A stretch of 58,140 nt of DNA, taken from positions 1-58,140 of the forward strand of contig JAPPFM010000026.1 of assembly GCA_028821605.1 (NCBI GenBank), given 5' to 3'. Position 1 is the stretch's first letter; each line of letters starts with the position of its first letter. This DNA comes from Candidatus Poribacteria bacterium. GTDB taxonomy: Bacteria > Poribacteria > WGA-4E > WGA-3G. Positions 1 to 58,140 of the stretch are shown here, one piece after another. Made by a program: the position numbers and the translations under genes. The notes beneath the pieces were generated by a model. The model saw only the letters and a list, made by a program, of their open reading frames with translations, was not told the DNA's origin and did no database searches.

Positions 1-666
1 ATGCTTCAATGGCTCCCAGAGAACGTATCAACGTTCGGGCAAGGCGTTGATAACCTCTTTCACGCTATCTATTGGCTTACCCTTATTGTGTTCGTCCTTG
101 TGATAGGGACCCTCATCGTTTTCTTGATTAAATATCGCCATCAGGAAGGTAAGAGAGCGGATTACATCGAGGGAAGCACAACGCTGGAAATTGCTTGGAC
201 AGGTGTTACAACGGTAATTGTCTTTGTGCTCGCGATGTTCAGCTACCCCCAGTGGAACAATATTAAATCACCCACACAATTTCCCGAGAACCCAGATGTT
301 GTTGTACAGGTCAGCGGCAAGCAGTTTAACTGGGATATGACGTATCCCGGGCCCGATAACGAATTCGGAACAGATGATGACCTGGTATTAGAAAACGAAT
401 TGCATGTGCCGGTCGACGCGGTCGTGCATATCCGATTAACCTCTGTGGATGTCATCCACAGCTTTTTTGTACCACAATTACGACTCAAACAGGATGCATT
501 GCCTAACCGATTTATCGAGGTCTGGTTTGAAGCAACAAAGGCAGGGCGTTATGAGATTCCTTGTGCGGAACTCTGTGGATTCGGACACTCTGGAATGCTC
601 GGCTACCTTAATGTGCATGATCAAGCGGACTACGATGCTTGGGTACAAGAAAGATGGCCTCAGTAG
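1..666 (+). CDS. coxB: Cytochrome c oxidase subunit II
   Basis: Subunit II of a heme-copper oxidase. It takes electrons from cytochrome c through its binuclear CuA centre and passes them to subunit I. Two membrane segments lie at about residues 20-44 and 63-82, followed by a periplasmic cupredoxin domain. The CuA ligands are visible: His153 (VIHSFF), then Cys188, Cys192, His196 and Met199 in CAELCGFGHSGM. There is no CxxCH, so it lacks the fused cytochrome c domain found in caa3 oxidases. At 221 aa it is a compact but complete member. The ATG is the first base of the window, so the upstream RBS and any longer N terminus cannot be judged. It is followed after 20 bp by coxA, clearly the same operon. 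Confidence 0.96.
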   Translation: MLQWLPENVSTFGQGVDNLFHAIYWLTLIVFVLVIGTLIVFLIKYRHQEGKRADYIEGSTTLEIAWTGVTTVIVFVLAMFSYPQWNNIKSPTQFPENPDVVVQVSGKQFNWDMTYPGPDNEFGTDDDLVLENELHVPVDAVVHIRLTSVDVIHSFFVPQLRLKQDALPNRFIEVWFEATKAGRYEIPCAELCGFGHSGMLGYLNVHDQADYDAWVQERWPQ

Positions 667-686
667 GCTGAAGGAGGATAATAACG

Positions 687-2510
687 ATGCACGATAACGA
701 ACATACAGAACATCATCACGAAGAAAGTTTTATTCGTAAATACATCTTTTCGCTCGACCACAAAACGATTGGTAAGCAGTTTCTTATCTATGGACTGATT
801 ATGTTTTTCGTTGGTGGCGGGCTTGCGCTGCTTTTTAGATGGCAACTCGCTTACCCCGATAGACCGCTACCTATTATCGGTGCCTCGCAACAGTATCTTG
901 ACGAGGGTGAAGTTGTCACAGGTGCTGATAGAATGTGGGAACGCATCTATGATTCCGATAAGGAGGAGTGGCTTGAGGTAAACATGCCGAGTGGTGTCAT
1001 CACACCCGAATTTTACAACATGCTGTTTACGATGCATGCCACCATTATGGTCTTCTTTGTCGTGGTTCCCATCTTGGTCGGTGCTTTCGGAAACTTCCTG
1101 ATTCCGTTGATGATTGGTACACGCGATATGGCGTTTCCGGTCCTCAACATGCTCTCCTTTTGGCTTGCAGTCCTTGCGGCGATTATCATGACAGTCGGGT
1201 TCTTTGTACCCGGTGGACACGCCTCAGCAGGATGGACGGGCTACGCGCCGCTCTCTTCTGACCCACAGTGGACAGGGGTCGAGTGGGGGCTAAACCTCTG
1301 GGCGATCAGCCTCCTGATTCAGGGTTTTTCCTCTCTGGTAGGTTCTATTAACTACATCACGACGATTATCAACATGCGTGCACCCGGGATGACGTTCTTT
1401 CGGATGCCATTAGTCATCTGGTCGCTTTTCATCGTCGCGATTCTCTTGCTACTCGCGTTCCCCGTGCTCTCTTCTGCCCTCGCGCTTCTTATCTTTGATA
1501 GGCTTGCGGGAACGACGTTCTTTAGTGCTACGGCGGAGGGCGGCGGTGATCCGCTCCTGTGGCAACATCTCTTCTGGTTCTTCGGACACCCTGAAGTCTA
1601 TATCCTTATCTTACCGGGGATGGGAATTGCCTCTGAATTGGTGGCTGTCTTTTCACGGAAACCGATCTTCGGATACCGTTCTATGGTCTACGCAATGATC
1701 GCCATCGCTTTTTTGGGATGGATTGTCTGGGGACACCACATGTTCCAGAGTGGGATGCGCCCCGGTTTAGGTTCCATATTCATGACAACAACCATGCTCA
1801 TTGCGGTGCCTTCAGCCATTAAAACATTTAACTGGTTGGGTACAATGTTCCGAGGTTCAATCCGATTTACAACGCCGATGCTCCACGGTATTGCTTTCGT
1901 TTCGATGTTCGTAATTGGTGGACTCAGCGGTATCTACATGGCAAACACGCCGGTTGACATCTTCATCCACGATACCTATTACATTGTGGCGCATATTCAC
2001 TATGTGGTGTTCGGCGGAAGTCTGTTCGCTATTTTCGGTGGCATTATCTTTTGGTTCCCGAAGATGTACGGACGCTATATGAACGATGTTCTTGCCAAAA
2101 TTCACTTTTGGTTGACTTTCATAGCGTTCAACTGCACCTTCTTCCCAATGCATATTCTCGGCGTAGGCGGACACATGCGGCGAATCTCCAATCCGCAGCA
2201 GTATGAATTCCTGCAAGGATTTGAAGGCATGAACATCTTTATCACAATGAGTGCGTTTACCCTTGGGTTCGCACAATTGATACTCGTCTTCAACTTCTTC
2301 TGGAGTATGTACCGCGGCAAAGTCGCTGAGAAAAACCCTTGGCACGTAAACACGCTGGAATGGGAGGCACCTACACCAGTGCCGCACGGCAATTTCGGTC
2401 AAATCCCCACTGTATATCGGGGTCCTTATGAATATAGTGTACCCGGTGAGGAATCTGATTGGATTCCGCAGGCGCAACCTGAACATGCCCCTGCGACAGG
2501 TGGAGACTAA
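687..2510 (+). CDS. coxA: Cytochrome c oxidase subunit I
   Basis: Catalytic subunit of an A-type heme-copper oxidase: reduces O2 to water and pumps protons. Ligand residues can be placed: His117 (FTMHATIM) and His438 for low-spin heme a, His436 (VAHIHYVVFGG) for heme a3, and for CuB His301 with Tyr305 (FFGHPEVY, the cross-linked His-Tyr pair) plus His350-His351 (WGHHMF). Start ATG follows a strong AAGGAGG ribosome site. The roughly 50-residue segment after the first helix (about 57-105) is longer and more hydrophilic than in canonical subunit I, and a His/Glu-rich N terminus precedes FSLDHKTIG. It is 607 aa, a normal length. It lies between coxB and the heme A synthase. Confidence 0.98.
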   Translation: MHDNEHTEHHHEESFIRKYIFSLDHKTIGKQFLIYGLIMFFVGGGLALLFRWQLAYPDRPLPIIGASQQYLDEGEVVTGADRMWERIYDSDKEEWLEVNMPSGVITPEFYNMLFTMHATIMVFFVVVPILVGAFGNFLIPLMIGTRDMAFPVLNMLSFWLAVLAAIIMTVGFFVPGGHASAGWTGYAPLSSDPQWTGVEWGLNLWAISLLIQGFSSLVGSINYITTIINMRAPGMTFFRMPLVIWSLFIVAILLLLAFPVLSSALALLIFDRLAGTTFFSATAEGGGDPLLWQHLFWFFGHPEVYILILPGMGIASELVAVFSRKPIFGYRSMVYAMIAIAFLGWIVWGHHMFQSGMRPGLGSIFMTTTMLIAVPSAIKTFNWLGTMFRGSIRFTTPMLHGIAFVSMFVIGGLSGIYMANTPVDIFIHDTYYIVAHIHYVVFGGSLFAIFGGIIFWFPKMYGRYMNDVLAKIHFWLTFIAFNCTFFPMHILGVGGHMRRISNPQQYEFLQGFEGMNIFITMSAFTLGFAQLILVFNFFWSMYRGKVAEKNPWHVNTLEWEAPTPVPHGNFGQIPTVYRGPYEYSVPGEESDWIPQAQPEHAPATGGD

Positions 2511-2546
2511 GAAACGGAGAAAGAATAGTTTTCGTGGAAACTTGGC

Positions 2547-3482
2547 ATGGAGCAACACGCAAGTTATAACCCATGGCTGCACAGAACGGCACGCCTCACT
2601 GCAGGTGCGACTTTCTTATTGATTGTCATCGGTGGAATTGTCACAAGTACCGAGTCTGGATTGGCTGTACCCGATTGGCCAACGACCTTCGGGTATAACA
2701 TGTTTCTCTATCCGTTGTCGGAGATGGTAGGCGGTATCCTATATGAGCATAGTCATCGGCTCATGGGTTCCCTTGTTGGACTCTTGACAGTTGGTCTCTT
2801 TATCTTCGCTTTGGTGAGAGATACTCGTAAGTGGTTGAAGTGGCTTGGACTTGTGGCTCTTATTGCTGTTATTGTTCAGGGTGTCCTCGGTGGACTTCGG
2901 GTTACGCAGATTAACCGCAACTTCGCGATCGTACATGCGTGTCTCGCGCAAGCGTTTTTTGCACTACTCTGTGGGATTGCTTGGTTTACCTCTCGTGATT
3001 GGTGGAAGGATAGAACCGCATCTGTAAACGAGACGGCACAGAAGCTGCGACGGTTAAGTCTGATTACGACGTGTCTTATTTATCTGCAGCTCATTTTTGG
3101 CGCGATTTTACGGCATACCGGAAGTAGGCTTGATGCGCATCTTCTTTTCGCCTTTTTGGTTGCGCTGCATATCTTTCTGTTGGCGAGACGTATCCTTGGG
3201 ACAAATGATGAAACGCAGCGGATCGCTCCGTCGATGACACTCTTATTGTTGGGATTACTTTTTGTCCAGTTGATGCTCGGCACGGGAGCGTTTTTCGCGA
3301 AACTGACTGCTTTCGGTGAAACATTTGCAACCGCGCTCACAGTCACGATTACCACTGCCCACGTTGCGGTCGGCGCATTGATGCTGGTAAGCAGTTTCGT
3401 GCTTACACTGAAGATTTACCGGTTCACCGATGCATCGGTAGTTGTTGATGCGTCTGTAAGTGGGGCTTTGGCTGCAGAATGA
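2547..3482 (+). CDS. ctaA: Heme A synthase, COX15/CtaA family
   Basis: Integral membrane enzyme that oxidises the C8 methyl of heme O to the formyl group of heme A, the cofactor of the oxidase encoded just upstream. About eight hydrophobic helices are seen. Family signatures include the N-terminal GGIVTSTESGLAVPDWPT-type loop, the conserved Glu-x-x-His-Arg (EHSHRLMGS), and later histidines in VHACLAQAFF, LVALHIFLL and TTAHVAVGAL, which are the usual heme ligands. The 311 aa length fits the family. It lies 36 bp after coxA with no terminator between, so co-transcription is likely. The start ATG at 2547 has only a weak ribosome site. Confidence 0.93.
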   Translation: MEQHASYNPWLHRTARLTAGATFLLIVIGGIVTSTESGLAVPDWPTTFGYNMFLYPLSEMVGGILYEHSHRLMGSLVGLLTVGLFIFALVRDTRKWLKWLGLVALIAVIVQGVLGGLRVTQINRNFAIVHACLAQAFFALLCGIAWFTSRDWWKDRTASVNETAQKLRRLSLITTCLIYLQLIFGAILRHTGSRLDAHLLFAFLVALHIFLLARRILGTNDETQRIAPSMTLLLLGLLFVQLMLGTGAFFAKLTAFGETFATALTVTITTAHVAVGALMLVSSFVLTLKIYRFTDASVVVDASVSGALAAE

Positions 3483-3489
3483 GATAAAC

Positions 3490-3648
3490 ATAACGCAAGT
3501 TGCCACCTATTGATAGACATAGCACTCCGCTGGAGTGCGATCGCGTAAATACACGATTTTCTATAGACATATCACCCCTCTGGGGTGTGGAAAGAGGTTG
3601 AAAAACGTTTCTGAAATGTGCAAAATCTGTTAGTAGCAACTTAGGTTA
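3490..3648. repeat. Inverted-repeat element, CAAGTTGC family, copy 1
   Basis: Begins ATAACGCAAGTTGCCACC and ends GTAGCAACTTAGGTTA, so the two ends are imperfect inverted repeats. The interior holds two short palindromes, CACTCCGCTGGAGTG and CACCCCTCTGGGGTG. A second copy lies at 14530-14722 and a broken copy at 33648-33940. No coding sequence is present. It separates ctaA from ctaB. Confidence 0.75.
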
Positions 3649-3654
3649 AACATA

Positions 3655-4578
3655 ATGCGTTCAACAACGGTAACCTTACCAGACAACACAGACGCGGCAA
3701 ATCCACCGTCAAAGCAGACGGTTTTTGTGCATCGCGCTGCTGATTATGTCGAACTTGTCAAACCGCGATTGGTTGTGATGATACTCATTACAACCGCGGC
3801 GGGTTTCTATCTCGGCGCACAGACCGTTGATTGGCTCCGATGCCTGCATACGCTTATCGGTGCGGGGTTGACAGCAGCGGGTGTATTGGGTCTCAACCAA
3901 TACTTGGAACGCGATGTAGACGCACAGATGAAACGGACGCGGGAAAGACCCTTGCCTGATGGCAGAATGAATCCGTTGGAGGCACTCCTCGTTGGTGTTG
4001 TGCTTACGGGTGGTGGAATGTTGTATCTAACGTTCATTGTGAATGTGCTGAGTGGGTTGGTTATTTCGCTGATAGTCGTCAGTTATCTGTTTCTCTATAC
4101 GCCGCTTAAGCGGAAGACTTCGCTGTGTACCCTCATCGGTGCGGTGCCTGGGGCACTTCCACCTGTCGTTGGATGGGTTGCGGCAAGAGGTTCGCTGACA
4201 GGTGAAGCGTGGGTGTTATTTACGATACTCTTTTTGTGGCAGATACCTCACTCACTCGCAATCGCCTACATCTATCGCGAGGATTACGCGAAAGCGGGTT
4301 TCCGTCTGTTACCGGTTATTCATCCAGACGGTGCGAGTACATGCCGTCAAATTGTGATTAATTGCGTTGCACTTCTCGGAGTCGGCTTGCTGCCTGCATT
4401 ATACAACATCGCTGGAAGCCTCTATTTCTTCACGGCACTCGTTGCGGGTGTGGCATTCTTAGCGTTTGGTATCTATTTAGCGCGTACACGCTCGGTGAAG
4501 GCGGCGCGCTACCTATTGTACGCCTCGTTGCTTTATTTGCCGTTGGTGTTCATTACCATGGCGTTGGATAAAATTTAG
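3655..4578 (+). CDS. ctaB: Protoheme IX farnesyltransferase (heme O synthase)
   Basis: UbiA-family prenyltransferase that attaches farnesyl to protoheme to give heme O, the substrate of the ctaA product. The diagnostic Asp-rich loop is present as NQYLERDVDAQMKRTRERPL (N-x-x-x-D-x-x-x-D), and a second conserved block is IYREDYAKAGFRLLP. About nine membrane helices; 307 aa is typical. A polar N-terminal tail of about 30 residues precedes the first helix. The start codon sits just downstream of a repeat element, so this gene could use its own promoter although the operon logic (coxB, coxA, ctaA, ctaB) is intact. Confidence 0.95.
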   Translation: MRSTTVTLPDNTDAANPPSKQTVFVHRAADYVELVKPRLVVMILITTAAGFYLGAQTVDWLRCLHTLIGAGLTAAGVLGLNQYLERDVDAQMKRTRERPLPDGRMNPLEALLVGVVLTGGGMLYLTFIVNVLSGLVISLIVVSYLFLYTPLKRKTSLCTLIGAVPGALPPVVGWVAARGSLTGEAWVLFTILFLWQIPHSLAIAYIYREDYAKAGFRLLPVIHPDGASTCRQIVINCVALLGVGLLPALYNIAGSLYFFTALVAGVAFLAFGIYLARTRSVKAARYLLYASLLYLPLVFITMALDKI

Positions 4579-4592
4579 GGATTGGACGTAAA

Positions 4593-4976
4593 ATGACGAT
4601 AGTTCAAACTTTATTTTTATTCAAGGGGCGGATTAATCGAGCAAAATACTGGCTGATACAATTATTGATGCTTGTTACCATCCTGAGTTTGTTTATTTTC
4701 GGTTTGTCTACAGGTCGAAGTGATAATGATCCTGTGATTGGTAGTGACCCTGATGTTGGGCGGATTGTAATTGTTGTCCTTGTTGGTATCATTTTTAATT
4801 GGGTTAATTTGGCGATAAAAATTAAACGTTGGCATGATCGGGACAGATCGGGGTGGTGGGTATTGATTGAATTGATCCCACTTATTGGTAGTATTTGGGC
4901 ATTTGTCGAATTGGGTTGTCTCAGAGGAACTTACGGTCGGAACCGTTTTGGACCGGACCCATTGGAGAGATCATGA
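4593..4976 (+). CDS. DUF805 family membrane protein
   Basis: Small inner-membrane protein with the DUF805 pattern: an N-terminal LFLFKGRINRAKYWL signature, three or four hydrophobic helices, and a cytoplasmic RWHDRDRSGWW motif followed by a closing segment ending in GPDP. The molecular function of the family is unknown. 127 aa is the usual size. It starts 14 bp after ctaB and its stop overlaps the next start as ATGA, indicating translational coupling. Confidence 0.85.
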   Translation: MTIVQTLFLFKGRINRAKYWLIQLLMLVTILSLFIFGLSTGRSDNDPVIGSDPDVGRIVIVVLVGIIFNWVNLAIKIKRWHDRDRSGWWVLIELIPLIGSIWAFVELGCLRGTYGRNRFGPDPLERS

Positions 4977-5206
4977 ATGCGCTGGAAGATCGCAGACGAA
5001 ATCGTCGCCTCGGACTTGTTTTGTGTCTACTATTTGGAGGACTGTTTGCCATTGTAACAGCAGCGATTGTTACAGGCAGCAAAGTACCTGAGCCTGTTGA
5101 AAGTATTGTTAGCAGTCTTATCGTCCCTGTTTTGGGGGTTATCGGGATTTTGCTGATTATTGTGGCGGTCGTTGAAATTGTTGTTCGAGTCGTCCGAAAG
5201 ACTTAA
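4973..5206 (+). CDS. Small two-helix membrane protein, unknown function
   Basis: A 77-residue product starting at the ATG that overlaps the DUF805 stop codon (ATGA). After a short basic N terminus (MNALEDRRRNRRLG) there are two hydrophobic segments, about residues 12-34 and 45-70, and a basic tail VVRVVRKT. An in-frame upstream start at 4895 is possible but would run inside DUF805, so the coupled ATG is preferred. No family recognised. Position suggests an accessory role or a passenger in the oxidase operon. Confidence 0.6.
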   Translation: MNALEDRRRNRRLGLVLCLLFGGLFAIVTAAIVTGSKVPEPVESIVSSLIVPVLGVIGILLIIVAVVEIVVRVVRKT

Positions 5207-5228
5207 CAGGACTTACGCAGCGTCCTTG

Positions 5229-5253
5229 CTGGCGAGGTTTTAAACCTCGCCAG
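5229..5253. repeat. Palindromic repeat, GGCGAGGTTT family
   Basis: CTGGCGAGGTTT is followed directly by its reverse complement, giving a perfect hairpin. The same unit occurs near 19443, at 20336-20358 and near 35632. It lies just upstream of the subunit III-like gene and is preceded by CAGGACTTACGCA, a flank also seen near 20320 and 42863. Confidence 0.8.
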
Positions 5254-5287
5254 CGGCGTGCGTGCCATAGACGAGATTGAAAGAAAG

Positions 5288-5881
5288 ATGGAAACCCATA
5301 ATAACGCTGAAATCCGCGACCGTCAACCCTTGAGCAACGCACGCTTGGGAATTTTAATCCTACTCGGTGCAGAGACGATGCTATTTTCAGGTTTGATTGG
5401 GACCTTTCTCGTATTTCGGGTTGGCAACGTTACTTGGCCTCCGCCATCACATATCGGGATTGAGTTGCCGCGTGCAGTGACTGGCATCAATACGGCTCTG
5501 CTTCTATTGAGCGGCTACACGATGTTTCAAGCGCGCCGTGCAATTCAGAAGGATTTGGTGAAGCAGCTCCACAAATGGCTTCTGCTCACGGGTGTTCTCG
5601 GACTTCTCTTTCTTGGGATACAAGGAAGCGAATGGGTGCAGCTAATTCGTAAGGGGCTTACACTTCAATCTGGGATCTACGGTGGCATCTTTTACGTCCT
5701 GATTGGGTGCCATGCGGTTCATGTACTGAGTGCTGTTATATGGTTGTTCATTGTTTTTGGTATGGCGTTGAAAGGACGTTTCTCCGCTGCGCGTTACGTT
5801 GGCGTTGATACCTGTACAATCTACTGGATTTTCGTTGTCGCGCTCTGGCCAATTCTCTACGTCTTGGTTTATCTCTTTTAA
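5288..5881 (+). CDS. Cytochrome c oxidase subunit III-like protein (paralog 1)
   Basis: Heme-copper oxidase subunit III family. The 198-residue product has about five membrane helices. The subunit III-type block GSEWVQLIRKGLTLQSGIYG is followed by FYVLIGCHAVHVLSAVIW, where the GxHxxHV pattern is characteristic. Start: a GTG frame opens at 5258, but that lies within a palindromic repeat; the ATG at 5288 has GAAAGAAAG upstream and fits family length. A second, more canonical subunit III is at 6514. This one may be an oxidase accessory subunit or may belong to an alternative complex. It lacks the usual long N-terminal domain of seven-helix subunit III. Confidence 0.85.
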   Translation: METHNNAEIRDRQPLSNARLGILILLGAETMLFSGLIGTFLVFRVGNVTWPPPSHIGIELPRAVTGINTALLLLSGYTMFQARRAIQKDLVKQLHKWLLLTGVLGLLFLGIQGSEWVQLIRKGLTLQSGIYGGIFYVLIGCHAVHVLSAVIWLFIVFGMALKGRFSAARYVGVDTCTIYWIFVVALWPILYVLVYLF

Positions 5882-6170
5882 TGGTTATCAGTTGTCGGTT
5901 AAGAGGTGGATCTATTATAGTAAAGTCTGTAATTACCTATGCACTAACACAAAGGCGAGGATACTATAGGAAATCCGCAGAAATACGCAGAAACACCCAA
6001 GCAAAGACACCAAGCAAAGACACCAAGCAAAAACACCGTCGCCAGCGGTGGTGGGGGTTTGTTGCCTGACGAACTGTAAACATATTTTTGGTTTTACTAT
6101 AAACCAGAGCCCTCTTTAACTGAACCTGAAATCTGGCAACTGATAAGTATAAAAAGGAAGTGTTAATTAA
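5882..6170. other. Intergenic region rich in repeats
   Basis: No convincing gene. It begins with a GTTATCAGTTGTCGGTTAAGAG unit and holds an inverted-repeat element (5915-6101). Inside that element are short direct repeats of the type ACACCAAGCAAAG and CCGCAGAAATACGCAG. An open frame at 5881-6069 is made only of repeat sequence and is not annotated. Confidence 0.7.
5915..6101. repeat. TATAGTAAAG inverted-repeat element, copy a
   Basis: Left end TTATAGTAAAGTCTGTAATTA and right end ATATTTTTGGTTTTACTATA (reverse complement TATAGTAAAACCAAAAATAT) form imperfect terminal inverted repeats with TATA at the tips. Related copies are at 15009-15098, 24383-24509 and 35587-35700. Size about 190 bp, no coding capacity: MITE-like. 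Confidence 0.7.
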
Positions 6171-6446
6171 ATGAACAAATCGTTTTATACAAACGCTGTA
6201 TGGGCATCCGTCTTAATACTCGTCATGCTCAGCGTCCCAATGTCCGTTGAGGCATGTCCTGCCTGTAAAACGCTTGATGATCCTATTGGTAAAGGCTTTA
6301 ATTGGAGTATCCTTTTTATGATAGCGATGCCCTTTAGTGTTTTCGGTATCATCGGCGGCACGATTTTCTTACAATGGAATGGTTATCGGTTATCGGTTAT
6401 CGGTAGTCGGTTAAAGAGACGTCTTCTACGCATCAGAAATTCTTAA
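6171..6446 (+). CDS. Small exported or membrane protein with CxxC, repeat-derived tail
   Basis: A 91-residue product. The N terminus is a signal or anchor segment (about 8-27) ending at EACPACKTLDD, which contains a CPAC pair. A second hydrophobic helix is at about 44-67. Residues from about 71 on (NGYRLSVIGSRLKRR) are encoded by the GTTATCGGTTATCGG intergenic repeat, so the original stop was probably lost when a repeat inserted or expanded. The start at 6171 follows an A-rich AAGGAAG ribosome site. Position among cox genes and the CxxC suggest an accessory role in oxidase or copper metabolism, but no family is recognised. Confidence 0.65.
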   Translation: MNKSFYTNAVWASVLILVMLSVPMSVEACPACKTLDDPIGKGFNWSILFMIAMPFSVFGIIGGTIFLQWNGYRLSVIGSRLKRRLLRIRNS

Positions 6447-6513
6447 CTGACAGCTCTCACTGCGAGGCAAACTGATAACTGACAACGAATAACGAATAAA
6501 GGAGTTTGATATA

Positions 6514-7164
6514 GTGGAACACGCTACCACTTCAGATCATATTGAAGATGTATATGAACCTTCGCTTACGCCGGACAGTCTCGGCAAGCTCGGCATGTGG
6601 ATTTTCCTGGTCGGGGATACCATGTCATTTGGCGCGTTGTTGGCGGCTTATGCCGCTGTCCGTGCAGGTGCAGGTGTTATCGGTTGGGTACCGCCAGACG
6701 AGATTCTCGGCATCAACCTAACCGCGGGCATGACATTCCTGCTGATATGCAGTAGTGTCACGATGGTGAAAGCACTTGAAGCTATTCAGAATGGCAATGT
6801 TTCACGCATGTGCACGTTCTTAGGGTTGACAATTGCTGGGGGAGTCATTTTCCTTGGATTGCAGGCTTATGAATGGTATCATCTGATTACCCACGGATTG
6901 ACGCTTACGGGTATTCCTGATCATGGATTATCGGGTGCAGCGATTAGCGGTTCAACGCTCTTTGGTCCGACTTTCTACGCGATCACAGGTTTCCATGGGA
7001 TGCACGTGACAGGTGGTGTCATCTATCTCATCGTTATCTTGATAAACGGCTTGCGTGGCAGGTATACGGCTGAGTTTAACCATGAGGTAGAAATCGTCGG
7101 GCTTTACTGGCACTTCGTTGACCTTATCTGGATTATGGTTTTCACCTTCATCTATCTACTGTAG
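6514..7164 (+). CDS. coxC: Cytochrome c oxidase subunit III
   Basis: Five-helix subunit III of the aa3-type oxidase. Visible family blocks are KLGMWIFLVGDTMSFGALLAAY near the N terminus, LQAYEWYHLITHGLTL with the conserved Glu, FYAITGFHGMHVTGGVIYL (G-x-H-x-x-H-V), and the C-terminal VEIVGLYWHFVDLIWIMVFT, where WHFVDxxWI is diagnostic. The start is GTG at 6514 behind AAAGGAG; 216 aa is normal for the bacterial form. It is followed after 12 bp by the subunit IV gene. Compared with the paralog at 5288 this copy keeps all hallmark residues, so it is the probable structural subunit. Confidence 0.95.
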   Translation: MEHATTSDHIEDVYEPSLTPDSLGKLGMWIFLVGDTMSFGALLAAYAAVRAGAGVIGWVPPDEILGINLTAGMTFLLICSSVTMVKALEAIQNGNVSRMCTFLGLTIAGGVIFLGLQAYEWYHLITHGLTLTGIPDHGLSGAAISGSTLFGPTFYAITGFHGMHVTGGVIYLIVILINGLRGRYTAEFNHEVEIVGLYWHFVDLIWIMVFTFIYLL

Positions 7165-7176
7165 GAGGACATGAAA

Positions 7177-7512
7177 ATGGCAGAAAACGAACACAAAGAG
7201 CATCCAAAATATATGAATATTTTCTGGTGGCTTGCAGGACTCACCATTGTTGAGATTGCTGTGGCGATCCCGGACTACTCAATTGTGCTGAAAGCCATCC
7301 TGCTCATCGGGTTGGCGTGTTCTAAAGCTGCTTTGGTTGCTATCTATTTCATGCATCTGAAGTTTGAAAAAAGAACATTGACAATTATCGTGCTGACCCC
7401 TTTTATTATCTGCGTTTTTCTCGTGTTTGCCTTAATGCCCGACCTCACGTCGGATACGCGGCACGAAGGGATAGAGAAGCCGGCAGAAGTTGTTGATACG
7501 TCGGTTCACTAA
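7177..7512 (+). CDS. coxD: Cytochrome c oxidase subunit IV (prokaryotic)
   Basis: Small three-helix subunit, 111 residues from the chosen ATG. After the polar MAENEHKEHPKY start it contains the family pattern with a central lysine, KAILLIGLACSKAALVAIYFMHLKFE, where KxxxVxxYFMHLK is diagnostic, and a third helix (TIIVLTPFIICVFLVFAL). An AGGAGG box at 7163-7168 is only 2 nt from the first ATG (7171) but 8 nt from the ATG at 7177, so the latter is favoured. It completes the oxidase subunit set and sits directly behind coxC. Confidence 0.88.
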   Translation: MAENEHKEHPKYMNIFWWLAGLTIVEIAVAIPDYSIVLKAILLIGLACSKAALVAIYFMHLKFEKRTLTIIVLTPFIICVFLVFALMPDLTSDTRHEGIEKPAEVVDTSVH

Positions 7513-7676
7513 AGGGTAAGCACAAGACATTACCCCTACAGTAAGGGTAGGCACGAGGCACTACCTCTACAGTAAGGGTAGGCACGAGGCATTACCCCTA
7601 CAGTAAGGGTAGGCACGAGGCACTACCCCTACAGTAAGGGTAGGCGCGAGGCACTACCCCTACAGTGTAGGTTCAC
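7513..7676. repeat. Tandem array of 31-bp hairpin units
   Basis: About five consecutive copies of a 31-bp unit, core GTAAGGGTAGGCACGAGGCA then CTACCCCTACA, differing by single bases. Each unit has GGGTA and TACCC arms that can pair, so the transcript would carry a row of hairpins between coxD and sco. Units abut with no unique spacer, so this is not a CRISPR array. A related single unit is seen near 30822 and inside the subtilase gene near 38972. Confidence 0.85.
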
Positions 7677-7680
7677 AAGC

Positions 7681-8319
7681 ATGGAAGCACAGAGCGATAG
7701 TTCTAACAAGGCTGAACGGCGACTTGATAAAAGCACTCTGATTTGGGTGGTACTGGGTGTTATCATTGTTGGCATCGCGGGTATCAATTTGTGGTCGGTG
7801 TTTGACACCAAATCGGAGGTGCCGGTTTCTAAAGATGCTGTTGTCAGTGTGCCGGACTTCAGTCTAACCGACCAGCGGGGAGAGATGTTAGGACTGTCCG
7901 ATATGAAGGGCAAGATTTGGGTGGCGGACTTTATCTTCACCAACTGCCCAACGATTTGTCCTGCGATGACACAGGAGATGGCACGCCTCCAATCCGAATT
8001 TGTCGCAGATCCGGTCTATTTCGTTTCGTTTTCTGTGGATCCGGAACGGGATACGTCGGCTGTGCTCTCGCGATATGCGAAGGCGTACGGTGCTGACGAA
8101 AGACGTTGGCACTTTCTTACTGGGGACAAGGGGCATATCTATCAGTTAGCCGAAGATGGGTTCAGTTTAGCTGCGGGACACAACGGTACGGAATTACTTC
8201 ATAGCACACGGTTTGTTCTCGTCGCTCCGGATGGAAACATCTACGGCTACTACGATAGCCGGAGTAAACCAGCACTGCTACGTCTACGGCGGGATATTAA
8301 AATGCTCCTCGGGAAATGA
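7681..8319 (+). CDS. SCO1/SenC family copper chaperone
   Basis: Membrane-anchored thioredoxin-fold protein that delivers copper to the CuA site of subunit II. An N-terminal helix lies at about 20-42; the periplasmic domain follows. The copper-binding pair is in FTNCPTICPAMTQEM (CxxxC) and the third ligand is the His in LLHSTRFVLVAPDG. FSLTDQRG and VSFSVDPERDT are also family blocks. Length 212 aa. The gene directly follows the cox subunits, and no CtaG-type CuB chaperone is seen in this window. Start ATG at 7681 lies at the edge of the 31-bp repeat array, with no clear ribosome site. Confidence 0.92.
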   Translation: MEAQSDSSNKAERRLDKSTLIWVVLGVIIVGIAGINLWSVFDTKSEVPVSKDAVVSVPDFSLTDQRGEMLGLSDMKGKIWVADFIFTNCPTICPAMTQEMARLQSEFVADPVYFVSFSVDPERDTSAVLSRYAKAYGADERRWHFLTGDKGHIYQLAEDGFSLAAGHNGTELLHSTRFVLVAPDGNIYGYYDSRSKPALLRLRRDIKMLLGK

Positions 8320-8585
8320 AAGATGTGAACCTCTTAATCTCCCTTGCGGCTTTTGTGATTCATTTCGCATTCGGATTTTTCCGTGTACGGTTTAAAAAAT
8401 TCAGCCGTCCGTGGAGTAGGTGCCTCTACATTCCGATCGTTATTAACATCGTTGTGCGGCGTTTTGTTCTCCACTGGGACTGGCAAACGGCGATGGTTTA
8501 CTTATGGCCAGCGACACTGATTGCGCATATACTTGGTGGTTTTCTGGGAGCTTGCTATAAACCGGATGAACAGGATGAACTGTAG
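8316..8585 (+). CDS. Small membrane protein, unknown function
   Basis: An 89-residue product that starts in the stop codon of the sco gene (ATGA overlap), so it is translationally coupled to it. It has hydrophobic stretches at about 4-22, 35-50 and 60-81, basic loops (RVRFKKFSRPWSR), and a short acidic tail KPDEQDEL. No family recognised. It resembles the small membrane proteins often trailing cytochrome oxidase operons and may be an assembly factor. Confidence 0.65.
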   Translation: MKDVNLLISLAAFVIHFAFGFFRVRFKKFSRPWSRCLYIPIVINIVVRRFVLHWDWQTAMVYLWPATLIAHILGGFLGACYKPDEQDEL

Positions 8586-8713
8586 AGATAACGGTTGGGT
8601 CCCCTAACCCGAAGTACCAAAACCATAGCCTGTAACGTAGTGGAGGGCGGCTCTTGGGGAAGGCGCGTGAAATATGAAACCTACGTTGTTCTCCCGCAAG
8701 GAAAATTAAAAAA

Positions 8714-10621
8714 ATGATTAAAAAGATTTACGTACCTGTTGACAATTCGGACTACTCGGATGCGAGTATCGGCTTAGCGGTTGCGTTCGCGCGGCAGTTC
8801 GGCTCCCAATTGGTCGGTTCGCACGTCTATGCCGCGAAGATGCACGATGTCCGCTTTAAGCAGATGGAGTACACCTTGCCAGAGGAGTATCAGGATGAGG
8901 TCGAACTTGAGAAGCAACGCCGTATCCACGATACTCTTATTACGATGGGACTGCAACTGATCTCCGATTCCTATCTGGAGGTTATGAAGGAGAAGTGTAC
9001 CGAATTTGACATCCCGTTTGAAGCGAAAATGCCGGAAGGCAAGCACTACATAAAACTCGTCGAGGACATTGAGGAAAGCGACTATGATCTCGTGATTATG
9101 GGCGCGCTCGGCATGGGTGCTGTCAAGGATAGCCTCATCGGCGGTGTCTGTGAACGTGTCGTCCGCCGTATCCATACCGATACACTCGTGGTCCGAGACC
9201 TCGATCCGATTGAAGAACATGACGGAAATATCCTCGTCGGGATTGATGGAAGTCCTGAATCTTTTTCAGGTTTGAAAACGGCGATACAACTCGGACATAA
9301 GTTTAACAAACAGGTCGAAGCCGTCGGGGTCTACGATCCGTATCTCCACTACATTGTCTTCAATTCCGTTGTGAATGTGCTGACAGAACGCGCCGCGAGG
9401 ACCTTCAGATTTAAAGAGCAGGAACAGCTCCACGAGGAAGTGATTGACACAGGATTGGCGAAAATTTATCAATCACACTTAGAGGTTGCACGCTCCATTG
9501 CAAAAGAGGAACATGACTACGCGCTAAAAATTACACTGCTCGATGGAAAAGGCTACGAAAAGATTCTACAATACACTCGAAAGACAAATCCTTGGCTCCT
9601 CGTCTTAGGCAGAATTGGTGTTCACAGTGAACAGGATACAGACATCGGCAGCACCGCCGAGAATCTGTTGCGCCTTGCCCCTTGCAATGTCCTCTTATCG
9701 AGCCAGCGTTACTTCCCACAGATTGATGTAAAGGCGGAAGAGACACTTGTCTGGACACAGGAGGCGTTGGATAGGATGGAGAAAGCCCCGCCTCTCGTGC
9801 GCGGCATTGCCAAGACAGCCGTTCATCGGTTTGCGATAGAGCGCGGTCATTCCGTCATTACGGAGAGCGTCATTGACATGGCGATGGAAGCGATTATGCC
9901 ACAACGTGCCTCTGAAAAGTTGACGCGCGTTGCAAAGGAAATCGCGGAGCAGAAGGTGTTGGAATCTGATGCCGTACAAACATACATCTGCGGCGAGTGT
10001 GGTTATGCCGCACACAATCAACAGCCTGTTCAGTGTCCTGTCTGTAGTTCGGAGCCGGAACGGTTCCAGATGGTGGATAAAAACTCGTTGGAGCACATCG
10101 CTGTGGACGAAGGCGGTGCGGAAGAGGAAGAGACATTCGACGGTGTAAGACTCCAATGGTCAGAGGAATCCAAAAAGGCACTGCGGCGCGTTCCACGCGG
10201 CTATATGCGTCGGAACGTCAAGGCGCGAATTGAGAAGTCCGCACGCTCGCAAAAGATTAGCACCATCACGAATGTCTTTGCAACAGAGATTATTGATGAC
10301 AGCATGGGTGAGGCGGCTGCAGTTCGTGAAGATGCACCGGAACTCAGGGAGGTGCAGGCACAGGTTCCTGACTCCCAAAACGCTGAAGCCGTTCAAGGTT
10401 TTGAAAGTCCGGTGGAATGGACGGAAGAGGCGGTTGAGCGTTTGAATTTAGTCCCTGCTGGGTTCATGCGGAATATCACGCAGACTCGAATTGAACAGCG
10501 CGCACAAGAGCACAAGGTTACTCAAGTTACGCTTGATTTCGCCGCACGGGTCATTGAGGATGGCAGAAGTCTCGCTAATGAGGTACTTGGGGAGTATTAT
10601 CAGCAGTCGAATCAGGAGTAA
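8714..10621 (+). CDS. Double UspA protein fused to three PCP_red-like domains
   Basis: Cytoplasmic 635-residue multidomain protein. Residues about 1-162 and 170-335 are two universal stress protein domains; the first ends MGALGMGAVKDSLIGG...TLVVRD, the typical ATP-loop, and the second starts ILVGIDGSPESF. Then comes a PCP_red-like helical domain (about 346-392, WTQEALDRMEKAPPLVRG), a rubredoxin-like zinc ribbon (about 424-450, CGECGYAA...CPVCSSEP), and two more PCP_red-like domains (about 479-525 WSEESKKALRRVP and 567-618 WTEEAVERLNLVP). PCP_red domains occur at the end of light-independent protochlorophyllide reductase subunits and in many non-phototrophs. The fusion suggests a nucleotide- and metal-dependent stress role. 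No chlorophyll genes are nearby. Confidence 0.85.
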   Translation: MIKKIYVPVDNSDYSDASIGLAVAFARQFGSQLVGSHVYAAKMHDVRFKQMEYTLPEEYQDEVELEKQRRIHDTLITMGLQLISDSYLEVMKEKCTEFDIPFEAKMPEGKHYIKLVEDIEESDYDLVIMGALGMGAVKDSLIGGVCERVVRRIHTDTLVVRDLDPIEEHDGNILVGIDGSPESFSGLKTAIQLGHKFNKQVEAVGVYDPYLHYIVFNSVVNVLTERAARTFRFKEQEQLHEEVIDTGLAKIYQSHLEVARSIAKEEHDYALKITLLDGKGYEKILQYTRKTNPWLLVLGRIGVHSEQDTDIGSTAENLLRLAPCNVLLSSQRYFPQIDVKAEETLVWTQEALDRMEKAPPLVRGIAKTAVHRFAIERGHSVITESVIDMAMEAIMPQRASEKLTRVAKEIAEQKVLESDAVQTYICGECGYAAHNQQPVQCPVCSSEPERFQMVDKNSLEHIAVDEGGAEEEETFDGVRLQWSEESKKALRRVPRGYMRRNVKARIEKSARSQKISTITNVFATEIIDDSMGEAAAVREDAPELREVQAQVPDSQNAEAVQGFESPVEWTEEAVERLNLVPAGFMRNITQTRIEQRAQEHKVTQVTLDFAARVIEDGRSLANEVLGEYYQQSNQE

Positions 10622-10671
10622 ATGTATGAATGGCAATTGTTGATTGACTAATTAAAACGGGAAGGTAAATT

Positions 10672-11100
10672 ATGAGTGATATTCCAGCGGTCACATTCCA
10701 AATTCTCGGTCCAAATGAGGGCGTTGCGGAGGGTTCACACCACGGTTTATGGTTTAAGGTGCAGTCAGATCCGCCCCCGACGCGTAATCTTGTCGTCGGT
10801 GTGAAGGTACGCTCGTCTAACGGACAGGTTCAACAGTCTGGCACTATTATGATTCTGAAACATGAAAGTCATTCTGCAGATCTGTTTTATAAGACGGTGG
10901 AAGGTAAGCTTGATGTGTGGCTGGAAATTGAACCTTTCGATGCTCTCGCTGAATTAGAGTTCCCTATTTTCACAAATGAAGGGTATGTTATAGAGACGGG
11001 ACATGAATTTCTGGAATATAGCGTCGGCGATTTGTCGAAAATAGTTCCTTACGAGTGGAATGGGCATGATCGAGGATTATGGACAGACGAAAAACGGTGA
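10672..11100 (+). CDS. Conserved-looking protein of unknown function, beta-rich
   Basis: A 142-residue soluble product with no signal peptide or cysteine. Alternating hydrophobic strands (VTFQILGP, LVVGVKVRSSNG, GTIMILKHESHSADLFYKT, LDVWLEIEPF) suggest a beta-sandwich like Ig or Calx-beta modules, but no motif decides this. It starts at an ATG preceded by GGGAAGGTAAATT and stands 50 bp after the UspA fusion gene. Function not recognised. Confidence 0.6.
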   Translation: MSDIPAVTFQILGPNEGVAEGSHHGLWFKVQSDPPPTRNLVVGVKVRSSNGQVQQSGTIMILKHESHSADLFYKTVEGKLDVWLEIEPFDALAELEFPIFTNEGYVIETGHEFLEYSVGDLSKIVPYEWNGHDRGLWTDEKR

Positions 11101-11185
11101 AACTTTGTAGTCGTATAGATTGCTATAATAAAGTCTGAAAATGCATAAATAATGGCACCGCTATTTCTTCCGCTGACGGGGTTTC

Positions 11186-11322
11186 ATGAAGATTAAGAAT
11201 TTAATTCGGTAATGTGTGGTGTTAATTGTCTGAATCACGGATGACACGGATGACGCGGATTATAGATTTCTTGATTGAAAAGTATCTTTTATGGAATTAC
11301 CGAACTATTTATTTTAACTTCA
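11186..11322. repeat. MITE-like element, ATGAAG family, copy A
   Basis: Left end ATGAAGATTAAGAATTTAAT then TCGGTAAT; right end, read in reverse complement, ATGAAGTTAAAATAAATAGT then TCGGTAAT. The element is bordered by TC on both sides and by GGGGTT / AACCCC, so removing it restores the palindrome GGGGTTTCAAACCCC. Other copies: 25886-26001 and 33670-33872. Confidence 0.8.
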
Positions 11323-11370
11323 TCAAACCCCACCTATATATTAAAATTCGCTGAAAAATGGAGACTTATC

Positions 11371-12639
11371 ATGCAACGTGTTTTGGGAAACATGCTAATC
11401 CTTCTACTTGCAGCTTTTATGTTTGTGGGCAATGGTTTTGCTGACAACTGGCACCAGTGGCGCGGCCCAAACAACGACGGCATCAGCCACGAGACCGATG
11501 TTCCTATCCAGTGGAGTCAAACTGAAAATGTTAAGTGGCGTTTACCGCTCCCCGGTGAGGCTGCCTCTACCCCTGTCGTTTGGGAGGACAAGATTTTCCT
11601 CACGTCGGCTGAAGGGAATGCTCTCGTTCTAATGTGCATTAGCACTGAAGGTGAAGAACTTTGGAAACAGACTGTAGGGCATGGCAACCGAAGCGTCCGC
11701 GGCGGTGAAGGCAATTCTGCCGCACCTTCGCCTGTAACTGATGGAGAGCATGTCTGGGCATTCCTCGGAACTGGAGACCTTGCCTGCTACGATTTCGATG
11801 GAAATCAGGTCTGGCATACCAATCTCGCTGAGCGTTACGGTAGTTTCAACCTCTATTTCGTTATGTCTACAACACCGCTGATTGACAAGGACCGACTTTA
11901 CATCCACCTCATCCACAGCAATGCGTGGCTTGTGCTGGCTCTTGACAAAATGACGGGCAAAGAGATTTGGAAACATAAGCGCAAGAGTGACGCGACCGAT
12001 GAATGTGAACAGGCTTATACCTCTCCGATTCTCTATCGCGATGCGGAACGTGAATACCTTGTTGTCCACGGTGCGGATTATGTCACTGCCCACAGTCTTG
12101 AAGATGGTAGCGAAATCTGGCGATGTGGCGGTTTGAATCCGGTGATGGGTTATAATCCCTCGCTCCGATTTGTCGCTTCTCCCGTTGCGACGGAAGGACT
12201 TATCGTCGTTCCCTCGGCGAAAAACGGACCCGTTTTAGGCATTGATCCCGCTGCAAAAGGCGATATAACTGATAGCAAATGGCAACTTTGGAAACTTCGA
12301 CAGGGGACACCGGATGTTCCGTCCCCGGTTATTCACGACGGCTTGGTTTATCTCTGTCGAGAGAGAGGCGATCTGATATGTCTTGATGCCGAGACTGGAG
12401 AACAACTCTATCGTGAGCGGACACATCGACACCGACATCGTGCCTCGCCTGTCTATGCGAATGGACACCTCTATCTAACATCTCGTGATGGACTTGTCAA
12501 TGTTGTAAAAACAGGACGTGCGTTTGAAATCGTCGCCAGCAATTCGTTAGGGGAGGTCATCGCTGCGTCTCCCGTTATCTCAAACGGGACCCTCTATCTG
12601 CGAAGTTATCAGGCACTCTATGCGATCAGCGGAGAATAA
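11371..12639 (+). CDS. Exported PQQ-type (BamB-like) beta-propeller protein
   Basis: A 422-residue product with a signal peptide (MQRVLGNMLILLLAAFMFVGNGFA), then a beta-propeller built from repeats such as WKQTVGHG, KEIWKHKR, SEIWRCGG and LICLDAETGEQLY, the classic PQQ-like blade pattern. It begins WHQWRGPNNDGIS, the usual opening of outer-membrane-protein-assembly-like WRGP propellers of planctomycete and related bacteria. Such proteins are generally periplasmic; substrate unknown. The frame opens with TTG at 11275 inside a MITE-like element; the ATG at 11371 gives a clean signal peptide. Its stop overlaps the next start by one base (TAATG). Confidence 0.88.
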   Translation: MQRVLGNMLILLLAAFMFVGNGFADNWHQWRGPNNDGISHETDVPIQWSQTENVKWRLPLPGEAASTPVVWEDKIFLTSAEGNALVLMCISTEGEELWKQTVGHGNRSVRGGEGNSAAPSPVTDGEHVWAFLGTGDLACYDFDGNQVWHTNLAERYGSFNLYFVMSTTPLIDKDRLYIHLIHSNAWLVLALDKMTGKEIWKHKRKSDATDECEQAYTSPILYRDAEREYLVVHGADYVTAHSLEDGSEIWRCGGLNPVMGYNPSLRFVASPVATEGLIVVPSAKNGPVLGIDPAAKGDITDSKWQLWKLRQGTPDVPSPVIHDGLVYLCRERGDLICLDAETGEQLYRERTHRHRHRASPVYANGHLYLTSRDGLVNVVKTGRAFEIVASNSLGEVIAASPVISNGTLYLRSYQALYAISGE

Positions 12640-13514
12640 TGAAAACTTACAAAGAACTCCCAAACGATGCTGGCTCCAATATTATTGGACAAGTCACAGC
12701 GCAGGCGGGCCGGGTTCAGAAACGGCTTGCTTCGGTCAAACATACCGTTGCCGTTATGAGTGGGAAAGGTGGTGTCGGCAAGAGTGCACTCACGGCTAAT
12801 CTCGCTACTGCGCTTACGCTGAAAGGTAACACTGTCGGGATCGTGGACGCTGACATCAACGGACCGACGCTTGCTAAAATGATGGGGGTCCGCAACGCTA
12901 CATTGGAATACACATCTGCGGGTGTTAAGCCTGCGGTCGGGACACTCGGCACCAAGCTTATCTCTATGGATCTACTTTTGGCGGAAGACGATGCGCCGGT
13001 GCTCTGGAACGCCCATACCCAGAAGGACGCGTTCACGTGGCGTAGCACAATGGAGGTCGGCGCGCTCCGAGAGTTTATCGCCGACACCGAATGGGGCGAG
13101 TTAGATTACCTCCTGCTTGATCTGCCACCCGGCAGTGATCGACTTCCAAATGTGGCGGAGCTCATCCCGAACCTCGGTGGTGTCGTCGTTGTGACAATTC
13201 CGTCTGAGGTATCGCAGCTGGTCGTCAAAAAATCGATAACCTTGGCGAGAGATGTCCTCAAGGTCCCAATCATCGGTGTTGTTGAGAATATGGCTTTCTA
13301 TGTCTGTCAACACTGCGGCGAAGAGGAGCCGCTCTTTTCTGCTGATGAAACACTGGACGCTGCATTCCAACAGGTCGTCCTCGGCAGCATCCCTTTTGAT
13401 CCGAGACTTGCACGTTGTAGTGACACCGGAACCCCTTATATTGACGAATATCCGGATACGCCAGCAAGCGCAGCACTCATGCAAGTTGCTGAAAAGATTC
13501 AAGCGTTTTTTTGA
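12639..13514 (+). CDS. Mrp/NBP35-type P-loop ATPase (Fe-S carrier)
   Basis: Cytosolic MinD-like ATPase of the Mrp/ApbC group, which binds and transfers iron-sulfur clusters. Deviant Walker A is MSGKGGVGKSALTANLA (about residues 40-56), switch regions GIVDADINGPTLAKMMG and LDLPPGSDR follow, and the cluster-binding CxxC is in VCQHCGEEEPLF (about 223-228). It lacks the N-terminal MIP18/DUF59 domain that some Mrp proteins carry. 291 aa. It starts within the stop codon of the propeller gene. With the zinc-ribbon/PCP_red gene that follows 17 bp later it may serve metal-cofactor assembly. Confidence 0.9.
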   Translation: MKTYKELPNDAGSNIIGQVTAQAGRVQKRLASVKHTVAVMSGKGGVGKSALTANLATALTLKGNTVGIVDADINGPTLAKMMGVRNATLEYTSAGVKPAVGTLGTKLISMDLLLAEDDAPVLWNAHTQKDAFTWRSTMEVGALREFIADTEWGELDYLLLDLPPGSDRLPNVAELIPNLGGVVVVTIPSEVSQLVVKKSITLARDVLKVPIIGVVENMAFYVCQHCGEEEPLFSADETLDAAFQQVVLGSIPFDPRLARCSDTGTPYIDEYPDTPASAALMQVAEKIQAFF

Positions 13515-13531
13515 GAACTAAAGGAGAAAAA

Positions 13532-14062
13532 ATGAAGTTCCTGTGCATAGACTGTGATACAGCGATGAAGTTTAAAGACGTTACCCGTCCGGAACAAGGC
13601 TCTGTGACAGCACTTTTTGAATGCCCTGACTGCTTCACAGAGATTGCCATGTACCTGAATCCGTCGGAGACGCAGATGCTGAAGTCCTTGGATCTCAAAC
13701 TCGGTGGTAACAACGAAGCAGCGCAGCCGATGCAGCTGGTGCGTTCACAGTTGGAAACCGCGAAAGACAATATGATGCCTAACGAGGTTTCTCCAGAGAT
13801 CGGTTCAGGTGAAACCGCTGAGGGTGGCAAGTGTCCCTTTACTGGCGTTATCTCCGAGGCGTTTCAGGAAACTTCTGAACCGACCGAACCGACGGGTCCC
13901 GTCTGGTCGGCGGAGGCACTTGAACGTTTGGAGCGGATCCCGGCGTTTGTTCGTCCTATGGCGAAGATGGGGATTGAGAGTTTTGCGAAAGAAAACGGAC
14001 ATGACGAGATTACAGGCGAAATTATGGATGCCGCGCGTGGAAACTTCCCCGCCCAGTTCTAA
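13532..14062 (+). CDS. Zinc-ribbon protein with C-terminal PCP_red domain
   Basis: A 176-residue cytoplasmic product. An N-terminal ribbon has two cysteine pairs (FLCIDCDTAM and FECPDCFTEI). A less conserved linker follows, then a single CPFTG, and a C-terminal PCP_red-like domain (WSAEALERLERIPAFVRPMA ... GHDEITGEIMDAARG, about 128-172). The ATG at 13532 has AAAGGAG upstream, so the TTG at 13511 is rejected. It shares the PCP_red module with the UspA fusion at 8714, and follows an Fe-S carrier ATPase, which suggests a small metal- or cluster-binding partner. Function is not established. Confidence 0.82.
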   Translation: MKFLCIDCDTAMKFKDVTRPEQGSVTALFECPDCFTEIAMYLNPSETQMLKSLDLKLGGNNEAAQPMQLVRSQLETAKDNMMPNEVSPEIGSGETAEGGKCPFTGVISEAFQETSEPTEPTGPVWSAEALERLERIPAFVRPMAKMGIESFAKENGHDEITGEIMDAARGNFPAQF

Positions 14063-14097
14063 TGTCTATTTCCTCTGAAGGTGTCAGGCAGTGTGCG

Positions 14098-14403
14098 TTA
14101 TCCTTCTAAGCCTTCTTGGAATGCCAGGAAACTATTGGCTAAGGAAGCATTTAGATTCAACTGCTTGAGACGGTTGAGGTCCTCAATTGCTTCGAGCCTG
14201 GGGCTCAAGGTGTTGACATCGGCATCTGGGAACCGCGCCTCAAGCACCGCCGAAATGTTTTCAATCATCGCTTGGCGCGCCCCGCGTTCTATGCCGCGTT
14301 GTATGATGCGTTCGTAAACAGGAGATTCTTGCATGATTTCCTCCAATGCCCGGTCCTGAAAAAGTTCAGGCGGATAGACTAACCCTCCAAAAACGGAGAG
14401 CAC
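14098..14403 (-). pseudogene. Remnant of Rpn-family (PD-(D/E)XK) nuclease, C-terminal part
   Basis: The minus-strand frame encodes only the tail typical of recombination-promoting nuclease/putative transposase proteins: LSVFGGLVYPPELF, then YERIIQRGIERGARQAMIEN, a DUF4351-like helical end with ARFPDADVNTLSPRLEAI. The frame can be read a little further upstream without an ATG but reaches repeats. The catalytic N-terminal nuclease domain is missing. It sits at the edge of a repeat-filled island. Assignment to the family is by pattern and is moderate. Confidence 0.5.
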
Positions 14404-14529
14404 ATATAATAAGGTCCCGCGCGTCTGTCCTTGTATTATACACGAGGTTGGACAAAATATTAATGTGATTTTTTAAAGGACTTTCCCGAATTAATACTGA
14501 ACTAAACTATCTCCTCCTACTTTATACAA

Positions 14530-14722
14530 TAACGCAAGTTGCCACCTATTTATTCTCACTGCGAAGCAATAGCACTCCGCTGGAGTGCGGTGCCTTGGCG
14601 ACACAATTTTCTATAGATATATCACCCCTACGGGGTGGGAAAAGTGCCTGAGAATCTCGTTGAAATACGCAGAAATACCCAAGCAAAAATACCAAAATTT
14701 GTTAGTAGCAACTTGGGTTATA
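14530..14722. repeat. Inverted-repeat element, CAAGTTGC family, copy 2
   Basis: Left end ATAACGCAAGTTGCCACC and right end GTAGCAACTTGGGTTAT are imperfect inverted repeats. Interior palindromes CACTCCGCTGGAGTG and CACCCCTACGGGGTG match copy 1. It also carries the AATACGCAGAAATACCCAAG unit found at several other sites. Confidence 0.75.
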
Positions 14723-14801
14723 ATACCGAACTAAACTATCTTTTCCCACTCTATATAATACTATAGTTTGGATAGTTTTCCACAGATTTTCGTATGATAG
14801 A

Positions 14802-14881
14802 TTTCTATACAGATACCGCCCCTACGGGGCTTTGAACCCTGGGAGAAACGGTTTCTATACAGATACCGCCCCTACGGGGCT
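14802..14881. repeat. Two direct copies of a CCCCTACGGGG palindrome unit
   Basis: TTTCTATACAGATACCGCCC followed by CTACGGGGCT occurs at 14802-14831 and again at 14852-14881, separated by 20 bp. The core GCCCCTACGGGGC is a perfect hairpin. Related units recur at about 16124-16140, 16172-16188, 18959-18975 and 21841-21860. Confidence 0.85.
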
Positions 14882-15008
14882 GCATCTATTCGCAGATGAG
14901 ATGCTTTTTCTCCGAGTTAGGCACGCGTGAAAACTCATAGAAAAATATTAAAAGGTTTGAACATTGCGGTTGAAACAAATTTATGGTAAAGTTGACACTT
15001 ATTTGGTG

Positions 15009-15098
15009 ATTATAGAAAGGCGAGGATTGTATCCTCGCCAGCGGCGGTGCGGTTGGTTTGCTGACTAACTGTCTACATATTTTCGGGCTTCATTATAA
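15009..15098. repeat. TATAGTAAAG inverted-repeat element, copy c (short)
   Basis: Ends ATTATAG and, at the right, TTCATTATA with the preceding block CTGTCTACATATTTTCGG that is shared with the copies at 5915 and 35587. An internal hairpin GGCGAGGAT/ATCCTCGCC is present. Confidence 0.6.
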
Positions 15099-15299
15099 AC
15101 TATCTCCTTCTACCCGATACAACAGGCACTTGTTGATGCTTGGAGCTTAGCCCTGTTAGGGGTGTTGTGTTTATAGAGTCCGTGAGATTCGGTTGACATC
15201 TTTTCGGATAACTTGTTATCATTAAACGATGAAGAGCCACTCCTTCAATGGCAGTTTACACTTACCTACAGACTTTTCGTTAAAAACGGAGCGTATATT

Positions 15300-15722
15300 A
15301 TGAACCATCAAGCCCCGCGCTGGACACAGAGAGCCGATAGTTTTCGCAGGGCGTTTTCGCGATTGAAACAAGGGGTGGATTTGGCACGACAACGTGAACT
15401 GTCAGACTTGGAAGCACAAGATTTGATACAGGGTTTTGAATATACCCATGAATTGGCATGGAATACGCTAAAGGATTTTCTTCAAACGCAAGATTTTAAG
15501 TTGTACGGTTCGAGAGATACGACCCGAGCTGCTTTTAAAGAAGGATTAATTGAGAGTGGAGAGGCGTGGATGGAAATGATTCGCCACCGCAATTTAACGA
15601 TGCATACCTACAACGAGAGTGTGGCTAACGAGGTTGTTTCTGCACTTCTCAATACATATTTCTCTGAATTCGAGACATTACTGGCGAAAATGGAATGTTT
15701 GAAACAGGAGCAATCGCTATGA
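15300..15722 (+). CDS. HEPN-domain protein, HI0074 family (putative toxin)
   Basis: A 140-residue alpha-helical protein of the nucleotidyltransferase substrate-binding (HI0074) family, the HEPN half of HEPN/MNT type VII toxin-antitoxin systems. The catalytic Rx4-6H RNase motif is visible as IRHRNLTMHTYNES. The YTHELAWNTLKDFL block is also typical. The ATG at 15300 gives the usual length; a longer frame from 15213 has an unusual extension. Its stop overlaps the MNT start (ATGA). By family knowledge the partner adenylylates a Tyr near the HEPN active site to neutralise it. Surrounded by repeats, consistent with a mobile defence or stability module. Confidence 0.88.
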   Translation: MNHQAPRWTQRADSFRRAFSRLKQGVDLARQRELSDLEAQDLIQGFEYTHELAWNTLKDFLQTQDFKLYGSRDTTRAAFKEGLIESGEAWMEMIRHRNLTMHTYNESVANEVVSALLNTYFSEFETLLAKMECLKQEQSL

Positions 15723-16033
15723 AATACGGTTTGTCAGATCGTACGCTTCAAAAGATCCATGGCGTTTTAAGCCATTATCCCCAAATTGAAAAAGCAATTT
15801 TGTATGGTTCGCGCGCCGTAGGCACCTACCGAAATGGTTCTGATATCGACCTTACACTTTGTGGTGATGCGCTAACGCATAGTGTACTCTCCCGCATTGA
15901 TACTGAATTAGACGATCTCCTGCTACCCTATACGATTGATTTATCCATTTTTCATCAGATTGATAACCCGGCTATGGTTGAACAGATTCAACGCATTGGG
16001 GTAAACTTTTATGAGAAATATCGAGATGTCTAA
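15719..16033 (+). CDS. MNT nucleotidyltransferase (putative antitoxin)
   Basis: A 104-residue minimal nucleotidyltransferase. The signature YGSRAVGTYRNGSDIDLTL (GSx10DxD) supplies the metal-binding aspartates, and the third acidic residue is in YTIDLSIF. By analogy with MntA it transfers AMP to the HEPN partner. ATG overlaps the HEPN stop by four bases, so the pair is translationally coupled; an earlier frame start at 15695 lies inside the HEPN gene and is not used. Confidence 0.9.
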   Translation: MKYGLSDRTLQKIHGVLSHYPQIEKAILYGSRAVGTYRNGSDIDLTLCGDALTHSVLSRIDTELDDLLLPYTIDLSIFHQIDNPAMVEQIQRIGVNFYEKYRDV

Positions 16034-16588
16034 CCTCAGGACTATTTACAGTAATCGGTATCAGACCTTCTGTCGAAACATTCACCGATATATTTCGCTC
16101 AGTTATCTTGATGTAATACAAATGCCGCCCCTACGGGGCTTGTTGGATTAGGGGCTGAGTGCTACACAGATACCGCCCCTACGGGGCTGCTTTGATTTCT
16201 CTGAGGGTTCCACTTCCTCCAATCTACAGAGTATAACGTGAGTTCGACTTAAATGTGCAGGGTCATTTAGTTTTAATAAAATTATCTGGTTGGATGTGCT
16301 TTTTTACAGGTCCGGTACGGTTAGGAAACCTCGGTGAAACCAGCAGTAACGCGTAATTTAGACAAGACACACCACGCCCGATCTTCCGCTTTATCCCCGT
16401 TTGTTTATAGCACTTTTTTGTAACGTCCTTAAGGAAAATGACGTTATCTTGTTAGGAAGGAAATTTTAAAAATTCGCGGTGTTTGCTTGGGCATTTTTTG
16501 AAAGTTATATCTAAGAAAAAAGGTCGACCAGATCAAAGGTTAAAATATATTCCTGAGTTTGAATTTGTCTGAAGGAGGAAAATGACGA
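16034..16588. other. Intergenic region with two CCCCTACGGGG palindromes
   Basis: No gene seen. Palindromic units at about 16124-16140 and 16172-16188. From about 16230 (TATAACGTGAGTTCGACTTA) the sequence is not obviously repetitive and is AT-rich just before the next gene; a ribosome site GAAGGAGG is at about 16572. A promoter for the surface protein gene is expected here, but no convincing -35/-10 pair was identified. Confidence 0.6.
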
Positions 16589-18790
16589 ATGTTCTTTAAT
16601 AAATTGAGATATCCGTTGGTTTGGGCGGTGTTAATCGTTGCTGGGCTTGCCTTCGTTGCAGTACCCGCCACTGCACAAGTAACACCAATACTGTCAGTAA
16701 CAGATGAAGATGACACAACGAACGGCACCCAGGTATACGGCATCAGAGCTGAATCTGTTTCTTTTGAGTTGACTGTCACATTTCAGGATAGCAATGATGC
16801 TAATACTCCAGTAACCGGCTTTGATGTCAGTGATATTGAGTTGAATGCTGCCGGTAGCAGCGGGGCAATTGTGCCTCTCGGTGCAACAGCTTCTACTGTC
16901 CGACCCAATGCTGATGGCAGTGTCTACACAACTACAGTTGCTGTTAAAGGCAATATCAGTACAGTCCTTATAGGTGTACCGAAGGGTGCTGCTAACACTG
17001 TTGGTAGACTGGACCCTAATAATCCAGGTCAGATTATTAATGCCGACCCTACTGTTGTCGCTACAACAATAGTAGTCAATATAGTTCGGAGTGCGGCACC
17101 ACCGCTCACACTGTCACCTGATAGACTTATTGGTGGCAATGCGCCGTTTACTGTGACACTCACCTCAACGACACCAATTACAGTGACAAGCGCAGATATC
17201 AAAGTCGTCGGTGGATCTATTGATGGTCTCTCGTCTGATGCTGCGAAAAGAGTTTGGACGGTGACAATTCGGCCCGGGGTCGGCGTATCGCAGATAACAG
17301 TAGAACCTTCGGCTACTGGCTCGTATATTTTCCCGAAAGGCACGTTTACCGTGGATACTACCGGACCCGTCGCTGCGATTAGTGGAGCACCGCCTATAGG
17401 GGGGGGTCAATTTGTCATAACGATCGCCTTTAACGAAAATCTTCAGACGGGTGCCACGCTGCTTCCGAGCGAAATCTCGGTTATTGGCGGCTCAATCAGC
17501 ATCCCTATCGCAATCCCCGGCACAAACACTTACGTCACAACGCTCACACCCGATCCGGGTGTTACAACGGTGACGGTGCAGGTCAACGCCAGTGCAGTCG
17601 CAGACGAAGGTGGGATAGAGAACGCAGCAACGCCTTCGCCAGCACACACCTTTAGGGTGGCTGCAACCGGTACGCCACCAGGAACAGGAACCGCGCCAAG
17701 ACGCGGAAGCGTCAGAGAAATTACTGGCGGTAAAGTGACGATTAGCGAAATCATGTTCGCTGCTGCTGGTGGTACAAATGACATCCAATGGATTGAACTT
17801 TTCAATAGTTCTGAGACCGAAGCCGTTGCATTAGATGCTTATAACGGATGGGAGCTGATTATTGAAAACTACAACGATCCGTTCTCAATTGAAGAACCCC
17901 TGTCCGGAACAATTAATTTTAAGGATAGGGGTAACGTGAAAACTATCTCCCCGAATCAGTCAGTGCTCATTGTCTCGTCGAGTGGTAGAAACTCTGATAG
18001 TAGTCACTTCGTATCTACCCGCGTCTTCAGCGTCTACTCAGAAATCTCCGATGAATTTGGGATGAGCTCCCGACGCGATCCCTTTTTGCACCCGACTAAG
18101 GGGTTCCACATCCAGCTCGTTGATGGAAGAGGGAACTTCTCCGATGAGGCTGGAAACCTTGATGGGAGAACCCGGACCGCCGATGAACCGGCATGGGTAT
18201 TACCTAACGGTTGGACAGAAGACGACGATCGCACCTCGATTATCCGGCAGTATCGCGGAGGTACGGAGCGTGATGGGACCCAGCGAGATGGATGGATCCG
18301 CGCAGTAAACGCCGATTTCTCGTGGATATCGAGAAACAGAGTGACCAGAAGGGGAAGAAGCCTTGAAACTTGGTACGGCAGCAGATCCGACTACGGTAGC
18401 CCCGGTCTCCGAGCAGGGCACGCACTTCCTGTTGAACTCTCACACTTCCGTCCGGAACGTACCGAGAGCGGCGCAATTGTCATCCAGTGGACGACCCAAT
18501 CTGAGGTGGACAACGCGGGGTTCAATATCCTGCGGAGTCAAACGAAGACGGGTGAATTCAAGGTCGTCAACGCGCAGCTGATTCCGGGGGCGGGTACAAC
18601 TGGGGAAAGTACTACTTACACGTGGACGGATGCTACAGCGAAACCGAACGTCGTTTACTATTATCAGATTGAAGACGTATCCCTCGCGGGTGAGCGTCAG
18701 ACGTTGGCGACAGTCCGCTTGAGAGGGTTTGTTTCTGCTAAAGGTAAGCTTGCTACGCAGTGGGGTGTATTGAAACAATCTCGTGACTAA
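16589..18790 (+). CDS. Exported lamin-tail-domain surface protein with GKLxxxW C-terminal tail
   Basis: A 733-residue exported protein. A signal peptide (about 1-30, ending VPATAQ) is followed by Thr/Val-rich Ig-like repeats (about 31-365, including paired units with VVGGSIDG and VIGGSIS), a Pro/Gly linker, a lamin-tail domain (about 385-560, KVTISEIMFAA...IQWIELFN), and a fibronectin-like module (about 610-715, LSHFRPERTESGAIVIQWTT). The last residues read AKGKLATQWGVLKQSRD, a tail shared with the LamG protein (22236) and, more weakly, the Kelch protein (47940). It probably sits on or beyond the outer membrane. Ribosome site GAAGGAGG. A strong terminator follows. Confidence 0.85.
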   Translation: MFFNKLRYPLVWAVLIVAGLAFVAVPATAQVTPILSVTDEDDTTNGTQVYGIRAESVSFELTVTFQDSNDANTPVTGFDVSDIELNAAGSSGAIVPLGATASTVRPNADGSVYTTTVAVKGNISTVLIGVPKGAANTVGRLDPNNPGQIINADPTVVATTIVVNIVRSAAPPLTLSPDRLIGGNAPFTVTLTSTTPITVTSADIKVVGGSIDGLSSDAAKRVWTVTIRPGVGVSQITVEPSATGSYIFPKGTFTVDTTGPVAAISGAPPIGGGQFVITIAFNENLQTGATLLPSEISVIGGSISIPIAIPGTNTYVTTLTPDPGVTTVTVQVNASAVADEGGIENAATPSPAHTFRVAATGTPPGTGTAPRRGSVREITGGKVTISEIMFAAAGGTNDIQWIELFNSSETEAVALDAYNGWELIIENYNDPFSIEEPLSGTINFKDRGNVKTISPNQSVLIVSSSGRNSDSSHFVSTRVFSVYSEISDEFGMSSRRDPFLHPTKGFHIQLVDGRGNFSDEAGNLDGRTRTADEPAWVLPNGWTEDDDRTSIIRQYRGGTERDGTQRDGWIRAVNADFSWISRNRVTRRGRSLETWYGSRSDYGSPGLRAGHALPVELSHFRPERTESGAIVIQWTTQSEVDNAGFNILRSQTKTGEFKVVNAQLIPGAGTTGESTTYTWTDATAKPNVVYYYQIEDVSLAGERQTLATVRLRGFVSAKGKLATQWGVLKQSRD

Positions 18791-18829
18791 TTGATGAAGA
18801 GTACCACTTAATAATCCCTGAGATAACAA

Positions 18830-18870
18830 CGGGCAGTGCCGAATACGGCATTGCCCGTTTTCTTTTTTCT
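18830..18870 (+). terminator. Rho-independent terminator
   Basis: A 12-bp stem (CGGGCAGTGCCG with CGGCATTGCCCG, one G-T pair), loop AATA, and a T-rich run TTTTCTTTTTT. It lies 40 bp after the lamin-tail protein stop and ends that transcript. Confidence 0.9.
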
Positions 18871-19482
18871 GGATTCGATAGTTGTGGTTTCTGAACCGCC
18901 CCATGGGTGTCAATTTAGCGATTTTTGGCAGCGTTTTATAGACCATCCATATAAACATACCGCCCTTATAGGGCTAAAGAGCGGGGGCAGCGCGTTTCTA
19001 TAAACATGCCGTCGCTACGCGACTGAAGAGGATTTTGAAGTTTTCAAGGTTTTCGTGTAGAATTCGGTGCGGTTGGGAAATTGCACTATAGGTGTCAATT
19101 TAGTGATTCTGTGCTCTTGTAGGTTGGGTTGAACGGCGTTGAGAGGGAGATGTGCGTGTTTCAAACACACCTCAAATCTAAGAGGCTGCGATATACACTC
19201 AAGAACAGAGTGAAACCCAACTTCATACGTACCGTCAGAGGTGTGGCACTTCAGACCAAGAGCGTTGGGTTTCACTCGGTCTCCGGCAGATGTGGCGTGT
19301 CTGGAGAAAAGTTCGTTTTTCTATGATTTCACGGTTTTGGTGGTATCCGTTCAACCCAACCTACGATGTTATGAGGCGGTTTTTTCTTAAATTGACAGTT
19401 ATGGTTCGGTTGGGAAACCACACCTATCTTATGTTCCAAGAGGCGAGGTTCCAAACCTCGCCAGCGGCGATGAGGGTTTCCT
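18871..19482. other. Repeat-rich intergenic region
   Basis: No gene. It contains palindromic units near 18959 and 19008, GGTGTCAATTTAG motifs at about 18907 and 19091 with an inverted counterpart near 19390, a nested inverted-repeat structure (19119-19364) and a GGCGAGGTTCCAAACCTCGCC palindrome near 19443. Short open frames here are made of repeats. Confidence 0.7.
19119..19364. repeat. Nested inverted-repeat (cruciform-like) structure
   Basis: Outer arms are a perfect 18-bp inverted repeat: GTAGGTTGGGTTGAACGG (19119-19136) and its complement (19347-19364). Inside, GAGTGAAACCCAAC (19208-19221) pairs with GTTGGGTTTCACTC (19264-19277), a perfect 14-bp match. A small palindrome GTGTTTCAAACAC lies near 19156. 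Transcript or single-stranded DNA would fold into a long branched hairpin. Confidence 0.8.
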
Positions 19483-20283
19483 TTATTCATCGAGTTGGTG
19501 CACAACGGCGAGTGGTGTTGCGGCGAGTAGACCCGCATCAATCGGAATGGTGACACCGGAGATCCATTTCGATTCGTCACTGGCGAGGAAAACGGTTGCC
19601 CAAGCGACATCCCATGCGGTTCCCTCTGTCCCCAGCGGTCCGATGAGGCGGCGCCGTTCGCGCTCCGCTTCGCTCAGATAGGGGGCAGGAAACGAGGCGT
19701 AGAGATGCCCAGGGGCGATGCAGTTCACCCGAATATTGTCGCGTCCATGATGAACTGCCATCACTGTTGTTGCGGAGATCATCCCGCCCTTCGCGGCAGC
19801 GTAGGGCAAATTCCGAGATGAACCTGCACGTAACGCGTCGATTGATGAGACATTGATGATTGAGCCGCCGCCTGCCTCAGCCATCCGAGGTACGGCGTGT
19901 TTACACGCCATAATCATGCTCTTGAGGTTAACATCCATCACCCTGTCCCACTTCTCTTCGTCTACTTGTGTAACCACCCCGGAACCACCGAGTCCAACGT
20001 TGTTGAAGAGGACGTTCACTTTACCAAAACGTTCGACGGCAGCTTCTACCATTCCAGCGCAGGCTGCCTCTGTGGACACGTCGCCGATGAACACCGATGC
20101 TTCGCCACCCTCAGCCTCGATTTCTGCGAGTGTGGCGTTGGCGTTCTCAGGGGAGATGTCCGCCAACAGTACTTTCGCACCTTCTCTCGCGAAGAGCATT
20201 GATGTGGCGTAGCCGGTACCGTCAACTTCCCCTTTTTTCCCGGCACCTGTAACGATCGCAACCTTTCCGTCCAATCGATTCAT
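19483..20283 (-). CDS. Short-chain dehydrogenase/reductase
   Basis: Classical SDR, 266 aa, NAD(P)-dependent oxidoreductase. The cofactor loop is TGAGKKGEVDGTGYA, a longer TGxxxGxG than usual; NNVG is at 94-97. The catalytic set is Ser147 (NVSSID), Tyr161 and Lys165 (YAAAK). A canonical C-terminal ISGVTIPIDAG is present. The ADIS at the end of strand 2 (Asp42) suggests NAD preference. Substrate is unknown. Start ATG has GGAG nine bases upstream on the minus strand. Together with the adjacent Gfo/Idh/MocA gene, also on the minus strand, it suggests sugar or polyol catabolism. Confidence 0.93.
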   Translation of the reverse strand: MNRLDGKVAIVTGAGKKGEVDGTGYATSMLFAREGAKVLLADISPENANATLAEIEAEGGEASVFIGDVSTEAACAGMVEAAVERFGKVNVLFNNVGLGGSGVVTQVDEEKWDRVMDVNLKSMIMACKHAVPRMAEAGGGSIINVSSIDALRAGSSRNLPYAAAKGGMISATTVMAVHHGRDNIRVNCIAPGHLYASFPAPYLSEAERERRRLIGPLGTEGTAWDVAWATVFLASDESKWISGVTIPIDAGLLAATPLAVVHQLDE

Positions 20284-20335
20284 TGTCGTCTACTCCATCT
20301 GGATAAGTTTGCAAGGGTTTACGCACACGCGTCGC

Positions 20336-20358
20336 TGGCGAGGTTTGAAACCTCGCCA
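20336..20358. repeat. Palindromic repeat, GGCGAGGTTT family
   Basis: TGGCGAGGTTT, one central base, then AAACCTCGCCA. It lies between the two convergent-free minus-strand genes and can form a hairpin; the same unit occurs at 5229 and near 19443 and 35632. Confidence 0.8.
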
Positions 20359-20378
20359 ACAATGGAGAATAGATTAGA

Positions 20379-21548
20379 TTACCCAATCCCTAACTTATCG
20401 TTAATTTCCTTCTGGTAGCCTTCCAGTTCGCAGTTTTCGATCTCTTCGATTGTCACGGGGCGACCGAACCATCCCGATTCATAGACTGCCATGCAGATGG
20501 CTTCCGACCGCATGCCTTCGACATCGTCTACTTCCGGCTTACCCCCTGTCCGAATTGCATCGGCGAAGTATTTCAGTTCAATCGCGACAGTATCTTCCAA
20601 GCCGCTCGGGAAGTAGTATTCGCGTTCTGAGTCGCTGAGGCTATCGGTGAATTCTTTCATCAGGTCTTCGTTGGAAATCGGTTCACCGCCGCGGGGCACC
20701 AATCCTTGATTCCAGTCAAGCGCGCCTTCGCTGCCATAAACGGTATGTTGACCGAAGCCTCGCCCAGGGGCTGAACCGACCCAGGTCCACTGCGCCGTAA
20801 CGCCCTGCTCAAACTTGATGGTAGCGATCATTGCATCCTCGACATCAACGGCATAACCGCCTTCTCTGTCTGCCGGATTGTCGTATCGGAAAGGTTCGTA
20901 AGCCTTGTTGATGGCATAGACCTCTTCGGCTTCCATGCCGAGGATGTAGCGCATCAGATCGGTGAAATGCACGCCGCCATCTAATGCCCAACCGCCGCCT
21001 GCATCCATTTTGAAGTTTCGCCAACCCCATTTCCCTAAGCCTTCGTTGACTTCTATCCAGAAGAACATACGAGGTTCGCCGATACGCCCTTGGGCGATTG
21101 CCCAGCTGCGTGTGCGTTGGATACGTGCCAGACGATAGTTTTCAGCGACGGAGATAATCTTATCGTTTCGAGCCGCTGCTTCCATCATCAGTTTGCATGC
21201 CCGCATTGTGATACCGAACGGCTTTTCGATGATAACGTGCTTCCCTGCCTCCAGTGCAGGCACGGCGAGCGTGTGGTGTGCACTATGAAGCGCACAGATG
21301 TCAACACACTCCAAATCAGGGTGTTTCGCCAGCATCTCGTCAATTTCTGCATAGACGGCTGGCTTCGTGCCACCTTGGAACTCTTGTGCCTGATTTGCAC
21401 GCTCCTCAGCGCGTTCCTCAGCGATGTCGCACGCCGCCACAATTTCATAATCCCTGAGTCCCGCGGACCAAAGTTGACGATACCCGCCCATGTGAGCACC
21501 GGACATACCGCCGCATCCGACTAATCCCATTTTAATTCGTTCTGCCAT
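20379..21548 (-). CDS. Gfo/Idh/MocA family oxidoreductase
   Basis: NAD(P)-dependent dehydrogenase of sugars, inositols or similar polyols, 389 aa. N-terminal Rossmann fold GLVGCGGMSGAHMGGY, then the conserved EKPFGIT (Lys of the active site) and GGWALDGGVHFTDLMRYI with the His-containing C-terminal domain motif. The C-terminal ending VDDVEGMRSEAICMAVYESG is typical of the group. An in-frame start at 21584 is possible, but the ATG at 21548 has a strong AAGGAGG seven bases upstream. A consensus promoter lies at 21619-21647 on the same strand. Substrate not determinable from sequence. Confidence 0.93.
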   Translation of the reverse strand: MAERIKMGLVGCGGMSGAHMGGYRQLWSAGLRDYEIVAACDIAEERAEERANQAQEFQGGTKPAVYAEIDEMLAKHPDLECVDICALHSAHHTLAVPALEAGKHVIIEKPFGITMRACKLMMEAAARNDKIISVAENYRLARIQRTRSWAIAQGRIGEPRMFFWIEVNEGLGKWGWRNFKMDAGGGWALDGGVHFTDLMRYILGMEAEEVYAINKAYEPFRYDNPADREGGYAVDVEDAMIATIKFEQGVTAQWTWVGSAPGRGFGQHTVYGSEGALDWNQGLVPRGGEPISNEDLMKEFTDSLSDSEREYYFPSGLEDTVAIELKYFADAIRTGGKPEVDDVEGMRSEAICMAVYESGWFGRPVTIEEIENCELEGYQKEINDKLGIG

Positions 21549-21618
21549 ATAAACCTCCTTGTGTATCTCGCTTGTCGTTCGCACACGTCCACCGCATGCC
21601 TACAAGTGGACATGCGAA

Positions 21619-21647
21619 ATTATATGCGATGCGTAATCTCGTGTCAA
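21619..21647 (-). promoter_or_regulatory. Consensus sigma-70-type promoter for the Gfo/Idh/MocA gene
   Basis: Read on the minus strand: TTGACA, 17 bp, TATAAT, both hexamers perfect. It sits about 70 bp upstream of the ATG at 21548, with the leader containing the ribosome site. Confidence 0.88.
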
Positions 21648-22188
21648 CATTTTTATCATGCTTTCGGAGGTATTCAATTTTAAAAGATTATTGGGTTTTA
21701 TGTCTTTTTTCGAGGAGTCGGTGCGGTTGGGAGAGAAATCCGCAGAAATACCCAAGCAAATAAACCCAGCAAAAACACCGTACTATAGGTGTCAATTTAG
21801 GGATTTTCACGGAAACCACCTTTGGGGAACGTCTCCTCAAATGCCGCCCCTACGGGGCTTGATCGGGGGTGCGACCGTTTTTCTACACAGATGCCGTCCC
21901 TACGGGACTAAAGAGGTTTTTTGAAGGAAACCTCAGGGTTTCTGTGTAAAACTCGGTTCGGTTAGGAAACCGAACCTACCGGACTCGGGCCTCGACGGTT
22001 GTTTTTTTAAATTGACACTTATGGGTTCGGTTGGGAAACTGCACCTACCGGCCTGGGTCTGCGACGGTTGTTTTTTTAAATGGTGTATAGATAATTACGT
22101 GCCTTATCATAAATCTGTAACCTTACCAACCGTGTGTGACTAACTCCCGACTGCTGATAGTTGACGACTGCATACCTTACCGAAATCC
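21648..22188. other. Repeat-rich intergenic region
   Basis: No gene recognised. It contains the CCGCAGAAATACCCAAGCAA unit, GGTGTCAATTTAG and its inverted counterpart TAAATTGACACTTATGG, two CCCCTACGGGG-like palindromes (about 21841 and 21893), and two similar blocks GGTTCGGTTRGGAAAC...CACCTACCGG...GACGGTTGTTTTTTTAAA ending near 22020 and 22080. Confidence 0.7.
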
Positions 22189-22217
22189 TTGACTTAACAT
22201 TCATTTTTTGGTAGGAT
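22189..22217 (+). promoter_or_regulatory. Probable promoter for the LamG protein gene
   Basis: TTGACT, 17 bp, TAGGAT, placed 19 bp before the first possible ATG at 22236, which implies a very short leader containing the AAGGGGGAG ribosome site. Confidence 0.6.
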
Positions 22218-22235
22218 ACCGCAATAAAGGGGGAG

Positions 22236-23048
22236 ATGGTTATGTGCACCATGGATACAAGATTTTTCTATAGCATCAAATATTGCTTCATCGCAATAGC
22301 GGTTTTAACGCTGTTCATCTGTGTATCTACACACGCAGCGGTTGATGAAAATACGGTTGCTGTCTGGCTCTTTGAGGAAGGCACCGGGAAGACAGTGAAA
22401 GACGCTTCTGGCAACGGGCATGATGGCGAATTCGCAGGAAGTCCGAAGTGGGTCAAGGCGAAGTTCGGAGCAGGGTTGGAATTTCCAGGCGATGCTGGCG
22501 GCTACGTGGTCGTAGATTCTACGAAAGAACTTGAGTTAGAAACGCTCAGTATTGAAGCATGGGTTAAAGTGGAAGAGGCTACAGGTAAGTGGCAAGGTAT
22601 GGTCTGCAAACAGCAGGCAGGGTGTACCAATCGAAACTACGGCATTTGGGTTCATGTAGATAAGAGCGTCCTGCATGCACAGATCGGTGCGAATGGTGGG
22701 TGCGCGTTCAGTATAGATGGCACAACCGATATCACCGACAACAAATGGCATCACCTCGCCTTTACCTACGATGGCAAGATGGGACGCGTTTACGTTGATG
22801 GCGAATTGGAGACCGAGGCACCTAACGCGCAAACATTTCAGAGCGCGGATCCGATTACAATCGGGGTACCGAATCTCAATAACGCAAACGGATTAAAAGG
22901 TATCATTGACGAGATACGCATCTCCAATGTCGCACGAACTGAAGATGAAATTCAAGAGGCGATGGATGTCGGGTTAGCGCAAATTCTCAGCGTCGAACCC
23001 GGCGGGAAACTCGCAACGCGATGGGGATACCTTAAGCGAGTGCCGTAA
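22236..23048 (+). CDS. Exported LamG/concanavalin-like protein with GKLxxxW tail
   Basis: A 270-residue exported protein. After a signal peptide (hydrophobic core about residues 13-32, cleavage near THAA) comes one LamG/concanavalin-like jelly roll: VAVWLFEEGTGKTVKDASGN, SIEAWVKVEE, KWHHLAFTYDGKMGRVYVDG, IIDEIRISNVARTEDEI. Such domains bind glycans or pack against surface proteins. The end reads GGKLATRWGYLKRVP, the tail shared with the protein at 16589. ATGs at 22236, 22242 and 22251 are all in frame; the ribosome site AAGGGGGAG favours 22242 or 22251. The next gene begins 18 bp downstream. Confidence 0.85.
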   Translation: MVMCTMDTRFFYSIKYCFIAIAVLTLFICVSTHAAVDENTVAVWLFEEGTGKTVKDASGNGHDGEFAGSPKWVKAKFGAGLEFPGDAGGYVVVDSTKELELETLSIEAWVKVEEATGKWQGMVCKQQAGCTNRNYGIWVHVDKSVLHAQIGANGGCAFSIDGTTDITDNKWHHLAFTYDGKMGRVYVDGELETEAPNAQTFQSADPITIGVPNLNNANGLKGIIDEIRISNVARTEDEIQEAMDVGLAQILSVEPGGKLATRWGYLKRVP

Positions 23049-23065
23049 TAAAAAAGGAGAATGGA

Positions 23066-24379
23066 TTGCGGAAATTGTTAACCTACGCATGTTTACTGCT
23101 TTTTTGTGTTACTACACTTGCATTCGGACAAGGTCTTCCAATGGTGGTGCCAGAAGAAGTCGGTGTCTCTGCGGAACGACTTGAACGCATCCGTCCTGTG
23201 ATGCAAGGTTATGTCGATGACGGACGTATGGCGGGGTTCCTGACGGTTGTGGCGAGACGCGGCAAAATTGTTCATTTTGAAACCATCGGTATGGGAGATA
23301 TTGAAAATAACAAGCCTATTGAAGCAGATACAATATTTCGTATCCATTCGATGTCGAAACCGATTACGAGTGTCGCGGTGATGATGCTCTATGAGGAGGG
23401 ACATTTTCAACTGGACACACCGGTATCTAAGTTCATCCCTGAATTTAAGGACATGAAGGTGTATAACGAGGACCAGAGTGAAATCTCGGATGCAAAAAAA
23501 GAGGTAACGATTAAACACCTGCTCATGCATACCGCGGGACTAATATACGGCTGGGGCGGTGAACCCGCCGATAAACGCTTTCGGGAGGCGAACATTTTTG
23601 AACCCGGCACAACGTTAGCGGGCATGGCACAAAAATTGAGCACTGTTCCGCTTGTTCACGAACCGGGTGAAGCGTGGACTTATGGCGTATCTACTGACCT
23701 GCTCGGCTACCTCGTGGAGGTGGTTTCGGGGATGCCGTTTGAAGAATTCCTCCAAACGCGTCTCTTTGAACCGCTCGGTATGGTTGATACTGCATTTTCA
23801 GTGCCTGTAGAGAAGTTGGACAGATTTGCCGCACTCTATGAACTTAACAAAGAAGGGGGGATGAAAGGGGAGAAAGAGAAAGAAAAAAAGAAGGACGGTG
23901 CTGAGAAGAAGGAGATGAAAGGGGATAAAGAGCAAAAAATGAGGTTGGAACGTGTTGATAAGGATCCACAACTCGCGAGTGGTGAGATCCGTTTCTTTCC
24001 AGGGGGCGGTGGCGGACTCGTCTCAACGGCTCCAGACTATATGCGGTTTTCTCAGATGTTGCTCAACGGTGGTGAACTTGATGGTGTCCGTATATTGGGG
24101 AAGAAAACGGTTGAACTGATGCGCTATCCGCATCACGATGGTTGGTTTGGACTCGGTTTTTCCGTCGTAAATGATAAAGAATCGAAAGACACCGATGATA
24201 AAGACCCAAAAGACACACCTGAGTCGATAGGAAGTTTCGGTTGGGGCGGTGCCGCTGGTACCATCTTCTGGATTGACCCCGAAAAAGAGTTGATCGGTTT
24301 GCTCATGACACAGATTAGTGACGTGTCCTCTTCCCACGATCAATTTAAGGTGCTAACCTATCAGGCAATTGTTGATTGA
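23066..24379 (+). CDS. Beta-lactamase-fold serine hydrolase, exported (paralog 1)
   Basis: Class C beta-lactamase/esterase family, 437 aa. TTG start behind AAAAAGGAGA; the ATG at 23061 is out of frame. Signal peptide 1-21 (ends LAFGQG). Catalytic SxxK is SMSK at Ser95-Lys98; the Tyr motif is WTYGVSTD, and the third motif region is WGGAAGTIFWIDPEKELIG. Unlike the three paralogs downstream it carries a Lys/Glu-rich insertion (about residues 267-297, KEKEKKKDG) and a second charged insert near KESKDTDDKDPKD. Probably a periplasmic esterase or peptidase; the substrate is not predictable. Confidence 0.9.
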   Translation: MRKLLTYACLLLFCVTTLAFGQGLPMVVPEEVGVSAERLERIRPVMQGYVDDGRMAGFLTVVARRGKIVHFETIGMGDIENNKPIEADTIFRIHSMSKPITSVAVMMLYEEGHFQLDTPVSKFIPEFKDMKVYNEDQSEISDAKKEVTIKHLLMHTAGLIYGWGGEPADKRFREANIFEPGTTLAGMAQKLSTVPLVHEPGEAWTYGVSTDLLGYLVEVVSGMPFEEFLQTRLFEPLGMVDTAFSVPVEKLDRFAALYELNKEGGMKGEKEKEKKKDGAEKKEMKGDKEQKMRLERVDKDPQLASGEIRFFPGGGGGLVSTAPDYMRFSQMLLNGGELDGVRILGKKTVELMRYPHHDGWFGLGFSVVNDKESKDTDDKDPKDTPESIGSFGWGGAAGTIFWIDPEKELIGLLMTQISDVSSSHDQFKVLTYQAIVD

Positions 24380-24382
24380 GGA

Positions 24383-24509
24383 ATTATAGTAGAGTTTAGA
24401 ATTAATAGGACATTTTAAACACTACGTTTAGGGGCATCCACAAGGGGAAGAAACACCCCAGCAAAAACCCCCTACAAAATGTTTCTTTATTTTTAGGTTT
24501 CACTATAAT
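24383..24509. repeat. TATAGTAAAG inverted-repeat element, copy b
   Basis: Left end ATTATAGTAGAGTTTAGAAT, right end ATTTTTAGGTTTCACTATAA; the right end in reverse complement is TTATAGTGAAACCTAAAAAT. A 127-bp non-coding MITE-like unit between hydrolase paralogs 1 and 2. Confidence 0.75.
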
Positions 24510-24534
24510 CAGCTTAAGTAAGGAGAAGAACAGA

Positions 24535-25806
24535 TTGAAAAAAATTACGTGTGTATGCTTACTACTTTTCTGTATTACTATACTTGCGTGCGGAACAGTT
24601 AATCTTGCTCCCAAACAAGATATTCAGACAACAACGCTGAAAAATGTTGATGTTTCCTCGACGCATGGTCTTCCAATGGTGGTGCCAGAGGAGGTCGGTG
24701 TTTCTACCGAACGCCTGAAGCGCATCCGCTCTCTCCTGCAGGGTTACTTCAATTCAGGACAACTCCCCGGATTCCTGACGGTTGTGGCGAGACGCGGCAA
24801 AATTGTTCATTTTGAAACCATCGGCATGCGAGATGTTGAGAACAACAAACCGGTTGAACCCGATACCATCTTCCGTATCTATTCCATGTCGAAACCGATT
24901 ACGAGTGTCGCGGTGATGATGCTTTATGAAGAAGGACATTTTCAACTCGGCACACCTGTCTCCAGGTTTATTCCTGCTTTTAAGGACATGAAGGTCTACA
25001 ATGAGGACCAGACGGAAATCTTGGATGCGAAGAGGGAGATAACAATCAAACATCTCCTTATGCATACGGCGGGGTTGACTTACGGCTGGGGCAATAAACC
25101 TGTCGATAAACTCTATAGAGAGGCAAAAGTCCGCGAACCCGGCTCAACCTTGGTGGATATGGTAGAAAAACTTGGTAAAATTCCGCTCGTTCACGAACCG
25201 GGTGAAAGGTGGACCTATAGTGTGTCTACTGATGTGCTCGGCTACCTCGTGGAAGTGGTTTCTGGAATGCCATTTGAAGAATTCCTCCAGACGCGTCTCT
25301 TCGGTCCCCTCGACATGGTAGACACAGCGTTTTCAGTGCCACCGGAGAAGGTAGAAAGGTTTGCGGCACTCTATAGACCTACTAAAGAGAATGGGCTTGA
25401 ACGTGTCGGAAAAGCACCGCTCGCAAAGGATGAAATCAGTTTTTTTCCATCGGGCGGTGGCGGTCTTGTGTCAACCGCTGCAGATTATATGCGTTTTTGT
25501 CAGATGCTACTCAACGGTGGTGAACTCGATGGTGTCCGTATATTGGGCAAAAAGACGGTTGAATTGATGCGGTATCCGCACCACGATGATTGGTTTGGAC
25601 TCGGTTTTAGGGTTGTTACGCGTAAAAACCCGCCGAATATCCTGGATTCTGTTGGGAATTTCAGTTGGGGCGGTGCCGCGGCTACTACCTTCTGGATTGA
25701 TCCGAAAGAGGAATTGGTTGCTGTGCTCATGACCCAGCTTCTCAATAACCGTTACCCTTTCCAGCAGCAATTTAAAGTGCTGACCTATCAGGCACTAACG
25801 GAATAA
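24535..25806 (+). CDS. Beta-lactamase-fold serine hydrolase, lipoprotein (paralog 2)
   Basis: A 423-residue sibling of the gene at 23066, again with a TTG start and AAGGAGAAG upstream. The N terminus is a lipoprotein signal (MKKITCVCLLLFCITILACG) with Cys19 as the lipid site, so the enzyme is membrane-tethered. Catalytic SMSK, the Tyr block WTYSVSTDVLGYLVEV, and WGGAAATTFWIDPKEELVA are all conserved. It lacks the Lys/Glu-rich insert of paralog 1. Long stretches identical to paralog 1 at the protein level show a fairly recent duplication. Confidence 0.9.
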   Translation: MKKITCVCLLLFCITILACGTVNLAPKQDIQTTTLKNVDVSSTHGLPMVVPEEVGVSTERLKRIRSLLQGYFNSGQLPGFLTVVARRGKIVHFETIGMRDVENNKPVEPDTIFRIYSMSKPITSVAVMMLYEEGHFQLGTPVSRFIPAFKDMKVYNEDQTEILDAKREITIKHLLMHTAGLTYGWGNKPVDKLYREAKVREPGSTLVDMVEKLGKIPLVHEPGERWTYSVSTDVLGYLVEVVSGMPFEEFLQTRLFGPLDMVDTAFSVPPEKVERFAALYRPTKENGLERVGKAPLAKDEISFFPSGGGGLVSTAADYMRFCQMLLNGGELDGVRILGKKTVELMRYPHHDDWFGLGFRVVTRKNPPNILDSVGNFSWGGAAATTFWIDPKEELVAVLMTQLLNNRYPFQQQFKVLTYQALTE

Positions 25807-25885
25807 TGGTTATCAGTTGTCGGTTATCAGTTATCAGTTACGAGAGATTTTTGATGAATCAACACCTTTTGTAACTGATAGTTGA

Positions 25886-26001
25886 ATGAAGATTAAAAAT
25901 TTAATTCGGTAGTTTCCTGATGATGTCCGGTGCGGTTAGGAAACCGCACCTACCGGGCCTCGGAAAGACATAGAATTACCGAAATATTTTATTAGACTTC
26001 A
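25886..26001. repeat. MITE-like element, ATGAAG family, copy B
   Basis: Left end ATGAAGATTAAAAATTTAAT then TCGGTA; right end in reverse complement ATGAAGTCTAATAAAATATT then TCGGTAAT. The interior contains GGTGCGGTTAGGAAACCGCACC, a palindrome. It lies within a GTTATCAGTT-type repeat; compared with the sister repeat at 27209-27280, the insertion point is the centre of CAGTTGATAACTG. Confidence 0.75.
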
Positions 26002-26026
26002 TATAACTGTCCTACAGGAGATTTTA

Positions 26027-27211
26027 ATGGTATTGTATGAAGGATTGCCGCGGGCAGTACCTGAAGAGGTGGGTATGTCAACTTCGCGGTTGGAGCGCAT
26101 CGCGCCTGTCATGCAGGGTTATGTTGACAACGGCAAAATCCCGTGTGCGTTGACGATGATAGCACGTGAAGGGAGGCTCGTCCATTTTGAAAAGTTCGGC
26201 ATGCAGGATATCGCCGCTGCGAAACCGATAGAATTTAACACCATCTTTCGCCTTTACTCGATGACGAAGCCGATTACGAGTGTCGCGGTGATGATGCTCT
26301 ACGAGGAAGGGCATTTTCAACTCGGTACACCCGTCTCCGAATTTGTTCCTGCTTTCAAAGACATGAAGGTTTACACTGAGGATGGTAGTGCTATTGTTGA
26401 TGCGGAACGCGAGGTGACGATAAAACATTTACTCGCGCATACGGCTGGACTTATCTATGAAAGCGATACGGAGGATCATCCAATTGATCAGCAGTATGAA
26501 GATGCGGATCTCTACGGCGGAGACCTCGCAAACATGATAGAAAAGCTTGGAGATATTCCGCTCTTTCATCAGCCAGGTACTGCATGGAAGTATGGCATGT
26601 CTACCGATGTCCTCGGTTACCTTGTACAAATCGTATCCGGTATGCCGTTTGAGACGTTTTTGAAAACGCGTATTTTTGAGCCGTTAGGCATGAACGACAC
26701 CGGTTTTTCAGTGCGGATTGAAGATGCTAAGCGATATTCAAAGGTATATGAATTCGCGGAAGATGGTGCGCTTCAAGCGATTGAAAAGATCCATGCTGCA
26801 ACTGGACCACTGAGTTTTTTCCATTCTGGTGGTGGGGGACTACAATCGACCGCTGCGGATTATCTCCGTTTCTGTCAAATGGTGCTCAACGATGGTGAAC
26901 TTGATGGTGTGCGGCTGCTCGGGAGAAAAACAGTTGAACTTATCACAATGAACCATATTTCTAACGATTGGCAGCCCAACCGGAGAACTGGGTCCGGTTT
27001 TGGACTTGGGTTCGCCGTTGTCACAGATGTCGCTGATACAGACACGCTCGGTTCCGTAGGCACTTGCGGTTGGGGCGGTATGGCAAGTACTACATTTTGG
27101 ATTGATCCTGTGGAGGCGTTGATCGGCATTTTTATGACACAATTGGTTGGTGCCGATTCTCCATTCCACGCCCAATTTCGAGTGCTAACCTATCAAGCAA
27201 TTACGGAATAA
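26027..27211 (+). CDS. Beta-lactamase-fold serine hydrolase (paralog 3)
   Basis: A 394-residue family member starting MVLYEGLPRAVPEEVGMST without a signal peptide, so apparently cytoplasmic. Catalytic motif is SMTK in YSMTKPITSVAVMM, Tyr block WKYGMSTDVLGYLVQI, third motif WGGMASTTFWIDPVEALIG. Ribosome site ACAGGAG before ATG 26027. Overall closer to paralog 4 than to 1 and 2. A role as esterase or transesterase on small soluble substrates is the family expectation. Confidence 0.9.
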   Translation: MVLYEGLPRAVPEEVGMSTSRLERIAPVMQGYVDNGKIPCALTMIAREGRLVHFEKFGMQDIAAAKPIEFNTIFRLYSMTKPITSVAVMMLYEEGHFQLGTPVSEFVPAFKDMKVYTEDGSAIVDAEREVTIKHLLAHTAGLIYESDTEDHPIDQQYEDADLYGGDLANMIEKLGDIPLFHQPGTAWKYGMSTDVLGYLVQIVSGMPFETFLKTRIFEPLGMNDTGFSVRIEDAKRYSKVYEFAEDGALQAIEKIHAATGPLSFFHSGGGGLQSTAADYLRFCQMVLNDGELDGVRLLGRKTVELITMNHISNDWQPNRRTGSGFGLGFAVVTDVADTDTLGSVGTCGWGGMASTTFWIDPVEALIGIFMTQLVGADSPFHAQFRVLTYQAITE

Positions 27212-27280
27212 TAGTTATCAGTTACAAGAGATTTTTGATGAATCAGACACTTCTTTCAGTTGATAACTGACAACTATTCT
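27212..27280. repeat. GTTATCAGTT inverted-repeat unit
   Basis: ATAGTTATCAGTTAC, a spacer with AAGAGATTTTTGATGAATCA, then CAGTTGATAACTGACAACT. The two sides are inverted. The same unit, interrupted by a MITE-like element, precedes paralog 3 (25804-26010). Confidence 0.75.
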
Positions 27281-27293
27281 ATAGGAGATTTTA

Positions 27294-28472
27294 ATGACAT
27301 TGTATGAAGGATTACCGCGGGCGGTGCCTGAGGATGTAGGGATGTCAACCTCGCGTTTAGAACGCATCGCTCCGGTCATGCGACGCTGGGTTGACGATGG
27401 CAAAATACCCTGTGCACTGACGATGATCGCGCGTGAAGGCAGGCTCGTCCATTTTGAGAAGTTCGGGACGCAGGATGTTGCTACTGCGAAACCCGTGGCG
27501 TTTGATACCATCTTCCGCATCTATTCAATGACAAAACCGATTACCAGCGTCGCTGTGATGATGCTCTATGAGGAAGGACATTTTCAACTCGGCACACCCG
27601 TCTCCAAGTTGATTCCTGCTTTCAAGGACATGAAGGTTTATACTGCAGATGGCGGTGCTATCGTTGATGCGGAACGCGAGATGACGGTAAAGCATCTGCT
27701 CACGCACACTTCTGGACTTATCTACGGCGGAGACTGGGAGCACCCGATTAATGAGCGGTATAGGGATGCGAATTTCTACGGTGGAGACCTCGCACACATG
27801 GCGCGAGAACTCGGAAATATCCCGCTCCTTCACCATCCCGGTGATGGGTGGAATTACGGTATGTCTACCGATGTGCTCGGCTACCTTGTAGAGGTTGTCT
27901 CTGGTATGCCGTTTGAAGCGTTTTTGAAAACCCAGATTTGCGAACCTTTGGGTATGGTTGATACTGCCTTCTCAGTGCCGGACGACAAGGCTGATCGATA
28001 TGCGACCTTGTATGAACCCACGGAAGACGGTGGCATTCAGGTAATGGAAAATGCGCCGGTTTCAAGCGGACCGTTGAGTTTCTTCCATTCCGGTGGTGCC
28101 GGATTACAATCGACTGCCGCCGATTACCTCCGTTTCTGTCAAATGTTGCTGAATGACGGGGAACTTGATGGCGTGCGACTCCTCGGCAGAAAAACGGTCG
28201 AACTCATCAGGATGAATCATATCTCTGACGATTGGCAACCACTTGAGAGAACAGGATGCGGTTTCGGACTTGGGTTTGCTGTCGTTACCGATGTCGCTGA
28301 TACACACAGTCTCGGTTCCTTGGGGACTTACAGTTGGGGTGGACTTGCAAGTACTACGTTTTGGATTGATCCGCAGGAAGAATTAATCGGCATCTTAATG
28401 ACACAATTGATCGGCGATTCGCCATTCCATGCGCAATTCCGGGTCCTCACCTATCAGTCAATTATTGATTAG
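27294..28472 (+). CDS. Beta-lactamase-fold serine hydrolase (paralog 4)
   Basis: A 392-residue paralog, start MTLYEGLPRAVPEDVGMST, no signal peptide. SMTK in YSMTKPITSVAVMM, Tyr block WNYGMSTDVLGYLVEV, third motif WGGLASTTFWIDPQEELIG. The upstream leader TCTATAGGAGATTTTA closely matches that of paralog 3, showing the duplication included the ribosome site. It is the last of four tandem copies; an ABC transporter follows after about 50 bp. Confidence 0.9.
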   Translation: MTLYEGLPRAVPEDVGMSTSRLERIAPVMRRWVDDGKIPCALTMIAREGRLVHFEKFGTQDVATAKPVAFDTIFRIYSMTKPITSVAVMMLYEEGHFQLGTPVSKLIPAFKDMKVYTADGGAIVDAEREMTVKHLLTHTSGLIYGGDWEHPINERYRDANFYGGDLAHMARELGNIPLLHHPGDGWNYGMSTDVLGYLVEVVSGMPFEAFLKTQICEPLGMVDTAFSVPDDKADRYATLYEPTEDGGIQVMENAPVSSGPLSFFHSGGAGLQSTAADYLRFCQMLLNDGELDGVRLLGRKTVELIRMNHISDDWQPLERTGCGFGLGFAVVTDVADTHSLGSLGTYSWGGLASTTFWIDPQEELIGILMTQLIGDSPFHAQFRVLTYQSIID

Positions 28473-28524
28473 ATTCAACACAATACGTGTTGGTACATTT
28501 TCACGAAATTTTAAGAGAAAAAAG

Positions 28525-29448
28525 ATGAACCTCCTTCAACTCGAAAATGTTCATAAACGGTTCGGCGACTTCACGGCGGTGTCGGATATCTCCTTCAGTA
28601 TTGAAAAGGGGAGTGTATACGGACTCTTGGGTCCCAACGGTGCCGGAAAAACGACGACACTCCGCATGATAATGGACATTATTGCGCCGGATGCGGGCAG
28701 TATTAAGTTCAGTGGCAATCGGCAGGTCCGAGATTTTTTGGACCAGATTGGGTATCTGCCGGAGGAACGTGGCTTGTATCGTAAAATGAAGGTACGGGAT
28801 GTTATCCTTTTCATCGCCGAATTAAAGGGCTTGTATAAGCAGCAAGCACTCGGTGAGATTGAACGGTGGTTGGAGAAGATGCAGCTATCGGAATGGAGCA
28901 ACAAGCGGATTGATGAACTTTCTAAGGGGATGGCACAAAAAATTCAGTTCATTACGACGGTCATTCACAGACCGGAGTTGATTATCCTTGATGAACCCTT
29001 TTCCGGGCTGGACCCGATTAATATGACACTTCTCAAAGATTTGATGCTTGAACTGCGTGAGGACGGCAGTACGATTATCTTCTCAACCCATGTGATGGAG
29101 CAGGTAGAGAAACTCTGTGATCGCATCTGCCTTATTCACCAAGGCAAGGTGTTGCTTGAAGGTGAGCTCCGTGCTGTGAAGCGTGGATTCGGCAAAAATT
29201 CCGTTGAGATTGAATACGTAGGGAGTCTTGAACCGATTTGCAATTCCGCTTACATTCAAGGGATCAACGATTTCGGGCAGTACGCTGAGATCAAATTGAA
29301 GACACCGGAGGACTATCGTCCATTTCTCCAAGAGCTGGTTGAAAAAGGTGTTGATGTGACACGGTTTGAATTGATGGAACCGACGCTACACGAGATTTTT
29401 GTCCAAAGTGTTGAAGCATACGGAGGAACAGTACAGGATGTTGAGTAA
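28525..29448 (+). CDS. ABC transporter ATP-binding protein (NatA-like)
   Basis: 307-residue cytoplasmic ATPase of an ABC-2 type exporter. Walker A is GPNGAGKTT; the signature LSKGMAQKIQF, Walker B LIILDEPFSGLDP and the His switch STHVMEQ are present. The C-terminal DUF4162-like region (after about residue 225) is typical of NatA-type subunits. The frame is open from 28429, inside the previous gene, but the ATG at 28525 after AAGAGAAAAAAG matches family starts. It overlaps the permease gene by 11 bp, so the two are coupled. Substrate unknown; Na+ or drug efflux is the family association. Confidence 0.93.
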   Translation: MNLLQLENVHKRFGDFTAVSDISFSIEKGSVYGLLGPNGAGKTTTLRMIMDIIAPDAGSIKFSGNRQVRDFLDQIGYLPEERGLYRKMKVRDVILFIAELKGLYKQQALGEIERWLEKMQLSEWSNKRIDELSKGMAQKIQFITTVIHRPELIILDEPFSGLDPINMTLLKDLMLELREDGSTIIFSTHVMEQVEKLCDRICLIHQGKVLLEGELRAVKRGFGKNSVEIEYVGSLEPICNSAYIQGINDFGQYAEIKLKTPEDYRPFLQELVEKGVDVTRFELMEPTLHEIFVQSVEAYGGTVQDVE

Positions 29449-30769
29449 GGTTGTCACCGTTATCAAGCGTGAATATATGACGCGCGTTAAATCTAAGGGA
29501 TTCATTGCATCTTTGTTTCTCATGCCGGTGTTGATGTGTGGATTGGTATTGTTGTCCAGTTTCCTTGCAATCATGGAAGACAAAACTGAAGAGATGAGAA
29601 AGCTTGCGGTCATTGATGAGACAGGTGAAATCTTTGAGCAGATGCAGGAAGCTATTGCTAAACATCGGATCTTTCAGCATAAGGGTGAACTCGTCTATCA
29701 GGTACATCGGGAAACCGCCACCACGGAAGAAGAAAAAACTGCCCTCCAAGAACGCGTCAGGACAAAAAAACTCTACGCCTATCTTGAGATCCCGGAGGAT
29801 GTTTTTGCGAACGGTCAGGTCCGCTTCTACGCCAGAACGGCCACAAATTTTAATGTACAGAACGCGCTCCGCCGTATTATTTCAGACATCGTGCGGGACA
29901 AGCGGTTTGCCGAGAGCGGTTATTCTCGGCGCGAAGTTAGTAGACTTATGCGCGCCGTTGGATTCAACGCTTATGCTGTTAAAAGTAGCAAGGCGAAAGA
30001 CGGGGGTGCTAAAGTTGAAAGTGCTATAGAGACGGGTGCGCGGATCGGGCTCGGATACATTCTCGTTTTTGTCCTTTACATGTTCGTTCTCATCTACGCC
30101 AACTCCATCATGCGGAGTGTGCTTGAAGAAAAAACAACCCGAATTGTTGAGGTGATTGTTTCTTCAATAAAACCGCATCAACTACTACTCGGCAAACTCG
30201 TTGGCGTTTGCTCTGTCTGTTTGACAATGTTTGCTATCTGGGTGATATTTGGCGTGTTATTGGTTATGAACATAAAGCCGCTACTCGGCATCTTTGGGAT
30301 TGATAGCCTGCCGATACAGTTTAGCCAAGTAATTGGGACTATCAAAGCGAGTAGTGGCGGGGTGCTTACCTATTTCTTTATCTATTTCATTATCGGTTTC
30401 TTCATGTATTCGACGCTGTATGCTGTTGTTGGTGCGATTTGCAGCAGTGAAGAGGAGGCACAACAAACAGGCGTACCCCTCACGATGCTCATTGTTGTTC
30501 CGTTCGTCCTGATGTTCCAATTATTTAGAATCCCCGATTCGACACTCAGTGTACTACTCTCACACGTTCCATTTTTCTCGCCAATACTTATGTTCATGCG
30601 TATCAACGTACTGATGCCGCCTTTGTGGGAAATTCTACTGAACATCTTAGTGATGTGCGCGACTGTCCTGCTTGTTACACTTATCAGCGGGAAAATCTAT
30701 CGGATTGGGATTCTGATGTACGGCAAACGCCCGACCTTAGGACAATTATGGCAGTGGGCGCGATATTAA
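29438..30769 (+). CDS. ABC-2 type transporter permease (NatB-like)
   Basis: 443-residue membrane partner of the ATPase encoded just upstream. It opens VVTVIKREYMTRVKSKGFIA, the normal ABC-2 start, with helix 1 at about 20-43, then a large extracytoplasmic domain (about 44-195) and a cluster of about five helices to the C terminus. EEKTTRIVEVIVSSIKPHQLLLGK is the typical cytoplasmic loop of NatB/YhaP-like permeases. The ATG at 29438 overlaps the ATPase stop and is preceded by GGAGGAA. Probably exports a small molecule or ion. Confidence 0.92.
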   Translation: MLSKVVTVIKREYMTRVKSKGFIASLFLMPVLMCGLVLLSSFLAIMEDKTEEMRKLAVIDETGEIFEQMQEAIAKHRIFQHKGELVYQVHRETATTEEEKTALQERVRTKKLYAYLEIPEDVFANGQVRFYARTATNFNVQNALRRIISDIVRDKRFAESGYSRREVSRLMRAVGFNAYAVKSSKAKDGGAKVESAIETGARIGLGYILVFVLYMFVLIYANSIMRSVLEEKTTRIVEVIVSSIKPHQLLLGKLVGVCSVCLTMFAIWVIFGVLLVMNIKPLLGIFGIDSLPIQFSQVIGTIKASSGGVLTYFFIYFIIGFFMYSTLYAVVGAICSSEEEAQQTGVPLTMLIVVPFVLMFQLFRIPDSTLSVLLSHVPFFSPILMFMRINVLMPPLWEILLNILVMCATVLLVTLISGKIYRIGILMYGKRPTLGQLWQWARY

Positions 30770-30875
30770 AGATATTTCTTTCTATGGGTTTCCATGCAAT
30801 AATTCCATTCTAAAAAAATCCACTGTAGGGGCAGATCTTGTGCCTGCCCGCACATTACTTGAAAGGAAAAGAACT

Positions 30876-31490
30876 ATGAAAATCGCAGTCGTAACCGGTG
30901 AACACGGATTTCAGGAAAAACAGTTTGACGCAGTATTTGAGAGTATGGAAGGTGTTCAATTCCTCCGAGAAGATCTGGACGATTTTGTGGATGATCCTGA
31001 CCAGAATGACTATGATACTGTTGTTTTTTACAACTTTCACCGTCCCTATCCGACAGATGCCCAAGCAGAGGCTATTCTGGGGTTGACGGCGCGTGGGCAG
31101 GGTATGGTAATTCTGCATCACGCTATCTTAGCGTTTCCAGAATGGGATGCCTATTCCGAAATGTGCGGAATTGGTGATCGCGGTGAGTTCGGATATTATC
31201 CTCGTCAAACGCTACAGGTGCAGGTTGCTGATGCAAGCCATCCGATTACGGAAGGACTTACCGAATGGGAGATGGGAGACGAAACCTATACCATGGCATC
31301 CGCTGGTGATGATAGTTCGATCCTGCTGACAGTTAATCATCCGAACAGCATGGATGTCCTGGGATGGGCGCGTGAATATGGCAACTCCCGTGTCTTTTGC
31401 CTCCAGAGCGGACACGACGATGTCACCTTTTCAAATCCGAACTTCCGAGAGGTGCTACGGCGCGGTATCCACTGGTGCGCCAAAGCGTAA
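30876..31490 (+). CDS. ThuA-like domain protein
   Basis: A 204-residue protein of the ThuA (trehalose utilisation)/class I glutamine amidotransferase-like fold. Pattern: MKIAVVTGEHGFQ, DYDTVVFYNFHRP, GQGMVILHHAILAFPEWDAY, HPITEGL, and the closing VFCLQSGHDDVTFSNPNFREVLRRGIHW are all characteristic. Often linked to sugar metabolism together with Gfo/Idh/MocA enzymes. Start ATG at 30876 follows GAAAGGAAAA; an in-frame start at 30840 lies in a repeat (GTAGGGGCAGATCTTGTGCC) and is rejected. An aldose epimerase gene follows. Confidence 0.9.
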   Translation: MKIAVVTGEHGFQEKQFDAVFESMEGVQFLREDLDDFVDDPDQNDYDTVVFYNFHRPYPTDAQAEAILGLTARGQGMVILHHAILAFPEWDAYSEMCGIGDRGEFGYYPRQTLQVQVADASHPITEGLTEWEMGDETYTMASAGDDSSILLTVNHPNSMDVLGWAREYGNSRVFCLQSGHDDVTFSNPNFREVLRRGIHWCAKA

Positions 31491-31503
31491 TAGAGGGCAG
31501 ACA

Positions 31504-32625
31504 ATGGAAACCCATATTTTTTCTTATCGTCAGTCCAGAAAAACTTGGATGCACGCACTCCTCATTGGAATTGGTTGTGTTCTTTTTTTAGTTTCAATTG
31601 CCCTCACAGATGCAGATAAAGGAAAAACGATGGCACATACAACGTACTCAGTAGCCGTAGAAACAGTGAGTGGTTTTCAGGTCTACTACATCCAGCAAGA
31701 TGGGAAAGCCGTCGCCGAGGTGGTGCCTGCACTCGGCAATAACTGCTACGCGTTCAGGGTGGCAGATGGAGACACTTGGTTGAATCTGATAGACGCACCG
31801 CCGGATCTCGCCACGCTGGAGGAACGTCCAACCGCTTACGGTAATCCGATTCTGTTCCCTTTCCCCAATCGAATTCGGAACGGCACGTGGCAATTTGAGG
31901 GAGAGACCTATCAGTTTGACAAGCCACCCGAATCGCCCACAACAATACACGGATTGCTGTTGAATCAACCGTATCAGGTCGAAAGCCATATTGCTGATGA
32001 GAATGGGGCGACTTTGGTGTGCTCGCTCAATTCGCGGGATTTTCCTGATGTCGGTCGTCAGTATCCGTTCCCTTTTAGAATTGAGATTACCTATACACTC
32101 AAGGGTGCCGTGTTGACAATGGGGATTGCTATTAAAAATATGGGTGATCGGAATATGCCGATGGGTTTCGGTATCCACCCCTATTTCAGCGTAGACCTCG
32201 GCACCGAGGCGAATGCAGCTGAAGCGGTGATTACCGTCCCTGCCGCTAAGTATTGGGAATTGGACGAAGTCCTCGTGCCAACGGGTGTTCAGCATGATGT
32301 CGCTGACACACTTGACCTACGGAATGGGCAACCCTTCGCGAAACTGAAGCTTGACCACGTCTTCACGGACGTTCAATTGGTCGATGGTGTCAGTCGGTGC
32401 CTTATTGAGAATAAGGATACGGGCTACGGTATGGTAATGGAATCGGATGCCCAATTTCGGGAGTTGGTTGTCTACACACCCCCGGATAGGGATGCTATCT
32501 GTTTTGAACCTTACACTTGCCCGACAGATGCTATCAACTTGGAGGCGCGTGGAATTCCCGCAGGTGTAATTGTGCTGGCACCTGATGAGACGTTTTCCGG
32601 GACCGTCCGCTTTATGTTACAGTAG
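31504..32625 (+). CDS. Aldose 1-epimerase (galactose mutarotase-like), exported or anchored
   Basis: 373-residue mutarotase-family protein that interconverts sugar anomers. The beta-sandwich shows LFPFPNRIRNGTWQFEGETY, TTIHGLLLNQPYQV (substrate His), MGFGIHPYFSV (catalytic His region) and the C-terminal CFEPYTCPTDAINL, where the Glu is the expected general base. A hydrophobic segment (about 18-36, MHALLIGIGCVLFLVS) acts as signal peptide or anchor, unusual for the usually cytoplasmic family. An alternative ATG at 31630 would remove it and has AAAGGAAAAACG upstream, so the cellular location is uncertain. Confidence 0.88.
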   Translation: METHIFSYRQSRKTWMHALLIGIGCVLFLVSIALTDADKGKTMAHTTYSVAVETVSGFQVYYIQQDGKAVAEVVPALGNNCYAFRVADGDTWLNLIDAPPDLATLEERPTAYGNPILFPFPNRIRNGTWQFEGETYQFDKPPESPTTIHGLLLNQPYQVESHIADENGATLVCSLNSRDFPDVGRQYPFPFRIEITYTLKGAVLTMGIAIKNMGDRNMPMGFGIHPYFSVDLGTEANAAEAVITVPAAKYWELDEVLVPTGVQHDVADTLDLRNGQPFAKLKLDHVFTDVQLVDGVSRCLIENKDTGYGMVMESDAQFRELVVYTPPDRDAICFEPYTCPTDAINLEARGIPAGVIVLAPDETFSGTVRFMLQ

Positions 32626-32672
32626 TAGGCAGACACCGCTTGGTTTCCATCATCAAATAAGGAGAACACGCT

Positions 32673-33614
32673 TTGCTTCGTGCCTTATTACTTTTTTTTG
32701 TTCTTTTTCTCATCGCGCAGCCATCTGTGGCGATCCGAGAAGGGACAGCCACCGCCGAGGTTTTTATGAAACGCTATGAGCGGTCTGGTGACTTTGGAAA
32801 GCTCGCCCTTTGGCATGAGGCTGCAGCAGAATGCCTTATACGCATCTCTGTCCCGATGAATGAGATTGCGCGCGACTACTACAGACGGCACGGGTACGAG
32901 AAGTGGGCAGCACGGGCGAAAAAGGAAGCGCGTGAAATTCAGAAACAGCACCAACATCACTGTACTCGCGCCGAAATTGCTTGGCAGAAATTTGTGGGTG
33001 TGGCTTCTAACCGTGAGGCCTTTTCAGGACTGGATGCCGAGCGCGAAAATATCGCGAAGTTTATTGCAGTGTGGTTACCGCGGTACCCGGATCGGTTTTA
33101 CGAGTATGGCATCTATCCGACGTTCTTCAGGAAACAACGGAGGTTGGCGGAACAGAGCGGCGATTATGTAAAGGTGCTTCACCTTGAAGCGGATGCAGCG
33201 GAAATGTGTGCAGTGCAATACGAACGGATTCCCGTTGCCTATGGACTTAAAAACTATCAAAAACACAGCGACATATATCGTCAACATGCATCGCTACTCC
33301 GAAGTCTCGCGCGGCAAAACCCGAAAGCGTTACTGCGTGAGGTAGATAAGGGTAAGCAAATATTGGATTTGCTAAAAACCCAGAAGGTTTCGTCGGAGCA
33401 AAGGCAGGACGCAGTACTTCGCATCGCAAAATTAGATGCACTGGTCAAAACTGCTTTAGCTGGTCAGAACGGTGTTCACGCATATCCATCGTTCCAAGGA
33501 TTCGCGTGGATCGTGAGCTTCTCGAATCACAGTCGCGGGAATCTTGCTACTGTAATTGTTGATAAAAAAATTGCAGAAGTGTTGGATGTATGCATCCCCA
33601 GTCCCGATAGGTGA
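32673..33614 (+). CDS. Exported helical protein of unknown function
   Basis: A 313-residue product from a TTG start behind AAGGAG. Signal peptide about 1-20 (LLLFFVLFLIAQPSVA). The rest is Arg/Lys-, Glu- and Ala-rich and mostly helical, with TPR-like spacing (YERSGDFGKLALWHEAAAECL, LAEQSGDYVKVLHLEADAAEM), ending in a short beta-looking domain (WIVSFSNHSRGNLATVIVDK). No family recognised. It sits between the mutarotase and a repeat-rich gap and shows no clear functional partner. Confidence 0.7.
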   Translation: MLRALLLFFVLFLIAQPSVAIREGTATAEVFMKRYERSGDFGKLALWHEAAAECLIRISVPMNEIARDYYRRHGYEKWAARAKKEAREIQKQHQHHCTRAEIAWQKFVGVASNREAFSGLDAERENIAKFIAVWLPRYPDRFYEYGIYPTFFRKQRRLAEQSGDYVKVLHLEADAAEMCAVQYERIPVAYGLKNYQKHSDIYRQHASLLRSLARQNPKALLREVDKGKQILDLLKTQKVSSEQRQDAVLRIAKLDALVKTALAGQNGVHAYPSFQGFAWIVSFSNHSRGNLATVIVDKKIAEVLDVCIPSPDR

Positions 33615-33647
33615 GTTTTCTTGGGAAATCCGCAGAAATACCCAAGC

Positions 33648-33940
33648 TTCTATAGACATATCACTCCTAATGAAGATTAATAATTTAATGGGGTAATGTA
33701 TGTGTTGATTGTCTGAATCACGGAGAACACGGAGGACGCGGAAATTTTGGCGTGCGCGGTGTTCATCGTCTGAATCAGGATTTACAGGATTCTAAGGATT
33801 CACAGGATTATGGAGTCTTCTTGATTGAAAACTGTGCTTTATAGAATTACCCAAATATTTTATTAAACTTCATACGGGGTGAAGAAAGAGACGAAAACCG
33901 TTTCTGAAATGGGCAAAATTGTTAGTAGCAACTTGGATTA
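33648..33940. repeat. CAAGTTGC-family element, copy 3, interrupted
   Basis: The right part (ACGGGGTGAAGAAAGAG... GTTAGTAGCAACTTGGATTA) and the left part TCTATAGACATATCACTCCT match copies 1 and 2, but the CACCCCTACGGGGTG palindrome is split by an inserted ATGAAG-family element. The left terminal CAAGTTGC end is missing. Confidence 0.75.
33670..33872. repeat. MITE-like element, ATGAAG family, copy C
   Basis: Left end ATGAAGATTAATAATTTAAT, right end in reverse complement TGAAGTTTAATAAAATATTT. Flanked by TA on both sides; excising it plus one TA restores the palindrome seen intact at 14613 (CACCCCTACGGGGTG). The interior has degenerate direct repeats (GGATTTACAGGATTCTAAGG). About 203 bp, no coding potential. 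Confidence 0.8.
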
Positions 33941-34207
33941 ATGATAGTTGAAACCGAAAATTATATCCTTCGTTTTTTGGGTTGACGACAACTTCCAACT
34001 GTGAAATAATAGTTGGGAGCGATTAAGTTTTTCACACCGGAGCGTTGTCTTAGAATACTTAACCCCAAATAGGTTTTTGGGTGTCAATAGGGGCTTAATA
34101 CAAACTTGTTTTGACGACGACAAATCTGGTTGAGGGTGGCGGCGTTTTTGTTATTTGTCTTAATTGCCCTGCCCGAATTTTTCATTTGAAAATAGAGGAG
34201 ATTTAAC

Positions 34208-35371
34208 ATGAATGTAAGAAGAATCGTAACACTCGCGTTTGTTTTCGCGATTGTTGCTTTGGTTATAGGGGTTTCCGGTTGCGAAAGGGTCGCTAAGATA
34301 GTGCCTGATGCTGAAACCTCTCCGATGCCGTCTGAAGGGATTACCATCGGTATGGTCGTATCCGTGACAGGAAAAGATGCCGAGCCGTATGGACTTCCAA
34401 TGAAACGCGGGTTTGAGTTGGCACAAGAAGAGATTAATATGCTCAGCGATACGAACCTCATGTTCGTTACTGAGGACGATCAGAGTTCCGAAGAGGGCGC
34501 GATCGTAGCCGTGCAGCAATTGGTCGATCAAGGCGTACCGGTCATTGTCGGAATCGCTATCTCAGATTACCTTGAAGACGCTTTTCCGATTGCGCAAAAG
34601 GCGGGAGTGGTCGCTTTTAGTTCGGTTTCTTCCGCGGCGGGTTTGAGTACGTTGATTGGGGATTATGTCTTCCGCGCCCCTATCGCTGTGGATATAATGA
34701 ATCCGAGTGGTGTGAAGGCGACTCATGAGAAACTTGGCTATACAAAAGTGGCACTGATATATGATGCCGCGGATACCTACTCCACAAGTAGCAACGATGA
34801 GTTGAAGAAAGCACTTGCGGCGAGCGGGGTCGAGATTCTGACAGAGGAAACCTTCCAAACCGACGACACCGATTTTACTCAGCAGTTAACCAATATCATG
34901 AACATGGCACCTGACGCGCTCTTTATCTCTGCGCTGTCAGTAGAGATGACGCAGGTTGTCATTCAAGCGGGAGATCTCGGTATCCCCGACACGGTTCAAC
35001 TGATTGTGCCTGATTTGACTGCAAAGGAAATCCAACAGGTGGGTGATGCTGCCGAGGGTGCGATAGCTTTTTCTAGCTGGACGAGTCTGTCTAATGTCCC
35101 CGGAAACCAGGATTTCATCCAGAAGTATCAGGCGAAATACGGGATTGACGCTGAACCGTGGGCGGCACAGTCGTATGCGACGCTCTATATTCTCGCCAAC
35201 GCCATCGCCAACGCGAAATCGACAGATTCCACGGCGATTCGTGACGCATTGGCGCAGACGATGGATTTTCCGACAATCTTAGGCAATTTCTCGTTTGACG
35301 CTGGCGGTGAAGGAGTGTATGATCCGATTGTCCTTATGGTCAAGGATGGAGCACTTCAACTCTTTGAATAA
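34208..35371 (+). CDS. Liv-type substrate-binding lipoprotein, orphan
   Basis: A 387-residue type 1 periplasmic binding protein (branched-chain amino acid receptor family). Lipoprotein signal with lipobox VSGC (Cys about residue 25). The mature part starts ITIGMVVSVTGKDAEPYG, with GFELAQEEINML, a central VPVIVGIAISDYLEDAFPIAQKAGV and WAAQSYATLYILANAIANAKS, all as in LivJ-like proteins. No permease or ATPase genes of a Liv system are adjacent, so it may act as a sensor partner or use a distant transporter. A strong terminator follows directly. Confidence 0.92.
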   Translation: MNVRRIVTLAFVFAIVALVIGVSGCERVAKIVPDAETSPMPSEGITIGMVVSVTGKDAEPYGLPMKRGFELAQEEINMLSDTNLMFVTEDDQSSEEGAIVAVQQLVDQGVPVIVGIAISDYLEDAFPIAQKAGVVAFSSVSSAAGLSTLIGDYVFRAPIAVDIMNPSGVKATHEKLGYTKVALIYDAADTYSTSSNDELKKALAASGVEILTEETFQTDDTDFTQQLTNIMNMAPDALFISALSVEMTQVVIQAGDLGIPDTVQLIVPDLTAKEIQQVGDAAEGAIAFSSWTSLSNVPGNQDFIQKYQAKYGIDAEPWAAQSYATLYILANAIANAKSTDSTAIRDALAQTMDFPTILGNFSFDAGGEGVYDPIVLMVKDGALQLFE

Positions 35372-35397
35372 CCTCGCCATTGGATAAATATAAACAG

Positions 35398-35441
35398 AGC
35401 CTTGTCATCAGTCACCCACTGATGGCAAGGCTTTTGCTTTT
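35398..35441 (+). terminator. Rho-independent terminator
   Basis: Stem AGCCTTGTCATCAGT with ACTGATGGCAAGGCT (one G-T pair), loop CACCC, followed by TTTTGCTTTT. Placed 26 bp after the binding-protein stop. Confidence 0.92.
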
Positions 35442-35586
35442 ATGAATCAGTTCTATAAAACCAAAAGATGTATACACATTGATGACCGACAGATGTCCTG
35501 ATTCCGCTTTTGCTATTTTTTTCTTTAATGATGTGCTAAAATAATTTAACTTGCTAACGCCAACGTATGCGTTATTTTTATGCTTG

Positions 35587-35700
35587 TTATAGTAAAGCCC
35601 ACGATTACTTGGAGATTGGTGGTAGGCGAGGTTCCAAACCTCGCCAGCGGTGATCGAGGTTTTGTTAGCTAAACAACTGTCTACATATTTTTGGACATTG
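35587..35700. repeat. TATAGTAAAG inverted-repeat element, copy d (degenerate)
   Basis: Left end TTATAGTAAAGCCCACGATT, interior GGCGAGGTTCCAAACCTCGCC palindrome and CTAAACAACTGTCTACATAT block are shared with the other copies. The right terminal repeat is no longer recognisable. It forms most of the gap before the subtilase gene. Confidence 0.6.
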
Positions 35701-35748
35701 GCAGTATTGGATACTACAGGACTCTTTTGCTGATAACCCATAGCCATT

Positions 35749-38700
35749 ATGAAATGCTCTAAGATTTTACGATTAGGTGTCTTACTTTTAGTAATTTTAA
35801 TCTGCTCTGAGTTCTCGGTAATTAAAGCAGAAAATCCGCCTTTCGCGGAGATTGTCCCGCACTTTACCCCGGGTGAACTCCTAATTCGTTTAACCCCAGA
35901 GGCGGCAGCGGATGTTCAGCGATTGCAAGCGAATGCACCGATCTCCATTCTACACGCCAAACACAAGGTTGAGTCCTTACATCTCCTATTTCCATACATC
36001 GCACGCACCTCACTGAATCCAAATCTAAAACGTATCTATCTATTACGGTTTGCCCCTGATGCCCCACTGGAGGAGCTGAGCGGTATTTATGAGCAAAGTC
36101 CGTTCGTTGAGACGGTCGAGTATAACTACCTCCGTCCAACGTTAGCGGAGGCTGTCGTTCCTAATGATCCGAAGTATCCCGAACAGTGGAGCCTGCCATT
36201 GATGAGATTACCGCAGGCGTGGGCAATTGAGAAGGGGGATCGGGAGGTCGTGATTGCTATCATCGATTCTGGTATTGATTACAGACACGATGATTTGGCA
36301 CCGAAAGCGTGGATAAATCCGGGCGAGGTTCCAGATAACGATCTTGACGACGATGGCAACGGTTATGTCGACGATGTCTACGGTTGGGATTTTACCGATG
36401 CCCCTAATTTGCAAGGAGAGGGTGATTACATCGAAGGTGATAACGAGCCTATTGATGAAAAGGGACACGGTACACATGTCGCTGGCATTGCCGGTGCGAT
36501 GCCTGATAACGGAATCGGTATCGCTGGCGTTGCATGGGATTGTCCGCTCATGGCGATACGCGCTGGACTCTCCCTCGGTGGGAGTTCCCGAATGCAGGAC
36601 GATGACTCCGCTGCAGCGATTGTCTATGCCGCCGACAGCGGCGCAAGCGTCATCAACATGAGTTGGGGCAGTGAACACCGCTCTTTCGTCATTCAGGATG
36701 CGATTGATTATGCGTATGCACGGGGGGTTGTATTGGTCGCCGCTGCTGGCAATTCTCAGAAGGCTGCCGCAATTTTCCCCGCTGCCTACCGGAAGGTTAT
36801 CGCTGTCGCATCAACTGAGCAGAATCAACAACGGTTCTACCAGTCCAATTTTGGTGCGTCTGTGGACATAGGGGCACCCGGCAACGTCATTCTCAGCACT
36901 CAAATTAATAACCAGTACCGACTTCTAACCGGTACTTCGATGGCTTCGCCACATGTCGCGGGTATTGCAGCGTTAATCCTTTCCAAGCGTCCTGCCTTGA
37001 CCCATGAAGAGGTCCGACACATACTTATTAACACCGCTGACCCTGTTTACCAAGAGGATAGTGATGTATTGGATGAAAAGTTTGTCGGGGCAGGCACTGT
37101 GAATGCTGAACGCGCCCTGCTCGCGAGTGGCGCGTTGCAAGCGCGCATCCTCGCACCTGAGACGAATAGCGGCGGTGCAGATTCAATTACCATCGTCGGG
37201 ACGGCGGGTGGTTATAAGTTTCACTCTTGGCAGCTGAGTTATGGGGCATCAACAGTCCCTGTCGAGTTTACGCCTTTCACCGAATCCAACGTTACACAGA
37301 AAATCGGTGAGACCTTGGTTGTTTGGGATACGACAGCCGTTCCAGAAGGCATCTACACCGTCCGCTTAACAGCAACAGCCAAAGACGGACAACAGACACA
37401 CGACCAAGTTGTGTTGGGTTTAGACCGAACACCGCCGCAAGTTATCTCGCTTACTGCAACAGAGACGCTTTATGGCGACCGTGGACTTTCGATCTTCACG
37501 TGGGCAACAGATGATGTCACCCAGAATACACTCTATTATCGGCGGAAAGGTAACCTTGCACCTTTTGCGCCTATTGAAACCACTGATCTCGGTGTAGAGC
37601 ATTTCCTTTCTTTAGGTTTGGAAAGCGGAGTTTACCAGTTTTTTGTTGAATCAGAGAATACAACAAACCTCATAATGAGAGAGGACAACGGCGGCGCATT
37701 TTATACAATTGACGTTGTTGGTCGGTATATCTCACCGAGCGGATTCACTGAAAAATTTCTCGATATTCCACCGCTCCACATCGCGAGTGTCACCGCAGAC
37801 TTTGACGGAGACGGTTTGTTGGAAATCGTCGGAAGTCCATCTTCATCCGAGACGGTTGACCCCGAATTGCAGTCCTCTATTTTAGCGATCTATGAAAGTT
37901 TCCCAAGTGGAAACCGATATGAACTGGTGCATACGCTTGAGACTGTGGACGGACTTTCCAATTTGGAGGGGTTCGTTACATGGGCGGTGGATGATACGGA
38001 TGGTGACGGTTTGCTCGAAATACTCGCAACTGACGATGCGCGAACCTTTCTCATTGAGAGCACCACACCCCGTGGATACCCACACCAAGTTATTTGGGAA
38101 ACTCCGTTTCTGTCCGGTGGTACCATCGCTGACTTAGATCGCGATGGACAAAAAGAGATTATCGGGGCGGATAATAACAATGACCGCCTCCTTATTTTTG
38201 AATATGACAATGTAACAAACACCTACGTTGAGGGTGCTGTGTTGGTTAACGAATCCGCCGGTTCCAATGTATTCGCGCAACAGTTTGCTATTGACGATTT
38301 TGATAGTGATGGGAGCGTGGAGTTAGTGACAGCGGATAGCGAAGGTGATCTTTTCGTTTATGAATCTACTTCCATCCGTAATACGTTCCACCTTGAGTGG
38401 CAGACGCAGCTTCCGCTTAAAGACATCACGCAACTTACTGTGGGAGATCTCACCGGTGATGGTATTCCTGAGTTTGTCGTTGGTGGCTTACTATCGCTAC
38501 CGGATAATTCTTCGGGACCGCGTATCTGGAAGTTCTTTGTTTTTACGCACACACCAAACGGCTACGCGATGCTATCGAATGGCACACGCGATGCGACTGT
38601 CGCAATAGCACCACACCGCCTGAGTGGAAACAGTCTCTCAATCGCGGATCTGAACGGTGATGGCTCTAATGTCCTTGTTGTCGCCACCTATCCGAACCTC

Positions 38701-39900
38701 TATGTGATGCAGTGGGATGGCACAACATTGCTACCACTCTGGCACCGGAGGATGGAGGAGACCCCTGCACTCTTTACCGTGGATCTCAATCAAAACGGAT
38801 TTGACGAGTTTTACGTTAACCTTGAGGATGGAATTTACCGCTTTGAATCCATCTTTGCAACAGATCCGGGTTCTATTGATGCACTCATGCCGTGGAATGT
38901 TGAAGCGAGACCGTTGACGGAAAAGGCTGTGCATGTTAGGTGGGATGCTGAGCAGGAGGACGAGACGAATAGGGACGAGGTGACCTCGCCCCTACAGCAG
39001 AAACTCTATTTTACTGTTTACCGCGCGCAAGGTGAAAAGGAAAAGGCTCCCGCAGATGATGCTTATAAAAAGGTCGCGGAAAACCTTACCTTCACAAGAT
39101 TCCTTGACAGAAAGGTGACAAAGGATAACACGTATTGGTACACTGTCACAGGAAAAAATGAGGAGGGAAAAGAGACACGGCACACCGAGGCTGTTTCTGC
39201 TACACCACGGGAGCCACCTCAATTGATTCGTGCAGCCTATCACCGTCCTGAAGGCGGGCAACCTGAATCTCAGATTGACATACCCAGTGAGGTTCCTATG
39301 CAAGGAAATTTCTGGGTGCTCGTTACATTTGATCGACGGATGGACCTCGGAATTGGTGACGAGAACCGGTATGTCTTGCGAGCCGCGAAGCGGATTGGTG
39401 GTGTGAATCCGGCATCTGCCATTCGTGATCGGATGGGCAGACGTGCCCTCTTGGCGTTTGATACAGAGAGCCTCTTTGAGCACTTCGGACAATCGCTTAT
39501 TGGTACAACGGATCAGTATGAAATTACTGTGTCCAATGTGAGCGATATCGATGAAAACCCTATCCGCGCTTCTACACGTCCCCTTGAAATACCTCCGGGC
39601 ATTATGGAAACCGCAGTGTCAGATTTGACACAGGTACGTGTCTATCCAAATCCGGTGCGTCCTAATGTGGCTGATAAAGGTGCAATCACGTTTGACAGGC
39701 TGCCTGTTGGGACACGTATCCAGCTCTTTACCGCAAGAGGTGAGTTGCTTGAAACGTTGGATGTGACGGATCAAGATCACAACCGCAAGGAGTGGTGGCT
39801 GACGAGCAATAACACCGCGGACGTATCGACGGGTATCTATATCTATGTTCTTGAATTTGATACGGAAAAAAAGATCGGCAAAATCGCGGTGATTAAATGA
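35749..39900 (+). CDS. Giant exported subtilisin-like protease with FG-GAP repeats and type-IX-like tail
   Basis: 1383-residue exported S8 serine protease. Signal peptide about 1-26, then an inhibitor-like prodomain (FTPGELLIRLTPEA...). Catalytic triad: Asp173 (IIDSGID), His240 (GHGTHVAG) and Ser397 (GTSMASPHVAG). After about 450 come Ig-like modules, then FG-GAP/VCBS propeller repeats (ADFDGDGLLEIVG, DTDGDGLLEIL, DLDRDGQKEIIG, DLTGDGIPEFVVG), a fibronectin-like module (about 1050-1150) and a C-terminal FlgD/type-IX-like domain (VRVYPNPVRP ... STGIYIYVLEF...KIGKIAVIK). A palindromic repeat is embedded in the fibronectin module. Probably a surface or secreted protease. The lipid kinase start overlaps its stop by 4 bp. 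Confidence 0.93.
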   Translation: MKCSKILRLGVLLLVILICSEFSVIKAENPPFAEIVPHFTPGELLIRLTPEAAADVQRLQANAPISILHAKHKVESLHLLFPYIARTSLNPNLKRIYLLRFAPDAPLEELSGIYEQSPFVETVEYNYLRPTLAEAVVPNDPKYPEQWSLPLMRLPQAWAIEKGDREVVIAIIDSGIDYRHDDLAPKAWINPGEVPDNDLDDDGNGYVDDVYGWDFTDAPNLQGEGDYIEGDNEPIDEKGHGTHVAGIAGAMPDNGIGIAGVAWDCPLMAIRAGLSLGGSSRMQDDDSAAAIVYAADSGASVINMSWGSEHRSFVIQDAIDYAYARGVVLVAAAGNSQKAAAIFPAAYRKVIAVASTEQNQQRFYQSNFGASVDIGAPGNVILSTQINNQYRLLTGTSMASPHVAGIAALILSKRPALTHEEVRHILINTADPVYQEDSDVLDEKFVGAGTVNAERALLASGALQARILAPETNSGGADSITIVGTAGGYKFHSWQLSYGASTVPVEFTPFTESNVTQKIGETLVVWDTTAVPEGIYTVRLTATAKDGQQTHDQVVLGLDRTPPQVISLTATETLYGDRGLSIFTWATDDVTQNTLYYRRKGNLAPFAPIETTDLGVEHFLSLGLESGVYQFFVESENTTNLIMREDNGGAFYTIDVVGRYISPSGFTEKFLDIPPLHIASVTADFDGDGLLEIVGSPSSSETVDPELQSSILAIYESFPSGNRYELVHTLETVDGLSNLEGFVTWAVDDTDGDGLLEILATDDARTFLIESTTPRGYPHQVIWETPFLSGGTIADLDRDGQKEIIGADNNNDRLLIFEYDNVTNTYVEGAVLVNESAGSNVFAQQFAIDDFDSDGSVELVTADSEGDLFVYESTSIRNTFHLEWQTQLPLKDITQLTVGDLTGDGIPEFVVGGLLSLPDNSSGPRIWKFFVFTHTPNGYAMLSNGTRDATVAIAPHRLSGNSLSIADLNGDGSNVLVVATYPNLYVMQWDGTTLLPLWHRRMEETPALFTVDLNQNGFDEFYVNLEDGIYRFESIFATDPGSIDALMPWNVEARPLTEKAVHVRWDAEQEDETNRDEVTSPLQQKLYFTVYRAQGEKEKAPADDAYKKVAENLTFTRFLDRKVTKDNTYWYTVTGKNEEGKETRHTEAVSATPREPPQLIRAAYHRPEGGQPESQIDIPSEVPMQGNFWVLVTFDRRMDLGIGDENRYVLRAAKRIGGVNPASAIRDRMGRRALLAFDTESLFEHFGQSLIGTTDQYEITVSNVSDIDENPIRASTRPLEIPPGIMETAVSDLTQVRVYPNPVRPNVADKGAITFDRLPVGTRIQLFTARGELLETLDVTDQDHNRKEWWLTSNNTADVSTGIYIYVLEFDTEKKIGKIAVIK
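38972..38992. repeat. Palindromic repeat inside the subtilase coding sequence
   Basis: GGGACGAGGT, one base, ACCTCGCCCC, then TACAG, in the same orientation class as the intergenic GTAGGGGCGAGG-type units (for example near 30822). It encodes part of DETNRDEVTSPLQQK, an acidic loop in a fibronectin-like module, and leaves the frame open. Confidence 0.7.
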
Positions 39901-40874
39901 ACAATTTTATTCTCATCGCAAACCCGATTTCCGGTAAGGGACACGCAAGAAACATTGCTGAACAGGCTTATGCTGCCCTCACTGCGTCTGGATGTCAGGG
40001 ACAATTGGTGTTTACTTCGGCATCTGGTGATGCGATGCGTTTCGCGCGAGAAGCCGTTTCTGATGGCATTCGGTCGGTGATTGCTTGCGGTGGTGATGGA
40101 ACACTCCACGAGGTCGTCAATGGCATCGCAATGGTTCCAGATGTAACCTTGGGGGTCCTTCCGTGCGGTCGTGGCAACGATTTCGCGGCGGCGATTGGCG
40201 TGCCACTGAAACCTGACGCTGCAATCGCAACCCTCTTATCTGGCACTCCTATCCGTGTCGATTTAGGACGCTGCTATCAGAATAGTCCTCAGTTAACGGT
40301 TAACAGTCGTCAGTTAAAAGGTGGGGTTGTTGAACCAGAGCCTTCTTTAACTGATAACCGACAACTGACAACTGACAACTATTTCATCACTATTGCTACC
40401 TGCGGATACGATACGGAAGTGAGTCGCCGCGCGGCGAAGGGAACACCACTGTTTGCAGGGACTGCTTCCTACGCTTATGCAGCAGTCGAGACATTGTTCT
40501 ACTATGAACCACCGTTTGTGAGACTTGAAGGGGATTTTGGTATCCACGAAGGACCGCTCCTCCTCGCAGCGACCGGGATCACACATCGATACGGTGGTGG
40601 ATTTCAGATTGTGCCGAATGCGCAAATCGACGATGGGCTTTTCGATGTCTGCATCATCCGTCCGGTCTCCTCGCTAACGGTGTTACGGCTTATGGTGACA
40701 CTCTTCTGGGGCGGACACGTCTCGCACCCAGCCGTATCTATGCACCAAACTCGTACTTTAACAATTGAGACCGACACCCCTCTTCTCTTGTATGCGGACG
40801 GTGAACCGATGTGCGAAACCCCTGCCACAATTGAGATAATTAAAGACGGACTCGTTGTGATGTCTCCTCGTTGA
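39897..40874 (+). CDS. Diacylglycerol/lipid kinase (YegS/BmrU-like) with repeat-derived insert
   Basis: 325-residue lipid kinase that phosphorylates diacylglycerol or a related lipid with ATP. N terminus LIANPISGKGHAR; the nucleotide motif CGGDGTLHEVVNG and GVLPCGRGNDFAAAIG follow; the C-terminal domain has DDGLFDVCIIRPVS and LYADGEP. At about residues 130-162 (SPQLTVNSRQLKGG ... TDNRQLTTDN) the protein is encoded by an intergenic-type inverted repeat, inserted in frame between the strand DLGRCY and YFITIATCGYDTEV, which are adjacent in normal family members. The ATG overlaps the subtilase stop. Confidence 0.9.
   Translation: MNNFILIANPISGKGHARNIAEQAYAALTASGCQGQLVFTSASGDAMRFAREAVSDGIRSVIACGGDGTLHEVVNGIAMVPDVTLGVLPCGRGNDFAAAIGVPLKPDAAIATLLSGTPIRVDLGRCYQNSPQLTVNSRQLKGGVVEPEPSLTDNRQLTTDNYFITIATCGYDTEVSRRAAKGTPLFAGTASYAYAAVETLFYYEPPFVRLEGDFGIHEGPLLLAATGITHRYGGGFQIVPNAQIDDGLFDVCIIRPVSSLTVLRLMVTLFWGGHVSHPAVSMHQTRTLTIETDTPLLLYADGEPMCETPATIEIIKDGLVVMSPR
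40290..40380. repeat. GTTATCAGTT-type inverted repeat within the lipid kinase gene
   Basis: Left arm CAGTTAACGGTTAACAGTCG then TCAGTTAA; right arm TTAACTGATAACCGACAACT then GACAACTGACAACT, in inverted orientation. The middle GAACCAGAGCCTTCTTTAAC also occurs in the intergenic unit near 6103 (AACCAGAGCCCTCTTTAAC). The reading frame stays open through it. Confidence 0.85.
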
Positions 40875-40894
40875 TTCCGCTCGTTTTTTTGTCC

Positions 40895-42661
40895 TTAGGA
40901 ATCCTCTGGATACATCTTCTCGATAGCATCCCCGTATCGTGCTATGATAACATTCCGCTTCAACTTTAGCGTCGGTGTCATCTCATCTTCTTCTTGAGAA
41001 AATTCCTTCTCAAGCAAGGTGAATCGACGTACCTGTTCAAAGTCGGCGAAATCGGTCAAACGGCTCCGGATGTCACTTTGAATCAGTTGTTGTATCTCAC
41101 GTGTCTCGAGCATCGTTGAAAGGTCATCCGTTGCAACACCGTTTTCCGCTGCCCACGCCTTGAGTGCATCAAAATTGGGAACAATCAGTGCGGCAAGGTT
41201 TTTGCGTTCGTTTCCGACCAACATAATCTGGTTAATGAAGGGACTTTGCACCAACTCACTCTCTATCGGTTGCGGCGCAACATTCTTGCCGTTAGAGAGC
41301 ACAATGATGTTCTTCTTTCTGTCAGTGATCTTGACAAATCCATCCTCATCAATGATGCCGATGTCGCCCGTATGAAACCAACGCTCTCCATCGATAACCT
41401 CTGCTGTCGCGGATTCGTTGTTGAAATAGCCTTTCATGACGTGTGGACCGCGGGTTAAAATCTCTCCGTCTTCAGCAATTTGTACCTCTATGCCCGGGAC
41501 AGGCATCCCAACCGTCCCAAATTTCCAACCGTCCGGATGGTTCATGCTAATAACAGGCGAGGTTTCCGTTAGTCCGTACCCCTCTAAAATAAGTATCCCC
41601 GCGGCGTGGAAAAATTCGGCAATTGCTTGTGGTAACGCTGCACCGCCTGAAACGAAAAAACGTAGCCTTCCGCCGGTTGCTGCTTTCAATTTCGCAAAGA
41701 CCAATTTGTTGGCAATGTTCTGCTGCAATTGTAAAATTGCGGACGGATTTTTTCCTTGTTGAATTGCTGAACTGACTGCTGAACCGACTGAAACGCCCCA
41801 ATGGAAAATTTTCTGTTTGAGCGGTGACCCCTCTTGCACGGCACGCAGGATTCTATCATGCATGGTTTCGTAAAGTCTCGGCACGCTGAGCATCACGGTT
41901 GGAGAAACCTCGCCCATGTTCTGCGCGACCGTAAACGTGCTCTCTGCATAAGCTATCTTTGCGCCGGAGAAAAGAGGCACATAATGCCCACCAAGCCGTT
42001 CAAACACGTGCGATAACGGCAGGAACGATAACAACACGTCTGCATCGCTGACATCAATAAGCGATTTGCACGCCTGTAAATTGAAAATAAAATTCGCATG
42101 TGTCAGCATAACTCCCTTCGGATCTCCTGTTGTCCCCGAAGTATAGATAATCGTTGCGATGTCGTTTTCGCTTGCAGCGTGGTCTGTTATCTCTCCATCC
42201 AATTCACAAACTGCTTCAAATTGAATAACACCTTCTGGCGTTTCACCTTCAATCGGATCAAAGATGATTACCTGTTCAAGGGTCGGCACCTCGTCTCGGA
42301 TAGCGGCTATCTTCTCCAACTGTTTGCTTGTAGAGACGCAGATAATTTTTGATCCGGAATCTTTTAGGATATAGCCAACCTGTGCGGCGGTCAGCGTTGA
42401 GAACATCGGGACGGTTACCCCACCGGCTTTGAGGGTGCCAAAATCTGTGATTGCCCATTCGGGGCGGTTCTCGGATACGATCGCAACCCGATCGTCCTTT
42501 TGCACTCCTAAAGCGTTGAGTCCTTTACTGAAAGCGTCCACCGATTCGCCGAGTTCGGCGTAAGAGATGTCTTGATAGGTGCCACCTTTCGGTTTGTGAG
42601 CGAGTGCGGGTTTACTGCCGTAGTGTTCGATTGAATGTTGTAGTAAAGATATCAGTGTCAT
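40895..42661 (-). CDS. Long-chain fatty acid CoA ligase (AMP-dependent synthetase)
   Basis: 588-residue adenylate-forming enzyme of the FadD15/long-chain acyl-CoA synthetase type; activates fatty acids with ATP and CoA. Motifs: IIYTSGTTGDPKGVMLTHAN (P-loop), SFLPLSHVFER, LEGYGLTETSPVIS, WFHTGDIGIIDEDGFVKITD and the hinge region DRKKNIIVLSNGKNVAPQPI. It begins LLQHSIEHYGSKPAL. The frame runs on to 42751, but the ATG at 42661 has GGAGAA upstream and fits the family start. Convergent with the lipid kinase; a membrane-lipid or fatty-acid role is plausible for both. Confidence 0.94.
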   Translation of the reverse strand: MTLISLLQHSIEHYGSKPALAHKPKGGTYQDISYAELGESVDAFSKGLNALGVQKDDRVAIVSENRPEWAITDFGTLKAGGVTVPMFSTLTAAQVGYILKDSGSKIICVSTSKQLEKIAAIRDEVPTLEQVIIFDPIEGETPEGVIQFEAVCELDGEITDHAASENDIATIIYTSGTTGDPKGVMLTHANFIFNLQACKSLIDVSDADVLLSFLPLSHVFERLGGHYVPLFSGAKIAYAESTFTVAQNMGEVSPTVMLSVPRLYETMHDRILRAVQEGSPLKQKIFHWGVSVGSAVSSAIQQGKNPSAILQLQQNIANKLVFAKLKAATGGRLRFFVSGGAALPQAIAEFFHAAGILILEGYGLTETSPVISMNHPDGWKFGTVGMPVPGIEVQIAEDGEILTRGPHVMKGYFNNESATAEVIDGERWFHTGDIGIIDEDGFVKITDRKKNIIVLSNGKNVAPQPIESELVQSPFINQIMLVGNERKNLAALIVPNFDALKAWAAENGVATDDLSTMLETREIQQLIQSDIRSRLTDFADFEQVRRFTLLEKEFSQEEDEMTPTLKLKRNVIIARYGDAIEKMYPEDS

Positions 42662-43111
42662 AGTAAGAGTTCTCCTGCTTGCTTCGCAGTGGGAGTTTGC
42701 CGCTATCTTAACATAGAGGTTGATGAAAGTCAAATTAATCGTTTGTCTCATCTCTACATCTATGGTGAATTACCAAAATATGTGGAATTTACCAATAGGT
42801 GTGCCCTTCACGAAGTTTCCAAATGGAAGGATAGAGTACTGATCGGGGGTGTATAAGTAATTCAGGATTTACGCAAAGCGCAATGAATTGCGCTACTACG
42901 AACCGGTCTGCTGTGAAAAACACACGTCCTTCCAAGGGACATCTGCTTGTAGTAAGGCGATTTATCGCCTGTCTACGTAAGTCTTATAATTACAGAATTC
43001 ATTAGGAATTCCCTGCAAACTTGTTTTTTTGTTGCATTCGTGTGGCAAATTGTGCTAAACTATTGGAAATTATCGCAGTATTCCTGAATTTAGGCAGAAT
43101 CTAAATAATTA
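42662..43111. other. Divergent intergenic region with palindromic repeats
   Basis: No gene. A block from about 42856 to 43005 holds two hairpins, AGCGCAAT/ATTGCGCT (42877-42894) and AGGCGAT/ATCGCCT (42955-42970), and similar ends (GTATAAGTAATTCAGGATTT and, inverted, GAATTCTGTAATTATAAGAC), so it may be another inverted-repeat element. The rest is AT-rich leader and promoter DNA for the proteasome genes. Confidence 0.6.
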
Positions 43112-43141
43112 TTGGCAAAATTGTGGGAAGTGTGGTAAACT
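43112..43141 (+). promoter_or_regulatory. Probable promoter of the UBact-proteasome cluster
   Basis: TTGGCA, 18 bp, TAAACT, with the extended element TGTGG directly before the -10. The layout (TTGRCA, 17-18 bp, TGTRGTAWACT) matches the rRNA promoters at 57705 and 57834. The predicted start point is about 35 bp before the ATPase ATG. Confidence 0.6.
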
Positions 43142-43182
43142 CTATCGTAAAGTCATCCGCTTCTGTGTGAGGAGACGTTCAC

Positions 43183-45021
43183 ATGTACGATAAGAAGAAT
43201 CGTAGAAATACTGGCGCAGGCCCCGACAGGAATGACCTGTTTATTGAAGATGATGAGGAACTTGAAGAAGAACTCGCTCCTGAAGAGGAGGAAACGAGTT
43301 CTGGCTATTCGTTGCAACTGATTCACCACATTATTGCTGAGACCGCGGTAGATGATCGGCGCCGTCGCTGGCTCCTTGAGCTTCGTCGCTCTATCCTCAG
43401 TGATGAAGGCGAATTTCAGGAAAGGATCCACGCGATTCAGCAGGAGGCACTCCGTATCCACGCAGAAATGGAGGAACAGATTGAAAAGTTGACCGCCCCG
43501 GCGAATCGCATCGGAACTTTGCTCGGATTGCCCAAGGAGGACATCGCCCGCGTTATCGTCGGTGGATCCGAATACTATGCTAACATTGATCCAGAGTTGA
43601 CTTCTAAAAATAACAAGGGAGCCGATCTTAAAAAGGGATTCAGTGTCCTGTTGAATGATGCTTTTGTCGTTGTTGGTGAGCTCGGATACAACGATGCCGG
43701 TCCTATTGCAAAGATAGCTGATCTTTTGCCAGATGGACGGCTCCGTATCGGTCAAGAACCGAACGCGCAATCGGTTATCCTTGAACGCTCTGCAGACCTT
43801 GCAGATGCGAAACTGAAGCCCGGCGATGAAGTTCGGATTGACTCTAACTTCCGAGTTGCAGTTGAACATCTCCCTGCCACAGAGACAGACGCTTACGCAC
43901 TTGAAGCGGTACCGAACATACCGTGGTCGAAGGTCGGAGGACTTGACGATACCATCCAACGCATTAAAGATACGATTGAACTCCCGATTTTGCATCCTAA
44001 ACTCTTTGAACAGTTCCAATATAACGCACCGAAAGGCTTCCTTCTCCACGGTCCGCCGGGATGTGGAAAGACGCTCATCGGCAAGGCGACTGCTTACAAC
44101 CTAACCCAACGGCTCCAAAAAGAGAGCGGAGAGGATGTTGAAGGGTGTTTCCTACATATCAAGGGACCTGAGATCCTTAATATGTGGCTCGGTGAATCTG
44201 AGCGGAAGGTAAGAGAGATTTTTCAGATTGCCCGTGAGAAAAAGGAAGATGGCAAGCTCGCATTTGTCTTTATAGATGAGGCAGAGTCGATATTAGGGAC
44301 ACGGCGTGCCCTCCGGTCGCATAGCATCTCCAATACGCTCGTCCCGATGTTCTGTGCAGAGATGGACGGTATTGAATCTTTGCAGGATGTTGTTATCATC
44401 CTTGCGACAAACCGTCCGGACCTGATTGACCCTGCCATTTTGCGTCCGGGTCGCATTGATAGAAAAATTAAAGTGACCCGTCCAGATGCAGACGCTGCGA
44501 AAGACATCTTCCGCATCTATTTTACCCCTGAGTTACCTATCGCTTCAGAGTTGCTTGATAGAGAGAGCGAAGCGGCACCGGTAGAGGGTGAAACGCCACC
44601 GGAAGTTATCCCAGCTGAGAAGGCGGTGACTGATTTAATCGAACAGGTGGTTGATGAAATGTTCCGTGAGGATGAGGACAACCGCTTCCTTGAGGTTTCT
44701 CTCAGGAGTGGAAGACGTGATGTTCTCTATCGGGGACATCTGTGCAGCGGTGCTATCATTGAGTCTATTGTTCAGAGAGCGAAGGAGTCTGCGCTCAAGC
44801 GTGCAATTGAAAATCCCGAAAAAGAGAGTGGTATCTCGCGCGCAGATCTATTGAATGCGCTTGCCGCGGAGTATCAAGAAAGCGAAATTTTCCCACCAAC
44901 TGAGGCAACTGAGGATTGGCTCAAGCTCCTTGATTACGATCCTGCGAATGTTGTTAAAGTTACGCCTATCAAAGCTGAGAAACAGGAGCGACGCAGAGCG
45001 TCTGGCTCGCGTGTCATTTAG
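43183..45021 (+). CDS. arc: Proteasome-associated AAA ATPase (ARC/Mpa-like)
   Basis: 612-residue ring ATPase that recognises the Pup/UBact tag, unfolds substrates and feeds the 20S proteasome. An acidic N-terminal tail (EDDEELEEELAPEEEE) is followed by a coiled coil (about 45-105, the tag-binding region in Mpa), two OB-type domains (about 105-240) and the AAA domain from PWSKVGGLDD. Walker A is GPPGCGKT (290-297) and Walker B FVFIDEAE (Asp365, Glu366). The ARC-type insertion after the AAA core (about 460-530) is present. The C terminus ends SGSRVI without the penultimate-Tyr (HbYX, GQYL-like) motif that Mpa uses to dock on the 20S core. First gene of the cluster. Confidence 0.95.
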   Translation: MYDKKNRRNTGAGPDRNDLFIEDDEELEEELAPEEEETSSGYSLQLIHHIIAETAVDDRRRRWLLELRRSILSDEGEFQERIHAIQQEALRIHAEMEEQIEKLTAPANRIGTLLGLPKEDIARVIVGGSEYYANIDPELTSKNNKGADLKKGFSVLLNDAFVVVGELGYNDAGPIAKIADLLPDGRLRIGQEPNAQSVILERSADLADAKLKPGDEVRIDSNFRVAVEHLPATETDAYALEAVPNIPWSKVGGLDDTIQRIKDTIELPILHPKLFEQFQYNAPKGFLLHGPPGCGKTLIGKATAYNLTQRLQKESGEDVEGCFLHIKGPEILNMWLGESERKVREIFQIAREKKEDGKLAFVFIDEAESILGTRRALRSHSISNTLVPMFCAEMDGIESLQDVVIILATNRPDLIDPAILRPGRIDRKIKVTRPDADAAKDIFRIYFTPELPIASELLDRESEAAPVEGETPPEVIPAEKAVTDLIEQVVDEMFREDEDNRFLEVSLRSGRRDVLYRGHLCSGAIIESIVQRAKESALKRAIENPEKESGISRADLLNALAAEYQESEIFPPTEATEDWLKLLDYDPANVVKVTPIKAEKQERRRASGSRVI

Positions 45022-45028
45022 GAGATAT

Positions 45029-45189
45029 TATCAGTCGTCAGAGAAGTAGCCGTCGGCAAAAATGGCTGACGGCTGTCGGCTATCAGCAAAGAAACGTTGT
45101 GGCTGTTATCATTTGCGTTATTGCCACAAGTCCCCTCTTACTGATGGCTGACGGAAACCGACCTCTGATGGCTGATGGCTGATAGCCAA
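45029..45189. repeat. CTGATGGCTGAT / GTCGGCTATCAG repeat cluster upstream of dop
   Basis: Short direct and inverted units (ATCAGTCGTCAGAG, TGGCTGACGGCTGTCGGC, then CTGATGGCTGATGGCTGATA) fill the gap between the ATPase and dop. An in-frame ATG at 45175 lies within the last unit, so the first codons of the longer dop frame would be repeat-derived. Confidence 0.7.
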
Positions 45190-46707
45190 ATGGAAAGACT
45201 TTTTGGGATCGAAACTGAATACGGAATAACGCTCGAGAATGAAGCGCACATTGATGCCGTCAAGCAGTCGATTGAGTTAATAAAAAGTTATCGTCAGGAG
45301 GATTTTCGACCGGTCTGGGACTACCGCGGGGAAGACCCTTTTCGAGATGAACGCGGCTTTCGCGCCAGTTCACTTTCAAATCATCCTGATGAAAAAGAGG
45401 AAGAGGAACGCGACCGGAAACGTAATACGAAAGAGCGGCTCTCTTTTGCTGAAATCAAGAGCGATCATATCCTTGTCAACGGTGCGAGGCTCTACAACGA
45501 CCACGCACATCCGGAGTATTCCACACCTGAGTGCAGTCGTCTGTTTGATCTTGTCGCACATGATAAGGCCGGGGAACGTATCCTTCAGCGGTGCGCCGAA
45601 ACCCGAAGCGAAAAACTCGGTAAGCGGGTGCTTTTATACAAAAATAATACTGATTTTCACGGGCATAGTTACGGTTGTCACGATAACTACTTGATGGCAC
45701 GCGAAGTTCCGTTTGAGACCCTCAAACAGGGCATTATGCCGTTTTTCATCACGCGCCAAATCTTTGCAGGGGCAGGAAAACTCGGTATTGAGACGGAAGC
45801 AGGACTCGCAACACCGGGACATTACCAACTCTCCCAGCGATCCGATTTCTTTCACGTGGAGGCGAGCGTGGATACGATGCACAATCGTCCGATTGTCAAC
45901 ACGCGAGATGAACCGCACGCGGATGCGTCTAAATACCGTAGGTTGCACGGCATCGCAGGTGATGCGAATATGTCGGAGTATGCAACGGCACTTAAGGTCG
46001 GTACGACTGCGCTCGTTATTACTTTGATTGAACAACGGAGGATTCCAGCGAGTCTAATACTCGTCAACCCGATTGATACCATTAAGACTGTATCGCATGA
46101 CCAGACGTATCGGTGGATGGTGATGACGGAAGAGGGGAAAACGATGTCCGCCATTGACCATCAACGTGAGTACCTTGCACTCGCACAGAAATATCTCAGC
46201 GAAGATGTGGGATTTGAAACTGATTGGGTGCTCACCGAATGGGAGGATACTCTCAACGCGCTTGAGGCGGATCCGATGTCCCTCATTGACCGACTCGATT
46301 GGGTTGCGAAAAAATGGTTGCTTGAGACCTTTATTGAAGAAGAGGGGATTGCGTGGGATGACGTGTGGCTCCAAAGTTTGGATTTGGAATACCATAACGT
46401 TAACTTAGACGAAGGGCTATACTATGGGATTCCGATGCGGCGTGTTGTTACGGATGAACAGATTGATGCTGCACTTCACAACCCGCCTGCTGACACGCGG
46501 GCGTACTTCCGTGGGCGCGCTGTTGATCGATTCAGCAGCTCTATAAAAGCGATTCAATGGGATAGTATTACCTTCACTGTAAAAGGACGCACCCGCGAAG
46601 TTAATCTGAATGCCCTCGCGGATGCGGAAATTGCGCGTCAGTATAACGAGGCATTAGATCAATCGCCGACTGTTGAAACTCTTATTGAAAAATTGCGTCA
46701 GGAATAG
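45190..46707 (+). CDS. dop: Dop-type deamidase/depupylase
   Basis: Carboxylate-amine-ligase-fold enzyme that removes the ubiquitin-like tag from substrates. About 505 aa from ATG 45190 (MERLFGIETEYG), where family members start; the frame is open from 45175. Identification as Dop rather than PafA rests on the long flexible Dop-loop insertion (about residues 15-85, with WDYRGEDPFRDERGF and an acidic-basic stretch), HAHPEYSTPEC, SYGCHDNYLM, QLSQRSDFFHVE, INTRDEPHADASKYRRLH and the closing DTRAYFRGRAVDRF...WDSITF. The E-x-E ATP/Mg site is IETEYG. Because the tag here ends in Glu, its main task is probably untagging. Confidence 0.95.
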   Translation: MERLFGIETEYGITLENEAHIDAVKQSIELIKSYRQEDFRPVWDYRGEDPFRDERGFRASSLSNHPDEKEEEERDRKRNTKERLSFAEIKSDHILVNGARLYNDHAHPEYSTPECSRLFDLVAHDKAGERILQRCAETRSEKLGKRVLLYKNNTDFHGHSYGCHDNYLMAREVPFETLKQGIMPFFITRQIFAGAGKLGIETEAGLATPGHYQLSQRSDFFHVEASVDTMHNRPIVNTRDEPHADASKYRRLHGIAGDANMSEYATALKVGTTALVITLIEQRRIPASLILVNPIDTIKTVSHDQTYRWMVMTEEGKTMSAIDHQREYLALAQKYLSEDVGFETDWVLTEWEDTLNALEADPMSLIDRLDWVAKKWLLETFIEEEGIAWDDVWLQSLDLEYHNVNLDEGLYYGIPMRRVVTDEQIDAALHNPPADTRAYFRGRAVDRFSSSIKAIQWDSITFTVKGRTREVNLNALADAEIARQYNEALDQSPTVETLIEKLRQE

Positions 46708-46850
46708 TTACCAGTTGTCAGTACGCTGCGCTTTCGGTTTTCAGTTAAACACTTGTGTCAATTGCTTTTAGTGTTCCTGCTACAAGACACCTCTTAACTA
46801 AGTACTGATAACTGAGTACTGATAACTATTCCTCTGATAACTAATAACTA
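46708..46850. repeat. GTTATCAGTT-type repeat cluster
   Basis: CAGTTGTCAGTACGCTGCGC, TCGGTTTTCAGTTAAACACT, a spacer, then inverted CTTAACTAAGTACTGATAAC and direct GAGTACTGATAAC units. No coding sequence. It lies between dop and ubact. Confidence 0.75.
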
Positions 46851-46868
46851 CTAAAAAGGAGAAGCGGA

Positions 46869-47066
46869 ATGGCAGCCAAAATAATTGCTCAGCTCGAACG
46901 CAAACAGAGAGACACAAAACCCATCGGCCCCGGCGATGGCGATGGCGATAATGAAGGACCAAAGCGGCAGAAAGTCAGTCGGCCCGATACGCAGGAATTG
47001 CTCAAACGCATGCGTCGGGTTGACAAAGACCAATCCCGACGCTACCGCCAAAGAACGGGGGAGTGA
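46869..47066 (+). CDS. ubact: UBact ubiquitin-like protein modifier
   Basis: 65-residue Pup-like tag, intrinsically disordered in composition. After MAAKIIAQLERKQRDTKP and a Gly/Asp linker (PGDGDGDNEGPKR) comes the family core VSRPDTQELLKRMRRVDKDQ, the helix that would bind the ATPase coiled coil, and the C terminus SRRYRQRTGE. Ending in Gly-Glu rather than Gly-Gln, it should be ligated by PafA without prior deamidation. This matches the UBact family described from Gram-negative lineages rather than actinobacterial Pup (GGQ/GGE). AAAAAGGAG ribosome site. Its TGA overlaps the prcB ATG by one base. Confidence 0.93.
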   Translation: MAAKIIAQLERKQRDTKPIGPGDGDGDNEGPKRQKVSRPDTQELLKRMRRVDKDQSRRYRQRTGE

Positions 47067-47926
47067 TGAACGATAAGGGCAATTTCCTGAATCGAATGGG
47101 CGCGGAGCATAGAGAGTTTGCGCTAAAGGAAGTCATAAACCATAAGGGCGACTTCCTCAACCTCTTGAAACACGCAAACTATTCCTTGAAGATAGACTTG
47201 CCATCCGAAACCGCACAGCACGGTGCTGATATTGAGATAGCACATAGTACAACTGTTGTGGCTGTTCGTTACGCGGATGGTGTCATGATCGCAGGGGACC
47301 GGCGTGCGACTGCTGGGACCTCTGTCATCTATGACCGAGCGGAAAAGGTCTTGCAGATTGATAAGCATTCTGTGCTTGCTATTTCAGGTTCGCCCGCAAT
47401 TGCTTATGAGATTGCCAGAGTATTGGAGCATTCTTTCCAATACTTTCGCCGCAGTCAACTTCAAGAGTTGAGCCTCGAAGGTAAACTCCGAATGCTATCC
47501 CGGCTCATTCGAGACAATCTACCGATGGCACTCCAAGGCATCGGGGGCGTTATCCCGATCTTTGCGTTGTATGACTTGGGTGCCGCCGATGAGGAGAATG
47601 GTGGAAAGATTTTCTTTTATGATGCACTCGGTGCACACTTTGAAAATGTCAATTTCGCCACAACCGGATCTGGCTCAATCTGGATCCGCGGTGTGTTACG
47701 TTACCTCTCTCGGTTCGGGGATACACCTTTGCAGGAGATGGATGAGCGGCAGGCAACTATCACGATTTTGCGGCTTTTAGACACAGCAAGTGAGTACGAT
47801 GCAGCGACGAGCGGTTACAACGCCAGAGCACAAATTTTTCCAAATGTAAAGACTGTGACACGCATTGGCGTTGAGGATATTTCCACTGATGAATTGGAAG
47901 CATGTTACGCTGAGGCACAGCCTTAA
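47066..47926 (+). CDS. prcB: 20S proteasome beta subunit
   Basis: 286-residue catalytic subunit, N-terminal nucleophile hydrolase. A long propeptide (1-61) ends IEIAHS and the mature enzyme should start at Thr62 (TTVVAVRYADGVMIAGDRRAT); Lys in KVLQIDKHSV and the conserved GDRR, SGSPAIAYEIAR, MALQGIGGVIPIFALYD and GSGSIWIRGVLR blocks fit the family. The residue before the nucleophile is Ser rather than the usual Gly. The GTG at 47063 is possible, but ATG 47066 overlapping the ubact stop is preferred. A Kelch protein gene separates it from prcA, an unusual arrangement. Confidence 0.95.
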   Translation: MNDKGNFLNRMGAEHREFALKEVINHKGDFLNLLKHANYSLKIDLPSETAQHGADIEIAHSTTVVAVRYADGVMIAGDRRATAGTSVIYDRAEKVLQIDKHSVLAISGSPAIAYEIARVLEHSFQYFRRSQLQELSLEGKLRMLSRLIRDNLPMALQGIGGVIPIFALYDLGAADEENGGKIFFYDALGAHFENVNFATTGSGSIWIRGVLRYLSRFGDTPLQEMDERQATITILRLLDTASEYDAATSGYNARAQIFPNVKTVTRIGVEDISTDELEACYAEAQP

Positions 47927-47939
47927 ATAGAGGTAAACC

Positions 47940-49046
47940 GTGAAGACTCATTTGACCTTCGGAATCCTGATTTTGTGTGCGCTGTTAGTTATCAACGTTG
48001 TCAATCTTGCCGCCGAAGAAAATTGGACGCGGAAGGCAGATATGCCGACACAGCGCTCCGGTTTTGATACGTGTGTTGTGAACGGAAAGATCTACGCCAT
48101 AGGAGGCGGGATTGAGGGATTTGGGAACTTGTCCGTCTCAACGGTCGAGATGTATGACCCTGAAGCCGACACATGGGAACGAAAGGCAGATATGCCGACA
48201 CCCCGCTCTAACGTATCTGTCTCGGTTGTAGATGAGAAAATCTATGCGATTGGCGGAACAGAACTGAAGAGATTTGAGATTGATGTCATTATTAACGGCG
48301 AGTTTAGAAAGGTTAAACAGTGGGAGCCTAAAGAACTTCCAACCGTGGAAATGTACGATCCAGTTACAGACACATGGACACAAAAAGCAGACATGCCAAC
48401 ACCCAGAGATACCGTTACATGTGTTGTGAATGGAAAGATATATGCTATCGGTGGACTAGCATTCGATAAAACACAGTGGCGTTTAGATACCGTGGAAGTT
48501 TACGATCCAGCAACTGATACATGGGCAAAAGCCAAAAGTATGAACCATGCTCGCGATGGTGCCGCAGTCAGTGTTGTAAATGGGAAGATTTACGTCATGG
48601 GTGGAACGGGCTGGCCCCAAATTCCAAATCAGCCAGGTCCCTTCCTTTCTAACATGGAAGTGTTTAATCCAAAAACGAATCAATGGCGTGACATACGGGA
48701 GATGTCTGAGCCAAAAGCAAGTCATTCAGCAAGTGTAATTGATGGAAAAATATACGTAATTGGCGGCGGTTTTTGGGGGAACGGACTCTATACACATCTT
48801 TCGACCATTGAAATTTACGACCCCAAAATGGATGGTTGGATATCGAGACCGGACATGCCTATGAGCAAATTGGGACACACCTCTGAGGTAATAAATGGAG
48901 AAATTTATATCTTTGGAGGGCATAGTGACGGTGAGGCAGATCCGAGTGCAACTGTCGAGGCTTACAGTGTAATGGAAGCTGCTCAATCTGTCAATGCAGC
49001 AGGAAAACTTCTGAAAACGTGGGCAACGATTAAAGTGACCCAATAA
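47940..49046 (+). CDS. Exported Kelch-repeat propeller embedded in the proteasome cluster
   Basis: 368-residue protein from a GTG start 13 bp after prcB, with AGAGGT upstream. Signal peptide about 1-25 (LTFGILILCALLVINVVNLAAE), then six Kelch blades, each with KIYAIGG- or KIYVMGG-type strands and VEMYDPxxDTWxxKADMPTPR. The C terminus SVNAAGKLLKTWATIKVTQ resembles the GKLATxWGxLK tail of the proteins at 16589 and 22236. The signal peptide places it outside the cytoplasm, so it cannot act directly with the 20S core. It may be a passenger, or be linked through co-regulation. Confidence 0.88.
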   Translation: MKTHLTFGILILCALLVINVVNLAAEENWTRKADMPTQRSGFDTCVVNGKIYAIGGGIEGFGNLSVSTVEMYDPEADTWERKADMPTPRSNVSVSVVDEKIYAIGGTELKRFEIDVIINGEFRKVKQWEPKELPTVEMYDPVTDTWTQKADMPTPRDTVTCVVNGKIYAIGGLAFDKTQWRLDTVEVYDPATDTWAKAKSMNHARDGAAVSVVNGKIYVMGGTGWPQIPNQPGPFLSNMEVFNPKTNQWRDIREMSEPKASHSASVIDGKIYVIGGGFWGNGLYTHLSTIEIYDPKMDGWISRPDMPMSKLGHTSEVINGEIYIFGGHSDGEADPSATVEAYSVMEAAQSVNAAGKLLKTWATIKVTQ

Positions 49047-49165
49047 CGGTTGTCAGTTGTCGGTTAAGAGGGAAACCTAAATCATCAAGTCTTTCTCTTA
49101 ACCGATAACCGAAAGGTTTTTCGTAGAAAACCGTACCGATAACCGACAACTCTCTTGCGAGGCAC
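49047..49165. repeat. GTTGTCGGTTA-type inverted repeat cluster
   Basis: CGGTTGTCAGTTGTCGGTTA then AGAGGGAAACC..., followed by inverted TCTTAACCGATAACCGAAAG, a hairpin GGTTTTTCGTAGAAAACC, and CCGATAACCGACAACTCTC. No gene. It lies between the Kelch gene and prcA. Confidence 0.75.
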
Positions 49166-49176
49166 ATAATTAAGAA

Positions 49177-49947
49177 ATGCGAGATGAACCGTATCGCTGG
49201 ATAGAAGCGATCCAGGACCGACGAGATTACATCGAAGACCAACTCCGGGTTGGGAGTCCTGTCGTAGGGCTTACCTATAATGAAGGCATGGTGCTCCTCA
49301 CTATCGGTAGAGGACAACGCAAAATTTTTGAGGTGCATGACCGAATTGCCCTCTCCGCAATCGGACACCCGGCTGATATTGAGCGTCTTCGGATGCTTGT
49401 TACGGATACTGCCAGCGTCCAAGGTTTTCAGAACGCCACCGAAGATGTAAATCTACACCGACTCACGAACTTTGTCTTGGCGCACACCTTCAAACAGGCG
49501 TTTGAGTCCATTGTCGGTGAAGCGTATATTATCAAAATGTTGCTTGCCGAACTCGGCAACACTTCTGAGAAAAACCGTTTTACTTGTATCAACTATGACG
49601 GAAATGTTCGGACAGACACGACCACCACTGTTATCGGTGGTACGGGAGCGATCGAAGAGGGAATGCAAAACTACCTCGCTACTGCGTCTACTGATACCGA
49701 CAGGGATTTGACTACTGCGCTCCAATTGGGTTTAGAAACGTGGGCGGTCGGTAAAGAATTGAGTTCGCGGGAACCGGAAGATGCTGAATTGGAAAACACT
49801 CAGATAGATACCGAGCAGATGCATGAGATTGTTAATGCTGCACGGGAAGATGGCGAGATTGAGGCAGGCGTTTTGGAAACCACGCAACGTGGGACGAGCA
49901 AGTTTCGGCTGTTGGCTTCTGAGGAAATTGAAGCCGTGCTTCCGTAA
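49177..49947 (+). CDS. prcA: 20S proteasome alpha subunit
   Basis: 256-residue structural ring subunit that gates the proteasome and docks the ATPase. Family features: WIEAIQDRRDYIEDQLRVGS, VVGLTYNEGMVLLTIGRGQRKIFEVHDRIALSAIGHPADIERLR, then a DVNLHRLTNFVLAHTFKQAFES helix block, and no catalytic Thr near the N terminus. A charged C-terminal extension after about 210 (REPEDAELENTQID) is longer than in archaeal alpha subunits. The ATG at 49177 comes directly after a repeat cluster and has only a weak AAGAA upstream. Confidence 0.93.
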   Translation: MRDEPYRWIEAIQDRRDYIEDQLRVGSPVVGLTYNEGMVLLTIGRGQRKIFEVHDRIALSAIGHPADIERLRMLVTDTASVQGFQNATEDVNLHRLTNFVLAHTFKQAFESIVGEAYIIKMLLAELGNTSEKNRFTCINYDGNVRTDTTTTVIGGTGAIEEGMQNYLATASTDTDRDLTTALQLGLETWAVGKELSSREPEDAELENTQIDTEQMHEIVNAAREDGEIEAGVLETTQRGTSKFRLLASEEIEAVLP

Positions 49948-50005
49948 GTCTTAAGGTTAGGCAAAAAACACCGTGCGATTGATCCTCTTATAACGGACGT
50001 AAATT

Positions 50006-51448
50006 GTGAACAAAAGAATTTTTGGAATTGAAACTGAATTTGGATGTATGACCGATGCCGAACGGGTTCGTGGCACCTCTGAAGGTGTCGCTGCACGTGT
50101 TCGCGACTATGTCTTTGATGTTCTGGAACTCGGTCTGCGTGACATTCACTACCGGGATTGGGGCGAACCGCCTGGTAACGGTGGATTCCTCTTCAATGGC
50201 GGTCGTCTCTACATTGATATGGGGCATCTTGAGTACGCTACGCCTGAATGTGCGACACTCTTTGACCTCATTGCTTATGATAAAGCCATTGAACGTATCA
50301 TCAACGATATCCTCACGGATACTGGGTTGCCCACAGCTTTCTTCAAAAACAATATTGACCATTTTACTGGGGCGACCTTCGGATGTCATGAAAACTTTCA
50401 AGTCAGTCGAGATGTTCCTTTTTACCGCGTCGTCATCCCGACGCTCATGCCTTTCTTCGTTACTCGTCAGATTTACGCGGGCGCGGGCAGGGTTGGTGCT
50501 TATGATGAGATGATTGAATTCGGTGATTTTCAGGATGAGCTCGGTGAGCAGCAGCACTATCAAATTTCGCAACGTGCGGATCACATCGTTACTGAAATTT
50601 ATGAGTGGATCCAATTCAGTCGAGCAATCATCAATACGCGTGACGAACCGCTCAGTGATTATACGAAATACCGTCGCCTCCATCTTCTCGTTGGGGATTC
50701 CAATATGTCAGAGTACGCAACAGCGTTGAAGGTGGGGACTACAGCACTCTTGCTCACTGCTATTGAGACGTTTCATGAGATGCATGGCGAAAAATTGCCG
50801 CTCCCCGGTTTTGAACTCGCCGACCCGGTCTACGCGATTCGGCACATTTCACGCGATAAGACCTTCAAGTGGCGCGTTGAACTAAAATCGGGAAAGACGA
50901 TCTCCGCTATTGATTTGCAGCGGGAATATCTTAACTTCGTTCAAGCTATGATCATCGAACATGACGAGGAAACCGAGTGGGTGCTCTCAGCATGGGAAAC
51001 TATCCTTGATGACCTTGAGGATGATTGGCAGAATGTCATTGATCGTGTTGATTGGGCTGCAAAAAAATGGTTGCTTGAAGCTTTCATTGCTGAAGAAGAA
51101 CTTGATTGGGAAGATTCTTGGATTAAAAGCCAAGATTTAGAATATCATAATATCCATACTGAAAGTGGACTCTATTACGCGCTTCAGGAGCAAGGACAGA
51201 TGCAACGGGTGGTTACGGATGAACACATTCAGCATGCTATTGACAATGCCCCGCAAGATACCCGTGCCAAAGTTCGGTCGTTCTTGATGCGTACCCTTAC
51301 CCAAAACCGAATGCCATGCATCGTTGATTGGCATCAAATATATGCAGGACATACAGAATATTTTGAGATGAAAGAGCCTTTTGACACTAACATCGCGAAG
51401 GCGCAAAGATGGATGAAAAGGTTACGGAAACGCCCCTCGCGAACTTAA
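50006..51448 (+). CDS. pafA: PafA-type tag ligase
   Basis: 480-residue ligase that uses ATP to join the C-terminal Glu of the tag to substrate lysines. It opens RIFGIETEFGCMTD (metal and ATP glutamates), lacks the long Dop-loop, and has HLEYATPECATLFDL, ATFGCHENFQVSRD, QISQRADHIVTE, INTRDEPLSDYTKYRRLH, GDSNMSEYATALKVG and the PafA-type C-terminal VDWHQIYAGH...EPFD. Together with Dop this gives one conjugating and one deconjugating paralog, about equally divergent from actinobacterial enzymes. It follows prcA by 58 bp and is followed after 11 bp by the DUF1501 gene. Confidence 0.93.
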   Translation: MNKRIFGIETEFGCMTDAERVRGTSEGVAARVRDYVFDVLELGLRDIHYRDWGEPPGNGGFLFNGGRLYIDMGHLEYATPECATLFDLIAYDKAIERIINDILTDTGLPTAFFKNNIDHFTGATFGCHENFQVSRDVPFYRVVIPTLMPFFVTRQIYAGAGRVGAYDEMIEFGDFQDELGEQQHYQISQRADHIVTEIYEWIQFSRAIINTRDEPLSDYTKYRRLHLLVGDSNMSEYATALKVGTTALLLTAIETFHEMHGEKLPLPGFELADPVYAIRHISRDKTFKWRVELKSGKTISAIDLQREYLNFVQAMIIEHDEETEWVLSAWETILDDLEDDWQNVIDRVDWAAKKWLLEAFIAEEELDWEDSWIKSQDLEYHNIHTESGLYYALQEQGQMQRVVTDEHIQHAIDNAPQDTRAKVRSFLMRTLTQNRMPCIVDWHQIYAGHTEYFEMKEPFDTNIAKAQRWMKRLRKRPSRT

Positions 51449-51459
51449 GGAGAAAAACC

Positions 51460-52776
51460 ATGGCAGAAAACAGAAGCATACACACGGATTGCGAAGGGTT
51501 TTACCGCCGAGATTTTCTCAAGGCTGGTGCCCTCGGCTTATTTGGTCTCAGTCTCACAGATCTATTCCGACTTAAAGCGCACGCCGGAACTACATCTCGG
51601 GTGAAAGAAACCGCTACCTCTGTTATTCTTGTTTGGTTAGGCGGCGGTCCAAGCCATCTCGATATGTGGGATCTCAAACCGGATGCCCCTGAAGAGATTC
51701 GTGGGCTTTTCAAACCGATACCCACAAACGTCAGCGGTATTCAGATCAGCGAGCATCTTCCTCGACTCGCACAGCAGACCGATAAACTCTGCATCATCCG
51801 TTCAATGACTTCCCCAGAGGCAGCGCATGAGCGTGGAACACACTATATGATGACAGGCTATCAACCTTTACCCGGTTTTGCTGTCCCAGGATATGGTGCT
51901 GTTGTTTCCAAACTCAAAGAGCAGCGAAGTGCATTGCCACCCTATATCGCTGTGCCTGCCCCGGTTGCTTATGGTGGCGGTGGATTTTTAGGCGCGTCGC
52001 TTGCCCCTTTCTCACCCGGTGGAAATCCTGCGAGCAAGAACTTCAAAGTGCGCGATTTGGAGCCGCCTAAAGGGGTCTCATTTGAACGCGTCGAACGGCG
52101 ACGTTCGTTGCGTGAGGCTGTTGATGCCGCCTTCAAGAAATATGAAGCAGGCAATCCAGCTGCCGAGGCAGTTGATGAGTTTTATACCTCTGCATACAAC
52201 CTAATGAGTTCCACCGATGCGCGTGCTGCGTTTGACCTCAGCAACGAGTCAGACAAAACGCGCGATGCGTATCAACGCAACACCTTCGGACAAAGTTGTC
52301 TTCTCGCCAGAAGACTCGTTGAGGCGGGTGTTAACTTCGTTACTGTCAGTAACGGTGGATGGGACAACCACAACAACATCTTCTCATCATTGCCGGGTAA
52401 GCTCAACGCGTTTGACCGGACAATGGCTACTTTAATCGAGGACCTGAGCGACCGTGGATTGTTGGAAACGACGCTCGTTGTTGCAATGGGTGAATTTGGC
52501 AGGACTCCTGTCATTAACCGTAATGCTGGACGCGACCACCATTCCCGTGTCTTCTCGATGATGTTAGCTGGTGGTGGTGTCCAAGGTGGACAGGTCATCG
52601 GTGCCTCAGATCCGCTTGGCATGGAGCCGGCAGAAACGCCCGTGCGTCCCGAAGACTTGTCGGCAACACTCTACCGGTCCCTCGGTATTGATTATAACGA
52701 GCATCTGGAATCACCGGATGGGGTCCGGATCGTCCTTTCACGAGGTGGTAGACCTATTCGCGGAGTTCTTGCATAA
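51460..52776 (+). CDS. DUF1501 protein with Tat signal
   Basis: 438-residue exported protein of the DUF1501 family (alkaline-phosphatase/sulfatase-like superfamily, common in planctomycetes and relatives). N-terminal twin-arginine signal FYRRDFLKAGALGLFGLSLTDLF, then SVILVWLGGGPSHLDMWDLKP, ERGTHYMMTGYQ, FVTVSNGGWDNHNNIFSSLP, VVAMGEFGRTPVINRNAGRDHH and the closing LSATLYRSLGIDY, all family blocks. His and Asp residues in these suggest metal binding. The ATG at 51460 follows TAAGGAGAAAAACC. It lies 11 bp after pafA and so may be co-transcribed with the proteasome genes. Such genes often pair with c-type cytochrome-like proteins, as here. Confidence 0.92.
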   Translation: MAENRSIHTDCEGFYRRDFLKAGALGLFGLSLTDLFRLKAHAGTTSRVKETATSVILVWLGGGPSHLDMWDLKPDAPEEIRGLFKPIPTNVSGIQISEHLPRLAQQTDKLCIIRSMTSPEAAHERGTHYMMTGYQPLPGFAVPGYGAVVSKLKEQRSALPPYIAVPAPVAYGGGGFLGASLAPFSPGGNPASKNFKVRDLEPPKGVSFERVERRRSLREAVDAAFKKYEAGNPAAEAVDEFYTSAYNLMSSTDARAAFDLSNESDKTRDAYQRNTFGQSCLLARRLVEAGVNFVTVSNGGWDNHNNIFSSLPGKLNAFDRTMATLIEDLSDRGLLETTLVVAMGEFGRTPVINRNAGRDHHSRVFSMMLAGGGVQGGQVIGASDPLGMEPAETPVRPEDLSATLYRSLGIDYNEHLESPDGVRIVLSRGGRPIRGVLA

Positions 52777-52860
52777 TCAGTTATCAGCCGTCAGCAGTCG
52801 GCTATCAGTGTTTTGGCAGGACGTTTCCTTACGAGAAGATGCTGAAAGCCGACTGCCATT
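52777..52860. repeat. CAGTTATCAGCCGTCAG repeat unit
   Basis: CAGTTATCAGCCGTCAGCAG and GTCGGCTATCAG follow the DUF1501 stop, with an inverted counterpart GCTGAAAGCCGACTGCC near 52840. Same repeat class as those at 45029 and 46708. Confidence 0.65.
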
Positions 52861-52885
52861 AAGATGGTTATTTAGGGGGCTGGTT

Positions 52886-53974
52886 ATGGGTGTAAAACTT
52901 CGTAACATCGCAAAACTGATAGCCGCGTCCTACGCTATCTTCGTGATCCCTCTTTGTTTCGCGGCAGAACCTTTATCCCCGATTTGGTCACTTGAATTTA
53001 GCCCGGATGGCAAGACCCTCGCTGTTGGAAAATATCAGTGGGTTGAACTCTGGGATCTGGAGACACAGCGCGTCATTTACACTTATGAACCGCATGTCGG
53101 TGAGGTGAGGAGTCTCGCGTTTTCTTCAGATGGTAAAACCCTCTATACGAGCAGCGGTTTGGCTTCCCGAAGCGGTGAGATACGCGTTTGGGATGTCATC
53201 TCTGAAGAACTGATAAACAGTTTTGAGCTTCACGGCGACACCATTGAATCCATCTCGCTCAGCCCAAGTGACACAACATTGCTTACTGCTAGCATGGATG
53301 AGTTTAGTGCTGTTATCGATTTAACGCCTCTTGAGAGTTTTGATTTTTCGATAGACGAGCAGGTCTCGAAATGGCTCACCCAACATGTTGGTAGAGTCCT
53401 CTGCACCTTATATCATCCAGCAGGAAACTACTTCGTCACTGGCAGTGAAGATAAAACGATAAAGGTCTGGAATCCGGAGACCTTTACCGTTTTGGTGAAC
53501 TTCGATGCCAACGATGACGCGGTGTATAGTCTCGCGTATTCAGCTAGAGAAGGCGTGATAGTCTCTGGTTCCGCCGATAATACTGTTCGGACGTGGCGTG
53601 TTGTTCCAGTCGGGGATGACGATGAAATTGCTGTGGGACGGGACTCGTTAGAAATGACAGGGGCTTTGGTTCGTGAATACAATGGACATCAAGGTCCCGT
53701 CTATAGCGTTGATTCTGGACTTGTATCGCCGAGGCAAACGAATAATCGGGTAGCGATGATCGCGTCCGGCAGTGCGGATGCTTCGGTAATTATCTGGAAT
53801 CTTCGGTCCGGCAACCGCTATGCGACCTTCGATGAACCGACGGATGCCGTTTATGCTGTGCGGATCAGTCCGAATGGTGAGTTTGTCGCCGCGGGTGGTC
53901 GTGATGGCAAAGTCCGACTCTGGAATCTCCGTACGCGTGCTTTAACTCACGAATTTACGGATTCTGAGGAATAG
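52886..53974 (+). CDS. Exported WD40-repeat protein
   Basis: 362-residue product with a signal peptide (about 1-28, ending CFAAEP) and a WD40 beta-propeller of about seven blades. Blades are seen as IWSLEFSPDGKTLAVG...VELWDLE, VRSLAFSSDGKTLYTS...IRVWDV, YLVTGSEDKTIKVWNPE-like, VIVSGSADNTVRTWRV, IASGSADASVIIWNL and VRISPNGEFVAAGGRDGKVRLWNL. The frame is open far upstream, but the ATG at 52886 gives the signal peptide and avoids the repeat. In planctomycete-like gene clusters, WD40, DUF1501 and cytochrome-like proteins occur together, as here. Confidence 0.9.
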   Translation: MGVKLRNIAKLIAASYAIFVIPLCFAAEPLSPIWSLEFSPDGKTLAVGKYQWVELWDLETQRVIYTYEPHVGEVRSLAFSSDGKTLYTSSGLASRSGEIRVWDVISEELINSFELHGDTIESISLSPSDTTLLTASMDEFSAVIDLTPLESFDFSIDEQVSKWLTQHVGRVLCTLYHPAGNYFVTGSEDKTIKVWNPETFTVLVNFDANDDAVYSLAYSAREGVIVSGSADNTVRTWRVVPVGDDDEIAVGRDSLEMTGALVREYNGHQGPVYSVDSGLVSPRQTNNRVAMIASGSADASVIIWNLRSGNRYATFDEPTDAVYAVRISPNGEFVAAGGRDGKVRLWNLRTRALTHEFTDSEE

Positions 53975-53995
53975 CCTTTTTGGAGGACCTTCATA

Positions 53996-56900
53996 ATGCA
54001 TACCCATACAATGTCCTTTTTGGTGAGATGCTTACGTCTTGCCAGCATAGCCCAAATGCTTTTCGCTCTGTTCCTTCTTTTAATTGGTATTCCTGTATTC
54101 GCTCAAGGTGCCCCACGGCTTAACTCATTGTTTCCGGCGGGTGGACAACCCGGCACGACTGTTGAGGTTGCCATCCAAGGCTCGGATTTAGAGGGGGCAC
54201 ATACCCTCATTATTGGCGGCGAAACCGGCATTACCGCCCAACTCCATCCCAGTGGTGGTGAGGTTGATGAGACGCATAAGCCTGTTTTTGAGGCGAATTG
54301 TGGACAGTGTCACGAACTCCGTTCTCCAAACAATCGATCGATGACCCCGGCGCAGTGGAAGGCGACTGTTCAGCGGATGATTACCGAAAAAGGCGCGGAA
54401 ATCAGTGCGGAGGCGGAGACCCAAATTGTCGCCTATCTCACATCGGCAGCGAGAGCCAGTGGTGGGTTAACCGCGGCGTTATCTATCGCACCGGATGCGC
54501 CGATCGGACTGCGTGAGGTTCGCGTCGTCGGTAAGCACGGCACCTCTACCGCATGGCCCTTTGAGGTTAGTGATACTCCTGACATCCTTGAAACAGAGTC
54601 GAATAATACCCCTGAATCCGCTACCATTATTGAAGTGCCGACCCTCATCAATGGACTCATTAATCCGGGTGGAGACGAAGATTATTACGTTTTTGAGGGA
54701 GTCGAGGGAGAAAGATGCGTGTTTAGCGTCAAAGCGTATCGTCTTAATAACATTAGTCAACAATTCTTCAATCCGACGCTCTCTCTTTTCGATGAAAATG
54801 GGGTTGAGTTGGCACGGAGTAACGGCTTCTACAGTCTGGATCCGCTGCTTGATATTACACTCCCCGCCGATGGTCCATACGTACTGCGCATTCGAGATTT
54901 GTTACATCGCGGCAATCCGGATTCGGTTTACCGATTAACGGGTGGTGTTCTCCCTTACAATACTTACCTTTTCCCTGCTGGTGGAACGCTTCCTGATGAA
55001 GATCACTTGCTGGAAGAGGAGACGAAACGCTTTTATGGACCGTCCACACCTACCGAAGTCAATATTGTTCAGTGTGTTATTGGCGGCGAAAATCTTCCTG
55101 AAACCGAGTGGCAGGTCGAGTTAACTGGTGTTGAGCAGCCTGGACTCAAGCAAATTCGTACGCCTTATGGCATTTTTCCCTTCATTGTTAACACGCACCC
55201 AGAAGTTATTGAAGAAAATGTCGTAGTTCAATCCACCGAAAATGAAACGGTTGCGAAAGAGATCGCCCCTCAGTTTGCCGAGTCTGAAATCCTTTTTCAA
55301 GCGAAATGTACAGCGTGCCATGAACTCCGTTCACCGAGCAATCGCGCACTCTCTGCCGAGGAGTGGGAAAGCACGATTACACGTATGGCGAACAAAGAGA
55401 ACGCAGACATTACAACGACCGAACGTGAGCGGATCATCGCTTTTGTTGCGCAAGAGGCGCAACGTTTAGGTGAACTGATTGCCCGTCAACTTGAACATGC
55501 CCAACACATCACAACACCCGGCGCAATCAGCGGACGCATTTCAGAACCCGGTGAAGCGGACTACTACCGCTTTACCATTTCAGAAGGCACAAGCCTCGGT
55601 CCGTGGTGGGTGATCTTCCCGTTTGATAACATTGATGAGACCGGATTTGATACCGTTTACCCTCCTGAAACTGAGATAGATTTTAACAAGGAATACATCG
55701 GCAAAGATGGACGAAAGATCGGATGGTATAAAACTGAGAGTAGGGGTGAAAACGTCTTCTCAAATGTTCCCGAAGACGATGTTACAGGTTATGCCTTAAC
55801 CTATCTCGACTCTGATCGGGACCAGAACTATCTCTTATCCCTCGGTTCTGACGATACTATCAAGATATGGGTGAATGACCGACTCGTCTTTAGTAAATAC
55901 GTCCATCGCCCGTTACGCCGTGCAGATGATGTGATCCAGCTGCCGATCTCTAAGGGCAGAAACAAGATTTTGGTAAAGGTCACGAATGGATACGGACCCT
56001 GGGGATTTTTCGCAGATATAGGGGGCTACTCTTTGACTGTCTCCGCAGAACGTCTCAATTCACCGTTGAGTCCGTCCCTTACCTTGCTCAATGCGCGCGG
56101 TGAAGTCTTGGCAAATAATGCTGGTATCGGCGGTAGGCGCAACGCTATCATTGATTACAGTTTCGATGAACCCGGTGTATACGCTGTCCGTATTGAGGAC
56201 ATCACAGGCAACGGAGGCGCAGGGTACGTTTACCATTTAGATGCCCGTCCGACAACCCCGGATTTTGCTATTTCTGTGACACCCGATAATCCAAATATCG
56301 GGCGTGGTGGAACTGTACTATTGGAGGTGACGCTGCAGCGTCGCGTCGGATTTACAGAACCGATACTCCTCTCCGTTGAGAACTTACCATCGGACATCAC
56401 CGCTAGCGAGAGTGCGATTCTTTCCAGTACTGGTATTACACAGGGGTACATAACCCTCACAGCTGCTCCCGATGCCGATTTAGCGAATTCTGTCGTTCAA
56501 GTTGTTGGCTCTGTTACAACTGCTACTGGTGATGAATTCCATCGCGCCGCCACACCTGTTGAGATCTATCGTATTCAGAATAACGATCAGACCGTTCAGC
56601 GCAAGAACGTTGTGGTCAGCATTACGGAAACCTCACCTATTATACTGTCAACGGAACTGGAGGAGATTGTGGTAACTCCAGATTCTCGGATTGATGTCAC
56701 CGTCAAAGTTGCGAGACAAAGCGGCAATAGGCAAAACCTGAATTTGACTGCTGTTGGTTTACCCTTGGGGGTGCGGCTCCAACGACAGAACACCTTACTC
56801 CGAAGGAATAAAAACGAAGTTACCTTGACGCTTTTGCCGAATATTATTACGACCGGCAGGAGCAGCAATCAGTTGCGACGCAATCCATTCGTGGGCACAC

Positions 56901-57031
56901 AACAAACCGTTCCGTATACCGTTGTCATCAACGCGTCAGTCGGTCAACGGCGTATTGCGAGCAGTCCTGCCATCAAACTTTGGCTTGGTTCAGCGAATTC
57001 CAATGGACAGGCGCAGCTGGAAGGGAATTAA
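53996..57031 (+). CDS. Exported diheme c-type protein with PPC domains
   Basis: 1011-residue exported protein. A signal peptide (about 1-37, ending PVFAQG) is followed by an IPT/TIG-like domain. Two heme-binding CxxCH motifs follow in similar contexts: CGQCHELRSPNNR (Cys102, Cys105, His106) and CTACHELRSPSNR (Cys438, Cys441, His442), each followed by a W-x-x-(T/V)-x-x-R-M helix as in quinohemoprotein amine dehydrogenase-type heme domains. Each is followed by a PPC-type module (SNNTPESATII...DEDYYVF and ISEPGEADYYRF), the second with a PA14-like insert (LGSDDTIKIWVNDRLVF). The C-terminal part is beta-rich. Probable periplasmic electron carrier or sensor. GGAGG lies 11 bp before the ATG. Confidence 0.88.
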   Translation: MHTHTMSFLVRCLRLASIAQMLFALFLLLIGIPVFAQGAPRLNSLFPAGGQPGTTVEVAIQGSDLEGAHTLIIGGETGITAQLHPSGGEVDETHKPVFEANCGQCHELRSPNNRSMTPAQWKATVQRMITEKGAEISAEAETQIVAYLTSAARASGGLTAALSIAPDAPIGLREVRVVGKHGTSTAWPFEVSDTPDILETESNNTPESATIIEVPTLINGLINPGGDEDYYVFEGVEGERCVFSVKAYRLNNISQQFFNPTLSLFDENGVELARSNGFYSLDPLLDITLPADGPYVLRIRDLLHRGNPDSVYRLTGGVLPYNTYLFPAGGTLPDEDHLLEEETKRFYGPSTPTEVNIVQCVIGGENLPETEWQVELTGVEQPGLKQIRTPYGIFPFIVNTHPEVIEENVVVQSTENETVAKEIAPQFAESEILFQAKCTACHELRSPSNRALSAEEWESTITRMANKENADITTTERERIIAFVAQEAQRLGELIARQLEHAQHITTPGAISGRISEPGEADYYRFTISEGTSLGPWWVIFPFDNIDETGFDTVYPPETEIDFNKEYIGKDGRKIGWYKTESRGENVFSNVPEDDVTGYALTYLDSDRDQNYLLSLGSDDTIKIWVNDRLVFSKYVHRPLRRADDVIQLPISKGRNKILVKVTNGYGPWGFFADIGGYSLTVSAERLNSPLSPSLTLLNARGEVLANNAGIGGRRNAIIDYSFDEPGVYAVRIEDITGNGGAGYVYHLDARPTTPDFAISVTPDNPNIGRGGTVLLEVTLQRRVGFTEPILLSVENLPSDITASESAILSSTGITQGYITLTAAPDADLANSVVQVVGSVTTATGDEFHRAATPVEIYRIQNNDQTVQRKNVVVSITETSPIILSTELEEIVVTPDSRIDVTVKVARQSGNRQNLNLTAVGLPLGVRLQRQNTLLRRNKNEVTLTLLPNIITTGRSSNQLRRNPFVGTQQTVPYTVVINASVGQRRIASSPAIKLWLGSANSNGQAQLEGN

Positions 57032-57039
57032 CAGTAGTT

Positions 57040-57627
57040 ATGGGTTCGATCACTCTGATAACTGAATCGGTCAGAACCTTAAGAACGGTTTTCTCAGTGT
57101 ATCGTTCTCACTGTGGACTTCTCTGGCGTATCATGTTTCCTGTCGCCATCATCGCTATCCCAGCACATTTGGTGGTGATTTTATGGTCTACGCACGCTTA
57201 TACTGATAAGATTGACGAAATCACTGAAAACGAATTTGACACACAGTTCACAAGCGAAGTTAGCACGAATTTTGGGGCATCTTATGAATTTTTGGTCCCT
57301 AAAAGCGAGGCTACAAAATGGCGTTTCATCGGAATTTATCTTTTGACGGGTTGGCTAATTTCCGTGATTGACTCTGTCTTGATGGGTGCCATATTGTGGG
57401 GATTTTCGCTGTTTATCTCTGATCTCGCGGCGATTCAAGGGGCGCTATCTCCGCTAAAATTCTTGACGCTCTTCATCGGTGCTGACATTCAAATCCTGCT
57501 GCCGCAGCTCCTCAGCACATGGGTTATGGTGGCGATTCTTGGTATTGATGTTTTAATAAAGACATTTTTGCTACCGATATGGGCAATTCTCACAACATAT
57601 CTCTATTTAGAACGCGTTGATGCTTAG
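57040..57627 (+). CDS. Integral membrane protein of unknown function
   Basis: 195-residue product, ATG at 57040, 8 bp after the diheme protein stop. Hydrophobic segments at about 30-51 (LLWRIMFPVAIIAIPAHLVVIL), 103-130 (WRFIGIYLLTGWLISVIDSVLMGAILW) and 145-185. A polar extracytoplasmic loop lies at about 53-100. An N-terminal amphipathic part is included. No family recognised. Probably the last gene of the operon; rRNA promoters follow. Confidence 0.75.
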   Translation: MGSITLITESVRTLRTVFSVYRSHCGLLWRIMFPVAIIAIPAHLVVILWSTHAYTDKIDEITENEFDTQFTSEVSTNFGASYEFLVPKSEATKWRFIGIYLLTGWLISVIDSVLMGAILWGFSLFISDLAAIQGALSPLKFLTLFIGADIQILLPQLLSTWVMVAILGIDVLIKTFLLPIWAILTTYLYLERVDA

Positions 57628-57654
57628 TTTTCCTAAAAAAAGTCTAATTTTCAC

Positions 57655-57683
57655 TTGACAAATTGCATTTTCTGTGGTATTCT
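57655..57683 (+). promoter_or_regulatory. rRNA promoter P1
   Basis: TTGACA, 17 bp, TATTCT, with TGTGG just before the -10. The first of three tandem promoters ahead of the tRNA-Ala/23S unit. Confidence 0.8.
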
Positions 57684-57704
57684 ATGTGATGTTGCAAAAT
57701 AAAT

Positions 57705-57733
57705 TTGACATTTTTTAGTTTTTGTAGTATACT
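57705..57733 (+). promoter_or_regulatory. rRNA promoter P2
   Basis: TTGACA, 17 bp, TATACT, with TGTAG before the -10 and TTAATAT after it; flanked upstream by AAATAAAT. Near-consensus. Confidence 0.9.
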
Positions 57734-57765
57734 TAATATCGTCTTTTGGATCAGTTTCTCAAATT

Positions 57766-57807
57766 AGGAGTTTCGGTTTAAAAAACCGAAGGCGAGGTGC
57801 AACTCCT
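57766..57807 (+). other. Structured leader hairpin between P2 and P3
   Basis: Outer arms AGGAGTT and AACTCCT enclose an inner hairpin TTCGGTTT/AAACCGAA. Only transcripts from P1 and P2 carry it. It could be a processing or pausing site. Confidence 0.55.
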
Positions 57808-57833
57808 CCCTGGTCGATTTTTTGAAAATAAAT

Positions 57834-57863
57834 TTGACATTTAGATCGTGATTGTGGTATACT
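57834..57863 (+). promoter_or_regulatory. rRNA promoter P3
   Basis: TTGACA, 18 bp, TATACT, with TGTGG before the -10; the preceding AAATAAAT is the same as upstream of P2. It lies 16 bp before the first base of the tRNA, so the predicted start is only about 9 bases upstream of it. Confidence 0.88.
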
Positions 57864-57879
57864 TAAAAACATGCCACAT

Positions 57880-57952
57880 GGGGGTGTAGCTCAGTTGGGA
57901 GAGCATCTGGTTTGCAACCAGAAGGTCAGCGGTTCAATTCCGCTCATCTCCA
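57880..57952 (+). tRNA. tRNA-Ala (anticodon TGC)
   Basis: 73-nt cloverleaf. Acceptor GGGGGTG pairs with CATCTCC (two G-T pairs), D arm GCTC...GAGC, anticodon stem TCTGG/CCAGA with loop TTTGCAA, T arm CAGCGGTTCAATTCCGCTC-like with TTCAATT, discriminator A. CCA is not encoded. It lies directly behind P3 and about 90 bp before 23S. Confidence 0.97.
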
Positions 57953-57953
57953 T

Positions 57954-57988
57954 CGCCTATGAGCGTGATACGCTCGAAGAAATAGGCG
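57954..57988 (+). other. Spacer hairpin between tRNA-Ala and 23S
   Basis: CGCCTAT GAGCG pairs with CGCTC and ATAGGCG, giving a two-part stem, a likely RNase processing stem-loop. It is followed by GTTCTTTGAC (about 57990-58000), which resembles a boxA antitermination site of rRNA operons. Confidence 0.65.
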
Positions 57989-58040
57989 TTGTTCTTTGAC
58001 AATTGTATAGAGAGGGTAAATCGGTAGAATGATATAATTT

Positions 58041-58140
58041 ATCAAGCTACTAAGGGCTTACGGTGGATGCCTTGGTGCCAGGAGTCGACGAAGGGCGTGA
58101 CAGGCTGCGATAAGCTTCGGGGAGCCGCTTAATAGGCTTT
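58041..58140 (+). rRNA. rrl: 23S ribosomal RNA, 5' end (partial)
   Basis: The sequence from CAAGCTACTAAGGGCTTACG through CGGTGGATGCCTTGGTGCCA, then GACGAAGGGCGTGACAGGCT and GCGATAAGCTTCGGGGAGCC, matches the conserved 5' end of bacterial 23S rRNA (domain I). The exact first base is approximate. The gene runs off the window. No 16S gene lies upstream, only tRNA-Ala and promoters. Confidence 0.96.

Follow-up and report, generated by a model that had tools for sequence, protein, structure and literature searches.

Organisation of the 23S rRNA locus

The window considered here, a stretch of 58,140 nucleotides, is the complete contig C26 of a metagenome-assembled genome in 60 contigs from Candidatus Poribacteria, a sponge-associated bacterium. 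Protein genes occupy it up to position 57627, where the last open reading frame ends as first annotated. Upstream of the 23S unit they include a Pup-proteasome gene set at 43183-51448 (an ATPase, two Pup-ligase family proteins and two proteasome subunits); judging from matches to Pup-ligase, the genomes may hold another set of this kind at a different place. Beyond the last frame, on the forward strand, lie three sigma-70-type promoter-like sites, a tRNA-Ala (TGC) gene at 57879-57954, a hairpin (CGCCTAT...ATAGGCG, 57954-57988), the boxA-like sequence TTGTTCTTTGACAA (57989-58002) and the first 101 nucleotides of the 23S rRNA gene (58040-58140, 68.3 bits), which is cut by the contig end. The initial annotation had recognized this unit as a 23S gene led by tRNA-Ala and three tandem promoters, and the present analysis agrees.

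A promoter scan of the region gave seven promoter-like sites, whereas shuffled sequences gave 2.2 +/- 1.3, and the three top scores belong to P1 (57655-57683, TTGACA-17-TATTCT), P2 (57696-57733, with TTGACA-17-TATACT at 57705-57733) and P3 (57825-57863, with TTGACA-18-TATACT at 57834-57863). These had been described as sharing one design. The description is right for P2 and P3, which both carry the AAAATAAAT block upstream and share an exact 18-nt repeat, AAAATAAATTTGACATTT, but not for P1, where the repeat and the AAATAAAT block are absent. Sites similar to P1 are found in two relatives (G021 and G020) and P2 is conserved in the genus. The promoter duplication proposed from the repeated block is supported by this repeat and by the number of promoters in the 23S leader, which differs among relatives. 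The 50 nt separating P1 from P2 equal the distance between the two outermost promoters of G021, a relative with one extra module; a module was probably lost in the window by recombination between repeated blocks. Conserved and more frequent than expected by chance, the promoter-like sites would place the 23S unit under its own promoters.

Between tRNA-Ala and boxA, the stem of the hairpin is largely kept in relatives while its loop varies. The boxA-like site, present after the tRNA hairpin as initially reported, contains TTCTTTGACAATTG, invariant in 12 aligned relatives. By sequence resemblance it is a candidate rrn antitermination boxA, which would bind NusB-NusE. What had been missed is its overlap with the base of a 23S leader-trailer processing stem, whose 5' arm (57996-58047) is conserved in the window and whose 3' arm falls beyond the contig end. 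In eight unlinked relatives with a complete 23S gene, the flanks of 23S are complementary and the two arms form a stem of -52 to -60 kcal/mol, compared with -46 kcal/mol in a linked outgroup. The 5S gene follows 23S in relatives.

Since the contig stops inside 23S, a common break point of short-read assemblies, and the assembly holds no full rRNA gene, a chimeric join concealing a normal 16S-tRNA-23S operon has to be considered, and the initial annotation had named such a join as its own refutation. The order proteasomal ATPase, PafA, WD40 protein, 1011-aa protein (proteins identified with Pfam) and 23S leader recurs, however, in more than 20 relatives (kinship follows the assigned labels, genus g1 and family f1), five of which are chromosomes assembled in one to three contigs. 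Because the same upstream genes and the same leader thus meet in many independent assemblies, single-contig chromosomes included, the sequence evidence, as far as it reaches, rules out a join. The 16S leader of the same genome, moreover, lies on another contig behind a different promoter. A chimera is extremely improbable, and the arrangement of the 23S leader is real and no assembly artefact.

Separation of the 16S and 23S rRNA genes

The absence of 16S upstream of tRNA-Ala had been interpreted as unlinking of the rRNA genes, with the advice to locate 16S and to count 23S copies; both searches uphold that interpretation. In an Rfam search of the genome no 16S passed the threshold and no complete rRNA gene turned up, since contig ends truncate both. 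The sequences flanking 16S in a relative, used as query, led to the 16S leader and gene start in this assembly: contig C60 ends with them and includes a few tens of bases of 16S, while contig C22 opens with tRNA-Ile. As contig ends cut the rRNA genes, the check for linked copies in this genome covers the leaders. The 16S leader has its own promoter, unlike those of the 23S leader, and a boxA. In relatives the 16S unit (loci L033-L042 and L238) likewise shows a single TTGACA..TATAAT promoter, a hairpin, a boxA and matching flanks. With one TATAAT-type promoter for 16S and several of the AAATAAAT/TATACT type for 23S, the two units have promoters of different design.

Five chromosomes of the same genus carry one 16S and one 23S gene each, in either relative orientation and without an additional linked copy, separated by 147 kb (G004), 29 kb (G009), 51 kb (G017), 47 kb (G021) and 65 kb (G028). 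These distances exceed the 1,500 bp above which rRNA genes are defined as unlinked (PMC7761764), as do those in two sister genera (G038 and G040), where 16S and 23S lie 4.5 and 7.8 kb apart on the same strand. The order in G040 is 16S, 4.1 kb, tRNA-Ile, 3.2 kb, tRNA-Ala, 23S and 5S, with protein open reading frames within the gaps. In another genus (G045) the distance reaches about 2 Mb, whereas a member of another family of the same order (G066) retains the classical operon 16S-Ile-Ala-23S-5S, with both tRNAs in a 16S-23S spacer of 316 bp. The tRNA-Ile gene stays with or near 16S. The rRNA genes are therefore unlinked in this genome and in its closed or near-closed relatives.

One member of the set, G029, carries an orphan 23S leader (contig C387; L058 1820-2062) behind the gene that also precedes the leader in the window. 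It comprises P1- and P2-like sites, a decayed copy of the tRNA-like structure described below and a weakened P3, and an open reading frame replaces tRNA-Ala and 23S. This frame is 42% identical to one from G040, where it lies in the expanded rrn spacer. The arrangement suggests that the site once held the 23S unit, which has since moved elsewhere.

A tRNA-like structure between the promoters

Between P2 and P3 the initial annotation overlooked a covarying tRNA-like structure (TLS) on the forward strand at 57749-57817. Its acceptor pairs 57749-57754 with 57810-57815, the outermost pair being open in the window; a D arm (57757-57771, one mismatch in the window copy), an arm at the anticodon position (57773-57789) and a T arm (57794-57808, loop UGCAACU) complete the cloverleaf. 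The Rfam tRNA match at 57748-57817 stays below threshold (24.3 bits against a gathering score of 29), and ARAGORN called no tRNA at this place; against model R1 the window copy scores 98.2 bits. One relative (G017) has a copy above the Rfam threshold (36.2 bits), called tRNA-Phe. Taken alone, the window copy has ordinary thermodynamic stability (z -0.62).

Twenty-five members of the genus have kept the structure at their 23S locus. Across the 25 aligned copies, 98.5% of the cells of a 19-pair cloverleaf are paired and double changes occur at 7 of the 19 pairs; doubly changed cells number 25 versus 8.7 in shuffles, and none of 500 shuffles, a control that ignores the relatedness of the sequences, matched the real alignment in percentage paired or in double changes. 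Sliding the partners by one to three columns, which removes relatedness but is biased in that the structure was derived from the same sequences, lowers pairing to 34-56%. RNAalifold, run unguided, recovered the same four arms. Mean pairwise identity is 0.70 in the TLS versus 0.53 in the adjacent P1-P2 spacer, and the T loop starts with UGC in the copies, with an invariant A at the A58 position. The copies thus form the cloverleaf of tRNA genes; the conserved anticodon, U33 and 7-nt anticodon loop of such genes are not kept. Because the anticodon loop varies in length and sequence, and the whole arm is missing in two genomes (G001 and G019) that keep the acceptor, D and T arms, we consider the element a tRNA-like structure and not a decoding tRNA.

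The position of P2 just upstream of the TLS, and of GATTTTTT directly after its closing stem in the window, might indicate that the TLS forms the 3' end of an independent small RNA, the U-run acting as terminator or attenuator. We regard this as improbable. The terminator scan did not report the U-run, which we accordingly rejected as a terminator, and in several relatives it shrinks to about 4 nt. The same AT-rich run also stands ahead of the P2 block and of other promoters in this family and hence resembles an upstream promoter element.

Distribution and probable origin of the tRNA-like structure

Searches with a covariance model of the 25 copies gave strong matches (64-107 bits) in this genus only, located in the 23S leader, where G001 has two in tandem. 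The same genome holds an additional copy on a different contig (C66; L057 2123-2198, 50 bits) followed by a P3-like promoter; other sequence lies downstream of it, away from 23S. The next-best matches in the genomes inspected, including L139 of the window's own genome, are genuine tRNA-Trp genes. Pairwise scores of the TLS are 16.6 with tRNA-Trp, 11.2 with tRNA-Ala and 7.8 with tRNA-Phe, and tRNA-Trp is its closest real tRNA in nearly every genome searched. The TLS is thus likely to derive from tRNA-Trp, judging from these similarities. A copy of tRNA-Ala was dropped as its source once real tRNAs were compared, and a remnant of tRNA-Ile was rejected since that tRNA is still with or near 16S.

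Such an ancestry would also suit a functionless pseudogene, a tRNA duplicated into the leader and left to decay, and the unconserved anticodon, the decayed copy in the orphan leader of G029 and the pseudo-tRNA-Ala of the leaders described in the next section are all compatible with it. A neutral relic should nevertheless lose its pairing, which the TLS maintains with compensating double changes; it is also better conserved than the spacer beside it, and the decayed copy lies precisely where the 23S gene has gone. We therefore find decay unlikely as an explanation.

A second type of leader

Six members of the genus (G007, G016, G023, G026, G030 and G033), together with G038 and G040, have a leader of another type, in which promoters are followed by an intact tRNA-Ala, a spacer, a promoter (degenerate in G038), a pseudo-tRNA-Ala, boxA and 23S. 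The pseudo-tRNA scores about 30 against tRNA-Ala and at most 10 against tRNA-Trp. PafA and 23S trees nest the second-type subclade within the genus as a neighbour of G009, a genome with the TLS type; the idea that the second type is ancestral within the genus gave way, on account of this nesting, to a view in which either type may have come first. The nesting implies that the leader has been exchanged or rebuilt at least twice, and recombination is a likely agent of the change, as far as the trees and leader sequences indicate. That one leader can be swapped for another within the genus makes this particular TLS dispensable.

Between tRNA-Ala and pseudo-tRNA, second-type leaders also contain a hairpin-like piece with a likeness to the sarcin-ricin loop of 23S (AGTACGAGAGGA), seen at L069 2150-2230, L071, L072, L160, L066 13220-13300 and L065. 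Its similarity to 23S exceeds that of shuffles in G040 only; four others map to the same place in 23S, and blastn matches of the piece are weak.

A model for the 23S-5S unit

The reading that we favour, with moderate confidence, is that of a self-contained 23S-5S unit, with tandem promoters and a processing stem of its own, whose leader contains a selected, non-decoding TLS as a probable processing or folding signal. In a family of Candidatus Poribacteria the unit has become separated from 16S and would be driven by tandem sigma-70-type promoters, each starting a leader. Primary transcripts would comprise tRNA-Ala, the boxA-like site, the 5' stem arm, 23S and 5S (the last as seen in relatives), those from P1 and P2 additionally bearing the TLS cloverleaf. 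RNase P and RNase Z would excise the tRNA, and pre-23S would come free through an RNase III-type cut in the leader-trailer stem. The TLS, as a folding or processing signal, would be cut like tRNA-Ala by the tRNA end-processing enzymes and so trim the longer leaders. RNase P and Z read the upper half of a tRNA, and the retention of acceptor, D and T arms beside an anticodon arm free to change fits recognition by such enzymes. A processing role would be partly redundant, as the downstream tRNA-Ala already provides sites for RNase P and Z. Further points against the model are the sub-threshold tRNA score of the window copy, its open outermost acceptor pair, its ordinary stability and the exchange of leaders within the genus.

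More tentatively, at somewhat short of an even chance, a tRNA derivative may have been domesticated as a cis-acting (or released) element of the rRNA leader, which selection maintains for processing, folding or regulating the 23S precursor after 23S left the operon for tandem promoter modules.

Comparison with known systems and significance

Unlinked, or split, rRNA genes are known from Wolbachia, Helicobacter pylori, Pirellula and others, and are common in symbionts, according to PMC7761764 (citing Brewer et al. 2020). The poribacterial arrangement shares with those described there the separation of 16S from a 23S-5S unit, whose own promoters are putative here, a low copy number, conservation by lineage and a frequent occurrence in symbionts. 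It differs in the division of the spacer tRNAs (Ile near 16S, Ala with 23S), in the survival of break-up intermediates in sister genera and in the TLS of the 23S leader. Compared with the canonical rrn operon (PMC10250234), the window has the boxA-like site, tRNA-Ala before 23S and leader-trailer stem around 23S in common, whereas 16S is missing upstream and separate tandem promoter-like sites stand immediately before tRNA-Ala.

Two tRNA-shaped elements resemble the TLS. The pseudo-tRNA (tRNA-Other) of Bacillus cereus is likewise a tRNA-shaped RNA without a role in translation, but flanks a genomic island (PMC3399842), whereas the TLS lies inside an rRNA leader between promoters. The tymovirus-type tRNA-like 3' UTR element RF00233 shares the T loop UGCAACU and the tRNA-like shape; the TLS scores 19.7 bits against it, far under the gathering score of 40, and with score, position and organism all differing we take the likeness as coincidental. 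The searchable literature, itself incomplete, yielded no description of unlinked rRNA genes in Poribacteria or of a tRNA-like structure in an rRNA leader. Since unlinking as such is already known, the unusual part is the TLS of the 23S leader, unexplained and testable.

How rRNA operons break up, and how split cells balance 16S and 23S output, is poorly understood. The poribacterial lineage preserves the steps, from the intact operon through expanded spacers and separation to separate promoters of different design. If functional, the TLS would show the tRNA fold turned to a new purpose in ribosome production, and this is accessible to testing in a heterologous host.
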